The notes under the pieces were generated by a model, which had not been told where the DNA came from, ran no database searches, and saw only the letters and a program-made list of their open reading frames with translations. From the NCBI GenBank assembly GCA_935421135.1, contig OW285193.1, positions 11,642,099 to 11,706,098 on the forward strand: a stretch of DNA of 64,000 nucleotides. Reading direction: 5' to 3'. Positions 1-64,000 of the stretch are shown one piece after another. A program made the position numbers and the translations under genes. This stretch comes from Bugulina stolonifera. Lineage: Eukaryota; Bryozoa; Gymnolaemata; Cheilostomatida; Bugulidae. Position 1 is the stretch's first letter, and every line of letters starts with the position of its first letter.

Positions 1-963
1 CGAGAAGACAATCTTTACATTTTTCTCACTGCACTCCGCCATCTCATGCAATGCAATGACCTCTGCGTTAGTAATTATTACTACAGTAGTGATGGCTGAT
101 GTGGTGGTGATGATGAAGTATTTCTAGCATCTGAAGACGACGGGTGTTGTAACCTCTCATTCACCCATTGGTCAATATCACTGGTAAAAATTTGGTCTAC
201 GAGTTTGACTGAACCGTTTAGTATCTCTCATTGCAAAGAAAGATTAAATATGGCATGAGCTGCGCAAATAACTCTGTGGCAGTATTGAGGGAGATTGAAC
301 ACACACGAACCCATACAGCCCAAAAAGTATGCTACTTTGTTTCCTACTTCGGTGACATTTCTAGTATGAGACAGCAGACTACATTGCTATGCACTCTCTG
401 GCTTGCATGCTCCATGTCACCCATGATGTCCTAAGATTTGTTAAACCAGCCTCGGGGTAGAGGTAACCTTGGCCATGATATAACACTAGGACAATAGCAT
501 ACCAGTTGTATATATTGATGCATGTATCAACCTATGCCTACCATGTTACACCCATGTATTCACTTGAAATGAACATATAGGAGGGTTAAATATACTATAA
601 TTTAGGTTCTGAGGTTTTGAATCAAGCTTCAGATTGGGAGTCCACCAAGAGGAGACAACTCTAAATCACATAATGCATCAAGAGAATTCATAGACATGGA
701 TATTCCTAATGACCTAACCTATTGACTGTAATAAGAAGTTCAATTCTCCCATTTTTTGTCTTTCTCAAAAATACCAAAAGAGAGAACACCTAATGTTACA
801 ATCAAAGAATAGTTAATGAGATGACTACAAAGGTTGATAAGCATTACATCATTAATTAATGATGTAATGCTTATCAACTGTTGTAGTCATCTCATCTCAT
901 CTCAATCTGGCCGAATGCTATTCTCTGTGAAGTTGTAATCTGTCACAATAGTAGCAGTCTTAC
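1..963. other. 3' flank of the CLCA-like gene, no firm exon
   Basis: The missing C-terminal exon or exons should lie here or beyond the edge. One weak candidate on the minus strand begins near 235 with the right phase and reads to a TAG near 90, but it has no convincing CLCA similarity. The only clear structure is the palindrome at 817-893. Confidence 0.3.
817..893. repeat. Near-perfect palindrome (hairpin element)
   Basis: The two arms read gagatgactacaa-ggttgataagcattacatcat and its near-perfect reverse complement, with ttaattaa at the centre. It probably is a small foldback element or a replication-slippage product. Confidence 0.8.
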
Positions 964-1163
964 CTTTTTCATAGTCTAGTCCTGCTCCAGTTGCTGTAAA
1001 CCTCAGCTTTACTTTGTCACCTTCCACCTCTATAACCTGGAGATCATTTATAGCAGCAGGTGGAAGAATAGCTGCGATATTTAGCCCTGGTTCCATGTAT
1101 ACTGTGAAATACCCTGTACTAGCGTATCTCATGAATCCTGGTCTAAAACCACAGTTTATCAGT
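964..1163 (-). CDS. CLCA-like exon 12 (C-terminal domain)
   Basis: It encodes FRPGFMRYASTGYFTV, PPAAINDLQVIEVEG and GAGLDYEKG. These match the CLCA run F-x-R-x-A-S-G-G-x-F...I-x-D-L-x-A...GDDYDxG. Phases are 2 to 1; donor AAAAG|gtaaga. At least one more exon is needed for the C-terminus. Confidence 0.8.
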
Positions 1164-4100
1164 CTCACAAGTATGAAAGAAGAATTTCACTGCTAGCCAA
1201 TGATATTACGGCTTGAAAACCATAATATTATTTTGCAACAGGCTAATAATTTCTTAGTGATAATTTGGAAGTTGTTCTCTCTCTATTTAAAACTCCCCAT
1301 CATCTACATTCAAGTCCAGCCCACGTGTTCAATGAGGATTTGCAAAGCAGAAATTATGTTATATAATACGTAGATTTGGGAAAATTATACTGTTACCGCA
1401 TACGGAATTTTACTAGTATGTGACAGCCTTGCTGTAGGCCTATAGTATGTGCATACCAGTACTGACACACCCTTAAGTCTACACATAGTAGCCATTGATC
1501 TCATTGTGATGTGACTAGTCGATGCCTGCTTACTATACTTTACATGTACGTCTAATAAATCTAAGAATTTAATTCGACACAAAGTCATAACAACCTCACC
1601 CTTCAGCCCTCACTCGCACGTAGTACGTTGCGTTGTAAGGTACATATTGAGAAAAATAAGATGAGTAGATTCCATCATTCTTTATAATATCGGCCCCAGT
1701 TCCGTTGTCCATCAGCTGGATGTGGATTTCAGATGTTGTATTCTCTTCAATACCAAAGATAGTGAGTGTGGCACAGACATTATATTATGGTGCAGATGGT
1801 GTAGATCCTGGTGGCAGGTAGGCGTGTATAGACACATCAGGTACTTTGCTCTCTGTAAATCAGCAGATTGTTGTATAAACTTATAACTGATGCATATTTA
1901 TGTAAATGTCTACAGTATCATAGTTATTCAATTTTGGCCTCAATATAATATTGTGTCTGCAGCTGCATTAGCCAAGGTACAATGATATGGCTTGATCTGC
2001 TGAAATTACTAAATTGTTAAGAGTTTAGCCTTAGAGCCGACGACATATCTCGAATTAGCAATTCCTCGAGCAAACCATACAAGCAGTTGGGATCCAAGTA
2101 CAATCACTACAATCCAGAAACTCGGCTATTTTAAGACCATTCAGCTACACAACATGTTACAGTTACAGTAACATGTCTGCATTCTGTTTGCTTGTGAACT
2201 TTCTATTTTTACATGACTCCTTAGAAAAACAAACATGGCACACGAATATTTGTAGTGAGATACGAAGACTCCAACCAACCTGAGGAAATCCAGAAGACGT
2301 TCTCACTTCTTACATAGGCCTCCATACCGTACTTCTGGTAATAATCTTTCTCAACATCTTGTACCGAGTTTCTTCTCTTTCGACGTGCATCTGTATTCCC
2401 ATCTAGTTCAAAGTTAGGACGTGTGCTTACTATCACAGTGGGCTCAAATGTTACAGATGGATGATTGTTGGATATTCTGAAAAATAAAAACATATCAAAC
2501 ATGGACAAAGGTCCCATCTGGTGAACATTTAAGTGGAAGCTACGTGTAGTCCAAAGTGCAGTTAGGACATTTGGATTTGGTCCGAGTACTTGTACAAATA
2601 AGCATCAACATTTCTTAATAAGACGCTACTTTTTTATAGCATTTTGTTTGGATACAAGGCTCTGTACCCAGTTCTTGCACTTAAAGTACCAAGTTAAATA
2701 TACAATTCATGTCATGAGAATACCAGTTTGATTCATACCATTTATGAGAAATAAACAATGCAGATATTAGATGTAGCATGGCTAGCTGGCACATAAATGC
2801 AAAATGTTGATATAATTCACTTTTACCGCTGACACATCTCACCAGTGATACAATCCTCCCTACCTGTATATGTAGCGGACACTTTCACCGTCTTTCACTG
2901 CCATGTCATTATCAACCAATGAAACAGTCAGCTGACCACTGTTGTACTGAGTAGCGCTAGCATTGACCGCAGGTGTACTGCTACCTTCTCTCAGGACAAT
3001 AAAGGAGAGGTGGGGCGGAGCAGTAGCTACCCAGAAGAAAGAGATCTTGGCCTCCTGATTCAGGTGTTTCTCCACAACAAACCTGCCAGAGATTTCCTCT
3101 CTTGGTCCCACTTTCTCATCCAGACCATAAATCTACGTATATGAGATCACAGACTGCTACGACTCAAGCAGTTGCTAATAATTTACAAATGGAAGTTTCA
3201 CACAATTCAGATGGGATAAAATGTAGTCATATGATCATGTACGGGGTCAGGGTCAAGCTATCGAGCTATGGAGGATTTGGACGTTAAGTAGCCTTTCCAT
3301 TTCTGAAGAGCGTTTACTCAAGCAACAGCAAAGTACACGAGTAGTATAGTCTGTGCAGATATGCACTGACTATATTACTTACACATATGTGGTTTTCAGT
3401 GAACTTACTCGTACAGAATAAACTATTGGTGCAATTACAGCAGTATGCTGCACATACATGTACGCTATAGGTAGCCATATTATATTACTTAGCATACATA
3501 GAACAGTGTCAATTGCTCGCCTCACCTGTACAATTCTACCAGTAGTATTCTGTCTGTTCGTAACCATCTCAGTGTAAGCATCAATTAGAGATGAAGAGTA
3601 TGCCACAGCAGAGAATATGGCTGATCCTGATTTCTTAGCAAGATCTATCAACGCATCTGCGAATGCGATATGTCATCAGTCAGTCTACTGCACACTTGTA
3701 CATATATATATGGTAGCCGAGTGGTCTAGCGCTAGTCACTCTGGTCTTGCAGCAATGACGCAAGTTATCTGCAAGGACGCGGGTTTGAGTCCCGCCAATG
3801 ACCTGGAGGTTTTCGTCCCGAAGAAGGTTTTCCCTCTGTGCCATGTCGAACTATAATAATATCCAGCTGTAGGTGCCATGGTGCCCCCTCGACTAGCTCT
3901 GCTATTGGGCAGCCACGTTAAAGAATTGTGTTTGGCACCACAGATATTATTATTATTATTATTATACATGTATATGCGATATACATGCACATCGTGAGTC
4001 GATCAAACATCTGAGAATATTTAGATTCATCAAATCATAATGCTATGAACTTTATTGCTGGGGTGTACATAGGATACATGGTAAACGTTTATACACATTC

Positions 4101-7100
4101 ACAGTTGCAGTATCATTACAAGCATGTACTATATGTACAACATTTGTATGGTGTTGGGGAAGTTTCAAAGGAAACATAATTTTACCGATAATGGTTTTCT
4201 GAACTGGTGTAGTTAAAAGATAAGAGTTTGTCTATAATTATACCCTGTACTTACTGTCTGCTTCATTAGATAACAAGATGGTGTCAATGAAGAAAGATTC
4301 CAGTTGACTTCTGGTAAATATTTCCTTTAAGTTTGATTTCTTAGGTTTTGTGTCAGCCCCATCCGTTAGCAGTATAAAATATGTTCCTTGAACAGTTCCA
4401 GTTGCATTGTATATAGTATCATATGCAAGTCTTAGTCCGCAGCCTGCCAATAAGACAGTTGCAGTTTTTGAAGTTGTCCTCTCTCCACTTTCCTTCTGCA
4501 TTCCAAGATGGGAGAGAGAGGACAACTTTGCCTTGCCTGACATTATTTCATTTTGGAGTTGCCTATCACCCTAGCTAATATTCAAACAAAAACAAAAAAT
4601 TTGTTTCAAGTTGGTATATTATACACATACAGTATAAGATAAACTTACCAATACAAGTATCAGGTCCAAGTGCTATCCTAGAAAGAGATCTGATAGCCTC
4701 AGCTCTTGCTGCTTTGGAGTTCAGTTTACCAACACCCTGCCTCAGATCAGTTGGGTACACTTGATAGGCATACAGATCAAACCTTACTATCAGTAGCTTT
4801 ACGTTATTCTCCAGAACTATCGATAACATGTGCTCAATCGCCTACAGAAGAAGAAAAAGATATGAATTCATGCATGCATTGTGTAGCAGGTCTCACCTGC
4901 ACAGCTATGAACACTCATAACATAACGATTATACCTGCTATAGCTAAAAGTTATCTTCTCCCAATTTGATAATTCTTTTGAAAGGGAACGTCATGGTGGA
5001 TAAGTTGGGAGGGAACAACTTCTAATGAAAATTATCAACTCTAACAGGGTCCATGAGCAGCTCACATCTGTTACACTTATGCACATACCAGAATAGAGAA
5101 ATGGAAGCATGAGTCAATTGACAAAATGTCAGAACGTATGAAAATTTAACAGACTAAAATACTAAGATAATAATATTCTTTCTTGTATGACATTATTTAC
5201 GAACAACTGTGGTCTAGTGGTTAGAATTCTGAACTTTCATGCAAGAGATCTAGGTTCGACACCTCTGAAAGGTCATTGGTGGCGTTAGCAAGAGCATCCA
5301 ACCTTATAATGCTCCTGTGCCACTTAATCAATGGGAGGGGTGGAAGTGCAAGCCAACATTACCTGGTGCGAGTTACCAGCCTTGATAAAGAGGTAAGTAG
5401 GGCGGGCACTCAGCATAAAAATGACCTCCAACAAAAACTAAAGCCATGACAGATAGGTTCTGCCAGCAGTTTCCTCACATGGAAATGAGAGACGCTTGAA
5501 GAAGTAAAAGCAAGTATTATTTATATGCCCATAAAATGAAAATTATTGCAATTTATAACACATGATGAATTCACCTGTTTAGCTAGATATATACGATTTT
5601 CCCTGTCCATGCTGTTTGAACTGTCAAGTACGAACACTACAGTTCTTGATTCTCTCATTCTCTTTATAACATACATTGGTGGAGTGAACGTCGTGCCTGG
5701 TGCTTTACTAAGACCTGTTAAATATGAAAACAGTATTTATGATCAATTAGGTGCAACATCGAATTATTTCATGCTGTGACAGGTAATGGACTGCTTTGTA
5801 GTTGGCGGCAAATATACTGAGTTGACATCATATATTACAGAAAAGACATATTATTCTCCATCCAAAATTTAATGAAGAACCCTGGCCAAGTCAAATATAC
5901 ATGTATCTAAAGCTCTATCTACCTCAATTTCATTGGCAACTGAAACTATTATGTAAATATATATATAATACATGTATCGAAAATGACCCAAATTCTTAAT
6001 CAAAATGATTGTATAACCCTAAATGAAAAAGTCTTAAAATTTCTCGACCTCCTGGATTAGTGCTATAATTCTTACCAAATTGTTTAAAATCTTTATGTGC
6101 TTGTAGTACATCAGTTATGCTTCTAGAATTACATAGTCGGTTGTGTTGGTTTGGAGCTTGTTTATTGTGGGTTTGATCGTCACAGATGTCTTTTACATTA
6201 TCTAACTCATAGTTAGACATCAATGAGGGAGAGTTAGACTGAGGAGGCTTTACTTTGAATGAACACGAGCTCTTTGGTAAATATGTTAGTGGGTCAATAT
6301 CTGTATAATTCAAGTCTTCTGTAACCTTGCAGCTGGTCTCTGTCTTCAACATGAGACCACATCTACAATGAGACAAGGCAATTTCCATATGTACATGCAT
6401 ATTTAAAATTGTATAAAAACATACATTGAAAATTTATTAGGTAACTTTGAATCTATTACATCTTTGTTGTGGAATGTGGCTCAAAAAGATAGGTTAGTAC
6501 TGTAAAGTTCTTCTGCATTGTGTGTTTGTAAACGGAAATAGGAATTGCAAAACTGATCAAAAATGGTTAAAAAATTACTAACACTAAACATTAGAAATGA
6601 TATTTGAACATGAACAACATTTACTGGCTTATGTAGCATATGTGTCTTTTTAGGGCTTAGCTTCTCAAACATGTACTGTCAAATATTATCGAAGGAGTAA
6701 TCTTTTCTTAGATGTACATAATAGGCTATTAGGACATCTATCTACATGTATATACATATACATGTACATTTACATTTAAAAACTCATAAATGTACAGTGT
6801 ACTGTTGATTCAGTCAATAAACTATTTCTATGTAATAACGTTTCATCAAAGTAATATGGTGCAAGCCTCAACTTGAACCACTTACATGTATTTTCTAAAG
6901 CATTTAGAAGTTAACTGGAGCCCAGGCTGGAATAATGAAAAGTTCATCATATGCTGTACAGTCACTAACCAGACAGTCACTAACCAGACAGTCTACTAAC
7001 CAGACAGTCTACTAGCCAGACAGTCTACTAACCAGACAGTCTACTAACCAGACAGTCTACTAACCAGACAGTCTACTAACCAGACAGTTTACTAACCTGA

Positions 7101-10100
7101 CCGTTTCAAGAGATTCTGATGAATGGTAAAACTTTTGTTTATCGACATCGGCAGCCCCAGAGTTGATGAGGGGATACTCGTCAAACACACCGTACCTTAG
7201 GTGCATCCACTGATGAAGTAGAACTTTGGTTTTCGCTGCAAATAAGATCATTTAAAATTATACTTTTTCTGTATCTAATATGAAAATTGAGTCTGTTTTC
7301 CAGGCCTACAAAGTAACGGGTGTGTGCGTGTAGGATAACCGTTTAATGAGAACTTTGACTGGAGCTAGTAGAATTCTTGCAAGCCAAAACAAATTAATAT
7401 TACATTGCATTAACATTAGAGGTGGAACGAGACAGCATTTTTGAATTCGAGACGAGATTCGAGACACTACTTCTAAAAATTTCGAGGCGAGACTGGGTTT
7501 TAGGATTCAAGAGAATTTTTCTAAAAAGTTTGCCAAATTTTATATATCTGCATGTTGGAACTCCAATAGTTTCAATTGCTACTCTGTAAACTCTGTATTT
7601 TATCATTATGCATTTCAATAAAAGTTGAAGAGGAGGCTGTGAAATATATTGCACTTATATTCCATGTACATTACATTGCATGTACACTGTACATGGGTAC
7701 TAAAATAATAAAATATAATTTGACAAATTAGTATGGAGTTATGTTTCCTTTAATGAAATAATCTCACGAGTAGACAACTTTTGGTAAGGATATAACATTG
7801 CATTGTGGGAGTGCTGATTGACAGTCGTTAGTAATTCTGTATGGCTTGTAGTGATGGACTAGTAGCTCAGCGTTAGCTGCAATGCTATTACTAGGAAATC
7901 AGTGCTGGGAATGTACATGTAGGTAGTATTGTAATGTTTTTGAGTATAGTTACACACGAGTGCCGATAGGCCACTGGTATGGGAAGGACTTGGAAGGTGG
8001 TAGAAGCCGACCAAGTAACCTTCTGCTCATTACATAAAGAGCGAACAGTTATTATATGCTCTTATTGGTGTGTATCAGATGTAGGCCGATGCCGAGACTC
8101 ATTGAAGAGCTCAGGACCGACGTAGGTCTTGTAGACTTTATACTCCAGAGTAGTGCAATGAAAGATTTAGTGTTCTAGGATCTTAAGCCCGACGCTGGAT
8201 TCATATAGAACCCAGGATCGATCTAAGTCGCAGAAGGGGCGTAGAGATATTCTTAAACGAGGATGGGGATGAACTCGAGCCGTGTGGATCTATGGATCCG
8301 CCGGTGGAGTTACCCGCCTACAAGAGAAAGCCTCTATAGGTTTGAGTTAGGAGATGTTGCTTTATTAGAGCGCAATCAACAACTGATTTCATACAGAAAA
8401 TGTGCTGTCTTATATACTAGTTTTACTTCCGGCAAAAAGAGCCCGTTATGGTATCGGCCGGCCGGTATAGTATCGGGTCCGGAACTGATGCAACAACATG
8501 GATGGTTTTGCCCGACGTCGGCCATAAACTGATTTCCTTGGCACAAAAAGTGCTTACAATAATGTAAAACATAAAGTGTATGAATATGAGCCTTTTCTGA
8601 AGCATCGGCCCCATGTGATACTTATAATATATGGCAAAAGACTCTATTTAATATAATCAGACAAGAGAAGGTAATTGCTAACAGTATATGGGAAAAACCA
8701 AGTTGTAATACAGTTGTAATTCCAATAGTCTGATTGACTGGTAATAATAGTAAAGCACACGATAGCAGTTGATTAAGATATAATGTGGTATGCATGTATA
8801 ATAATTGTGTAAGGTAAGACAACATGCATGAATGGATAATATGGATACTATGGATATGTGTGTACAATGCATAATAATGTCCGTGTACAATGTCAATGTA
8901 CAAGAAGAGTAAGAAATCAGTTCGTGTCCAGGCAGGCTGTTTCACCACAGTATTACTAAATAATTGGAATAATGATTTTCTATTTGATAGATTTATTGTT
9001 GATTAGCAATTAGTTGTATTGTAATTATTAATTTATTATATTTAAATAAAAATTATTAGCTGCTATTTGTTTACCAGTCTCGAATACTAATTGCCATCTC
9101 GAGACGACTTTCGAGACAAGACAAGTCGATACGAGACTCGAGAATCGTTCCACCTCTAGTTAACATACATGTACTTGTACTTGTGGATAATATGCAGCAT
9201 TATTAATTGTTTCCTAAATAACACCAGAGCTGGCAATCGATCACACCACTCAACCACCTCAAGATTATCTGCTTTGTCTTCACTCTTTACTCTTTACTCT
9301 TATACTCTCACAGAGTAGCAACAGATACATTCAAGTTTACCGCTAGAAAACTAAGGGTTGGGGTTGATGGGTAACAAACTGGGTTGGGTTGAAATCTTCC
9401 CTTCACTCAAGAGATTGAGTTTATGGTATGGTATGCAAAAACATTTAATAAAAAAATGCAGCACATATACCCTCAAATCTTAGTAATATGGGCAAGTACA
9501 TATTTAATGTCCTTAAAATGTCACAATTATGAGATACATGTATATTATGGTATAATTTCTCCAAAGAACACAATGATTATTATTATTACCTACGTGCACT
9601 TCGCTGTTTATCTTTCAAGAACCCAGCATCTATGATAAGACGAAGGCCTTGCATACCACACGGTTGTATGTGAAGTGTGTAGGCAATAGCAGAGTCATGT
9701 AACACAGCAGCAAGTGAGGGGTCATCTAGTGGTTGTATTAGCATATCAGCTGACTCCGGTACCTCGTTAAAAGCTATAGCGTATCGTTTTTCCTCCCAGT
9801 ATGACGGCACAAGTATCGTAACTTTCCCAAACCGTAAGCCAACGGTTTCATGGATAAGTTTTGATAGATTTGACACTTCATTCTAAAATAATAGTTGAAC
9901 CCATAGTTATAAATCTGTACATGACAAGAAATTCGCACTGTCAAAGTGAAATAAAGAGTTTTGTGTGTAGTTTAACCTCAACTCATAGCCAGACACTTGA
10001 TAGCCTCAGAATATATGTCTTTGTACAGGTAAAACATTGGGTTGTACCTGCTCAAATACCATAGACTGAAGACCACACTATGGTAACTTTTGTACTGTAG

Positions 10101-13100
10101 TATGCCCCTGGTATCGATTTCATACAGGGTAACCAACTGAGGAACTACAGTCTATCTCAAAACTACACAACAAGCCATTTATTAGGAAATTTCGTTTGCT
10201 ACTGCGATGTAGCTGCTAGCTTTATCTAAGCTTTTTATGGCATTTGGCAAATACCGTAGCTGGTGTCGAAGGATTTAGAAGTTATTACTGAATTTTCAAT
10301 ATGGTTGACCGACTTTGGCTGAAATGACCATCGACCCTCGATTGTAGCTTGTCACGACAGCCTATTCCCGTTTCATCAATTCAGGTTATTTTAATTTTGT
10401 AAAAAGGAGTTGCCAAAATGACAGCCAACCGATCCTTTCACGTGCAACTGTATATGAGGAAGGGATAGATAATCCCAAAAACTTAGTTGCGGACTTCATT
10501 TTATATCTGCAGATCTGCAAATGTTGGTATGGTAAGGTCACACAGCTTATGGTCGTTAGACAGTGTATTTTCTAGGTTGAAATTACAGGCAAAGACTGGT
10601 TTAGGGCCAGTCTCAATACATGCAATATGCCTGGAAAGTGCACTCAGAGATCCACTCTACACACCTCTCTGAATACTACTTAACATAAATAAGAACACTT
10701 AGAATAGTATAATATCATTGTAAATATTATTGTTATACTAAGCAGTTGTTCAAACATGTGGTGTGGCTAAAACACAACTCCGTTGCTCATGCCCTGTGCC
10801 AGGTAGACAATAATCATAATATTCTCATATTATTCTTATTTCTATGACATTAATTGTCGAAATCAAAATGTTGTAGCAAAATTAGTTTCGTGCAAATCCT
10901 GATAACTTGGACCTACACTTTGATTCACACTAAAGACAATAAGGCTATAATTCTACAGTAATTGATACTCAGACATGTAACTGTACATGTATTACACACG
11001 TGCATGTATATATGTGTATATACAGTCATGTATATATGTGTATATACAGTCATGTATATATGTGTATATACAGTCATGTATATATGTGTATATACAGTCA
11101 TGTATATATGTGTATATACAGTCATGTATATATGTGTATATACAGTCATGTATATATGTGTATATACAGTCAAGTATATATGTGTATATACAGTCATGTA
11201 TATATGTGTATATGTGTATATACAGTCATGTATATATGTGTATATGTGTATATACAGTCATGTATATATGTGTATATACAGTCATGTATATATGTGTATA
11301 TACAGTCATGTATATGTGTATATACAGTCATGTATATATGTGTATATACAGTCATGTATATATGTGTATATACAGTCATGTATATATGTGTATATACAGT
11401 CATGTATATATGTGTATATACAGTCATATTTGGTAGAATCTCACTGTTTTATCTCTTTTATTACTATTAGTTTCATGCTATATACTAGAATGAAATATAT
11501 AGCAATCATCAGACAAAAGAGACATAATTAACTACTAATGGACAAGGACATGGTTATGGTGTTTTATATGTAGCGATTGCTTGGCTTACTGCTATACACA
11601 TGTAGCTAAAGAGATTAAGACTAATCTTGGTGTATCAAGTGATTCTATAGTTGAGCATGTGCTTTCTAGAGTGTCTGCATGTAGATATGAGCTCGTTTCG
11701 TTTATTTAGTGTGGCCATGCGTGGTTTGCGTAAAATAAAATATTTCTCAGTCACGCATAGGTGGCAATTTTTGGAAGAGTTGTTATAGGCCTGTGCATGC
11801 GTTATTATTTTCCACCTGATGTTGAAGTTTAATTGCTGTTCCTTCAGTTCCCAGATGTATTTACTTAGCTCTGTGCTAGCCCTTTGGTTTTCATTATTAA
11901 ATGAAGATTTGTGGTTGTACACCCCGCTTCTTGAAAGTGTTTTCTGTCAATCCTATGTAAGTTTGGTCTGGTGTGTTGGCATTGGGTGCTGATACTGTGG
12001 CTTGGTAAATTATGCTAGGTGCTAAACAAATTACCTTCTAATGGGCAATTATCCTTAACTCTGCAGTTGCATCCATGAATAGCTGGGGTGTTGTTTGGTA
12101 TTGGGTTTAGCTTCTTTCTGTTGTTAGATACGATTGTCTTTCTTACATTTCCCATACAGCAGAAACTTAGTTTCACTGTATTTTTGTTGATGATTTTGTT
12201 GAGTGTATTTGATTTAGGGAAAAGTTTACTAATTATGTTGAAGAAAGCTTTTCCAATGTTTGTCTTAACGTTTTTACTGTATGGAGGGTTGAACCAAGTG
12301 ATATTTCTGTCCCGCTTTCTTGTGGTAGGTTTTGCACTAGGTGCTTGTGGTGTGAACTTTAGCTGGTAGTCATATCCACTTTTTCTCAATGCTCAATGCT
12401 GTCATGTATATATGTGTATACACATGTATGTATATATGTGTATACACATGTAAGGTGTGTATATATGTGTATATGCATGTACATGTACAATGTACCTGTC
12501 AGTATTCGAAGTGTGGTTATACGGGAGTATACGGTGTGTACCCACCTCAATTCTAGTGGTTATACGGCAATCAGGCGTGTACCCTCATTTTAATAGCTAG
12601 TTTTCCCCATACAATTGCTGTGGACCTGATAGCGTAGTGGTAGTTGGCACTCATCCATAAGGTCTAGAGTTCAATTCCCACCAGAGCATAACTTTTTTCA
12701 TTTTAGTAATTCACTAATTTCTTAGCTGTACAATACTAATCTGTAAGATTGTATGTACCGTGTACCCACCTAAATTTTTCCACTTCGAACACTGGTACCT
12801 GTATATAATATATATACACCTGTGTATAATATATATTATACATGTACGAGTATACATACATTGTGTATCTACATATATGCTAATAAATACATGCATATAC
12901 ACATGTGCAATGTATTATATACATGTACATGTACAATATAATATTGCTATGAAGGCAAGTGATAAGTAAATAACTTACCTTGATATTATCCAAGTATTCT
13001 GTTTCTGACAATGAACTCTTTAACATCCTGTAGTTTATAGCGACAATGAGTCCTTGGTAACGACCTTGATCATCAACTTCTGCTTTTGAAGGTGACAGAT

Positions 13101-13194
13101 CTGGAGCTATTGTAGGGCTGACACCAGTGAGCACAGATGACATCACAACCACTCTTATCATCAGTGATACCCCAATTGTATAATGATGCGACAT
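964..13194 (-). CDS. CLCA-family protein (calcium-activated chloride channel regulator-like), 12 exons, 3' end not found
   Basis: Reconstructed from 12 exons, all in phase (listed separately), giving about 828 codons; family members are about 900 residues. CLCA proteins are secreted or surface glycoproteins that process themselves with a metalloprotease-like domain and modulate chloride conductance through the vWA domain. Seen here: a hydrophobic N-terminus, the N-terminal CLCA domain, HQWMHLRYGVFDEY at residues 176-189 (family HEWAHLRWGVFDEY), the MIDAS DSSNS at 341-345, LLTDGAD at 446-452, a basic RRKR at 643-646, and the DNGTGAD...NDGIYSSYF segment typical of the CLCA C-terminal half. Two oddities: the catalytic Glu of HExxH is Gln, and codon 700 is an in-frame TAA (1785-1787). 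The gene may be a non-catalytic paralog, a null allele or a young pseudogene. Family assignment is firm; functional status is not. Confidence 0.85.
1600..1852 (-). CDS. CLCA-like exon 11 with in-frame TAA
   Basis: On either side of the stop the same frame encodes recognisable CLCA sequence: VSIHAYLPPGSTPSAP, then TAA at 1787-1785, then IQLMDNGTGAD...NDGIYSSYF. Frame is fixed on both sides by homology and by splice phase (1 to 2). No alternative splice that removes the TAA is evident. Confidence 0.8.
2280..2476 (-). CDS. CLCA-like exon 10 (contains RRKR basic cluster)
   Basis: Placed by phase (2 to 1) and consensus splice sites. It carries the basic run ARRKRRNS at about residues 642-649, which resembles a proprotein-convertase site, then acidic and aromatic residues. 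Less conserved than the vWA exons. Confidence 0.7.
2864..3114 (-). CDS. CLCA-like exon 9 (beta-rich domain)
   Basis: The acceptor after gatgag gives phase 0 (KVGPREEISG...). The segment FVVEKHLNQEAKISFFW fits the CLCA region after vWA where a short conserved V-D-x-T-V-G-x-D-T-x-F motif is replaced by a related but divergent sequence. Phases are 0 to 2. Confidence 0.75.
3526..3656 (-). CDS. CLCA-like exon 8 (vWA domain end)
   Basis: It encodes ALIDLAKKSGSAIFSAV and SSSLIDAYTEM, matching the CLCA pattern LE-x-L-x-K-x-T-G-G...N-x-L-I-D-A-F. Phases are 1 to 0. Confidence 0.85.
3712..3964 (+). mobile_element. tRNA-derived SINE, family A
   Basis: The head resembles a tRNA-Ser/Leu: an A-box-like TAGCCGAGTGGTCTA at about 3714 and a B-box-like GGTTTGAGTCC at about 3783. 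About 170 bp of non-tRNA body follows, ending in an (ATT)n tail at 3945-3964. It lies in CLCA intron 8 on the strand opposite the gene. Confidence 0.75.
4255..4443 (-). CDS. CLCA-like exon 7 (vWA domain, LLTDGAD)
   Basis: It starts CGLRLAYDTI and contains TYFILLTDGADTKP, equal to the family ILLTDGED strand. The reading frame stays open upstream to about 4543, but the phase of exon 6 and a good pyrimidine tract place the acceptor at 4444. The upstream part is a hairpin element. Phases are 1 to 1. Confidence 0.85.
4471..4528. repeat. Short inverted-repeat element with AAGTTGTCCTCTCT ends
   Basis: The left end AAGTTGTCCTCTCT is mirrored at the right end by GAGAGAGGACAACTT. It sits 27 bp upstream of the exon 7 acceptor (minus-strand sense). 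The same terminal motif recurs at several sites in the window. Confidence 0.7.
4649..4841 (-). CDS. CLCA-like exon 6 (vWA domain core)
   Basis: It begins AIEHMLSIVLENNVKLLIV and ends LSRIALGPDTCI, corresponding to the CLCA stretch before the G-x-T-x-I-C-x-G-L motif. The split glycine codon is completed by exon 7. Phases are 0 to 1. Confidence 0.85.
5192..5523 (+). mobile_element. tRNA-derived SINE, family B, with target duplication
   Basis: The head has an A box (TGGTCTAGTGG, about 5210) and a B box (GGTTCGACACC, about 5252). It is followed by the family body with GGTGGCGTTAGCAAGAGCATCCA and TGCTCCTGTGCC. The 8-bp direct repeat ATTATTTA at 5192-5199 and 5516-5523 is the likely target-site duplication. 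It lies in CLCA intron 5. Confidence 0.75.
5575..5714 (-). CDS. CLCA-like exon 5 (vWA domain start, MIDAS)
   Basis: It encodes SRTVVFVLDSSNSMDRENR. D-x-S-x-S is the metal-ion-dependent adhesion site of vWA domains, here intact. Phases are 1 to 0; the donor AAACAG|gtgaat is conventional. Confidence 0.9.
6076..6362 (-). CDS. CLCA-like exon 4 (Cys-rich segment before vWA)
   Basis: It contains spaced cysteines and the run DDQTHNKQAPNQHNRLCN followed by RSITDVLQAHKDF. This matches the CLCA segment C-x5-HN-x2-AP-x3-N-x2-C-x2-RS-x2-V that links the protease-like and vWA domains. The donor is TTTG|gtaaga, phase 1. Confidence 0.85.
6959..7096. repeat. 16-bp minisatellite carrying repeated 5' splice sites
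   Basis: About nine copies of cagacagtctactaac. In the gene's sense each unit reads gttagtagactgtctg, so each copy repeats the donor gttagt of CLCA exon 3, which is the last unit of the array. Confidence 0.9.
7097..7235 (-). CDS. CLCA-like exon 3 (pseudo-metalloprotease motif)
   Basis: It encodes KVLLHQWMHLRYGVFDEY, an unmistakable CLCA signature. The usual zinc-protease HExxH reads HQWMH: both His ligands are present and the general-base Glu is Gln (CAG for GAG). Phases are 1 to 2. The donor gttagt starts a 16-bp tandem array that repeats it. Confidence 0.9.
7409..9166. mobile_element. Non-autonomous hAT-like DNA transposon
   Basis: Terminal inverted repeats TAGAGGTGGAACGA (from 7417) and TCGTTCCACCTCTA (to 9158) are flanked by an 8-bp direct repeat, attaacat/gttaacat, differing at one base. 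An 8-bp duplication and a YAGRGGTG-type terminus are hAT hallmarks. Subterminal CGAGAC/GTCTCG motifs crowd both ends. The interior (1.7 kb) has no transposase-like reading frame. It fills most of CLCA intron 2. Confidence 0.8.
9594..9882 (-). CDS. CLCA-like exon 2 (N-terminal domain)
   Basis: It starts in phase 0 after a T-rich acceptor and ends in phase 1 at GCAC|gtaggt. Residues such as LIHETVGLRFGKVTILVPSYW match the CLCA pattern of an acidic helix followed by F-x-x-V-x-I-L-I-P. A downstream alternative donor would break the frame into exon 3. The 3' end of this exon and its flanking intron recur at 27.9 kb. Confidence 0.8.
11000..11428. repeat. 24-bp minisatellite array
   Basis: About 17 copies of catgtatatatgtgtatatacagt, with occasional units carrying an extra or missing tatgtg step. 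The long open frames here exist only because the 24-bp unit is a multiple of three and stop-free. Confidence 0.95.
11635..12389 (-). mobile_element. Decayed Penelope-like retroelement, 3' part (GIY-YIG endonuclease region)
   Basis: Reading 12389 to 12015, the frame shows [20 protein letters not shown], then a Cys cluster CNCRVKDNCPLEGN. After a frame change, YIGLTENTFKKR is visible near 11960, and 11922-11635 reads YNHKSSFNNENQRASTELSK, then YIWELKEQ, C-x-L-C-x-T-E-K-Y-x-I and LNKRNELISTCRH. This order (conserved linker, Cys motif, GIY-YIG nuclease) is what I know from Penelope-like elements. At least one frameshift and no reverse transcriptase remain in the intron, so it is a dead fragment. 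Confidence 0.7.
12403..12490. repeat. TA-rich tandem repeat related to the 24-bp array
   Basis: Units of atgtatatatgtgtatacac, similar to the 11.0-11.43 kb satellite but with a cacatg instead of cagtca step. Confidence 0.7.
12622..12690 (+). repeat. tRNA-like fragment (SINE head)
   Basis: It has an A-box-like GATAGCGTAGTGGTAG and a B-box-like AGTTCAATTCCCACC about 40 bp downstream, but poor cloverleaf pairing. It is more likely a SINE head than a working tRNA. Confidence 0.5.
12979..13194 (-). CDS. CLCA-like exon 1 (signal peptide, start of N-terminal domain)
   Basis: The ATG is at 13194-13192, chosen because it opens a hydrophobic leader (about residues 1-26) and then runs into YQGLIVAINYRM, the first strand of the CLCA N-terminal domain (family pattern Y-x-x-I-V-I-A-I). 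The exon is 72 codons and ends in phase 0 at a strong donor (AAG|gtaagt). Confidence 0.75.
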
Positions 13195-13436
13195 TTCTAG
13201 GCATGTGCTGCCTCACCAAGGAGATGATGGCTATTGACAATATGCCCAAGATTGCTTTCTGAGGATGTAAATAGTTTGAAGGGCATATTAGCATCATTTG
13301 TTGCAGGCAAACAGCTTATATATCACAAGAAGTCCTTGGTCTATAGGAATAAGGATCAGGTGTCAATGCAGGAAATTAAAAAATATATATTTTGGCCTAC
13401 ACGTACATGTACATATTGCGTATCAAATCACCTAAA

Positions 13437-13562
13437 CTTGACATAGCCACTTGCAAGGCTAATTTCAAAGAAGTCTTGACCAGCTCCGTTAAGGACTGCA
13501 GGCTGACCTTGCCAGTAGAGCACACCATAATTAGTAATTACTAACCGTGTTGACCGTCATTA
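13437..13562 (-). pseudogene. Displaced, broken copy of the perlecan LG3 exon
   Basis: About 125 bp closely match 30330-30452, the 3' part of the first LG3 exon, including its splice donor. An extra TAATTA-like insertion creates a stop after SNY, and the 5' part of the exon is absent. It sits 240 bp upstream of the CLCA start. Confidence 0.85.
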
Positions 13563-14158
13563 ATCGTTCCTTACATAAGGAGGTAAACAGCTGATGTAGT
13601 TGTAGAAGCAGTGTTGGACTTCACACTGTTAGACCAACCTCGCTGTATTGAAATATAAATATAGGGTTTTTATATTGCGACTTATCACATAGAATTTCAT
13701 GGTTTTTCTATGTTTTATGCAGAGCTGAAACTTTTATTATTATTGTTCTAGAGGTTTTAAAATTTTCTCCAACTATTTTTGTCACATCGAATGGTTGAAC
13801 TGCAATACTAAATACTCCTGATTGATTCTCTTCAATAATATCAGATATGATACAATAGTGGTCTTCTCCATGTTCCTTTTAAATAGCTTTATTTAATTAC
13901 TTCTAGTGGTCTAACTTCTAGTGGGTGTTACTTTTGACTAGCTTTCTTTAATTATTTTCTGTTGCTCAACTTCTGGTGAGCTTTCATTAGCTGTCTTCTA
14001 GACCTCTTGGCCCTTGGCCTAGGATTTCGCTTAATTTATCTACATGCTGCTGGTGAGGGATAAGTTGATGACATAACTTCCTGTTATTTGAACTATTAAC
14101 CTTTAGTAGAATATTTTTAATATTCAATCCTTATTATAATCAGGACTCTACTTGCCTA

Positions 14159-14371
14159 TGGAATGCATAATATTATTGGGTTGAACAATTTACTTTGTGT
14201 TAGGAGTTGTCTAATCATGCACATAGAATATTAAGAGAGAAGACAACTCTTAAAGTTCTCAGAACAAAGTCTGTCTAGTGAACTCTAAGAATTGTCTTCT
14301 CTTCTCTGTGCATGACTAAACAACTCCCAATATAAAGTAAATTATCCAACCCATGTATGCATTCTATTATT
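14159..14371. mobile_element. Foldback element with about 100-bp inverted arms
   Basis: The left arm (from ggaatgcataat, through gggttgaacaatttacttt, aggagttgtctaatcatgcac and gagaagacaactctt) is mirrored by the right arm ending at about 14371. A 21-bp spacer around 14265 separates them. It carries the GTTGTCTTCTCT-type motif seen in other short elements here. Confidence 0.8.
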
Positions 14372-17163
14372 GCTAGCAGAACTGCTTTTGAAACATTATC
14401 TTATGACATGCCTTCGGTTATTGTGCTGCTTGGTATACAATATAACAGCAGTGATGCATGTTTTTATTTTACAATCCAAAGACACACACTGTGAAACTGA
14501 GATATGTAATGTAACTGTACTAAAGTTAAACAACAACCTTACTAAACAAGGAAGCTATTCAAAGAGACGGTGCCAGTATAAACCCTCACAGAGTCATAGT
14601 ACAGAGAGAAACCAGATGATACATCTACCTAAAACACTGAACTTGAACTTTGTATTCTAGCATTGTGATATGGGCTAAATAGTTACATGCATATACAAAT
14701 AAATTGTAATTAAAGAACAACAATAAAAACCTCAGCTATTGTCTATAAAAACGTTACAAAATACTACACGTAGGTTCTGGTTGAATATGGTATTTTGACA
14801 ACAATTTTAGCCACATCCTAGTCTTGGGTATAATCTAACGGATATTGTAATGCAACATGAAGAATATAACTATAACATGAATAATGTAGTTTTCGGTGAA
14901 CTGGTGAGAATGTCTACTAGCAGATAGGTGTGTGCACATGGAAATGGTGTCATCTATCTATTCATCTCTTGGTTGTTATATTATGTAGTCCTCTTTTGAT
15001 TTGACCACATATTTACTGTGATATGCATGAGGTTGAGGCATTGATTCTATTTTGGAGTTGTTTGTTCATTGCCTGACTGAGCACTGCCAGGAGTTGTCTT
15101 CTTTGACATGCAGATAAAAACCGGAAGTATAACTATTCAATATTGACAGAATGGGAATCGTTGCAATAGCCCTCGATTATTTTAAAGCTTACAAAAGCGG
15201 TTGTAATAGGTTGCCTGAAGGCCTAAGCGCCCATGTTTTGAGCAAGAGGTTGAGGAATGTTAACTAATGCCTATCCGTTAAAATAGTTGTTTATGATAAT
15301 CTCATGTTCACAATTATTTTATTAAATATATTTATTAAATTCTAATTTATAATTATTATTGAATTGCAATTATATTGCTATATTATCGTTTCTTTAGTTT
15401 TGTATTTTTTAATAAAATTGCTTTGTTTTATAGAACTACATCCATGATTATGCTGGCAATATTATTAATTATTTAAATTATCATTATTTATAATAATTAT
15501 TATATATAAATATTTAATATTATAATTATTAAGTATTAACTTAAACTTATGAATTATTTTATATTAATAAATAATGATGATTATTTTTATTGTTATTATC
15601 ATCTGCTGGTCGAAGGCCACTACACTAATTTAGATTACTACCTGCTACTCCATTTACTGAAAATGAATTCATTACATTGCTTCTTCTTCTTCTTTAACAT
15701 GTAATAGAGCTCACAGCAAGGGATATACCTCCCTGTTTGCAGTTCTGGGTCAGTTTTGCTGTGGTCAGGGTTTACACGGAATTAGAATTTACTTTATATG
15801 TGTGTTATTTATTTATATATGTTATTCTAGTTTAGGCTAATGTATATTGCTTTTATCTCGGGTGCGGATCTGACATACGAGTATATTGTATGGGGTTTAT
15901 TCTTAACTACTACTCTAGTAACTGTGGTACTTAGTGGTTATGCATCCACGAGTTCATCTAGCGCATCGTTGCACTCTTTATTAGACATTATGATAATACG
16001 AACAGGTAGCTATTGTGCAGATTTTCTATTTCTAATCTACTGAGTGCCGCAGATATTTTGGTTCTGATTCTCAGGCGAAGTATAAATCATACTGCGTAGT
16101 TTTGCAGCATTTGGTATTCGAAAATCAATATGATTAAATATTAATTTTGAAGTTCACTATTTGACAGATCCAAGTCTAAATTTAGAGATCAATATATTTT
16201 TAGCTCTGAAAAGAATTGGCACAGGAATATTGTTGTCTACTCACCAGTGACGGTTAAAAGTGGAGATAGGATAATAGCCGTTTCATCATTGGCAGAAAAA
16301 AACAAGAAATGGGAAGGTTTGTAGTTAATAAACACAATTTCCACTCCCTTGCAATGTGACGCTAATTCACATACAGTAGTTGTCCTCTCCTTTTGGTATT
16401 ATCGTTACCATGGGCCAGATGCAAGAGATCTCAAGTTGAGTGGGGTTCATGGAAGAGCTGTGATTTCAAGACCAGTAGAAGAGGAATAAATGCACATCTA
16501 CTGATTTTATAATGTTGAGATGAGATGCAAATATTGAGTTGTTTACCAACAGCATGTTTGAATGCTTTCAGGACTTGACAGTGGCGATGGTTGCATTGGA
16601 TGGCATGTGGTAATGACAGCCAATCCTAACACTAGCTCATTGTCACACACATTGCATCTGATAATGAAGTTGAATGGACAACTAGATGTCCATATGAAAG
16701 AATCGGCGAGTCTATACACCTATCCATTGATCTCTAACGTGCCAGTAGAAATTTGAAGTAAGTGGTGAGCATGCTTCATAGAATTTTTTTAAATGAGCTT
16801 TTAGTTTTGTCAGCTATATTAGAAACGGTCAAGTACAAGTTACTAGATTTAAGTTTAGTCTAGATTTGTTTGGAAAATACTTGGTTTCAGCATAGGACTG
16901 TGAGATTGTATTACATTGGATGTTTTACTGTAGGCCTGTCTTTCTTTTTGTGCTAATAAAAAAAATTTTAATTTGATATAAGTGTAACTATTTTGGAATT
17001 TGTTATAACTTTTTCTACTTGGCATTGACAAGGTTTATATAAATATATTAGATCGCTGATGGCACTGTGGTAAGAGACAGAGCAAGTAAGAAGTTAATAT
17101 CGGTTGCATAAGGAGTGTGACTCTATCTATTTGGTCAAGTCTGGATTGGCAGTCGTGGAACCT
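14372..17163. other. Intergenic, no gene recognised
   Basis: Very AT-rich between 15.3 and 15.6 kb. Open frames at 14.4, 15.8 and 16.6 kb (60-96 codons) have no recognisable domain, and I do not call them genes. Confidence 0.5.
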
Positions 17164-17328
17164 TCATTATACATCCAATGAAGTGTTAGCTCTCATTGTA
17201 ATCATCCAATGAGATGCTAGTTCTCACTGTAGTTATCCAATGAGATGCCAGTTCTCACCGTAGTCATCCAATGAGATGCCAGTTCTCACCGTAGTCATCC
17301 AATGAGGTGCTAGTTCTCACTGTAGCAT
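17164..17328. repeat. 31-bp minisatellite, about five copies
   Basis: Units like catccaatgagatgccagtt plus ctcaccgtagt, with substitutions between copies. Confidence 0.85.
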
Positions 17329-18006
17329 AGGAAGAAAAAGGAAACGAAAAGAGGAATGGCAGTTGGTTCTAGAGCCATGATTGGCTGCTCATGAATGGTA
17401 TGTTATCATAGTGAACTTTGACTCTTTATTGACCCTTTACACGTCTTTAGATGGTTGAAATTGTGTTATCGTATTTGTGCTGAAGACATTGTATCATTTT
17501 GGAATATTATCAATGAAAACATAACTCAATAACTTGTCTCTTAGTTCACTAATTCATGTTGTGTGTTCTAGCGTATACCTAGTCTGTTTCCAAATAGTTA
17601 CTTTATAGACGCCTCTTATGTGTGCGTATTGAGACTACACACTAGCTGAGGTCAATAAATAGGACAATCTGATTTATTCCATGGGTTTGAACCATGTTTT
17701 CTGTTGAGAGTCCCGGTGGTTTTGATGATACTACTAGAGTTTATTCCAATAGATATATCATGTGTCATATTATATATATAGAGTATGTCCATACATATTA
17801 GTATACAGTACACATAATGTAGAGTGTGTTTACACGTTGCAGGTCTGGTTAGGTTTCCAATGCAGACGAATCTACTGTATTCACCACATTATCTGGAGCT
17901 AAGTCTAAGATAACCGACTATCTATTTACAACTCTAAACCCTCACATAGACAGGACAGTGTAACAGTAAGCAATCTCAATAGTATACTAGAACTAGTGTA
18001 TATTAT

Positions 18007-18186
18007 ACTGTACATGTACATGTGCTGTACTGTACATGTGCTGTACTGTACATGTGCTGTACTGTACATGTGCTGTACTGTACATGTGCTGTACTGTACA
18101 TGTGCTGTACTGTACATGTGCTGTACTGTACATGTGCTGTACTGTACATGTGTTGTACTGTACATGTGCTGTACTGTACATGTACA
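18007..18186. repeat. 16-bp minisatellite (gctgtactgtacatgt)n
   Basis: About eleven nearly identical copies. The unit is itself largely self-complementary (gtacatgtac). The open frames on both strands here are artefacts of the repeat. Confidence 0.95.
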
Positions 18187-18250
18187 TGTATATACATGGT
18201 ATGTACAATGTAGTGCAATGGTGTTGCTATGATCAATTATTATTCTTTTA

Positions 18251-18854
18251 CATATGGGCCATTCTATGGGGACTGATCAAATTTGCGTGCTGGCCCGACT
18301 CAGATTCGTTTAAAAATTTACAGGTAGAAAGAATTAGTAGGAAACCAGCAAATTTTTGTTCTCAAAAATTCATTAATCCTTGTGTTGAGCACCTCTAATC
18401 CTTAGTTATTGTATATCAACTTTCTTTTCATCAAATCCAGCAGTGTCTATTTGGTCGATTTTCAGTGAATTTGGGTCAAACTAGCTCCGAGAGGTGTTTT
18501 CAGTAACCTCTGACCCCCAACATGGTGATCATACAGGTTTGAATGAGTAATGAAACTGAAGCACGCGAGTGAAAGTATATATGTAACAAATATTACAGCT
18601 CTAAGTATCATACAGTGGCCACAGTAATACATGTAATTTAAATGTTCAGGAATTTAAAAAAATTTCATTTGGAGTTGTCCCCATCACATTTTCCCACTTT
18701 TCAACGAACTGCTGCCGGAACCATAGGGTTCATATAGAGAAAAATTGCTGGTTTCCCACTAATTCAGGGGTGCTCTTTCTACCTGCAACTTTTTAAAAGA
18801 ATCTGAGTCGGGCCAGCACGCAAATTTGATCAGTCCCCATGGAATGGCCCATAT
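18251..18854. mobile_element. Foldback (inverted-repeat) element, about 0.6 kb
   Basis: The left arm starts catatgggccattctatggg and the right arm ends with its reverse complement, ccatggaatggcccatat. Pairing continues over about 115 bp per arm (gactgatcaaatttgcgtgc, ggcccgactcagatt, ggtagaaag, ggaaaccagcaa). The 370-bp centre is unique. Confidence 0.85.
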
Positions 18855-19009
18855 ATAAGTGGAGAGCATAATATATTATCTGTTCTTAAAAGAGTGCACC
18901 TTTCGGTGTAATGTGAATGTTGTATACTTTTAGTTGGAGTTCTATGCCTGTCAAGCTTATCATAGCACTACCTCTTTAATCTTACTGGTTGCTGTGGCTG
19001 ACATATTGA

Positions 19010-21860
19010 GGCTGATAAAGATACCCAGAGAAGGGCGTATGACTGCTATTTGTACTGGACATGTCCACTGTAAACAGCTTTCTACCACCTGCATCAACTA
19101 CTGTATGGGCTGACGCAGTATATGCACTAACAGGTGAATATCCCATGTGTAGAAATTATTGTGATCATGTTGCATGACTCGTTTTTGATTCAGTTAAAGT
19201 CCAAGGGAGCAATCGTAGCTTAGTGGTTAGAATGCTGAACCTTTAAGCTGAAGGTCCCAGGTTCGAATCCTGGTCACGGTGGTGTTAGGAAGAGCATCTA
19301 GCCATAATTGCTCCTGTGCCTCAAAAGTCCTTGGGGTCATGCAAAGCATGGCTTCAAGGCAGCTCCTCTACCCCTGCCTAACAAAAGGCCATGTCATCTG
19401 GACCTTTCTCACAGGGAGTTGGCCAGCACTCGCACCTGGCAGTGCGAACTGCAAGGGGCTGGTCTTGCCGAAGAGTATAAGCCTGGTGGTGAGTTTTTTT
19501 AAAGTCCAAGAGAAAACTTAAAAGGGCCATGTCGATACCTATTCAGTGTAACCTCTGTTATACAGCTTACCAGGAATAGATCTGAAAGGTGTGGAGTTGT
19601 GTTCTCGCGTTATACTGGATGCAGGAGGCTAATGATTGCTACTTACATAAGAATAAAGACGCACCAAGTCACATTAGACACTTCAAATATCTAACGGTCA
19701 CGGGAACATTCAAGGTAAATTGTGAACCTTTAGGGTATTACAGTAGCATATTTATTAAGATTACCGGCCATCTCGGACCGATTGATTGCCCATTCTTATT
19801 AGACTGTGTGTCATTCATAAGCTATAGCACGCAACAACCAATCACAATGTAGATGAAAACTCAATTTTAATACAGAAGATCATTATTAGTTATATCGTTA
19901 TGTTGAGAGTATATTTTTCTGTCACAGCCGGCAGTTGCTTACTGCAAGCAATAGAGGTGATAACTCCTAACTGATGACACATCTACATGTACATAGTCAT
20001 AAAAGCTTGTTAATTGACACGGTCTTAGTTCCTAGTTTATCTTCTGATCTACTATGTACATGTAAGTGTTGTAATATGTTCCTCTTTAGATCACAGGCTA
20101 TTATTGCCAACAAGATACCTAGAGAAGGGCGTATGTCTGCTATTTGTACTGGACATGTCCACTGTAAACAGCTTTCTACCACCTGCATCAACTACTGTAT
20201 GAGCTGGAGTTGTATACACTATCTATCTAACAGGTGAATATCCCATGTGTAGACATTGTTATGGCCATGTTGCATGACTCGCTTTTGATTCAGTCCTAGT
20301 CCAAGAGAAAACTTAAAGGGGCCGTGTCGATACCTATTCAATGTAACCTCTGTTATACAGGTTACAAGGAATAGATCTGAAAGGTGTGGAGTTGTGTTCT
20401 CGTATCATACTGAATGCAGGAGACTAACGATTGCTACTTACTTAAAACTAAAGACGTACCAAGTCACATTAGACACTTCAGATATCTAACGCTCACGGAA
20501 ACATTCAAGGTAAATAGTGAAACTTTAGGGTATTACAGTAGCATATTTATTAAGATTGCAGGCCATCTCGGACCAACTGATTGTCCGTTCTTATTGTGTA
20601 CCATTCATAAGCTATAGCACGCAACAACAAATCACAATAAAGATGAAAACTCAATTTTGATACAGAAGGTCATTATAGTTACATGTATACTGTTGTGTTG
20701 AGAGCATCTTTTTGAAAGAGACTTTTTCTATCACAGCCGGCAATTGTTCACTGCAAACAATAGAGGTCATAACCCTTAATCGATGACACATCTACTAGTC
20801 ATAAAAAATCGTTATTTCACATGGTCTTGGTTCCTAGGTTATCTTCTGATCTACCATGTAAGTATTGTAATGTTCTTCTTTAGATCACAGGCTATTATTG
20901 CCAACGAAATGGATCCAAGGGAATCTAAACTAAACATCAAACTACTCAAGTCTAAAGTCAACCTGCCAGTTGTTGAAGTATCGTGAAGAGAACAACAAAA
21001 TATTGACTAACTTTTACTAGACATGAGGAATGATGCTTTGCTTCTGCTGAAAGGATTATGGGAAGACAGTCTCCTTTTCATCGACAGTTATATCTGTAAC
21101 ACAGCTCTATTTATATCTACATGTAGTACTAAGATTGAAGAGTAAGGGCTGACAGCACATTGACTCTAGCCTTGTGTTCCATACATCATCATGTAGCTAA
21201 GAGTTGGTAGACTTAAGAACTACTGGTAGCTGCAATCTAAGTAGGGGAGTACTCTACCCCCAGAGGTAAGTGAACATCCTGTGACTTTAACTTCTTAGGG
21301 CTGTGGAATTGTCTCAATTACAAGTAGTTCTTGTACAAACTTTACCAGATAATTGACATGCTGTTTGGGAAATGATTTAAAAACATGATAACCTCTTGCT
21401 GCTGTGAGGAATATTTTATCTACATAAATGTGGACTGAGCCTGTACTATATAGTCTCATAGTTCTAGTGTAGTATGTAATTATCCTGCAAGGATATTATT
21501 GTATGTAATCCCATATAGAGTTAGATTATCTAGCTACTCAGCTATAAGAAACATATGCTCTGATGATGTGGGTGATATACTTAGATTATAGATAAGTAGG
21601 CTGACTGTGTACAAGGAGTTATCCCCTCATGACAATATATCTACATAAGGTATAATTATCCATGTAGTTATGAGCATGTTATATTCAATAGTTACATGTT
21701 TAGTTGCTACATTTTGTGGAATTCTTATAATTATCTTGATAGAATTTAAACAAATACTTCTAGAGCATTTCTTGAGGTACCTTCATTTCATATTCCCCAG
21801 TGAAAATATTCTAAGTATCTAACTATAGTTTCTAATTCTATAGATAACAACAGATGACGA
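19010..21860 (+). repeat. Direct duplication cluster, copies 1 and 2
   Basis: Blocks at 19.02-19.19 plus 19.51-19.95 kb recur in order at 20.11-20.72 kb: the gggcgtatg...catgtccactgtaaacagc block, then the ccaagagaaaacttaaa...gatctgaaaggtgtggagttg block. The 20.86-21.85 kb part recurs at 23.26-24.29 kb. Some blocks look exon-like: an acceptor tttag, then SQAIIANEMDPRESKLNIK and a TGA at about 20985. Copies disagree in frame, so these are at best relics of a plus-strand gene I do not recognise. Confidence 0.6.
19196..19510 (+). mobile_element. tRNA-derived SINE, family B, with perfect 10-bp target duplication
   Basis: Flanked by AAAGTCCAAG at 19196-19205 and 19501-19510. The head has TAGCTTAGTGG (A box) and GGTTCGAATCC (B box), and the body shares GGTGGTGTTAGGAAGAGCAT and TTGCTCCTGTGCC with the SINEs at 5.2 and 56.4 kb. 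It ends in a T-run. The paralogous site near 20297 lacks the insertion. Confidence 0.85.
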
Positions 21861-21932
21861 CAACAGGCGATGACAACAGACGACCACTACAGACGACCAC
21901 AACAGACGACCACAACAGACGACCTCAACAGG
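21845..21932. repeat. 13-bp minisatellite, short allele
   Basis: About six units of the acaacagacgacc type. The array is bounded by ...ctatag on the left and gtatgtgctg on the right, so it sits exactly where an exon would. It is paralogous to 22773-22901. Confidence 0.8.
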
Positions 21933-22529
21933 TATGTGCTGTCATGTGACGATACTAAGTAGTGTAACGGCCATGTTAGATGAAAATATACATGTCTGAA
22001 TGTCACTATGACATTTAATGCTGAGTGCTGACAACAAGATAGGGATTACTACGAAATTCAAAAAGTCACACGTTGCTATTCGGCTATAAAAGTTAGAAAT
22101 ATAAAAATCTAGCAGTTATGATTGCGTATTATTATAAATGATAATTATTTAATAATTGTAAACTATTAAATGAAATGAAAATGGCTGCCATTTTTGTGCT
22201 TCTTTTAATCCTTATAATTCGATGTCATCCTTGGAGTACAGACTTACTTTAGCTTCACTCAATTCCAGTTGTTATACTTGCATATTATCATAGATAATTG
22301 GCATTTAACAATTGCGATTCATTAGAAAAAAATTAAAAATGGCCACCATTACAGCAGGGTGTGACAACTCCCAACATTGAGTATTTAATTACTGGTTCGA
22401 TTCGGTGTTTTTTTCATGAATTAAAAAGTCCGAGTTAAACCGAGGGTGAGAAGACAACTTCGGTTGTATTCAGTTTTTTAGAAGAATTAGCAAAAAACTG
22501 AATGGGCATGCAAATCAAAACCGCCCAGC

Positions 22530-23040
22530 ACTAGTATAGCTACACATGTAGTTATGAGTATATTATATCCAATAATTACATGTTTAGTTGCTATATTTTA
22601 TAGAACTCTTATAATTATCCTGATAGAATTTAAACATTAGTATTTCTAGAGCATGTTTTAAGGTACCTTCATTTACATGTAATAGACTAAAACTATATCT
22701 TCATTTCATAGACTGAATATTTATTCCCCACTGAATATATTCTAAGTATATAATTATAGTTTCTACTTCTATAGGTGACAACAGACGACGGCAACAGACG
22801 ACGGCGACAGACGACGGCGACAGACGACGGCGACAGACGACGGCGACAGACGACGGCAACAGACGACGGCAACAGACGACGGCAACAGATGACGATAACA
22901 GGTATGTGCTGTCATATAATAATACTAAGTAGTGTAACGGCCACTTGATGTGAGAATATACATGTTTGAATGTCACTATGGCATTTGATGCTAAGTGCTG
23001 ACAACAAGTTATGGATTACTACTACCAAGTTCAAAAGTCA
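22530..23040. repeat. Duplicated block with expanded 13-bp minisatellite
   Basis: The flank 22545-22760 is a copy of 21650-21840. The array 22773-22901 has about ten gacagacgacggc units, and the right flank copies 21933-22060. A minus-strand open frame through it is a repeat artefact. Confidence 0.8.
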
Positions 23041-23259
23041 CACGTTGCCAGTAATATAAAAATGAAATACATCAACTGGTAAAGCTAAAATACACCAGGC
23101 AAGTCTACAAGTAAACTATAAAATTTAGGGCATGCAGTATGCGATAGTCGACCCTCTACAGTTTATTTATAACATGTAATAGAGGTAACAACTTTTAATT
23201 AACGTGAAATATAATATTTAGTCATAAAGGGGTCATTGCTAAACAAACTCTTGGTTTTT

Positions 23260-24295
23260 AGTTTATCTGCTGATCTACCATGTAAGTGTGGTAATGTTTT
23301 TCTTTAGATCACAGGCTATTATTGCCAATAAGATGGATCCAGAGAAGTTTAAGCTAAACATCAAAATACTCAAGTCTAAAAGTCAACCTGCCAGTTGTTG
23401 AAGCATCGTGAAGAGAACAACAAAATGTTGGCTAACTTTTGATAGAATTATGATATTTGCATGACACTTTGCTTCTGCTGAAAGGATTATGGGAAGACAG
23501 TCTCCTTTTCATCAACAGTTATATCTGTAACACAACTCTATCTATATCCAGTACTAAGACTGAAGAGTAAGGGCTGGCAGTACATTGACCCTAACCTTGT
23601 GTTCCATACACCATTATGAAGCTAAGAGTTGATAGACTTAGGAACTGCTGGTAGCTGCTATTCAAGTAGGGGAGTACTCTACCCCCAGAGGTAGGTGAAC
23701 ATGGTGTAACTTCAACTTCTTAGGGCTATGGAATTGTCTCAATAACAAGTAGTTCCTGCACGAACCATACCAGATGATTGACATGCAGTTTGTGAGATGA
23801 TTTACAATCACGATAACCTTTGACTGCAGCAAGGAATATTATTTACTTACATGGAAGTGGGCAGTGCCTGTAGGCGGTGGTCTCACAGTTTTAGTGTTGT
23901 AGCATGTAGTTGTCCAGCATAGATATAACTGTCAGTAATCCCATTTGAAGTTAGATGACTTGCTACTCGACTATAAGAAACATATACTTGGGTGATATGG
24001 GTGATATACAGATAATAGATAAATAGGCTCACTATACAAGTTGAATGATAAGGACTTCTATTCAATGTCATTACATGTCAGAGTAGGAGTTATCTCCTCA
24101 TTACAATATATACACAGGTATAATTACCCATGTAGTTATGAGCATATTATATCCAATAGTTACATGTTTAGTGGTTACATTTTATAGAACTCTTATAATT
24201 ATCCGGATAGAATTTAAACATTAGTATTTCTAGAGCATGCTTTGAGGTACCTTCATTTACATGTAATAGACTAAAACTATATCTATTCCCCAGTA
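23260..24295 (+). repeat. Direct duplication, copy 3
   Basis: It matches 20.86-21.80 kb over about 1 kb with scattered substitutions and small indels, including the exon-like block, here frameshifted: ...IIANKMDPEKFKLNIK then an early stop. Confidence 0.8.
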
Positions 24296-25599
24296 ATTAG
24301 GAAAATGTTATCATCTGTTTGACACCGTTGTTGAAATTGTCTTCTCTTAGCATTTCATGAGTTGTGAATTCTTGTAGTTCGTAAATCTGCTTACTATACG
24401 TCCATTTACCAAACACTATTTGTGACGAAGATCTTTACTGTCATTGATTGGTTCATTTAGTCGATATGAAATCATGACTTTTACTCTCTACCCCTATGAT
24501 TCTATCTCTATCACTCTGGTGTGGTCTATATTCTACCTGCAGTATCATGTTCTATAGGCTATAGTCCTAACATCCAGCCTTTCTAGACAGTTCTAATCAC
24601 TCATAGACTATACTGGTCAGTAAAGAGATACCTTACCATTATGTATAGTTTATATTGTACCCTCTAGTATACTTGCTCTCCACCCCTTCCTGTGGTTGTT
24701 AGTCTGGTATCATATTATAGCCTTAAATACTGCCTTCAATTTCAAATGGTGCTAGGTGAATGCTTCACGTTTCAGTACATGTATTACATGGAGATTGCAT
24801 TTTTATAGATAGAAGATACAATAGTATATGAAGTATGCATGTGCAGGGCTATTCACACTAGCATACCTATGGTATTGCTGAGCTCAAAAGAGCCCAAGTT
24901 ACTACTGAAAGACCATTTTTATTCACCTTTTCTCTACCCTCTCTTTTGCTAGCTCCAGTGTTGGTCGTATTTCTCCATCTCAGACTCTCATAGATGTTAC
25001 TAGTTCAGCTGTCTTGGCCACCTTAGCCTGGGTACCATGCCTACCTACACTAAACTTTACACAAGAATATATTGTATAGTTTTATCACGCCTGCTTGCAT
25101 CTAGTCAAAACGCTCTAGTCAGCCCTTCATTTTATTGTGTTGGACATTCTACTTACTGCAAAGTAAAATTGAATTTGGGAGTCCGATGCTCATGACACAG
25201 TCTCATCCACATCATTTGAAATGCAATTTATTACTGAATAACATGCTATGGAATGTCGGATATAGTATTTCTTTACCATCTTCACCAGTACAATCAGCTT
25301 GACAACTCTGTATAGGTTTGTTTTCAGTTTGCTGGTTCCCATATAGCGTTCCCCATTGTTCTTCCTCCCTCATTCACTCCCTCCCAGTATTCTACCTCAT
25401 ATAATAGATTTAGAAATGTGAAAGATGCTATTATATTTTAATAAATAATATTATGTAGATGCCTAGTAATAAAACTGAACAATTCACTGGAAAAGAAGAG
25501 ATACTTTGCAGTTATTATCACTAGGCTAAGTTGTAAGCTATTGTTTGAATTACATAACTGTAGAGTTGATCATATAATTACTGTAGATACTTGGAATAG

Positions 25600-26300
25600 A
25601 TTCACTGGGGAATAAATATAGTTTTAGTCTATTACATGTAAATGAGGGTACCTCAAAACAGGCTCTAGAAATACTAATGTTTAAATTCTATCAGGATAAT
25701 TATAAGAGTTCTATAAAATGTAGCAACTAAACATGTAACTATTGGATATAACATGCTCATAACTACATGTGTAATTATACCTTATGTATATATATTGTAA
25801 TGAGGAGATAACTCCTACTCTGACATGTAACAACATTGAGTAGCTGTACTTGTCATTCAACTTGTATAGTGAGCCTATCTCTTGTCTTTATATGATCTAC
25901 AATTATCCAATTGTATGTTTTACATAGTTGGGTGCAAAATCATTCTACTCCATGTGGAGATTACTACTAGTTGTATCTGTACAGGACAACTACAGGCTCC
26001 ACTAAACTGTGATTGATAACCAATCACAGGCTCCGCCCACTTGTACGTGTAGGTGAAAATATTTCACTGCTCAAAGTTGTTGTGCCAAATAATCATTTCA
26101 CAACAAAATGTCATTACATGGTTTGTTAAGGAACTACAGTTTATTGAGATGATTCCATAGCCCTAAGAGGCTGTGTTATGTCATGTTCACCACTGAAGGG
26201 AGGGAGAGTACTCTCCTTACTTGGATAGCAGCTACCACCAGTTCCTAAGTCTATCAACTCTTAGCTACATGATGATGTATATAACACAATTATTACCTGG
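25600..26300 (-). repeat. Inverted copy of the duplicated block
   Basis: Its reverse complement matches 23.6-24.3 kb (ggggaataaatatagttttagtct, tcaggataattataagag, cagttcctaagtctatcaac). The inverted pair could form a cruciform or be mis-paired in assembly. Confidence 0.8.
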
Positions 26301-27865
26301 ATATAGATAGGGTTGTCTTACCAATGTAGTAGTTAGTAGTTGATTTTTTTTTTATGATTTATATAAATTTATTTATTTGCAGAATTTTTTATAATAAATA
26401 GTATTTGTACTTTATTGAATTTTATCATAATGTACAAAATAATAACTGAATAATATAATGTAATGTCTGTCTGTTTGTTCTCATCTGGATATCTTCACCA
26501 TAGGAGTGTTGTAATTGAGTTGGGTGGCCTGCTATACTTCCTCTAATTTGAACTCTATAACATAGTGTTTACATGGTTACCATAGTGATAGACTGTGAAC
26601 CTGACACATTACAAATAATAGTTCTCTTGGAATCACAGCTAAACACAATATAATTATACTTTTTTCTATCTTACTGAATCTTGCAATCAAAAATATGCAA
26701 CTGACTGCACTGGCCCCTGATTAATTACAATGATCACATAATTTAGGTTTGGGTTGACCAATATTTTGGTTGAAATTTCAGCTAGTCTCCTCTGAGGTTT
26801 CACTGCAGATTTCACATTTATTGGTAGTTTGACTTGTACACTTGTATATTGGTATCCATGGTAACTCTTACCATTGTCTACTCCTTCACTACATAAAATA
26901 TCGTCACTCCTTCAGCCTCGTTCTCAGGTGCAGACGTCAGACAATTACAACTAAGTACTTCCTCGCAGTTACTAAGGTAATACTCTCACTACATAGAGCA
27001 TTGTCAACAGCTCCCTCTACTGGAAATCACTTTGCTGGAGTTGCAGAAGCTACAACAGACATATTTTATGTAGTTATTTACTTGTGTTGCATGCAGTTGA
27101 TGCCTGCATGATTGTAATATATAGTTTATGAAGTTCTCTGGCCTGTAAAAACTTGTTATCTAAAGGTCGATAATATAGCAAGAAAAGTTTTATACTTGGT
27201 GACTTTTACAGTAATGTAATTATCATGTCATAGGAATATTGTTAAACATAGTAGTGATACTGTAAATAGTGTTATACGTGTATGTCTATGTGCATGCATG
27301 CTCTGTCATACACCTAGTATGGCAATGCATAAAACATAGTATGGCAGTTGTAGAGGTACAGAAACCAGAATCTGATATAAATAATGATACATATACTGTA
27401 CCCTGTATACTTGTAGCACAATTATAGCAATGGTGATATACTAGCAGTATATGCATGTACATGTAATGGTATATTTACTACACAGTAATAGTTATATACA
27501 CAATATTGGATGGTGATGTCAGTGCTGTAAAGAGAGGATTTCACACACAGAGATTCCATAGTCAGTTTGCAGATACTTACCATGATTTGCAGCCATTAAA
27601 TTCCTGCAGAATCTGTGATTCAGAGGATCATTTTTTATCTAAAATCTCATGAATCCATTTCTGTAACAACTTAAACCAGTCACCATTACTAAATACAGTA
27701 AACTGTACCTGTCTTAGCTTGATGATTATATAGCCAGGTAAGCTTTGTGTATGCTAAATAGCCAGGACTAGTATAATGCATGTACAAGAGCAGACAATTC
27801 TTTAGTTGGTACACACCTAAATAGTAAAGATAGGCAGCACAGGCAACATATTATGGGTATGATCA
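26301..27865. other. Intergenic, no gene recognised
   Basis: AT-rich sequence. A plus-strand 89-codon open frame at 26842-27111 has no recognisable motif and no gene context. Confidence 0.5.
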
Positions 27866-27866
27866 T

Positions 27867-28190
27867 AAGGGTTGGGGTTGATGGGTAACAAACTGGACTG
27901 GGTCGGAATCTCCCATTTCTCAAGGGTTTGAGTTTATAATTATGGTAGTTTTACTCGAATGTCTAATTTGTATGCTGTGCAAAAACATGTAATAAAGAAA
28001 TGCAGCACATATACCCTCAAATCTTAGTAATATGGGCAAGTACATATTTAATGTCCTTAAAATGTCACAATTATGAGATATGTGTATATTATGCCATGAT
28101 TTCTCCAAAGAGCACAATGGTCATTATTATTATCTTTTAAGAACCCAGCATTTATGACAAGACCAAGTTCTTCCACACCACATGTACCCT
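27867..28190 (-). pseudogene. Displaced copy of CLCA exon 2 donor end and intron 2
   Basis: It matches 9353-9650 closely from gggttggggttgatgggtaac through gcagcacatataccctcaaa to the end of exon 2 (aagaacccagca). The donor region (tacgtgcacttcgctg) is deleted and the rest of the exon diverges within about 50 bp. It lies 0.9 kb downstream of the perlecan stop codon. Confidence 0.85.
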
Positions 28191-29099
28191 TTGGTTTCTA
28201 TTACTGGAATATCTATAACAGTACAGTAAATTCAGCACAAGAATTATTGCTAATGGACTATTTGTATCATATTACTATAATTACTTGCATCTTGGTGTAC
28301 ATGTACATGCATATGTAGAATGACGTCTACACCCTCTATGGCTCCTACCTACAACTACAACATGTATTATTTACATGTACGTACATATCATATAATGCAT
28401 ACATACATGTGCATGATAAATATAATACAGAATATATGCATGTAAAATCAGGCATGCTGTTGTTATCATAATATATAGAATCAGGCGTTTATTTTTGTGT
28501 AGAAAATATACAGTGAAAATTGAATGATGTTCAAATATTTGTAGAAATTAACAGATAGAAATTAACAACATAATTACTAAGAAGATGTCTATGGGAATCC
28601 TCCACATACATTTTACATGCAACTAACAACAGCACAACATGAAAACCTAGTCTATGGTCTATTTTTATCCTAATTTTAACTATTATCCAAGTGTTTTAAA
28701 CCAAACTAACTACATGTAAATGATCACAGGTTTAATGACAGAAGGGTATTGGCTGAACAGTTTCTAAGATTCCTGATATGTAAGTCCCAGAGTTATCTAC
28801 CACCTAGATGATACCACAAACTTAGTAAATAATAAAGGCATTTCCTATTTGATTGGTGGAAAGCTTGTCTACAACAGCAGCACTATTATAATGAGAAAAT
28901 ATTTCACATGTTCTGCCAATATTGTTGAAGATAAATAGTAGAAAAGGTGCACCACCATAAATACAATAACATAGCAAAACTGAAATCTGGGAAACTCCAA
29001 TTAGTAATATAGATTATCTGTCGACTAGTGTGAGAGAGAAGTGTGCACTAATATGTAAAGTGTGTTAGTGTTAGTACTACAATATAATGTCTGACTGTT

Positions 29100-29105
29100 T
29101 TTATT
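29100..29105 (-). terminator. AATAAA overlapping the perlecan stop codon
   Basis: In transcript sense, CAATAAAAAC contains both the TAA stop and an AATAAA poly(A) hexamer. The next AATAAA on this strand that I saw is near 28490, so either a tiny or a 0.6-kb 3' UTR is possible. Confidence 0.4.
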
Positions 29106-29249
29106 GGTCACTGACATCTACTCCACTTTGTTTCTTTTCAAATAAATCTATAGCTCCATGTATGGCACTAGTTTTCACGTGGTTAATACAGCCGGTGAAT
29201 CCTGGATTGAAGGAAGTGGATACCATTCGCTTGTAGTGAGGTACGCCAC
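29101..29249 (-). CDS. Perlecan-like exon w54: LG3 end and stop codon
   Basis: It has FNPGFTGCINHVKTSA, the G-F-x-G-C-I motif, and ends ...DVSDQ-TAA at 29103-29101. An LG domain at the extreme C-terminus is the perlecan arrangement. Confidence 0.92.
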
Positions 29250-32200
29250 CTGGTGGGGTATTAAAACAATGTTGATTATATGATTAAATAAAATACAATT
29301 AACATTTGAATTCATGAATGTACAACCATGTGTCTAGGTAGTATATCCCATATGCCTGAATTAATATACATGTAATTATGTTTTAGTTTTATTAACTGGT
29401 GAATTTGTCTGTTGATTAAGCCGCCAAGGTGCTACGACTTTTTCTATTCAAAGCCAATATCATACCATGTGTGCATTTCCTAGTCTGCTAACCTAATGGC
29501 ATGCACACTATACCAGTACTCGTAGATTTATAGAAATGTTAGGTTTAGCATCGCTGTACCACATTGTGATATCTGGAGAGTATATTGAAAACCTTATGCA
29601 GGATCATTTTAAATGTTCCAATGGCAAATTACAATGCATATGGCAGATACATTGTTCTATAAGCATGAGAATAACGAACCAATATATATGTTTCCATTCC
29701 CATTGAGGTATTTCATCGTACCACCAGAGCTTCCAGTCACTTCCGGGGAGTCGTCTACCTTCAGCACACCATTCCGTCCTTTCCTCTTGGCAATGATAAC
29801 ATGATTCCTCCCATCGTTTACTGGAATGGTTGACATCAACACGGCTGGACCCCCTCCAAGCTCAAAACTAAAATAAATTAACAACAATCAATTAAATTAA
29901 TGATTGCTGCAAAGAAACTAGTAAGAAGCTATATCCGAAAGTTATTTGGTTTGTTGACGCTGGTAAAGACAACAATGAGGAGATAACTCACAAAGATTAT
30001 GTCAACATACTAGTTTAGGCAAAGTAAAGTTCTCTAAAATTCATTACTAATACTGATGGGAATAAAAATCGCTCACTACGTATGTACATGTGTAATGAAA
30101 GAAATAAAAAAGGGTAAGAATTATGCCATCAAAGCTGTCCCAAAAATAACCTGTGGTTCATCACCCATACCTCCAAAGAGTGGGTGGGCATATTGGTGAT
30201 CAATCATTGATAAACCTTGGGCGATGGATTTTTAAATCAAAGTCCATCAATGTACTTCTCGTTGATTTCGAACATAGGTTAGATAAAATATACAGGCTGC
30301 TACTATTGAATATTTTTGTATTAAATCACCTAAACTTGACATAGCCACTTGCAAGACCAATTCCAAAGAAGTCTTGACCAGCTCCATTAAGGACTTCAGG
30401 CTGACCTTGCCAGTAGAGCACACCGTAATTACTAGTCGTGTTGACCGTCATTTGAACTGACATCTCTGGGGAACTGCTTGGCATAAGCTCTCTAGGCAGC
30501 TCTAGATACCCTGCTCCACCAAAACATGCTTTCTTCCCAGAGGAGATAGTATTATCTGTAACACATACGATTTATGTTTGAGTGTTATAATAAGATAAGT
30601 ATAATACAATTTAGTCTATGTAAGGTGATAATGCACAGTACTCTTGAATTGGAGACAGCTTAGAGAGAGAGGGTTATAGACACTTGATATACGTAGTGTA
30701 TTCTGTTACATATCATGGGTAGCAAAGTTGTGACCTTACTGCACGTATTTGCTAGGAAGTTTCTGTAGCTTGTATAAGATGTCTAAATTCACATTTGTTA
30801 CAATATAATGGAGGAGCAATAGTTTATATACCGAACACTTTCATTCAAATACTACGTACTCTGATGACTATATTCTATAAGATCTGTGCCTGATTTGCTG
30901 ATCTGAAGATTTTAAAAAATGAAAGTATTATATTAGGAGAAATTATAAGGGAAAGCAGAGAAATAATAACTTGTGTTGGGAGGTCAAAGAAAAGCAAGCC
31001 GAGAATTAGTAGGGAGTAATGCAACACTTCCGGAACTAAAGAGTAAGTATGTACTAGGTGCTATTAGTAAGTATTATATTCAAGCACATCACCGGTTTAG
31101 TTGTTAGTGAGTGACAGTGACTCTCTACCTTTTTCAGCTCTGAGTTGCTGAAAGAAATGCTTGAAATAGTCTTTAGGTCTGGTGGCTTCATGAAATCTGT
31201 TACGACTGAGGTCACCCGAGCGCCTACTACCATCATTGACTACCAATGATTTCTCCGCATTATCTGACTGTTTGTCAATGAAATCAGAATTGATCTCAAA
31301 ATCATCTAAATCAACTTTTGGTAGTGCGACGCTGCCCGCTGAACCTCTGGCGTAGGCGTATTGCCGATTACCACTTCCTGTAAGAAATGTACACATGCAA
31401 AAACCAACCAGGGTGTAAATAATGTCTACAGTCTAACAACATGCAAGTTTCAAACAATACAACAACATTGTATTAGTGGAAAATGGATGGAATGGAGCAT
31501 GTGCATAGCCTAACCAAGCAAGTGATGAAAGTTAATAAACCTAACAACTAGTTATACATATATACAGTACTGCATGACCTTGGGATTGTATTCATGAATG
31601 ACGTGTTTAATATGGACAGGTCTCCAAGACGTGCTATATCAGCTACTTGATCGACACTAGGTCAAGGGCGAATAGAAACCTCTAACCAAAATACTTTTGA
31701 CGGGATGATATGACCGACATTATAAACTGTGATGTCCCTAATGTTTGTTATTCTCATTCCTATTGGCTAACAATTAGTATCATTAGTATCTAGTACATAA
31801 TAGGTAAGATAAACGGTTAGTAAATAGAGTTATCTTCTCTCTGATCGGTCTACTTACTCGTCTCGCATGTCTCTCCTGTCCATCCCACAATGCATCTACA
31901 TTTGAAATTGTCTGTTCCTATTGGTTCACAGATTCCACCATTAAGACATGGTTCGTTAACTGTACAAGCTGTCTTCTTGATATCACACATGTCGCCTAAA
32001 GTACGATAACAGTAATATTGTTGAGTTCTGAGTTGTGGAATACAATGTAAGTTACATTATCCGAGCACAGTATTATTTTATACATGCATATGCAATGGTT
32101 GGGCTGATGATATCTGAAATCAAACAGCTACCAAATCATGTTAAAAATGCTTATAATGTAATTCAATGCACTCAAAGTGTGAATCGAAATAAATTTTATA

Positions 32201-35200
32201 CCTATATAGCCGTCGTCACACATGCACTTGAAATCACTGTCTCCCTTAGCAACACATTTTCCATAGCGGCCACATGGCAATGTCACGCAAGGGTCATCCT
32301 TCTGCACATTGCTGTCTTCCACACAAGATTCAATGTTGCTGTATTCTTCAGCATCAACAACAAGGTCAAGGTCACGACCTTGTACTGTAACCTGTGACAC
32401 AATAAACAAAGAAGGGTTACAGAGTATTGGTCCAATGTTCCACACTTGACTCACAAGCTAATACTGTAGAACTTATCAAGTATCTACAAATTAATAGCGA
32501 AGTAGCAAGTGTTGATTGTAAATACATGTACATAAATAATATTTGACCCAAGGCATGCACACCAGGTAGGTCAGCTATAAATCTGTTATGGAACTCAGTC
32601 TTACCTGGTTGACACACCCACTCAGGCCCGGCAGGTCTTTCAGCGCTTCTGGAAGTTCATAGTCATCAGAAACTCCGCCCACAAAGAATGGCGTTTTCAC
32701 ATTGAGACCGATGCTATTACTATTTGCTGAATCTGCAAGTTTTCATTAAATTTGAAATACAAGTTTCGAAGTGTGAATGTACACCATGATGTGTTCCCAC
32801 TAAGTTTGCACTGTGTTAGTACATGCCATGTAAACTTCTTCTACTGACATCCAAAAGCCAGGTGGTTATTAGAAACCATACCAGTCTAGTCTAAGAAAAT
32901 GCTACATGCCATGCAGGTACTGAGAAATGAATTCCATAATGCAGGCGGAATAACTAAAGTATTTTACAACAACTAATGCACAACGTAAACTATGTAGGTA
33001 AATAAATACAATATCAAAAAGGATGTGTAGGTAAATACATGTAAATGCATTGTATATACGGGGAATAATCACTACCTTCTACTTTTGGCTTAGTGTCAGA
33101 TGACGATGAACCTGCAAAAAGCCAGCCTCCAGATTTCTGTGTGGTTGTGGTGGTGGGAGGAGCCTCGGTAGGGTTGGATGCTAAAAGCCATCATATCACA
33201 GCTAGTCATACACATGCAGGTAGGATGTAAGCTGCACTAAATAATACACCAGGTATGCCCAGCCTACTACTTGCATGCCAAATGAAAGGAAGCAGAAACT
33301 TGTTTAAAATGCATTATGGGATTACTATGTAATACATTCAAACTACACTATACTCTTATACATACAGTGGAGGAGCAAATGATAATAAGTATATGGCAGG
33401 GGCTCAACAGGTCGTATGAATTGTTCACACAGGCTGTTGCCCCTTAGCCTGGGCACCAGGCCCACTAGTCTAAACCCTCAGTAAGCAGTCTTTTTTTACT
33501 AATTGCCATGAGTTGTTTAGACTAGTAAGCCTGGTGCCCAGGCTAGATACCCCTTATCCTGAGCAAGCTTATATCTACATGTACTTATCCTAAACAGATA
33601 ATTACACCAACAACACCCAACAATTTGTACTCATGTAATTATGTAGTTGGTTTGAGCTATTAGTTTGCAAATATTTACAATTTGGCAAATAAGTATGCTA
33701 TAATTTGAGTATGTATTTATATAGTGTAACTAACAATTAACAAGTCAAGTTACTTTGCCAAATAATCATTTTGGAAAGCAGGGGCTAATACAGTACTTTC
33801 TTATTTACATGATAAACTTTGAGTATAGCAGCTAATTAGGGGCAATGAGGGATGGGTGGTTACCAGTTGTGGGTGGTGGAGGTGATGCTGTAATGACAAA
33901 GTACTTGGTAGGTTAACATAAAAAATGGTAGAAGCATGCAAATAAAAATACACAACAAACCGGAGACATGCTTACACTAGTTATAGAAAAATATAAGGTG
34001 CATACTATTACAATACAGTCATATACATGCACATGTACATGTACATGCATGTGTTAGCACAGGTATGTACATGTACATGTGTTAGCACAGGTATGTACAT
34101 GTACATGTGTTAGCACAGGTATGTACATGTACATGTGCTAGATCAGGTATATACATATGTTAGCACAGGTATATGCATGTGTTAGCACATGTATATGTAG
34201 TGCTAACACAAAATTCACTGCACAATCAACAGGTCACACATTCCGAATGATTGCACAATCATGGAATGCAGTCCATGCCCAGTACTATCGCATTTGCCAC
34301 AACCAAGTGTAATTTTACTACCTCTAGATGATATGCAACACTTCAAAGGTAAATTTTTTAACTTTTGTTATCAAATCTGTTTTAACTAGAATTTTTGAAC
34401 GGTTGCCAATTGAAAGTTCATTGTAAACTCTACTCTTCCATCACGCTCAAGTTAGATGTTCCATGAAAGTATTGCAGGCTTGTCTGGGTATGGCGTACAA
34501 TGGTAGCAATGGAATGTTACCTTTCTGAGCGATTCCTCCGTTTATGACCAGAGATCCCTCCACATCTGTCCTCTCTGCCTCTAGTTTATAAACCTTTCCA
34601 GACTCTACCTTAGGGATACCTTCAATAACCACCGCACCTCCTCCAAGGTCATAGGTAAACATGACGGCGCTGCAATGATACACCATATATATAACAATAT
34701 AATTCTACAAGGATTGAGCATGTTGCAAGGTGCAGATCATAAACCGCAATAAAATACCTTGCTAAAACTTTACAGAATATAGAAGCAGAGCCTGTAAAAC
34801 AATCAATCCAACTGGAGGCAAGTGCAGGTATAAACAGTTAACGAGATGGCCCCTATTTATTCAACTTGAGTTAGAAGTTTTCTTCTCTTTGTATTTTAAG
34901 AATGCCAATTTAACTGCCTTAACCACAGACATACATGTAGATACACATGTAGATACAGCTAACTAGAGCCTGATTGAGATGTGTAGACTAAGTACCTACC
35001 TATCTCTCAAAAGAAGAGCGATGTAGTCCCCACTTCCAAACTGATTCTCCCCTGCATAGGCTATCAATCCATCGGTTTGATCAGTAGCAGTGAAGATAAT
35101 ATCCATCTTAGTCATCCTGGAGACGCCCTCTAGTGGTGCGTATTGAATGTAACCATTGCTATTGAATGACGGGCTACCAATAGGCTTGGCTGTAACAGAT

Positions 35201-38200
35201 AAACTCAATATTGTTTTCGCAGAAATTGGTTCTCTAAAGCAATAGCAAAGACAACATTTACTGAGTGTTTGTGATTCCATATACATTGTATATCCATCTT
35301 AGACTATTTAACACTGCTAGTTATCAGACAACTCTGAATAAGAGAATTATAGTAACTGACATGTAATAGTTCAATTGCTAAGCATATAAGATATAACCAG
35401 TGTTACTGATGTACATGCACATACCAGTTTGGCACCTATCCCCCGTGTACCCTAATTGGCAGCTACATGATGGTCCTGACTCTAAATTCTGGCATTCTCC
35501 ATTGTTAGAACAATAACCAGGGTGACAATTCTCTCCACTCACTGAGCACGTTGTACCAGCAAAGTTCTTTGGGCAGATACACTGGTACCCCATATCATTG
35601 TAAGCATTAATGCATACACCTGTAACAAGTATATTATTATATGGCCATGAGGGAACTGAAACCTGATAGCTTGAGCAGAAACTCAAGATAAAAAGACGAC
35701 ATAATCTGAAGTAAACTTGTTCCAAATGCAGAACGTCACGCAGAGAGAGATGATTTGTGTTGGATGAGATATCTTCAACATTCCGAGTCGACTGCCATCT
35801 TATAATGCAGACAACCACTACAATACCCTCCCAATTGGCGCCCACATTTATTCTGTTGATGAGCAACAACTATTCAATTCTTTTCTAATCAGCAGGAAGA
35901 GAATACTAGAGAAAACACAAAGATTAAGATTCCGAATACCTTCATTTTCACAGTTGACAGACGTACAGGCGTCTGCCAGGATAACTCCTTGAGCCTCAGC
36001 ATCCTCCATGTTAAAGTATCTCATCTCCCCTTGTACGATTAGATTATTTACAGTACCTGTGTTATAAATACATTCTAACTATAATACCGAGCGGGGTATT
36101 AGCCATGTATACGAGGGACGCGTAAACATAGGTCTATATTAATATGTTGTATAACATAATACTTGAGATTTTGTGTTCTAAGATCACAGTGTGTAATAAA
36201 GTGTAAGCAATTCCAGACATGAAGACGGAGATTATATTATAATTCAAGTGAATACCAGAGAAGGAGTTCTTATAGCCTGCATAGTCATCAACTAGTCCTT
36301 CAGGAACTCCAGCTAAATAAAGAGGTTGGTTTAGATTGAGTCCAATATAGTCTCCACCAGATGTGAACTCAATAGCCTCTCCATTCAGGGTCATAACAAC
36401 TGCAACGTAAAGAGGTGTGAATAAACATGTCAATTCTATCTAATAAAAATGTGAGACATTCAACATTTGAGTGGGGTGGGGATGTCCAATTTGCATGGTA
36501 CCAAAATCAGGGTTGAAAGGGAACGAATCTGCAGTAAAATGAGGAAAACTTGACAGCTATATGGGGCGGTGTGATCAATTTGATGTGAGGTTTGTGAATT
36601 TACTCGGAATACTGCTCCAATTGCCACACTACCTCCATTCTGATAAGTGACTTTTGCAAGTGTGCAACATATACTTTAATAAGCGTAAATCCCCCTTGAA
36701 AGACACAATACTGCATAATAGGGCCTTATTGAAATATCAGGGAACAAACAATATTCATCTAGAACTACATGTACTTTTTACTCATATGTTTTCAATTCAT
36801 AGCTGAATGATATGCCACTTAGTTTGGCACAGAACCCTAGCTTACATAGCAAAGAGTATTGAATACTGTGTGTTACAATGACATACTGTCTTTCTTGTTT
36901 CTGCTGATGCTGATGATGTTTGGTTCATTTAGTTTCACTTTGCCGACAGACACTACTTCCTCTGTATTTGAACCTAAATCAAACTTGAACAGAGCCAAAC
37001 CATCTGCAAGACCGAGGGCTATATAGTCTCTCGCGGCTCCATCACTAGCTTTCTGTGCCCCAGAATACAAGAGTAGACCTATGAAGTATAAATGATAACC
37101 ACAATGAACAATACGTGTGTATGACAAGTAAAGTGCACATGACCTGATAATATTCCCAAAGTTCTTAAATTGCTGAATACTACTTGTATGCTAATCTGTT
37201 GGAGATAGAGAAGTCTGTTCCTTCCATCTACAGAATGGAAAGAATATACAGTACATGTGTGCACTGTATCAATGGTTTGAAAGTTACATATCAATACGAA
37301 TCAGTGAATGGCACTAGAAGTATGCCCCCCCTCCCCCCCCCCCCCTCTGCACAATGCACTCAGCAAACAGGTAGCACATTTTGTAATGTACCATCTTGTG
37401 TCTACAAACATATATATTTTGTGGTTTGAGCTACATGTATATAATTAATATTATCTTCTAGAAGATAACGCAGAAAGATAAACCAGCTTGGCATACCTGT
37501 GTCTTCAGAAGGGGTAAAAGATATCTCTAAGGTCGTAGACAGATAGGCATCTTTAATCTCATCCAGTTTCAAGTATGAACCGTCATTCACAAACCCAGGA
37601 AGATAATCTGCAATCATAGAATTGTGTGCTATTAAATATATCATGACTTACTGAGTATTAGCAGATATGGAAAGTATAGTTGGGAGATAGCCTGGGTTCC
37701 GAACTCTCAAAAACAATTGCTTAGCCTCTAACTGAGAACTGCTAGGTTTCTGCATTTTATGTATAGCTGAAGTGAGCCTGGCTGTTTATTCAACACATAG
37801 CCTGGATGCCATGCATTTCATTCCTTTGGAATGCATGGCACCCAGGCTATGTGTTGAATAAACAGCTAGGCTCACACCACTACGTCTGTATACATGTATA
37901 TGTAAACTATGTACAATAAATAGAAAATAACATCTGCTTACCGTTCTTAGCTAGCTGGAATGTCTCTGTTGTTGAACCATAAGTGTTGCTAGCAACACAA
38001 GAAAACATACGAGAGCCTGAGGTCCAGTCTACAGGAACCCTTAGTACAGCCTCAGAACTCAGTATAGTATCATCACTACAAGTAGTAAAAGAGCGCTTAT
38101 AATTGGCTATTTAATTCGTAGAATCAGACTTGTAGTAAAATTATTGTCTAAAGTTCATTTTATGAAGGAATCATTGGCACATTCTAAAGAAACTTATGCA

Positions 38201-41200
38201 GCCATTACGCAGACTCCAAAAATACTTCTTCTGACATTTCAAGAAAATTATAATAACCATTATTTTAGGATTCCAGAAAGCATCGATCATGAATGTCAGC
38301 AACAGTTTCTCATAGTCCCAAGAAAGTGCAGGTTTTAACAAGTACCCACCACACTCTTCCAAACATACATCTAAATACAAATATTAGTATTGGGGTGGAC
38401 ATACCCTGGAATCGTCCACTCATACTTGACAACATCTTGACTATTGGCCCTACAGTCCACAGTTGCCTCTTTCAGTTCTGCTTCCAAAGTTACCAAGCAA
38501 GCATCTCCAGCGGTACGTATGCCACGGCACGATGATATTGTAGGTGGACCTGGACAAAAGTTTAAAAAAATAATGTAAATAAATTGCAAGATGTGATACA
38601 GTCTGGTGACCAGTTTGGTAGAGACTCTTGTTGACATGTACGTAGTGGGATGTTTGTGGTTCTGCAGCCCTCAATACAGTAACCTCTATCATAGCGAGGA
38701 CACATGCTCTTTCGAGCTATCTGCCAATAATTATGGGATGGAATAACAGATAGTAGATAACTACATGAATCTTATAGTAACTAGTAACAACCTTGTTAAA
38801 TAGCGCATTCCATCAAGTAAAAAAACAATGGTACATCTACATATAGATTTAGTACCAAACATGTACAATAGATAGCTACAGAAAACACTTCTTACCAGTT
38901 TTGACTCGAGGTGTAACAGTCATAGTGGTAGAACTAAAGAAGTCTATAGTGGAGGTCTCGTTCTTGTCTACACTGGGGTCTACTTCTGTGCTAGATAGTA
39001 GCAACAATGTAGATGACGGTAGTGCGGGTGTCGACAACATAGATTTAGAAGGTGTAGTTGTCAATGTTAATGTTGAGCTTGTTGTAGAGGATGTGGCAGA
39101 TGGGATGGAACCAGTTTCATCTTTTCCTTCTGCAGGTAGCCAAATTGATTAATTAAAAATAAGTTGGACGAGTGCTGTATACATTGTATTGTGTTAATCC
39201 CAAGGTTAGAAGCAGAATAGATGCCTCGCCATACTGAGAAATTGTGTACAGGTTTGTATGGAATTCCAGAGAATTTAGGTGTTCCATGCACCATCAGTTA
39301 CCCTGATGGACCCTGGCTAGAACTGTAGCATTAAAACCACTATGAATCCACTGTAACACACGTACATGTATATGATATGTAAAATAATAGCACAAATATT
39401 TTACTCTCTAAAAGGATTGTACTATCGCATTATAATTATAAATAGTATTATAATTATAAATCGTATTATGTATATCGTACTATATCACATAATCCCAGCT
39501 ACATTGTTACATATTATTATATCATCTGCACATTCAAGGAAAATAACAATGAGCCGTTATAGCGACGGCACGTACATTGATGGCTTCTTATTACTGATTG
39601 ATGCTGTCACTAACCTGATAGGGTCAAAGAGGCCGTAGCATTTATTTCCCCGTTCTCATTTGAGGCTGTACAGATGTAATCTCCCACGTTGCCTTCTGTC
39701 ACCACGTCTATGTAGAGGAGGTTTGAGGCCACACGTGTATTATTTGGCAGTTCTCCATCTTCTTTTTCCCATTTGAAACTAACAGCAGCTAAAGTCAGAC
39801 CCATATCATTACTGGTATGCACACTTACAAGTCAAGTAAGAACATTTCAGGATTTTCTACTGGTTTAAGAAGACGACAAATATTAAATAAAGAAAATTTA
39901 TATTCCAGTCCCAAATTATCTAAGAAATAATTTTAGAAAGCTGGTGATCGCAATATAAACCGGTACACTAGCGCTACCAAACTCAAAGAGACTAAAAACT
40001 TCTGCAGACTACATTAACTATCTAAATGTATAAAATTGAGAAAAGAACAAAAGTTAATGGGATGACTTTAACACATATCAAGAGCACAGTAGCATTTGAC
40101 AGCTCTCTTGTACAAAAGGTAGAGTATGAGAAAATTAGAAATGATGAATCAACATTTGGGTAGAGTATTTGATATAAATATAAACCTCGCAGATAATGGA
40201 GCAGCAAATTACATAATTAACACACATAGAGAGAAAGAGAGTTGGGTCAAAGTTCAAAATGATCAACTAAGGGAGAGCCAGGAATTTAAGCCCTTAATAC
40301 ATGGTGTCGACATATTCACCTGCGTTTTTGGAGGGGTCGAAACCCACACTAAATAGGGGACTTAATTACCTGCTTGATTGGTCATATCTGTCAAGAGGAA
40401 TAATTGGTTAAAATATCTATATGTGACGGCAGATTTCAAAAATATTTTCGACTAGGAAACCAACATTTTAATCACATGACTACACATACACGCAGTTCGT
40501 CAATAAAAAACATATCATTGTCACTACGAATCACTACGCTGTAATCTCATAAAGGCAATAAAATGAGATGTACATAAAGCGAAAAATTGAGATCTACATT
40601 TACATTACATAATATCAATGACTGAATTAGCTGCTTCATGCCACAGTATAAAAGTTTTATAAAAATAATGAGTAAACTCTTTTAGAAGAAGTGCATAGAG
40701 AGTACAGACGTACCGAGAGCCACACAGTCAAAGACGATACTGCTACCCCTGGGTACGACAGGCTGCGGAGGGTTGATCATTGCAAATACAGGAGGAGCAG
40801 GACCAGGTACACTGATGTCTAGATCAGATGATCGACTTCTACCAGACTTGCTTACTTGACATGTGTACAGGCCAAAGTCATTCACACTTAGAGGTCCAAC
40901 TCTGCAAATAAAAATATTGTGAGTGAAACTTCCCAGAAAGTTGTCCGTAAAAGTATAGAACCTACATGTATACTATATGCTACAGAAACAATGCTACTGT
41001 AAGATAGAGTCAGTACCTGAAGGTAATAGTGTTGACGGTGCCATCTGATTGGCTAAGAACAACCCCACTTCTAATAAGCTTGAGCATCACGCCATCGGTG
41101 TCACTGGAACAGGTGATGTTGATAACTTCTGCGTAAGCCATCTTACCATTGCTCGTCACTATCGGTAGTGCAAGTTCTGTGGTGTCTAGAGACTCTATAA

Positions 41201-44200
41201 ATACATTTCAACAAAATGGAAATCAAGAGACGACAGTAAATGTGCAATTTGTTTGAATTTGTAATTCAAATTAGGGAATAAGCTTGCAAGTTATATTCCA
41301 TTGCACCAAATCATTCTAGCATTGCTTTAGACAACATAATGAGAACATAATGACAAATCCTAATTCGATAAAATATTACAATGTACAGTGTATGTACCGT
41401 ATAAAAGCGTATAACTTTACTTTTTTAACATTGGACTAGACTAAATTTGTACAAGTTTTGTTAACTCACCATGTGTTGTTTTGTAAACAAACCTATTAAA
41501 TTCAAAACTGATCTGAACTACACGAACATAATACATTTCTACACCCATGCTCATGTTCCACATGGAACCATAACATTCTCCAAAACACGTCAACAGCATG
41601 AGCTACATACATGTACATGTATAATTTGTGTAAGTTGAACATTTTGTTGAACTTGCAGGATATGCCTAACTACTTGATGTGTTACATGTCAAGGACATTT
41701 GATTATGACATAATGAAGAGCCAGCAAATTAAAACTGTTCGCCTGCTTGGCGTTAGTTATTTTATACTGGCCTAAAAATATTTGGAACTATTTTAAAAAA
41801 ACACATAACAACTTAGGAAATCCATTTATTATTGTGAGTTATCCTAAAGTTACAAAACTAGATATCTCTGTGACACATACGCCAATAAAATATTATTATC
41901 TGGTACTAACATCGAAAATATAATATAAAAATATTTGTCAAAAACAATATTGTTATAATATATAGTAGCAGCAGCAATATCAGCAGTTAAGATTTATATT
42001 AGCAGACTACGCAAACGAGAATAATGAGTGTAAATGTAATTTCTCCAAAGACTAATCAGTAAAAACATCATGCAGCCATTGGATAATATATCGGTGGCAA
42101 ACTAATTCCATGGTTTTGTTACATTGATAGCTATCGTTAGATTTAAATTTGAAAAGTGAATATTGATATCAAGACGTGTAGAGCGACTGTGTATGACCTA
42201 TTGAACTGTGCAGCCAGTGACATGATTGGTTAAGCTGGGGGTATTGGACATGAACATGCATGCAAGCTTTTTTTTGACCTAGGGACAAAGGCTACAAGCC
42301 TACAGTTCTTAGTTTTACATGAAGGCGATCGACTAGTACTTTATTCAGCGGAAACAAGCAGTGTAAAGCAGTGGCATAGACATTGATTGTTTGCTTTTTC
42401 TATAGTTCAGATATCATTACACCAAGCAGCAAATTGTAACAACAGTATCGATGTCTATGCGATGCTAGTAGGTTAGTTAGTTATTGAATACAAACTAGAG
42501 TTCAATGTCAATGTATAGACTTATATGTTAAGCCTCTGTTTAACCTGCAATAATAACATAAACAGAAGGATAATACATGTTAATCTACATGTTGTACTAT
42601 ATTATGCTGTTAGAGGGGGTGCAACTCCAAAGACAGTCCCATGTTATCACATATAAGGGGATAAGTTATTCACTAAACATTAATGCAAGATAGTAATTAT
42701 GATATAATTCCAAAAAATAATCTCTTTGATTAAAAAACTTATACTTCATTGTTTTAATATTCATGTAACAATGTTGTGCATCAAATGCTAACCTCCCATT
42801 GGTCAACTAGTGAGTTAGTTTGGTTTCGTATTTTATATTGAATAATTATAGTGGTGGCAGGAGGGTAAAAGCATCTTAAATCATGTCACCATCTTGTTAA
42901 AGCTAGCCCTAGTCACCTGCATATAGGATATATACAGCATACCTTCATGCATAAGATGGTAAAGGGATAAAATAAAGCACAGGCTATTTTATTATATCAA
43001 TATATTTACCTAGTTTCAAAGATATGGAATCGGTCATTGGAGAGCCGTGTATATTAGAAGCAGTGCAGACGTACTCTCCTTCGTATGCTTTGTCAAAGTT
43101 GCTAATTCTACAACAAACATGCCATAATGTAGCATTCATCACCAATAGCCAACTGCAGTTATATCCACAAGTAATGTTGATGGCGTACGTATACAACTCG
43201 GGTAGACTCTAGTGTCACACAGATTACTTTATTTAAAACGTGGGAGGGTGGATAGAACTCTCTTTATGGTGAAATGGAATTAGAAATCCCTCCATGCATA
43301 TCTAGAAAATTATCCTATAAGCATCTATATTCTCTGGTAGAGCACAAAGGAAATATCGGACAAGCATTACGGGTTTTTAGGGCTGTATGAAGGAGTAACA
43401 TGTAAAGTGTGTAGTCTATGTATGAAGTACAATGTATACCATTACATGACAGACTATATAGTATACCATGTAGGTACTTACACCATGACAGACTATATAG
43501 TATACAGTGGATGTACTTACACCATGAGAGACTATATAGTATACAGTGGATGTACTTACACCATGACAGACTATATAGTATACCATGGATGTACTTACAC
43601 CATGACGTTATCTGTGATCTGGGCGTCAGACGGTAGAGAGGTACCATCAGCACGAGTCCACTCATAATAAACATCATCTCCAATAGCCTGACACCTCAGT
43701 TCTACCGATCCTCCAATTGACACGGAATCGGGTGGATTTGTTACCACCCTCACTGCGCTAACTGCTTCACCTGATTCACAGATACATTAATGTAATGCAT
43801 GTAGCGTGTGCATATACATATACACGTACACGTTCTTAACCATTTGCTAATTTGTTTCCAGTTTAATGGGTTTATGGAACAATTCTTTGCAGAAACCTTG
43901 CAAGCATAATGGCATGTAGTAATACAGTTATTACAGTGAGTAATACAGCGTTAGTCTGTCAATAGACTATCAGATCATTGCAATATACAGTACATGACAA
44001 CAGCTTTAAATAGTTGCAATACAGTAATACAATATTACCCTGTTGCAATACAGTATTAGCCTGTTGTAATACAGTATTAGCATGTTGTAATACGAGTAAT
44101 ACATTTACATAACACAACAGAAAGGATAAAATGTACAGTAGCTACAAGCACACACCTCCCAATGACCTTGTGTCCACCACGTCAAATCTGTAATCTTCAA

Positions 44201-47200
44201 TGATTGATGCCTCAGAAGTTGAGGCTGTGCATCTGTACGTACCTCTATCCGTTTCCTCCAAAGATCTGAAGCTAAAGGTATAGGCAAATACATTATATAT
44301 TGTTATATGTAAGTGCATACATGCGAGTATGATGTACGTGCAAGTATATGTAGATCTACATGTACATACAGTGTATATATTGTATAGATACGAGTACATG
44401 TACATACAGTGTATATTATATTGCATACATACGAGTACATGTACATACAGTGTATATATCGCATATATACATGTACATACTATACAGTATATTTATGTTG
44501 CCAGAGCAATACTTACGCAAGCGTATTGCCAGTTCTAATGATATTAGTAGGCAGAGCCTCGCCGAGTCTGTCCCAGCTAACTGTAGCGGAATCAAGAGAA
44601 GGATTACAGACGAGTTGGAGAGTTGATCCTTCTGCGTACTCATTGGGTTTGTTTGGATCTGGCAGACGGCCAACAGCATCCACTGAGACACTTAAACCAC
44701 TCTGTAGTGATAATCAGTTTATTATCAATTTACAAAACCTGTACTATATATACGTAGATTATACGTGTGTAAATAACGATTATGATTTACAAGGAGACTG
44801 CAAGATGATCAGCAGAATTAAACTCATAATTGCTACAATAATTTAAAACCATAAGTGATCATCATCACAAATAATGCCATAATACACAATACCACATGAA
44901 TGTAGTTAACAAGGGAAAATATATATACAACTTGTCCGCGTTCCATCAAATTCTTACAACAAGATGAAATTAACAGTCCAAGCAACTACAATCCTAGCCT
45001 GGATTCCCGACCTTCCATAAATAGTTTGGGTGAGTTAAGACTTAAGTATGGGGCTACTGCAGGACTTATTACAATCAACTACTACGAGGGACTTAGATGA
45101 CTTGGAACCCAAGCTAATACAAGTGAAAATTAAGTAAACTTACAGAGAGCGCATACATTCTATGCGTTGAGCTACCGCTGGCACCATTTGCCAATGTGGC
45201 CGTGCAGATGTAATAGCCAGCATCCTTGACCTTAAAGTCATATATTCTCAAGTACTGTCCACTAACAGCGCTGCCTTCAGGTAACTCAGCGCCGGCTTCC
45301 CCTCGACTCCACTTGATGGTAGCTGATTGAATATCACTGATACACCTCAAGTCAACCTACATTAAACCAAGAGAAAACGACTACCATTAACTACTTAGTA
45401 TGAGGATAGATTAAGTCTAATCCGTACCTTGTTGTGAAGCATTGTGAGAATTTGAACCCAATATGGTTATTGGGGTTCGATGCTCCGCTCATGTTGCTTA
45501 ATGTATAAGCCATCCCTTAGTATGCATGTTACATTTGCGATCACTGCGTCTATTAGCCACAGATAACCAACTATTGTGAGTTGGCTATATATGGCTGATA
45601 GACCCAGTGAATACGAAAACATACCATGCATGCTAATGAGATGGGGAGAATTGTCACCCCATACCCAATAGCTACCCTAAAGATATGTACTTCCATGTAC
45701 ATGTATATGACTGTATAAATTATAGTTAAGCTTACCGTTTCACCAACAGTGACTCCTTCCTTAGCTTCAATCGTAACTGAGGGTGTCTGAGGGTCAACTA
45801 TTACAGATCTGCTGACGTATAGAGTGTGGACCAGAGGCTCGGATTCACCGAAACGGTTTGAGGCTACACACAGGTATCGACCTTGGTCTCCCTGTTTAAC
45901 ATTCAGGATTCTACAAAATAATAATATATAATTGATTTACAGATACATCGTGGGTGCATATATCCTGTGTGATGGCACGTCATGTGTTTGATCTGCACAT
46001 GCCACACACATATAGATGATAAAAAAGGAAATCAGCATAAAAAAACGATTTTACAAAGATAATTTTATCATATTCAGAACCATGCACTTGTAGTCATATA
46101 GTTGTTTGTTGTCATACATTGTACATTATATTAGGTGAAATGAGCTGTTTAGGATAGCCTGGGCTCCAGACCATGGACATACAGGAGAGGATATCGAGTC
46201 AGATTAGAGCTCCCGAATTTCTTAATATAAGACAGCTTGAAAACTAAGCTAGTGTTAACTGTGTAAACCATGCACTACTTGGTCAGCATCTGCTTATCCA
46301 ATCAAGTAGCAGCACTGAGAACAGTGTTATTGGTGCCAAATTCATAATACACGTATCAGAAAACATGAACAAAACACTCATTAACACCCATAGATATACA
46401 AGTACAACGCCATCTATCTTGACACCTAGAATTATATACATGTACTACTAGAAAGCAAAGTTATTCTTGTCCAGATTCGATCCTTCTCAGATATTAGAGC
46501 TGTTAGGAATGTTCAAAGCCAATCTTCCACCTGCATACAAATGCATGTATTAAAACTAAATGTTTAGCTAACTGAAACAGCAATACATTGAGCACAAGGC
46601 CATTTCCCAGGCAACCAATAGTGAAGGCTAACTGTAGTGGCCATCTTGTTAGTAGACTACAATACTTCTAGATAACAGCGAGCGGCGACCCTTACGTTAG
46701 CCGAGCCCACCCAGGCGAGTTGCTCAAGGTAGCTGACTCAGGAAGTTCATCGCCTTCTCGTCTCCAAACAATATTGCTGAGCGTATCGGTAGTCTGGCAT
46801 GTCATGTAGACATCACTGCCGATGGATGCCTGGATATCAGTCTGAGGGCTACGAGGCCGAGCAGGCCTCACGCTGTCACCTGGTTCAATAAACAAACGCT
46901 TTAAGATCTCAGTATATGAACCTAGTGACTCGTCTACCGAAGTAGACGAGGCTACACAATTCCCAACTCACCGAAGAGATCTTGAATTAGACAATGAGTC
47001 ATCAGATAATTTCCCGTCCCCTTCACGTTTCCAAGATGTCCGCGCATCTCTGTCATCGGTAAAACAGGTCATTATAACAGAGCTACCTTCTTGGGACCTG
47101 TGAACTGTGGGTTCACCCGGAGCTGCCAAGGGTTTGGATGGTAGACCAACCTGTGCATCTTAGCAAAACAATGGCAGAGAAAATTACACTGGTGCAAATG

Positions 47201-50200
47201 TATTGAAGTTAGACATAATTGTTGGTTGATCAGTATGTTATACAGATACAACAAATATAGCAGATAGAGAGAGGGCTATACTAATAACTAATAATTTGTT
47301 AAATTATTACAGTATTAGTGCAAACCAGGCAGAGCGGGTGTAAATATGGACAGAGTTACTAGCACTAGTAAATCAAAGACGGCCTTTGGGTAATCAAGAG
47401 AAGATATTTTTAGTTAAATCATGGAGATTTATATAGACTAGATTATGATTGTGTTCTCACCAATAACATGAACTATAGCAGCAGTTGTTTTGGTAGTACC
47501 ATTGACATAGAGCGCTGTGCAATAATATATTCCACCATCTTTGCGTTTAATTCGGGGAATGATTAGTAGTTGTTTTTCAAAATAATGTTGAGACGGCAAA
47601 GCCGTTCCATTAGGTCTTGACCAACCTAACTGGCTGGCACCAGTTGGTCGTAGACATTCCAGCACAACCTGGCCATTCTCCTCAACCGTGTGTCGATTGG
47701 GTGCTGCAATGATGCTTCCTCCAGCCCCAGAGTTCCCTATATATAGTCAGCATGAGCAAAGCAAGCAGGGTAAGATGCAGCGGGACAGAAAAGGTGGAAC
47801 ACACAAATAATATAACCTATGCATGAGGTTGTTTAATTTTGAACAAGCTTCTTTGCATTCATTTATGTAAAGAAGAATCACCACCATGTATGTGACCTTA
47901 ATTCATCAGTTGAACCAGAAATAAAGCCAATGCATGTTAAAAATATTCTTGAACTCATTCACGTCTAATTGAAACAATAATGAATTCTGCTATTATTTGA
48001 GAACAATACAATCTCATGGTTAATACAAGTCATATTACCACATCAACTGACTTGTTTACTTTCAGTTCCAACAGCACATGGCTAGTTTGGGCAGCCACAA
48101 ACATGCATACAGTGTATGCACAAATGTTACAGTGGACATGTACAATGTTAATAGCAATTCAATCTAGCCTACTGCAAAATATATAATCTAACATACATAG
48201 TACATGTATACCCCGTATACGCCAGTAACCTAACATGCACATGATATACCTATCATAAGGAGATACAAGAAATTAATATGCACATGCCATACCTATAGAA
48301 ACACTGATGGTTGCAGACGGGCCAGTCCCGGCAGAGTTGACAGCGTAACAGAAGTATCTACCACCATCGTCAGCATTTAAGTTGTACAATCTAGAGATAA
48401 TGACAAATAATATTCATATAAAAATACACTATAGTTATACACTTAGTTAAAGTTATTGAGCGTTACACAGTAGGGACACACACACGACCTCTACTGCGCC
48501 TGAAGGTCAAAACATCTACAGTTAGTCACAACGTATGGTGGACATGTATATTACACAAACACCATAAAATACATGTTATGTACTCTACATACTCTAGCAG
48601 TTGGTTCTTGTCTGCCAGTCTGGAAGATGATGGCAGATTCTTTCCAGCTTCTCTAGTCCAAACGATTCTATCAGCTCCTGCAGGTAGAAGGCACTGCATG
48701 CGTATCACTCCTCCAACACTACCAGTATAGCTATTGTCTAAAGCGGAGGGTTGTCCTGGTCGTTCTGCAACATAAGCACATACTACATGGCATACAGTAA
48801 GTACATTATATAATAATAGCCCTAGGTAACTGCAGCTATGTGCATAATACATGTATGTGTCATAACATTACACATGTAAACAATAATCATCTGGTGTGGC
48901 CAAATTAACTAACAGCATTGCTCTATTAGAGCTACCAAATCTAGTATGAAGGAATGGAAGGAGTTGCATCACAGGCTATTGCATAGAAGCACTGTCTAGT
49001 GTAGGAGATGACTGATACAATAACATGGCTCACGGTTGGTATACTTACGGATCACTACAGGGCCACCACCTAAAATTGTACAACATAAGAGTTAGTTAAT
49101 ACATTCTATCGACGAGCAGATATTAACGTAACGTGTTTTACAGGTACGGAGAGTACACAATCATAGGGATCTTACGACCAAAAGGATTAAGTTCGTATTA
49201 CTATGTTATTGCATATAATAAGACCTTGTTGGTCTGGCAACCAATGAAATAGCAGGTGAGAATATACACGTGTATATATAAAAACAACACTCATCCTAAA
49301 GATTAAATATTAACTAAGTGAATCGAGTATTGGAGAACTTACCAGATACAAATACTTGGAAGGCTGCGGGTCTAGAACTGCCTGCTGCATTGCTTACAAT
49401 ACAGCGGTATGTACCTTCATTTGCTTCCTTTAGGTTTCTTATCCTGGAGAAAGTTGATAAATTTAATTTTAAATTTATTTATACGGAAAGTTCAAAGCAT
49501 CAGTCTACATATTATCACAGTCTACATATTATCATAGTCTAGGTCTTCAATCATAACCTTGTATCTTCTCATTATATTTATCATGTGCGTATCTCTTAAG
49601 TGATGTTTACTTTGATTTGAAAAAGTTTTTCCAACACTTGAAATATATTTGATGTACATTACACCTATGCTTATTAGTTTTACATGTAGAACATAAACAC
49701 ATAACAAAGTCATACTACATAAGATATAAAACATAGTCTGGGTTCCGTAACTGGACCAGCTAGGCCATTGGAGGATTAATTTAAAAGACTCAACAGTTAA
49801 GTATACCAGATACACGTACTCAAGTACTGCATTGTTGGTGTTAGCATTAGCTGGTAGAGCTCCATTGTCAAAGGTCCACCTGTAAGACACTGGAGTTGTG
49901 GAGGAGGCGTGGCATCGTAGAATAGCAGTGTCCCCTACTGCGTACTGGTTTCTTCCTTCACCTGCTCCACTACCTCTCACATTAGCATTGGTTGGAGGAC
50001 CTGAAAGATTGAATTATAATTTTGCGAATGAACATGTTGTATCAGCATAACACCATGAGTAAACAAGCTAGCTCACAGTTTGGTTTCCTAAAACTATACC
50101 AACATGCTTCAACCTCAAGCAGATGACCATGCACCAATATCCTTCAAACTGCAATGAAACTGTAAATTTGTGAATATGTAAGCACTGCAGTATACAGTAT

Positions 50201-53200
50201 AGAAAGCATCGGCACGCAGGATATCACGGATAGGAGAAAATAGCTCATTCTTTTACAATAGTATAAGTGCTATTCACCACACCACCAATGTTGATGTCTA
50301 TGTGTAGTTTATGTCACAAACGACCTACACATTATTTGTACAAGTAAATAATACTAGTGCACATACAGTACTATTACAGAATGTTATACAGGCATTGTTC
50401 CACCATGGCGTAGGTTTCATAACAGAAATTTTTTAGACAAAACTAAAAATTAAGTGAATTATTAATTAGCAAGTTAAGGTACATGTATTATTACTATCAA
50501 ACCATCAAACCATCTACCATGTTTTATGAACAACATCATTTTTGTTTTACTCTGTGAATCTCCGTACCATATGATTCAGTGTCAGGGTATGAGAATTCCA
50601 ATATTCAACTATTTCATTCCAACACATGGCTCGTATTACTATGACTGTTTGAATACATTTTAGTTTGGTGTAGTGTTCACACACAACATACCAGACAACG
50701 CACATCGGCAATAATTCATGCATTTACATGCTGTGTATGCACACTGTTAGTAATGTATACTTTCTACTTATGGTATATTATAATATTGCTGGTATAATAC
50801 AGATGCATGTTATACATAATATCACAATGGTCATACTCTGAATATACAGGCAATAGGAGTATAATGTCATGCATATTTACTTACGAAGAGGTGCTGTTAA
50901 AAGAAATTGGAAAATGATCAATTGATTGGCTCTTACTGAGAAATAGGAACAAAAGTATCGAAATGTGTAACTATTACAGATATTGCAATAGAGTTGTCCT
51001 CTCTTTACAGAATTGGGAATAAAATGAATATTATGGCACTCCATATCACAATAAATAGACATACAGCTATGATTACTGAATTCATGACATTTGAGAGTAG
51101 TTTAGAGAAGACAATGTCTGCCAAGCATCAAATACATGCGGATTGTTTCGGCCGTGACCTGTTTTCGTGACAACACAATTATACCTGTCCTGTACCTATA
51201 CTGTGCTGTGCCCATATACATGTATATCGAGGTGATGCAAAGTTTACTTACGGTTGACGGGCTCTACTACTACCCTAGCAAACACTGATCTGGAATCGTA
51301 GCGGTTGTAGGCCGTACAGTTGTAATACCCAGAATCCCTCTGCTGTACATTAGACAAACTAAAATATAATTTAGGTAAATAGTTATTTTGCGTATACTAT
51401 TACAATATCAGTCAAATTGCTGTTTATGTGTACAGAGAAAATTCAAATATTTTTGTTGAGATTAGTTGACATTGCCCAAATTTCTATTCGAGTGACATAA
51501 GCACATAAGCACACATCTATTACATAATCAATGGTACATATAGTTAATATCTAATATGGTTCTATGATTATAACTCTTTCACGTCTACACAGGTTCGATT
51601 TCAATCTCTATATACAAACCAATATGGTAGTACTTGGTGTAAGCATGCAATGCGCACACAATACCCTATACATGTGTATTGAGATCTAATGCTATTAAAA
51701 CAAGTCAATACATGACATTGGATACCAAAATATAAAATGTCCAAAGCATAAACAATTGCTCACCAGCAAGGCTACTGAACTGCATACCCTGCAGAAAGCA
51801 TGTACCATGCAATAAATAGGAAAATATAAAATTAAGCCAGAAATTACATATTTACTGTACAATAAATAGGAATGAGTACAAGCAACATATACTCATATAC
51901 TCTGTGATTGACTGACTGGAATTTCCAAGATATTATGTTTGAAGCACCACATGGAAATTCCAGCTCAGTCGAAATGATAAAAGTAAAAACATCTAGTGTG
52001 TGATAACTAGTACTAGTAAGCATGCAGTGTGACATTTTGATTCTACTTTATACCTAGTGTTGTGTTTACTTTCTCATCAACAGTTATTTGGTGATTGGGT
52101 GGGTGATAGAACTACAGTATGTTAGTGACAATTTACTGACTACTGAATATATCATAAATTAAAATAACACTACGTCATGCACATAGTAATACTGTATTTT
52201 AATGTGCCACATGTTAATCACTACACAGTTGCATAGGAAATCACCTCACACTACCGCAGATAGAAGATAAGCGTGAATGAATACAATACATGTAGAGAAA
52301 TTACTACAAGGCATAAAGCGATAGAATAGTGTGAGAGAACATAACTTCTATATAATGTGACACTTACACTAACTCTGTTCCCAGACCACTATATTGTGAA
52401 AATTAAAATATTATAAATACATTGTATGAAAAATGTTATATACATGCACATGTATATTTTTATAAGAAAGGTTGTAAATAATGTAGGTATTAGACGTAAA
52501 ATATTTTTCATGAATGTGATAGCACAATTATAACACGATTTCAATTCCAGGTGACAGCGAATGGTTCAATCTGATTGGCTTATTAATATTTACATGTAGC
52601 TAAACTCTTACCTTAGAGTTCCGTAATTAATTTGTACATTGCCGCCAGTGGATAAGGGTTGGAAGCCACCTTGACCGAGCATACGACTCCATCTGTATTC
52701 TGGAGCAGGTGATCCTTCTGCTATACAGGTCAAGGACACAGATCTACCAGTCTCATATGTCTTCACTCCGCTTGGGGCAAGTCTCTCCCCATTGGCTGTC
52801 ATCACCGGAGATCCTAAAACCAGTTCATTCAGAATAATCCTTCTTTCTGTCATGTTTTTAGAAATACTAATCCTCAGCCAACTCTTACAGAAGTGATAAG
52901 GTTTATTTATGGGCTTTGTGGAACTTAAACTTATAATCCCCCTCGGGCCTACAAGTTGACCACTACACCATCCTACCAAATATCTCTATTTTCATAATCT
53001 CTGTACCAAAAGATTTTGCTAAAATTCATATTTTTTAAAGGGAGATATGAATCTGATATGCCATATTACCTGGGGGTCCCTCCACTATTAGATTAACATA
53101 GAGTGTTCCAGAACCAAGAGAATTCTGTGCTGTACAGGTGTAAGTTCCTGCATCCGATAATCTCACATTTCTGAACTCTAGTCTACTTCCTCTGACAAAC

Positions 53201-56200
53201 GCAGATACTGGCAGACTAGCCGAGTTCTGTCTCCTCCAATTATAGGAACTTGGTACAGCAGCTACAGCACAGCATTATAATATCTAGCACAAGCTTCCAT
53301 CTACCATAAGTGCAGCAGTACATACAGTGTAGGTTAGAAAGAATAGTCTAGAACCGTATACCGCATACGAACAAAATAATAGTATTATGACCAAATTTCA
53401 TTTTACCTACTGAACAGCATGATGGGTAGTAAAATCAATATCTTCATGTGTGTGTACAAGATGTACCACTACAACATATTCAATGCATAGTAGATTAAAG
53501 AGAAACTCTGGAACTATTATTGTTCGCAAATTTTAGCATGAATAATTATGCTTGTGTTGTTAGCCTAAATATACGCCCTATAAACATACGTATAGGTATG
53601 CAGTCAACCGTCACACGGGCTCCAGCTTGGACCCTCATGTCTCGGGGATTGCTGAGGAATCTCACACCATTGTTACCATCAGGGATGACTTTGAGCACGA
53701 GAGTTGCTGAACTGCTAGCCCCAGGAACCTCAGCCACACACGTGTAGTTTCCTGCGTTGGTCATCTGAACTGGGTTAAACTCAAGAGTTGATCTGCATAA
53801 TACATTTGATACTATTGGGTATTTCAAGTATGCACAATGCTACCATTAGCATGTATGGATATAAATGAACATGTAGAGCTCATGCACGAAGAAAAAATTC
53901 AAGTTACGGTAAAATATACAAATTCAAGTAAGGATTGTATATACATTTATACATTGTGCATGTCTGTGTGCTATGTAAATATCTTAGACTTCGAAGAAGC
54001 AAGATTTTGGAAGAGTGACTAGCCAAAATTTCAACCAACTTTTATTACCTCACATTATTGGCTCGATTGTGTGTATTCATGTAATACAGACATACAGTAC
54101 ATTGTATCAGTAGCTTTATCGACCATCAGCACCTCAAAAGCACAACCGATGCACTCATGATATGAAATCCTTGAAAAAGTTATGACAAAAAATATTTAAA
54201 CATGGGTGGATGCTGCGGATGCATCACACTTACGAGAGTGGTGATGCGTTGGTCAACCTCTGACCCCTGGAGTTCTGCCAGTAAACTGTAGGTGTTGCAC
54301 CAGACAGAGAGCTGCGTGGAACCTGTGAGTCAACCAATGAAGATATTAGCAAACAATTGGGTAGATCTGAACTACTGGTTAGTATAAACCATGGTGTACA
54401 ATACTACATTACTTGTCAACAAATACATATGATGTGATAATTTAGAAATCTTATGCTTACCGAGCAATCTATTTTAATATTCCCGTTGAGTGGGGCTTCA
54501 ACTACTTCTGGTATATCAATTGTTATCTCATCAACCTGAATATACACTTCCTGGCGATCAGTCCTGACTCCATTTGAGCCAACACAGACGTATATACCTC
54601 TGTTGGCTAAGCTGATAGATCTTATATTCAGAACTCCATTAGTAGTGTACACGTTCGAAGCAAACGATTGGCTTCCTCTAGATAAAGTAAAGTGGGATAT
54701 AAATAATTTGAAACTCAAATCTGTTTAAATCAAAAATCTGAGTTTACTAAATCCACTAAATTTACATATATAAACTATCTACATAGAGATACAACAGAGG
54801 GTTTACAGACGATTCATAAAAAATGACTGATGACTGGACATTCTACAACTGATTTTGCAAAAGCAAATTTTCCGATTCTATAAAATGTTTCTAGCTGTTA
54901 TTTACTAAAACTCAAACCTTCACTATGAATTTACCAACTTACTCACTGCTACAGTACCTAAGCCTACTCACTGACAGCCTTTCACCACAAGGTTTGTAGA
55001 ATACTTATTACAGCATTACAACATCAACAACACTGCATGATTTAATTGTCACCAACAGCCCCGGTTTTGCCGCACAAGCTAAAAAAATATGACACAGTAA
55101 AAGGTGCTGCATTAACCCATGAGATACTTACCCGGACTCCCAGTAGACGGAGGCTCTTTGATCACCGGATACCAGATCACAAATAATCTGTACATTGGCT
55201 CCGACAGCATAATTCAGTGTACCAGTTCCACGGTCTCTGATGTTAACTCTAGGGGCTACATAGACATGGTACATGTAGTTGGATTAAAATATTCGCTCAA
55301 CCAACCAACCAACCAACAGTTTCGTTGTAAAACCACAAAACACATACGCATGTACATACAGAGAGTATGGCGATGAATAAGGTGTACAGCCGGGGAGTGT
55401 ATGTATACTCAATTTTGTCTTACAGCCACTATTCTATTAACCAAACAGCAAAAAATGTTATTTGCCTGTGAACAACTAGTATTTACATATGGTATGGTTT
55501 AGTGTCTAAATTGGTCACTTGACTGAAACTATGATTACCTAATATTAATAACAATATGTAATGTATGATTTCATATTCACAGCTAAACATGCAGCTAGCT
55601 AAACGGATTTAGCTGACTTGTACATACCAGGAATAACTACTCTTGGGTCAACTGTTAGCCTGGCATCCTTAGATTGTGAGGCCCCACCGATGATACTGAT
55701 AGTACATGTGTACGTTCCTGAGTCTGCAGGCTTGACATTCCTCACATACAAAACTCCACTGTCACTAAAGCAATAATAATAATCACACTATAGTTTATAG
55801 CAACATCATTGTAGCACATATCTGTACCTGTCTATACCGGTGTCTATGTACCTGTTTGTCGATGTCTATGCACATGTCTGGATCACTACATAATGTCTAC
55901 TTTCATTTCGCAATGCCAATACAAAAGTAATATCATTGGGCTACTAGTACCTATTCAAGCTGACTCCGTTTCTGGTCCAAATAATTGAGGATACTTGAAC
56001 ACTTCCTGTGGCAGAACATGCAAGACGAGCAGTCTCTCCTTCTCTAACTTGTACGTTTGGTGTTCCTATGGTAACGAAGCTGCCTACAATAACACACAAT
56101 AACACCACTTCATTAGTTAAATAGATGTACAACAGAACTGACATAACTTCATGTTGTATATAAACAGTGTATAGAATATAATTAAGTGGGGAACTCTTTC

Positions 56201-59200
56201 CAATTCTCATACGTCCAGGTTTTATAAACTTAAATGCTCTACGGGTCAACTTCTTTCCTGAACAGTCAGACACATGATAATCAGCTGACCTCACATACAT
56301 AATCTCATAATTATGCGTCATGTGGGATAATTTCAATATATGGAAGCACTCTAATACAATGCAAATAGGTTTTTAGTTTTTATCTGTTCAGTTTAAACTA
56401 TAAGGAGCAGCCGTGGCCTAGTGGTAAGGGCTCTGGACTTCCATGTGGGAGTCCCAGGTTCAATTCCCAAAAGCGTCATTGGTGGTGTTAGAAAGAGCAT
56501 CCAGCCACAATTGCTCATGTGCCTCATATAATACTTTGCCATTGATGAAGTGCCTTCTCCACCCCAAATTAGAAAAAAATGCAGATCTCTATAGATCCTT
56601 GCTTTCTTACCTGGGAATAATAGTGGGAAGTAAAATTGGTAATTTTTTAAACTATGAAACCGCTGCTCGCTAAGAATATTTGATTGGACATAAAACCAGG
56701 ACACTCTTTGGTAGAATATAATATACCCTGTATACCAAGAGATAGAGAGAAAATCAGGAAATCAATTAGGACAGGTAGAGTCAGCGCTATTTATAAAACA
56801 GATGCAGTAGATGTGACTTGTATACCTACACTTGGAACGAGTTGTAATTTGGCATAATGTAAATATGTCATTTCAATTCCAAATAACTGTGTTGAACATA
56901 ATAAATCTAGTAACAACAATATTTGTGTACAATCTGTTTATCAGTTAAATATATCACCCAGATATAGCTTTCAGAAATTTTTCTAGATATACAACGCATA
57001 TATGTGCGCTGCACTTGTAGACGCGAGAGCTAATATAGGCCTACATGTGCATCCATACAAGCCACGGTTAGTAGTATGAAGTTGTGAATTATAGCCAGAG
57101 ACATAAGAGCATACGGTGGTTTTAATGATGTGGGGTGATAAGATAGTCATTGTGAAAATATGTGTAACGAGCGGATTATGTTAGCGACTAGCACCATACT
57201 CACTGTTTCCTTCTTTGAAAATACCTATATTCACATGAATATCACATTTACATGTATGTACATGGTGTGTGCAATGAGAAGCAATATACCTGACGTGAGT
57301 AAACAACTCCAAAAAAAACATTATAAGATTATATTCACATCTATGAAATAACACAGCCATCAGTTCTAGGAGAGGAATAAATGTAGTTCCGCCAAATACC
57401 GGACGTATAACACTCGCACTCAAAGTAACGAAATAGTTAACGAGCTGATTAAGCAAGCATGCAAACAAAAAATTGTAAAAAGGTTGTAAGACCAATCTCT
57501 GTTGTAGCCATACAACGTTCGTTAGTCAAAATAAAAGATGCTACTAACAACCAAAAATTGTATTTCATTCTAAAACTCATTTTAGTGGCTTGCAGTTTGC
57601 TTAGATCAGGTTGTTATATAGATTTACTGCAGTGACGCTGTTAGCCTAACAGACACTAGTCAGTCAGTAATGTTATTTTAAAATAAAGTCCTACTACTTT
57701 ACCCACCAACAAAAATCATGATTTCCAGGGAGCCTGTAAGTTAATAACAAGCAGAGTGGAATCTGTGACAGGAGTACAATATTACATAATATCTCTCTGC
57801 GGGCGCCACCGAATAGTTACATAATATCTCTCTGCAGGAGCCACCAAGTAGTTGAAAAAGTTTGATTACCAGAGTTTTATCATTATCACTTCCTTCCGAT
57901 AACAACATACAATGGTTAGGCAACGTGTTTCCTTATTGCTGAACCAAGGTTTAATTAAAATTCAACTCACAAGCATCATGCAGGATTTGACAAGTAAGAC
58001 AGGTACAAGACAGTAAAAGCATGCACGTCATACGGTAATATGTTATGGGGTGGACAACTCACGTTCTACATCAACTCGAGCTGGACGATCAGATGTTACT
58101 CTTGTCACAGCGTCAGCACCAACAGCTGTGCAGTAGTAGTAGCCTCGGTCAATCCTGTTCATGTTTCTAATAGTTAGGGTGTCTCCACTCACAATTGTCG
58201 TACTGATCTAAAAGTGGTCATAGATTTGGGCTATTGAATTGACCCATATACATGTATATGTAGATTTTATTGTTCTGTCAATAATTTTTGTAAAATTACA
58301 ATACAATCAGTACATGCAGTAGTTGGCACAAAACAACAGCCAAAAAATTAGAACACAAATAGCTGCATGCGTATTCTTATTTTATAATTATGGTAACATA
58401 TTCATGTATGTAGTATCTAGCATTTATTTAACCAGAACATATTGAACGCGATAAGAACAGTCGTGTACCTCATTCTTTGGATTCATCACCCCATCAGAAC
58501 TCTTTCTCCATGTAACAGATCTGGCATCACCAGTGACTACACATCTGATAGTGCCACTTCTGCCTTCTGCAATGTCTATGCTCTGGGGTTCAATGCTCAC
58601 CGTTAGAACAGCTGTGAATATAACCACTCATATTATACTGAAGGCTACCCTCTTCTGGGGGTGGTATAGGTGTACACCCTATGCATAGAAGAAGCACTTT
58701 GCATCTCTCTCTATTACACATCTTGCACATATTGCATATTGGTATTCACATGTATACACCATCTAGCATGCAAACTTCTGTTATTATGTAGAATAATATT
58801 TTCACAATAAACATTTACAGTACATCAACTATTTACTAAAAACTAGATTATGTTTAGTCCATAGGGTCTGTACTATGTAGATTAGGTTAAAAGAAGTTGA
58901 AATGATTATTTTGATTATCATTGCCAGGAAACACAACTCCGAAGGATCAGGGTTAAATCGGTAGTAATAATTAGTTTGTTATAGAAGGAAAGAGCTTATA
59001 TATACGGATGGTGAAATGATTGGAAAACCTGCACAGAGCCTAGTGGGTGCGAGCAGAAATCTAAAGCAATCTTTTGAGTACTTATAATTTACATATTACG
59101 TATATACAAGTAGGCCTACTACTGCACAATACACAACATAGTAAATTCATCTCATTTGCCACTAAAATGAGTTGACGAATTAATAACTTTTCCTGATTCT

Positions 59201-62200
59201 ATTAATGTACAGGTTGGAGTTAGGTAGATGCTATCACGGTATCATCTTACTTGTCAGAGAGACGAAGGGCGTAAAATTGTGCAATCTGTTTCTTTGTGTA
59301 ACCAGAGAGTGTATTAAATTGATGAAACCTTTAAAGTCTAGAGTGCCAAAAAAATCTCCTATAGAACTAGCTAACATTAATAACTAACGTCTACCCATAA
59401 GCCAATTAACCACAATATGTAGCTGAAGTTGTCCTCTCTTTAGAAAAATAATAAAGAGGGGGCAACTTCAAAACATAATTTAATAATGTTTATGATTTGA
59501 CTAATAAGGTTGAGCTCATTTCTACTACGATTAGGTTTTGGCTGGATTTTAGGCAGCTGAAGCGATGTTTACTCACACTTCCTCCTAACAAATATCACGG
59601 TTTTGACAGACAGTGAGAGCTCCTCACTGTCTGTGTAGCAGAAATAATACTGCTCATCCTGTGCAGATGCCGAGGGGATAGTCAGACGCCCTCTGTCAAC
59701 TTTAGCCTGAGGGTTAATGTACCCACTTTCTGATCGCCAGCGGAGCGCAGGCGGTGGGTCACAAACTGAGATATTTTTGCAAGTTAGTCTACAATCTAAA
59801 ACTGCGGGTGAACCAGGCTCCACTGACAACCAAGTGGGATAGATTTTAAGGCTATTGTCAAGGTCTGACTCCCTGGGCCTGGCTATAGTGAAACAGTAAA
59901 AGATACATGCAGATATTGATACATGCAAGGCACTGGTATACAACATGGAGTACACAATAGATAGTGAAAGACTATGCGAGAACTAGAAAATAAGATTTTG
60001 TTTACAGTGAAGTTTGCAAGAAATGTTAAACCATCGGAAAACATGTTGTGTGTTAAATCTGATTATGATGAGTCAATATTTATCCACATACTGTTCATGA
60101 GTGAAATCAATTTTAGGAAACAAGAACATTTGCAATCACAAATTACTGATCCTAATAAGAAGTTGTCCTCTTGAATTAAATTACTATTTCAATTGAAAAC
60201 GGTGATCAAGTTTCGGAGGACAACTCTTAATGTAATCAATAGCTCATGAGGTTTAGTATTTACTAGAAAAGTAGTGACTCGATACACTCGGACTAATGGC
60301 ATTGCATTTCTATTGACATGCTAGAAGTTGCCTGACCATGACTGTCATGATATAACTTTTATACATGCATGCAGCAACCACTACGTCTAATATATATCAT
60401 GCTGGTTTTAATAAAGAATACATGCAACTTACATGTGACTCTAACAGACACACGAGCTGTTTCACGACCAAATTGGTTACTTCCTGTACACACATATGAA
60501 CCTGAGTCAGCAGACGAAGCTTGGGCTATATACAGCTGTCCATTGGCTTCAACTGCAGAAGCGGGTAGACGGTCACCTTCTCGTGACCATGATACCACAT
60601 AGACAGACTGAAAGGTAAACAATAACCAGGCAATTGAATAGCTGATATCAGTGAGAATTTAATAAATGTAATCTCAACTATTTTAGGCAATAAACATATT
60701 TAGCAATAACTAATATCCTTGAATCTGTGAGCAACAATATATTGGTATCATCACCTCAAGGAGCATTCATAAACACGGCAGAACATAATTATATTGGTGT
60801 AATGGTTAGCTAAGAGCAATAGTTACTTAGATAAACATATAGAGCTGTAGTGTTTCATGGTTATTACACACACAAATTATAATTTTCTGTAAAAAGATTA
60901 TTCCAATGCTCACACCCGATGCTCGACTTTTGGTGTCACTGAGAGAAACAGAACTGATATCTTGTGGTAATTGTGTTTTCTTAGTCCATTGAAATAGGGA
61001 TTCACAGAAGGTCATCATAAGTACCCACAATTAAAGTTTGCAGTTGAGCCCAAGTACCAGAGAGTGAGAGTGAGTGGGGGGGAGGGGTGAAGGGATGTCC
61101 ATGATAATCATAATTTTAGTAGTAATGTGTAAGAAAATATAAAGGAGTCCTTCGTTTACTGACACAATACAAAACTATATCGACTCTCTCAGTAATAGAA
61201 TGTTTATCAGATATCAAAATCATTAGTTAGGCTTGTCACATGTAAGAGTAGGTTAAAGTGTTTTTTCGTTGCGATACAGCAGCAAAAAGTAGATAACTTC
61301 GGTTAAGATTAGCACATCCAAAAGGCTAACATAATGATAGTATAATAGTGTAGAATTAGCAACACACTAGTGCAATCAAACACACTGCACACATCAAGTT
61401 ATTACTAGTAAGTTATGCTGAAGCAATTGCTGCAGTATGTAGTGCAGGGCCAAATAGAAATAATAAACGTTTATGAAATCATTTTGCTAGGAATTGTCTG
61501 CTCATACTGCAACCAGAGCTACAACAAGAAGGTAAAACGTAACCTTGATGCTAGTACTGGAATATACCTGAAAGAAAAATCATAAATTATTGGCATTTAA
61601 TCCATCAAGCAATAATCGTTTGGTCGAAGTTGTATGAAATTTTCTCTTTTAAGACTAAGTTGAACTTAATCTCCATTAAATTGGCAGTAGTCAGAGTACA
61701 CTATTGCAGTACACATAAGCCATTGCAACGTTTCAATTCCGACTGGTATTAAATATATAATGGTGTGGCACTTCAATACTTACATTATCTACCTGACTTC
61801 TGGCTGTGCAGACAAGTCGTATTGGCTGTCCTTCAACAACGCTCACTGAGTTAGGAGGGGAGATGCTGATCTCAATTTGACTCTCACCTAACAAAGTATT
61901 CAGTATTATTAATAATATGTTCATAGTATATACACATCATGATATTAGCTATATAACCTGAGTACGAAGTTAGTACTTATCTTTACCTGTTAAACAACAA
62001 TACAACATATCTACCAGTCTATGCACTTACGTCTTACGCATCTACCGAATCTATCCTTATCATAGCCTCTAGCACATATATTGCACTCTGGTGGATTATC
62101 ATAGCCTGTGGGGCATACACGCCCAGTGGTAACAACGATGGAGGTGGTACCAGTAACCTCTATACCACTCCTAGTGGTGATTACACAAATGTAGTCTCCT

Positions 62201-63611
62201 GAATCTCTACGCTGGATGTTCTCAATGATCAGACGTCCTGGTGTTGATTGTGAAGAGGAACTTGGAAGAACCAGTCTATCAGTTCGTCTCCAGCGAATAT
62301 ATGTGTATGGCAGGTCTGTAAATACCAATATAGTGCATATCACCTAATACATGTAGTAGTATATGTCACCTAATGCATGTAGTACATGTAGTATGTTATA
62401 TCACCTAATTCATGTAGTAGTATATATCACCTAATTCATGTAGTAGTATATATCACCTAATTCATGTAGTAGTATATTATATCACCTAATTCATGTAGTA
62501 GTACAGTCATGTATATATCACCTAATTCATGTAGTAGTATATATCACCTAATTCATGTAGTAGTATATATCACCTAATTCATGTAGTAGTATATATCACC
62601 TAATTCATGTAGTAGTATATATCACCTAATTCATGTAGTAGTATATATCACCTAATTCATGTAGTAGTATATATCACCTAATTCATGTAGTAGTACAGTC
62701 ATGTATATATCACCTAATACATGCATGCAGTAGTGTATATGCCATTGCAGCGTATGCAACGCATAAATACAGCAGTATAATGTTACAGGAAAGTGATAAT
62801 AGGCTTCGACTAAGAAAGTATATCATAGAACTATCATGGAAAATAAATAATATGTTTGTCAATATAGATAGTAAATAAAAAATTATTAGGCCCTTATACA
62901 GATATCCATCGCTACAAAAAATAACCTGGCGTGATGCTTCATTCTAATTCTAAGGTCATTCAGAAGCTGACTATACCAAGAGTCTGTTCTTTACCTGAAG
63001 AATATGGTCTACAGACTAGTTCAGCTCTTCCTCCAATAGTTACTGTGATGGTGGGTTGGTCTATGATCACAGCAGTGGACGGGTTGATACACTCAAATGG
63101 TGATTGGTCCCTGGCATTCCTAATATATCCTGGGGCACATCTCTCACAGTTTGAACCTGCAGTTGCAAGGGTGCCGAATAGTATTCAACTCCATATTCAG
63201 AAAAAAAACTTGAATGCTAGTTATTAGAATGAGAGTAATACTATAGGTAGATGTCAGCCATATTGGTTATAGACTTTGTATAACAGAGAGACAGGGCTAT
63301 ATGCTTACATAAGGAAGTACACAGGAAATAATACAGGCATACACATCCATATATTATGTTTATATACAGATGAGACATGTGTAATACAGTATTACATGCA
63401 TGTATTTCATACAAATGGTAATAAGATGTGTCATACCAGTTGTGCCATGCTGACAGTTCAGGCATACATCATTAATACATTCATCTGAGTGGCCATTGCA
63501 GTTGCACTGAGCAATACGATTGCAAACGCCGAGGTAGAATCCAGTGCTCCGTCTGTAGCCTGTTGCACATTCTTCACACGATGAGCCTACATAGCCAGCT
63601 GGACATCGGCA
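29101..63611 (-). CDS. HSPG2-like: Perlecan-like basement-membrane proteoglycan, 54 exons in window, 5' end beyond window
   Basis: Perlecan is a secreted basement-membrane proteoglycan that binds laminin, collagen IV, nidogen and growth factors. The window encodes 2820 residues with every exon junction in phase: laminin-EGF modules, 19 Ig domains (each normally Cys-Trp-Cys), a Ser/Thr-rich insert, then LG1-EGF-EGF-LG2-EGF-EGF-LG3 and a TAA. That terminal order is the domain V (endorepellin) layout of vertebrate perlecan, which separates it from hemicentin (no LG) and agrin (no Ig array). The N-terminal SEA/LDL-receptor/laminin-IV part would lie beyond 64 kb. Most Ig domains are split over two exons with phase 1 domain borders and phase 2 or 0 within. 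Oddities: mutually exclusive Ig exons, Pro/Thr/Ser cassettes inside LG2, and 9- and 21-bp microexons. Confidence 0.9.
29680..29867 (-). CDS. Perlecan-like exon w53: LG3 middle
   Basis: It has FELGGGPAVLMSTIPVNDGR and NHVIIAKRKGRNGVLKVDD. Phases are 2 to 1. The donor is the weak G|gttcgt. Confidence 0.9.
30330..30555 (-). CDS. Perlecan-like exon w52: LG3 start
   Basis: It has KKACFGGAGYLELP, then VNTTSNYGVLYWQGQ and GQDFFGIGLASGYVKF. Phases are 1 to 2. Its 3' part was copied to 13.44 kb. Confidence 0.92.
31129..31377 (-). CDS. Perlecan-like exon w51: 83-residue disordered linker before LG3
   Basis: Low-complexity, charged sequence (GSGNRQYAYARGSAGS, VDLDDFEINSDF, VVNDGSRRSGDLSRNR) with no cysteine. 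In vertebrate perlecan this is the region where tolloid-type proteases release LG3 and where glycosaminoglycan can attach; an SGD tripeptide and an Asn-Asp are present here. Phases are 1 to 1. Confidence 0.85.
31858..31995 (-). CDS. Perlecan-like exon w50: EGF3 end and EGF4
   Basis: It has ACTVNEPCLNGGICEPIG and CRCIVGWTGETC. Phases are 1 to 1. Confidence 0.92.
32202..32391 (-). CDS. Perlecan-like exon w49: LG2 tail and EGF3
   Basis: It has VTVQGRDLDLV, then DPCVTLPCGRYGKC and FKCMCDDGYI. Phases are 0 to 1. Confidence 0.92.
32605..32732 (-). CDS. Perlecan-like exon w48: LG2 end
   Basis: It has VKTPFFVGGVSDDYELP and LPGLSGCVNQ, the F-V-G-G-V-P and G-x-x-G-C-V motifs of LG domains. Phases are 1 to 0. 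Confidence 0.92.
33076..33180 (-). CDS. Perlecan-like exon w47: Pro/Thr/Ser cassette in LG2
   Basis: It encodes NPTEAPPTTTTTQKSGG, then GSSSSDTKPKVE. Phases 1 and 1. Skipping w46 and w47 restores a seamless LG2 (GIAQKG-D-SANSNSIGLN). Confidence 0.8.
33445..33545. repeat. 101-bp inverted-repeat element (TAGCCTGGGCACCAGGC ends)
   Basis: 31-bp arms, tagcctgggcaccaggccca plus ctagtctaaac, are mirrored at the right end. It lies in the intron between the two Pro/Thr cassettes. Confidence 0.85.
33864..33887 (-). CDS. Perlecan-like exon w46: 24-bp Pro/Thr microexon
   Basis: It encodes ASPPPPTT-like residues with consensus splice sites (attacag, gtaacc). Phases 1 and 1. It lies inside LG2 and is skippable. 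Confidence 0.65.
34020..34200. repeat. 28-bp tandem repeat in intron
   Basis: About five units of ggtatgtacatgtacatgtg plus ttagcaca, between w45 and w46. Confidence 0.85.
34521..34669 (-). CDS. Perlecan-like exon w45: LG2 middle
   Basis: It has FTYDLGGGAVVIEGIPKVES and GSLVINGGIAQKG. It ends in phase 1 at AAAG|gtaaca. Confidence 0.92.
35000..35189 (-). CDS. Perlecan-like exon w44: LG2 start
   Basis: It has FNSNGYIQYAPLEGVSRMTK and GLIAYAGENQFGSGDYIALL. Phases are 1 to 2. Confidence 0.92.
35425..35619 (-). CDS. Perlecan-like exon w43: EGF1 end and EGF2
   Basis: It has GYQCICPKNFAGTTC, then CHPGYCSNNGECQN and CSCQLGYTGDRC. Six-Cys EGF spacing. Phases are 1 to 1. Confidence 0.92.
35940..36056 (-). 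CDS. Perlecan-like exon w42: LG1 end and EGF1 start
   Basis: It has VNNLIVQGEMRYFNMEDAEA, then ACTSVNCENEG. Phases are 1 to 1. Confidence 0.88.
36256..36399 (-). CDS. Perlecan-like exon w41: LG1 end
   Basis: It has LNLNQPLYLAGVPEGLVDDY and NSFSG. The G-x-x-G-C motif usual at the end of LG domains reads FSGTV, with no Cys. Phases are 1 to 1. Confidence 0.9.
36887..37078 (-). CDS. Perlecan-like exon w40: LG1 middle
   Basis: It has LLLYSGAQKASDGAARDYIA and LADGLALFKFDLGS, the G-L-L-x-Y...D-Y-I-x-L-x-L...F-D-L-G core. Phases are 1 to 1. Confidence 0.92.
37497..37607 (-). CDS. Perlecan-like exon w39: LG1 start
   Basis: It has FVNDGSYLKLDEIKDAY and LEISFTPSEDTG, the first strands of a laminin-G domain. 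Phases are 1 to 1. Confidence 0.9.
37772..37875. repeat. 104-bp near-perfect hairpin element
   Basis: Arms of about 46 bp (gtgagcctggctgtttattc...gcatgccatgcatttcatt) pair with their reverse complement. It lies in the intron between w38 and w39. Confidence 0.85.
37942..38075 (-). CDS. Perlecan-like exon w38: Ig19 second half
   Basis: It has WTSGSRMFSCVASNTYGST. Phases are 2 to 1. It joins directly to LG1. Confidence 0.88.
38405..38549 (-). CDS. Perlecan-like exon w37: Ig19 first half
   Basis: It has LKEATVDCRANSQDVVKYEW. Two additional cysteines lie upstream (SSC...DAC). Phases are 1 to 2. Confidence 0.88.
38896..39129 (-). CDS. Perlecan-like exon w36: Ser/Thr-rich spacer
   Basis: 78 residues dominated by Ser and Thr (SIPSATSSTTSSTLTLTTTP and similar), mucin-like and probably O-glycosylated. 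Phases 1 and 1 make it skippable. It lies between Ig18 and Ig19. Confidence 0.85.
39615..39788 (-). CDS. Perlecan-like exon w35: Ig18 second part
   Basis: It has AVSFKWEKEDGELPNN and GNVGDYICTASNENG. Phases are 1 to 1. Confidence 0.9.
39789..40713. other. Intron w34-w35
   Basis: About 0.9 kb; nothing recognised. Confidence 0.6.
40714..40901 (-). CDS. Perlecan-like exon w34: Ig17 end and Ig18 start
   Basis: It has VNDFGLYTCQVSKSG, then VPRGSSIVFDCVAL. Phases are 2 to 1. Confidence 0.9.
41017..41194 (-). CDS. Perlecan-like exon w33: Ig17 first half, no Trp
   Basis: It has YAEVINITCSSDTDGVMLKL, then IRSGVVLSQSDG. The strand-C Trp present in the other Ig domains of the window is absent. Phases are 1 to 2. 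Confidence 0.88.
41195..43009. other. Intron w32-w33 (1.8 kb)
   Basis: AT-rich; I searched it for Ig half-exons and saw none. Confidence 0.6.
43010..43107 (-). CDS. Perlecan-like exon w32: Ig16 second half
   Basis: It has ISNFDKAYEGEYVCTASNIH. Phases are 2 to 1. Confidence 0.9.
43450..43605. repeat. 39-40-bp minisatellite repeating exon end and 5' splice site
   Basis: Three further copies follow the w31 donor. In transcript sense each reads TCATGGTgtaagtac then atccatggtatactatatag tctg. Each copy carries the last exon bases plus a full GT|gtaagt donor. Confidence 0.9.
43599..43770 (-). CDS. Perlecan-like exon w31: Ig16 first half
   Basis: It has VSIGGSVELRCQAIGDD and YYEWTRADGTSLP, and ends GTC ATG GT|gtaagtac (phase 2). 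The last 7 bases and donor are the first unit of a tandem array. Confidence 0.9.
44156..44265 (-). CDS. Perlecan-like exon w30: Ig15 second half
   Basis: It has SLEETDRGTYRCTASTSEAS. Phases are 2 to 1. Confidence 0.9.
44320..44485. repeat. Imperfect 40-bp tandem repeat in intron
   Basis: Units built on cgagtacatgtacatacagt plus gtatatt, between w29 and w30. The open frames here are repeat artefacts. Confidence 0.75.
44517..44701 (-). CDS. Perlecan-like exon w29: Ig15 first half
   Basis: It has YAEGSTLQLVCNPSLD and ATVSWDRLGEALP. Phases are 0 to 2. Confidence 0.9.
44996..45115. repeat. Short element with AGCCTGGATTCC / GGAACCCAAGCT ends
   Basis: Imperfect terminal inverted repeats of about 12 bp, abutting exon w28. 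One of several AGCCTGGG-ended sequences in the window. Confidence 0.5.
45144..45356 (-). CDS. Perlecan-like exon w28: Ig14 remainder
   Basis: It has VDLRCISDIQ, ATIKWSRGEAGAELP and KDAGYYICTATLANG. Phases are 0 to 0. Confidence 0.9.
45736..45910 (-). CDS. Perlecan-like exon w27: Ig13 second half and Ig14 start
   Basis: It has ILNVKQGDQGRYLCVASN, then SVTIEAKEGVTVGET. It is shared by either Ig13 first half. Phases are 2 to 0. Confidence 0.9.
45911..46695. other. Intron w26b-w27
   Basis: It contains an AGCCTGGGCTCC motif near 46157, a possible end of a short foldback element. Otherwise nothing. Confidence 0.5.
46696..46879 (-). CDS. Perlecan-like exon w26b: Ig13 first half, alternative b
   Basis: It has ASIGSDVYMTCQTTD and NIVWRREGDELPESATLSNS. 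Phases are 1 to 2. The donor AC|gtaagg joins w27 to give TILNVKQGDQGRYLC. Confidence 0.88.
46928..46950 (-). promoter_or_regulatory. Perfect 9-bp hairpin with C(UUCG)G tetraloop in 92-nt intron
   Basis: In the transcript sense 46950-46929 reads CUCGUCUAC-UUCG-GUAGACGAG. The stem is perfect and the loop is the extra-stable C(UUCG)G class. It lies in the middle of the 92-nt intron between the two alternative Ig13 exons; a splicing role is inference. Confidence 0.6.
46972..47158 (-). CDS. Perlecan-like exon w26a: Ig13 first half, alternative a
   Basis: It has HRSQEGSSVIMTCFTDDRDA, then RTSWKREGDGKL...SLSNSRSLR, no stops, with a T-rich acceptor (ttttgctaag) and a strong donor (CG|gtgagt). Phases are 1 to 2, the same as w26b, and it is clearly its paralog (MTC...W-x-R-E-G-D...LSNS). 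It can splice in frame to w27 but not to w26b. Confidence 0.75.
47461..47736 (-). CDS. Perlecan-like exon w25: Ig12 complete in one exon
   Basis: It has NGQVVLECLRPTG, LGWSRPNG and KDGGIYYCTALYVNG. It ends in phase 1 and can join either w26a or w26b. Confidence 0.9.
47737..48292. other. Intron w24-w25
   Basis: 556 bp; nothing recognised. Confidence 0.6.
48293..48390 (-). CDS. Perlecan-like exon w24: Ig11 second half
   Basis: It has LYNLNADDGGRYFCYAVNSA. Phases are 2 to 1. Confidence 0.9.
48593..48764 (-). CDS. Perlecan-like exon w23: Ig11 first half
   Basis: It has VGGVIRMQCLLPAG and DRIVWTREAGKNLP. Phases are 1 to 2. Confidence 0.9.
49049..49069 (-). CDS. Perlecan-like exon w22: 21-bp microexon in Ig10-Ig11 linker
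   Basis: Bracketed by atttttag-type and gtaagtat consensus sites. It encodes GGPVVIQ across phase 1 borders, extending the typical inter-Ig linker. Skippable in frame. Confidence 0.6.
49343..49443 (-). CDS. Perlecan-like exon w21: Ig10 second half
   Basis: It has IRNLKEANEGTYRCIVSNAA. Phases are 2 to 1. Confidence 0.9.
49820..50000 (-). CDS. Perlecan-like exon w20: Ig10 first half
   Basis: It has YAVGDTAILRCHASS and VSYRWTFDNGALP. Phases are 1 to 2. Confidence 0.9.
50885..50893 (-). CDS. Perlecan-like exon w19: possible 9-bp microexon
   Basis: cacctcttc lies between a taacag acceptor and a perfect gtaagtaa donor. Phases are 1 to 1. It would add Pro-Leu-Arg to the Ig9-Ig10 linker. Skipping it also keeps the frame, so it is supported only by its splice sites. 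Confidence 0.4.
51252..51358 (-). CDS. Perlecan-like exon w18: Ig9 second half
   Basis: It has LSNVQQRDSGYYNCTAYN. Phases are 2 to 1. Confidence 0.9.
51359..52367. other. Intron between w17 and w18
   Basis: About 1 kb of AT-rich sequence. Nothing recognised. Confidence 0.6.
52368..52388 (-). CDS. Perlecan-like exon w17: optional 21-bp microexon in Ig9
   Basis: Bracketed by ...atatag and gtaagtgt, phase 2 on both sides. It would add GLGTELV between strands of Ig9. Joining w16 directly to w18 already gives a textbook Ig motif (GTLSLSNVQQRDSGYYNC), so this would be a cassette. Confidence 0.5.
52612..52813 (-). CDS. Perlecan-like exon w16: Ig9 first half
   Basis: It has GRSVSLTCIAEGSPAPEYRW and GNVQINYGTL. 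Phases are 1 to 2. Confidence 0.9.
53070..53261 (-). CDS. Perlecan-like exon w15: Ig8 second part
   Basis: It has YNWRRQNSASLP and LSDAGTYTCTAQNSLG. The acceptor (ctgtag|ctgctg) is set by phase 1. Phases are 1 to 1. Confidence 0.88.
53590..53792 (-). CDS. Perlecan-like exon w14: Ig7 end and Ig8 start
   Basis: It has LEFNPVQMTNAGNYTCVAEV, then VQAGARVTVDCIPI. Phases are 2 to 1. Confidence 0.9.
54234..54322 (-). CDS. Perlecan-like exon w13: Ig7 middle
   Basis: A small exon encoding VPRSSLSGATPTVYWQNSRG and NASPLS. Phases are 0 to 2. Ig7 is thus cut into three exons. Confidence 0.88.
54461..54677 (-). CDS. Perlecan-like exon w12: Ig6 second half and Ig7 start
   Basis: It has IRSISLANRGIYVCVGSNG, then APLNGNIKIDCS, so the domain border lies inside the exon. 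Phases are 2 to 0. Confidence 0.9.
55132..55255 (-). CDS. Perlecan-like exon w11: Ig6 first half
   Basis: It has AVGANVQIICDLVSG and ASVYWESG. Phases are 1 to 2. Confidence 0.9.
55628..55764 (-). CDS. Perlecan-like exon w10: Ig5 second half
   Basis: It has LYVRNVKPADSGTYTCTISI. Phases are 2 to 1. Confidence 0.9.
55951..56083 (-). CDS. Perlecan-like exon w9: Ig5 first half
   Basis: It has REGETARLACSATG and IIWTRNGVSL. Phases are 1 to 2. Confidence 0.9.
56084..58062. other. Intron w8-w9 (2 kb)
   Basis: It contains the SINE at 56.4 kb and a local duplication near 57.78-57.85 kb (tacataatatctctctgc repeated). No exon seen. Confidence 0.6.
56401..56600 (+). mobile_element. tRNA-derived SINE, family B
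   Basis: A box GTGGCCTAGTGG at about 56413, B box AGGTTCAATTCCC at about 56456, then the shared body GGTGGTGTTAGAAAGAGCAT and AATTGCTCATGTGCC. The 3' end is uncertain. Confidence 0.75.
58063..58207 (-). CDS. Perlecan-like exon w8: Ig4 second half
   Basis: It has LTIRNMNRIDRGYYYCTAVG. Phases are 0 to 1. Confidence 0.9.
58469..58611 (-). CDS. Perlecan-like exon w7: Ig4 first half
   Basis: It has IEPQSIDIAEGRSGTIRCVV and VTWRKSSDG. Phases are 1 to 0. Confidence 0.9.
58612..59576. other. Intron w6-w7
   Basis: About 1 kb, AT-rich. Apart from the hairpin element at 59.43 kb I see nothing. Confidence 0.6.
59425..59469. repeat. Short inverted-repeat element (GAAGTTGTCCTCTCTT ends)
   Basis: gaagttgtcctctctt at the left is mirrored by aagagggggcaacttc at the right, in the intron between w6 and w7. 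Confidence 0.7.
59577..59882 (-). CDS. Perlecan-like exon w6: Ig3 complete in one exon
   Basis: It encodes SPAVLDCRLTCKNISVC, LRWRSESG and DEQYYFCYTDSEE. An extra C-x5-C pair lies between the first Cys and the Trp. Phases are 1 to 1. Confidence 0.9.
60158..60229. repeat. Short inverted-repeat element (AGTTGTCCTC ends)
   Basis: It starts agaagttgtcctc and ends gaggacaactctt. Same terminal motif as 4471-4528 and 59425-59469. Confidence 0.6.
60433..60607 (-). CDS. Perlecan-like exon w5: Ig2 second half
   Basis: It has VVSWSREGDRLP and DSGSYVCTGSNQFG. Phases are 0 to 1. Confidence 0.9.
60608..61783. other. Intron w4-w5 (1.2 kb)
   Basis: It holds an open stretch at 60915-61030 with a vaguely Ig-like FQWTKKTQLPQ, but with no usable acceptor. 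Nothing else is recognised. Confidence 0.5.
61784..61887 (-). CDS. Perlecan-like exon w4: Ig2 first half
   Basis: It encodes ISISPPNSVSVVEGQPIRLV and then the first Cys. Phases are 1 to 0. Confidence 0.9.
62031..62315 (-). CDS. Perlecan-like exon w3: Ig1 second half plus laminin-EGF-like tail
   Basis: It has YIRWRRTDRLVLP and DSGDYICVITTRSG, then a Cys-rich segment CPTGYDNPPECNICARGYD...GRCVR. So an EGF-like half-module follows the first Ig domain. Phases are 1 to 1. Confidence 0.9.
62340..62725. repeat. 26-bp minisatellite in intron
   Basis: About 14 units of atcacctaattcatgtagta plus gtatat, with two units carrying an extra cagtcatg step. It occupies the intron between w2 and w3 and stops just short of the acceptor. 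Confidence 0.9.
62995..63156 (-). CDS. Perlecan-like exon w2: laminin-EGF end, Ig1 first half
   Basis: It completes the module with SNCERCAPGYIRNA, then opens Ig1 (VTIGGRAELVCRPYSS). Phases are 1 to 1. Confidence 0.9.
63437..63611 (-). CDS. Perlecan-like exon w1: laminin-type EGF modules
   Basis: It encodes CRCPAGYVGSSCEECATGYR, then CNCNGHSDECINDVCLNCQH. The C-x-C-P-x-G-Y and C-N-C-N-G-H-S motifs are laminin-EGF. Phases are 0 to 1. The upstream exon is outside the window. Confidence 0.9.
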
Positions 63612-64000
63612 CTATATTCAGGGAAAAGCAAAGACTAATTAATGATAAATAATAAATATATTATTTTTTCTGACGATTACACGTGTAGTTCGGTACGTCT
63701 TTTCATAAAGTATAACAGATAAAATGTGAAAATTTTGGGTACGAAAACATTTTGGCTTGTATATTTCTCTTCATGCTACAATAAATAGCATGTCGATAAA
63801 TATGTATTATCTTGTTTCTTAACCAGTTGGATTATTGTAGGCCTACACGTTAAATGTACGAGCTATAGACAAATTTTGTCTATAGCACTAGCGTCAGACA
63901 ACGACCATGGAGTGGGGGCAACATCATGGATGCCAGTTTAAATGCTGTTATTCCTATTGTTAGTACATATACGGATGTACATTACCAGTTTAGATACATT
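63612..64000. other. Intron upstream of exon w1
   Basis: AT-rich sequence with no exon recognised. The gene continues off the right edge. Confidence 0.6.

Follow-up and report, generated by a model that had tools for sequence, protein, structure and literature searches.

Does a bryozoan perlecan gene carry two alternative exons for the first half of a single immunoglobulin (Ig) domain, of which splicing must take one and leave the other? The question is raised by two neighbouring exons, here called w26a and w26b, on the minus strand of a 64,000-nucleotide stretch of Bugulina stolonifera DNA (the window, that is, the whole stretch analysed, apparently part of chromosome 7). A sequence-only reading had proposed that the pair is frame-enforced, so that either exon but never both can be joined to its neighbours, and that it represents a Dscam-like domain choice in a basement-membrane proteoglycan. 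We followed up this proposal by examining the gene, the joins between exons, the age of the two copies, and the short intron that separates them.

A perlecan-like gene on the minus strand

29722 to 64000 in the window, continuing upstream to about 83035 (window numbering), minus strand: perlecan-like gene model (exon chain, Pfam, Watersipora match).

The gene model is an ad hoc chain of exons on the minus strand, lengthened upstream with two additional genomic stretches and built without transcript support, its N-terminus and small exons being uncertain. Its modules run from LDLa repeats through Laminin_B and laminin-EGF to a long Ig array and then LamG/EGF, and two Ig domains lie near the LDLa repeats, one among them and one after. 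Pfam, applied to the N- and C-terminal pieces and to three versions of the w26 domain, placed seven LDLa, Laminin_B, Ig, LamG, and EGF domains above cut-off, and laminin-EGF below it in the same pieces (17.7 against a cut-off of 27). With the laminin-type region as query, the perlecan of Watersipora subatra, another cheilostome bryozoan, showed 43% identity across the full 801 residues and was the only protein with 100% coverage among the 120 best of 1,079 matches. Judged by its domain order, the minus-strand gene is perlecan-like (HSPG2), and the make-up read earlier from the letters is borne out by both the Pfam domains and the Watersipora match. A 481-residue query from the Ig array retrieved 26 perlecans, hemicentins, and other Ig proteins at 21–30% identity, none of these 26 being bryozoan (the 1,862 candidates with the most words in common with the query were scored). 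Rfam yielded nothing at gathering scores in the window, and a scan of viral contigs for a chance relative of the region gave no match.

Several other features were noticed along the way. The Ig domain among the LDLa repeats lies at 72391-71608 (window numbering), and the N-terminal piece gave no SEA hit in Pfam, in which respect the N-terminal layout of vertebrate perlecan is perhaps different from that of the Bugulina model. Ser/Thr-rich stretches at 38985-38896 and 33180-33076 (minus strand), with uncertain exon limits, are possible glycosylated linkers. Elsewhere in the window, two arrays of short repeats (10928-11528 and 17909-18395) appear by eye to be open on either strand in more than one frame, and minus-strand open pieces at 905-6433 may represent a second gene on that strand; the part at 4241-4570 (minus strand) has a von Willebrand A-like look and, by eye, perhaps belongs to a calcium-channel alpha2/delta-type protein.

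Two first-half exons and one second half

47461 to 47736, minus strand: w25, a single exon holding an entire Ig domain, entered and left in phase 1, the upstream partner (exon chain, junctions).
46972 to 47158, minus strand: w26a, phase 1 to 2, 187 nt, encoding an Ig first half, probably the ancestral copy (junctions, Pfam, Watersipora).
46871 to 46873, minus strand: weak alternative acceptor, with an exon start at 46872, that puts w26b in frame after w26a (junctions, splice score).
46696 to 46879, minus strand: w26b, candidate alternative first half for the same Ig domain, phase 1 to 2, 184 nt (junctions, Pfam).
45736 to 45910, minus strand: w27, the one second half that both would share, followed by the beginning of the next Ig domain, phase 2 to 0 (junctions, profile scan).
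45144 to 45356, minus strand: w28, the remainder of the next Ig domain (Watersipora comparison).

The coordinates and phases originally assigned to w26a and w26b hold: both exons are flanked by AG and GT, are entered in phase 1, and are left in phase 2. The donors of the pair are GTGAGT and GTAAGG, and the splice-site scores of both exons fall inside the range of the 70 gene-model exons compared. Either exon joins w25 to w27 in frame, giving a whole model of 3879 aa with w26a or 3878 aa with w26b, in each case with 0 stops. When w26a is joined to w26b at the normal w26b acceptor, the junction reads CG/G TGA, an instant stop as had been stated, and w25 joined straight to w27 meets a stop two codons on. 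The stronger assertion that exactly one exon must be chosen survives in part: products with both exons or with neither meet an early stop, but an acceptor at 46872, which lies 7 nt inside w26b and scores -1.28 against +1.67 for the acceptor at 46879, gives an open w26a-w26b join. Several two-exon Ig domains in the array follow the phase pattern 1 to 2, then 2 to 1, a pattern under which two consecutive exons of the 1 to 2 type cannot both be read. The two exons are identical at 20 of 59 aa (shuffle z 7.9), and w26b resembles the exon at 48764-48593 almost as strongly (z 7.3). They are of like length, share the same phases, and are homologous, the features (similar length, same phases, homology) by which mutually exclusive exons have been sought according to the available portions of published surveys. 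On these reading frames, the observation of frame-constrained, paired, putative half-Ig exons is confirmed.

The argument also depends on w27 being the only second half at hand. A profile scan covered 1,034 minus-strand open pieces of 18 aa or more between 27501 and 83902 with first-half and second-half profiles. Between w25 and w27 it detects a pair of first halves (at 63.4 and 67.2 bits, with both exons included in the profile) and, in w27, a second half, in agreement with the single shared second half claimed before, and the search of these introns for a missed half-Ig exon returned other matches of at most 2.3 bits. A profile built without the pair still recovers w26b at 29.7 bits and w26a at 17.4 bits, and both joined products score as a complete Ig domain in Pfam (I-set, 36.0 and 49.5 bits against a cut-off of 23.7). 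One stretch near 46529, in the intron between w26b and w27, looks by eye faintly like a second half that has been lost, a reading ruled out by the same profile scan.

Searches of the genome (234,951,659 bases) at E<=0.1 returned for each exon a sole further match, its own partner, at 42–43% identity; three candidates were scored per search, and weaker Ig relatives are thus missed. A protein search over the w25 tail, w26a, w26b, and w27 gave matches for 0 of 343 candidates at E<=10, having scored proteins of about 110–350 aa that share words with the query. In the aligned codons of the two exons 61 of 168 bases are the same, and only 12 of 56 third positions agree, so that silent sites are saturated. 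We simulated neutral drift to the observed distance: the frame was kept in 1.7% (w26a) and 2.5% (w26b) of 20,000 runs, and not one of 20,000 copies drifted from either exon retained the frame together with the Cys, the Trp, and the splice dinucleotides. At an assumed identity of 0.70, all features were retained in 0.3% (w26a) and 0.5% (w26b). Because silent sites are saturated and yet the frame, Cys, Trp, and splice sites are intact, both w26a and w26b have long been under selection, which is past selection and not proof of present use.

A probable ancestral pair and a later addition

Comparison with Watersipora gives some indication of which copy is older. A collinear best match in the Watersipora protein exists for 28 of the 32 Ig-array exons, those without one being 59882-59577, 55255-55132, w26b, and w28. 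w25 has 57.5% identity to Watersipora residues 1875-1954, w26a has 34.7% over 49 aa with the syntenic Ig (1967-2011) as its best match, and the second half in w27 has 54.5% over 33 aa to residues 2017-2049; both w26a and the second half in w27 thus point to the Watersipora Ig that lies just after the w25 counterpart. The best match of w26b (36%) is instead the domain of exon 48764-48593, not the syntenic Ig, and the one Watersipora protein examined has a single first half at the syntenic place. Since w26a and w27 match the same Watersipora Ig and w26b matches elsewhere, w26a and w27 are probably the ancestral pair and w26b the addition, as judged from one relative. Among the other first-half exons, 8 of 10 stand at 44–66% to Watersipora, above w26a; the other low ones are 41176-41017, at 34.9%, and 55255-55132, with no collinear match.

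In phylogenetic trees w26b groups with exon 48764-48593 (93/84). The description of w26a and w26b as paralogous is fair in view of their mutual genome matches at 42–43%, but they need not be sisters. A clade of w26a and w26b (p-AU 0.196) and one of both exons with their Watersipora counterpart (p-AU 0.104) are not rejected, and the grouping of w26a with the Watersipora counterpart (p-AU 0.506) fits as well as the best tree. The next Ig domain (end of w27 plus w28, 45804-45144, minus strand) is without a collinear Watersipora match of its own, and the best match of w28 is the same Watersipora Ig as that of w26a and w27 (1981-2045). As this next domain is also most like the Watersipora domain of w26a and w27, a local domain duplication probably occurred at the w26-w28 spot. 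Elsewhere in the gene, a whole-exon Ig with extra cysteines (DCRLTCKNISVCDPPP) at 59882-59577 (minus strand) has no collinear match in Watersipora perlecan.

A short intron with a predicted fold

46880 to 46971, minus strand: intron between w26a and w26b, 92 nt (intron comparison).
46929 to 46950, minus strand: 9-bp hairpin CUCGUCUAC-UUCG-GUAGACGAG inside the 92-nt intron (folding, genome pattern search).
46875 to 46929, minus strand: predicted stem of 11–12 bp with one mismatch, pairing the w26b 3' splice site (folding, weak against shuffles).

Introns and splice sites were compared over 70 gene-model exons, both w26 exons included, and 69 introns, two tiny uncertain exons being omitted. The 92-nt intron is the second shortest of the 69 (median 388). 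Perfect stems with at least 9 pairs occur in 6 of the 69, and that of the 92-nt intron has the top G+C share (5/9); allowing up to 2 mismatches, the hairpin sequence occurs at 1 place in the genome and a reversed control pattern at 4. Of the 70 compared, the w26b acceptor is the second least accessible, and the local folding energy around it is the lowest, with no correction for composition; the w26a donor is the 15th least accessible and the w26b donor the most accessible of all. The best-scoring predicted branch-point A lies near 46909, in the loop of the acceptor stem, at 63 nt from the w26a donor in linear distance and at about 41 nt with the hairpin folded out.

Measured against shuffled sequences these structures stand out little. 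As stable a fold arose in 12 of 200 shuffles for the intron alone and in 4 of 200 for 126 nt, and for the intron plus 12 nt in 79 of 500, with the acceptor as paired in 69 of 500 and both in 20 of 500; a 541-nt fold had no excess stability (37 of 100 shuffles equally stable). Inverted repeats in 45700-47900, sought as docking/selector pairing, are all short. An 11-nt perfect complement between 47458-47468, at the w25 donor, and 46325-46335, in the w26b-w27 intron, covers the splice site and is, by our own estimate, at about chance level. The accessible portion of a survey of human exclusive clusters (PMC5740500) gives 57 (9%) with less than 50 nt between donor and branch point, a potential steric interference, and 377 (60%) containing exons that are not multiples of three, so that exclusion enforced by frame is ordinary. 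The linear distance of 63 nt exceeds 50 and is counted against exclusive choice at this locus. The short intron, hairpin, and paired acceptor together suggest steric exclusion, and we offer steric exclusion with decay as a back-up as the likeliest mechanism, on weak statistics.

Exclusive choice and other explanations

We consider it rather probable that w26a and w26b constitute a two-member mutually exclusive cluster in Bugulina stolonifera perlecan. One Ig domain would be started by either exon and completed by w27, with splicing picking either w25-w26a-w27 or w25-w26b-w27. Direct joining of w26a to w26b would probably be held down by the shortness and folding of the 92-nt intron, in which the w26a donor may be too near the likeliest branch point (about 63 nt, or about 41 nt with the hairpin out) and the w26b acceptor is predicted to be paired, and double or empty products would hit an early stop and be expected to decay. 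The outcome would be two perlecans differing in one Ig domain. We infer that both exons are spliced at present, that wrong products decay, and that the two forms bind differently. A bolder version, in which the hairpin-tightened 92-nt intron sets the choice and its outcome varies with tissue or zooid type (feeding zooids, avicularia, rhizoids), modules of one genotype then depositing perlecans of different kinds, seems to us decidedly doubtful.

A different history could have produced the same layout: local domain duplication, then loss of one second-half exon, leaving a stranded first half that is decaying and has stayed open through recency, with only one first half still spliced. We hold this to be unlikely, though it deserves real weight. 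Duplication here is probable, given that w28 shares its best match (1981-2045) with w26a and w27, and both w26a and w26b are unusually diverged from Watersipora, and such low identities (34.7% and 36%) would also result if constraint had been relaxed in an exon on its way to being lost. Among proteins of about 110–350 aa with words in common with the pair, the protein search yielded no match, the shortness of the intron could have come from a deletion, and past constraint alone would account for the intact features if the loss was recent. This history sits less well with the saturated silent divergence, at which the frame, Cys, Trp, phases, and splice sites are nonetheless intact in both exons, with the normal scores of both splice-site pairs, and with the profile scan, in which the adjacent introns show no remnant of a second half.

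Exclusive choice would also fail if one mRNA took in both w26a and w26b by way of the 46872 acceptor; the protein would then have two first halves but a single second half. The join at 46872 is in frame without a stop, the exon chain used it each of the two times it was built, since w26b increased the chain score, and Pfam scores the whole product at 56.5 bits (Ig_3) against 41.3 and 43.4 for the single versions. Nevertheless, the acceptor is weak (-1.28 against +1.67) and lies 7 nt past the normal AG, a first half would be left over without a second half, and Pfam passes just one Ig stretch in the product, all of which makes double inclusion very improbable in our view. We give even less credence to coincidence or misassembly, that is, to one exon being no real Ig half or to two copies having been misjoined: Pfam and the leave-out profile scores support both exons as Ig halves, the pair occupies one place in a HiFi-based assembly of QV 55.5, and a base identity of 36% between the exons implies that they are not a haplotype duplication.

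Use of both exons would give perlecan, a core component of basement membranes, a switchable Ig domain, here in a bryozoan, of a kind otherwise known from receptors and recognition proteins, and the animal would make two kinds of perlecan scaffold. RNA-seq of Bugulina stolonifera exists, both poly(A) reads of the genome project (ERR10123683) and the reads of individual zooid types by Treibergs & Giribet (SRX7735396), which makes the prediction testable without new bench work.

Relation to known systems

In the perlecan gene unc-52 of C. elegans, exons are included or skipped. Published work on unc-52, in its accessible portions, describes alternative splicing of Ig-coding exons under the control of MEC-8 and CCAR-1, and an exon skip is reported for Drosophila trol in the part available. 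The Bugulina case resembles unc-52 in the alternative splicing of perlecan Ig exons and differs in that no choice between paralogous half-Ig exons is noted in those portions. The earlier statement that no such choice had been described for perlecan agrees with searches of a literature thin in subscription papers, in which no exclusive half-Ig pair in a perlecan came up among the matches listed, and no study of exclusive perlecan half-Ig exons figures among the matches listed in the bryozoan literature.

In the exon 4 and 6 clusters of Dscam, the exons that vary code for first halves of an Ig domain, and the second half is shared. The term Dscam-like is thus apt for the layout predicted here, first-half variants with a shared second half, but less so for its scale, as the Bugulina pair has two variants only and no docking/selector pairing is established. 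Arthropod Dscam, as described in the available parts of the literature, selects among numerous variants, 48 of them in exon 6, by docking/selector pairing. The two variants and the lack of established docking/selector pairing make FGFR2 IIIb/IIIc a closer parallel in scale than Dscam. As for mechanism, Dscam exon 17, which has two exclusive exons, reportedly combines steric hindrance with RNA structure; this is what we propose for w26a and w26b, the Bugulina structure being weak against shuffles. What alternates in FGFR IIIb/IIIc is the second half of the Ig domain. The accessible portions of published accounts describe the IIIb and IIIc exons of FGFR1-3 as tandem-duplicated, each coding for a region of the third Ig domain and used in a mutually exclusive manner, and propose for FGFR2 that decay of double products helps exclusive choice. 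The Bugulina pair shares with them the number of exons, two, and the predicted exclusive choice within one Ig domain, whereas FGFR is a receptor that varies a second half and has expression data, and the Bugulina pair belongs to a matrix proteoglycan, would vary a first half, and is known from sequence alone. FGFR and Dscam thus provide known examples of exclusive exons that cover part of an Ig domain, and the perlecan case in a bryozoan is a predicted addition to them.
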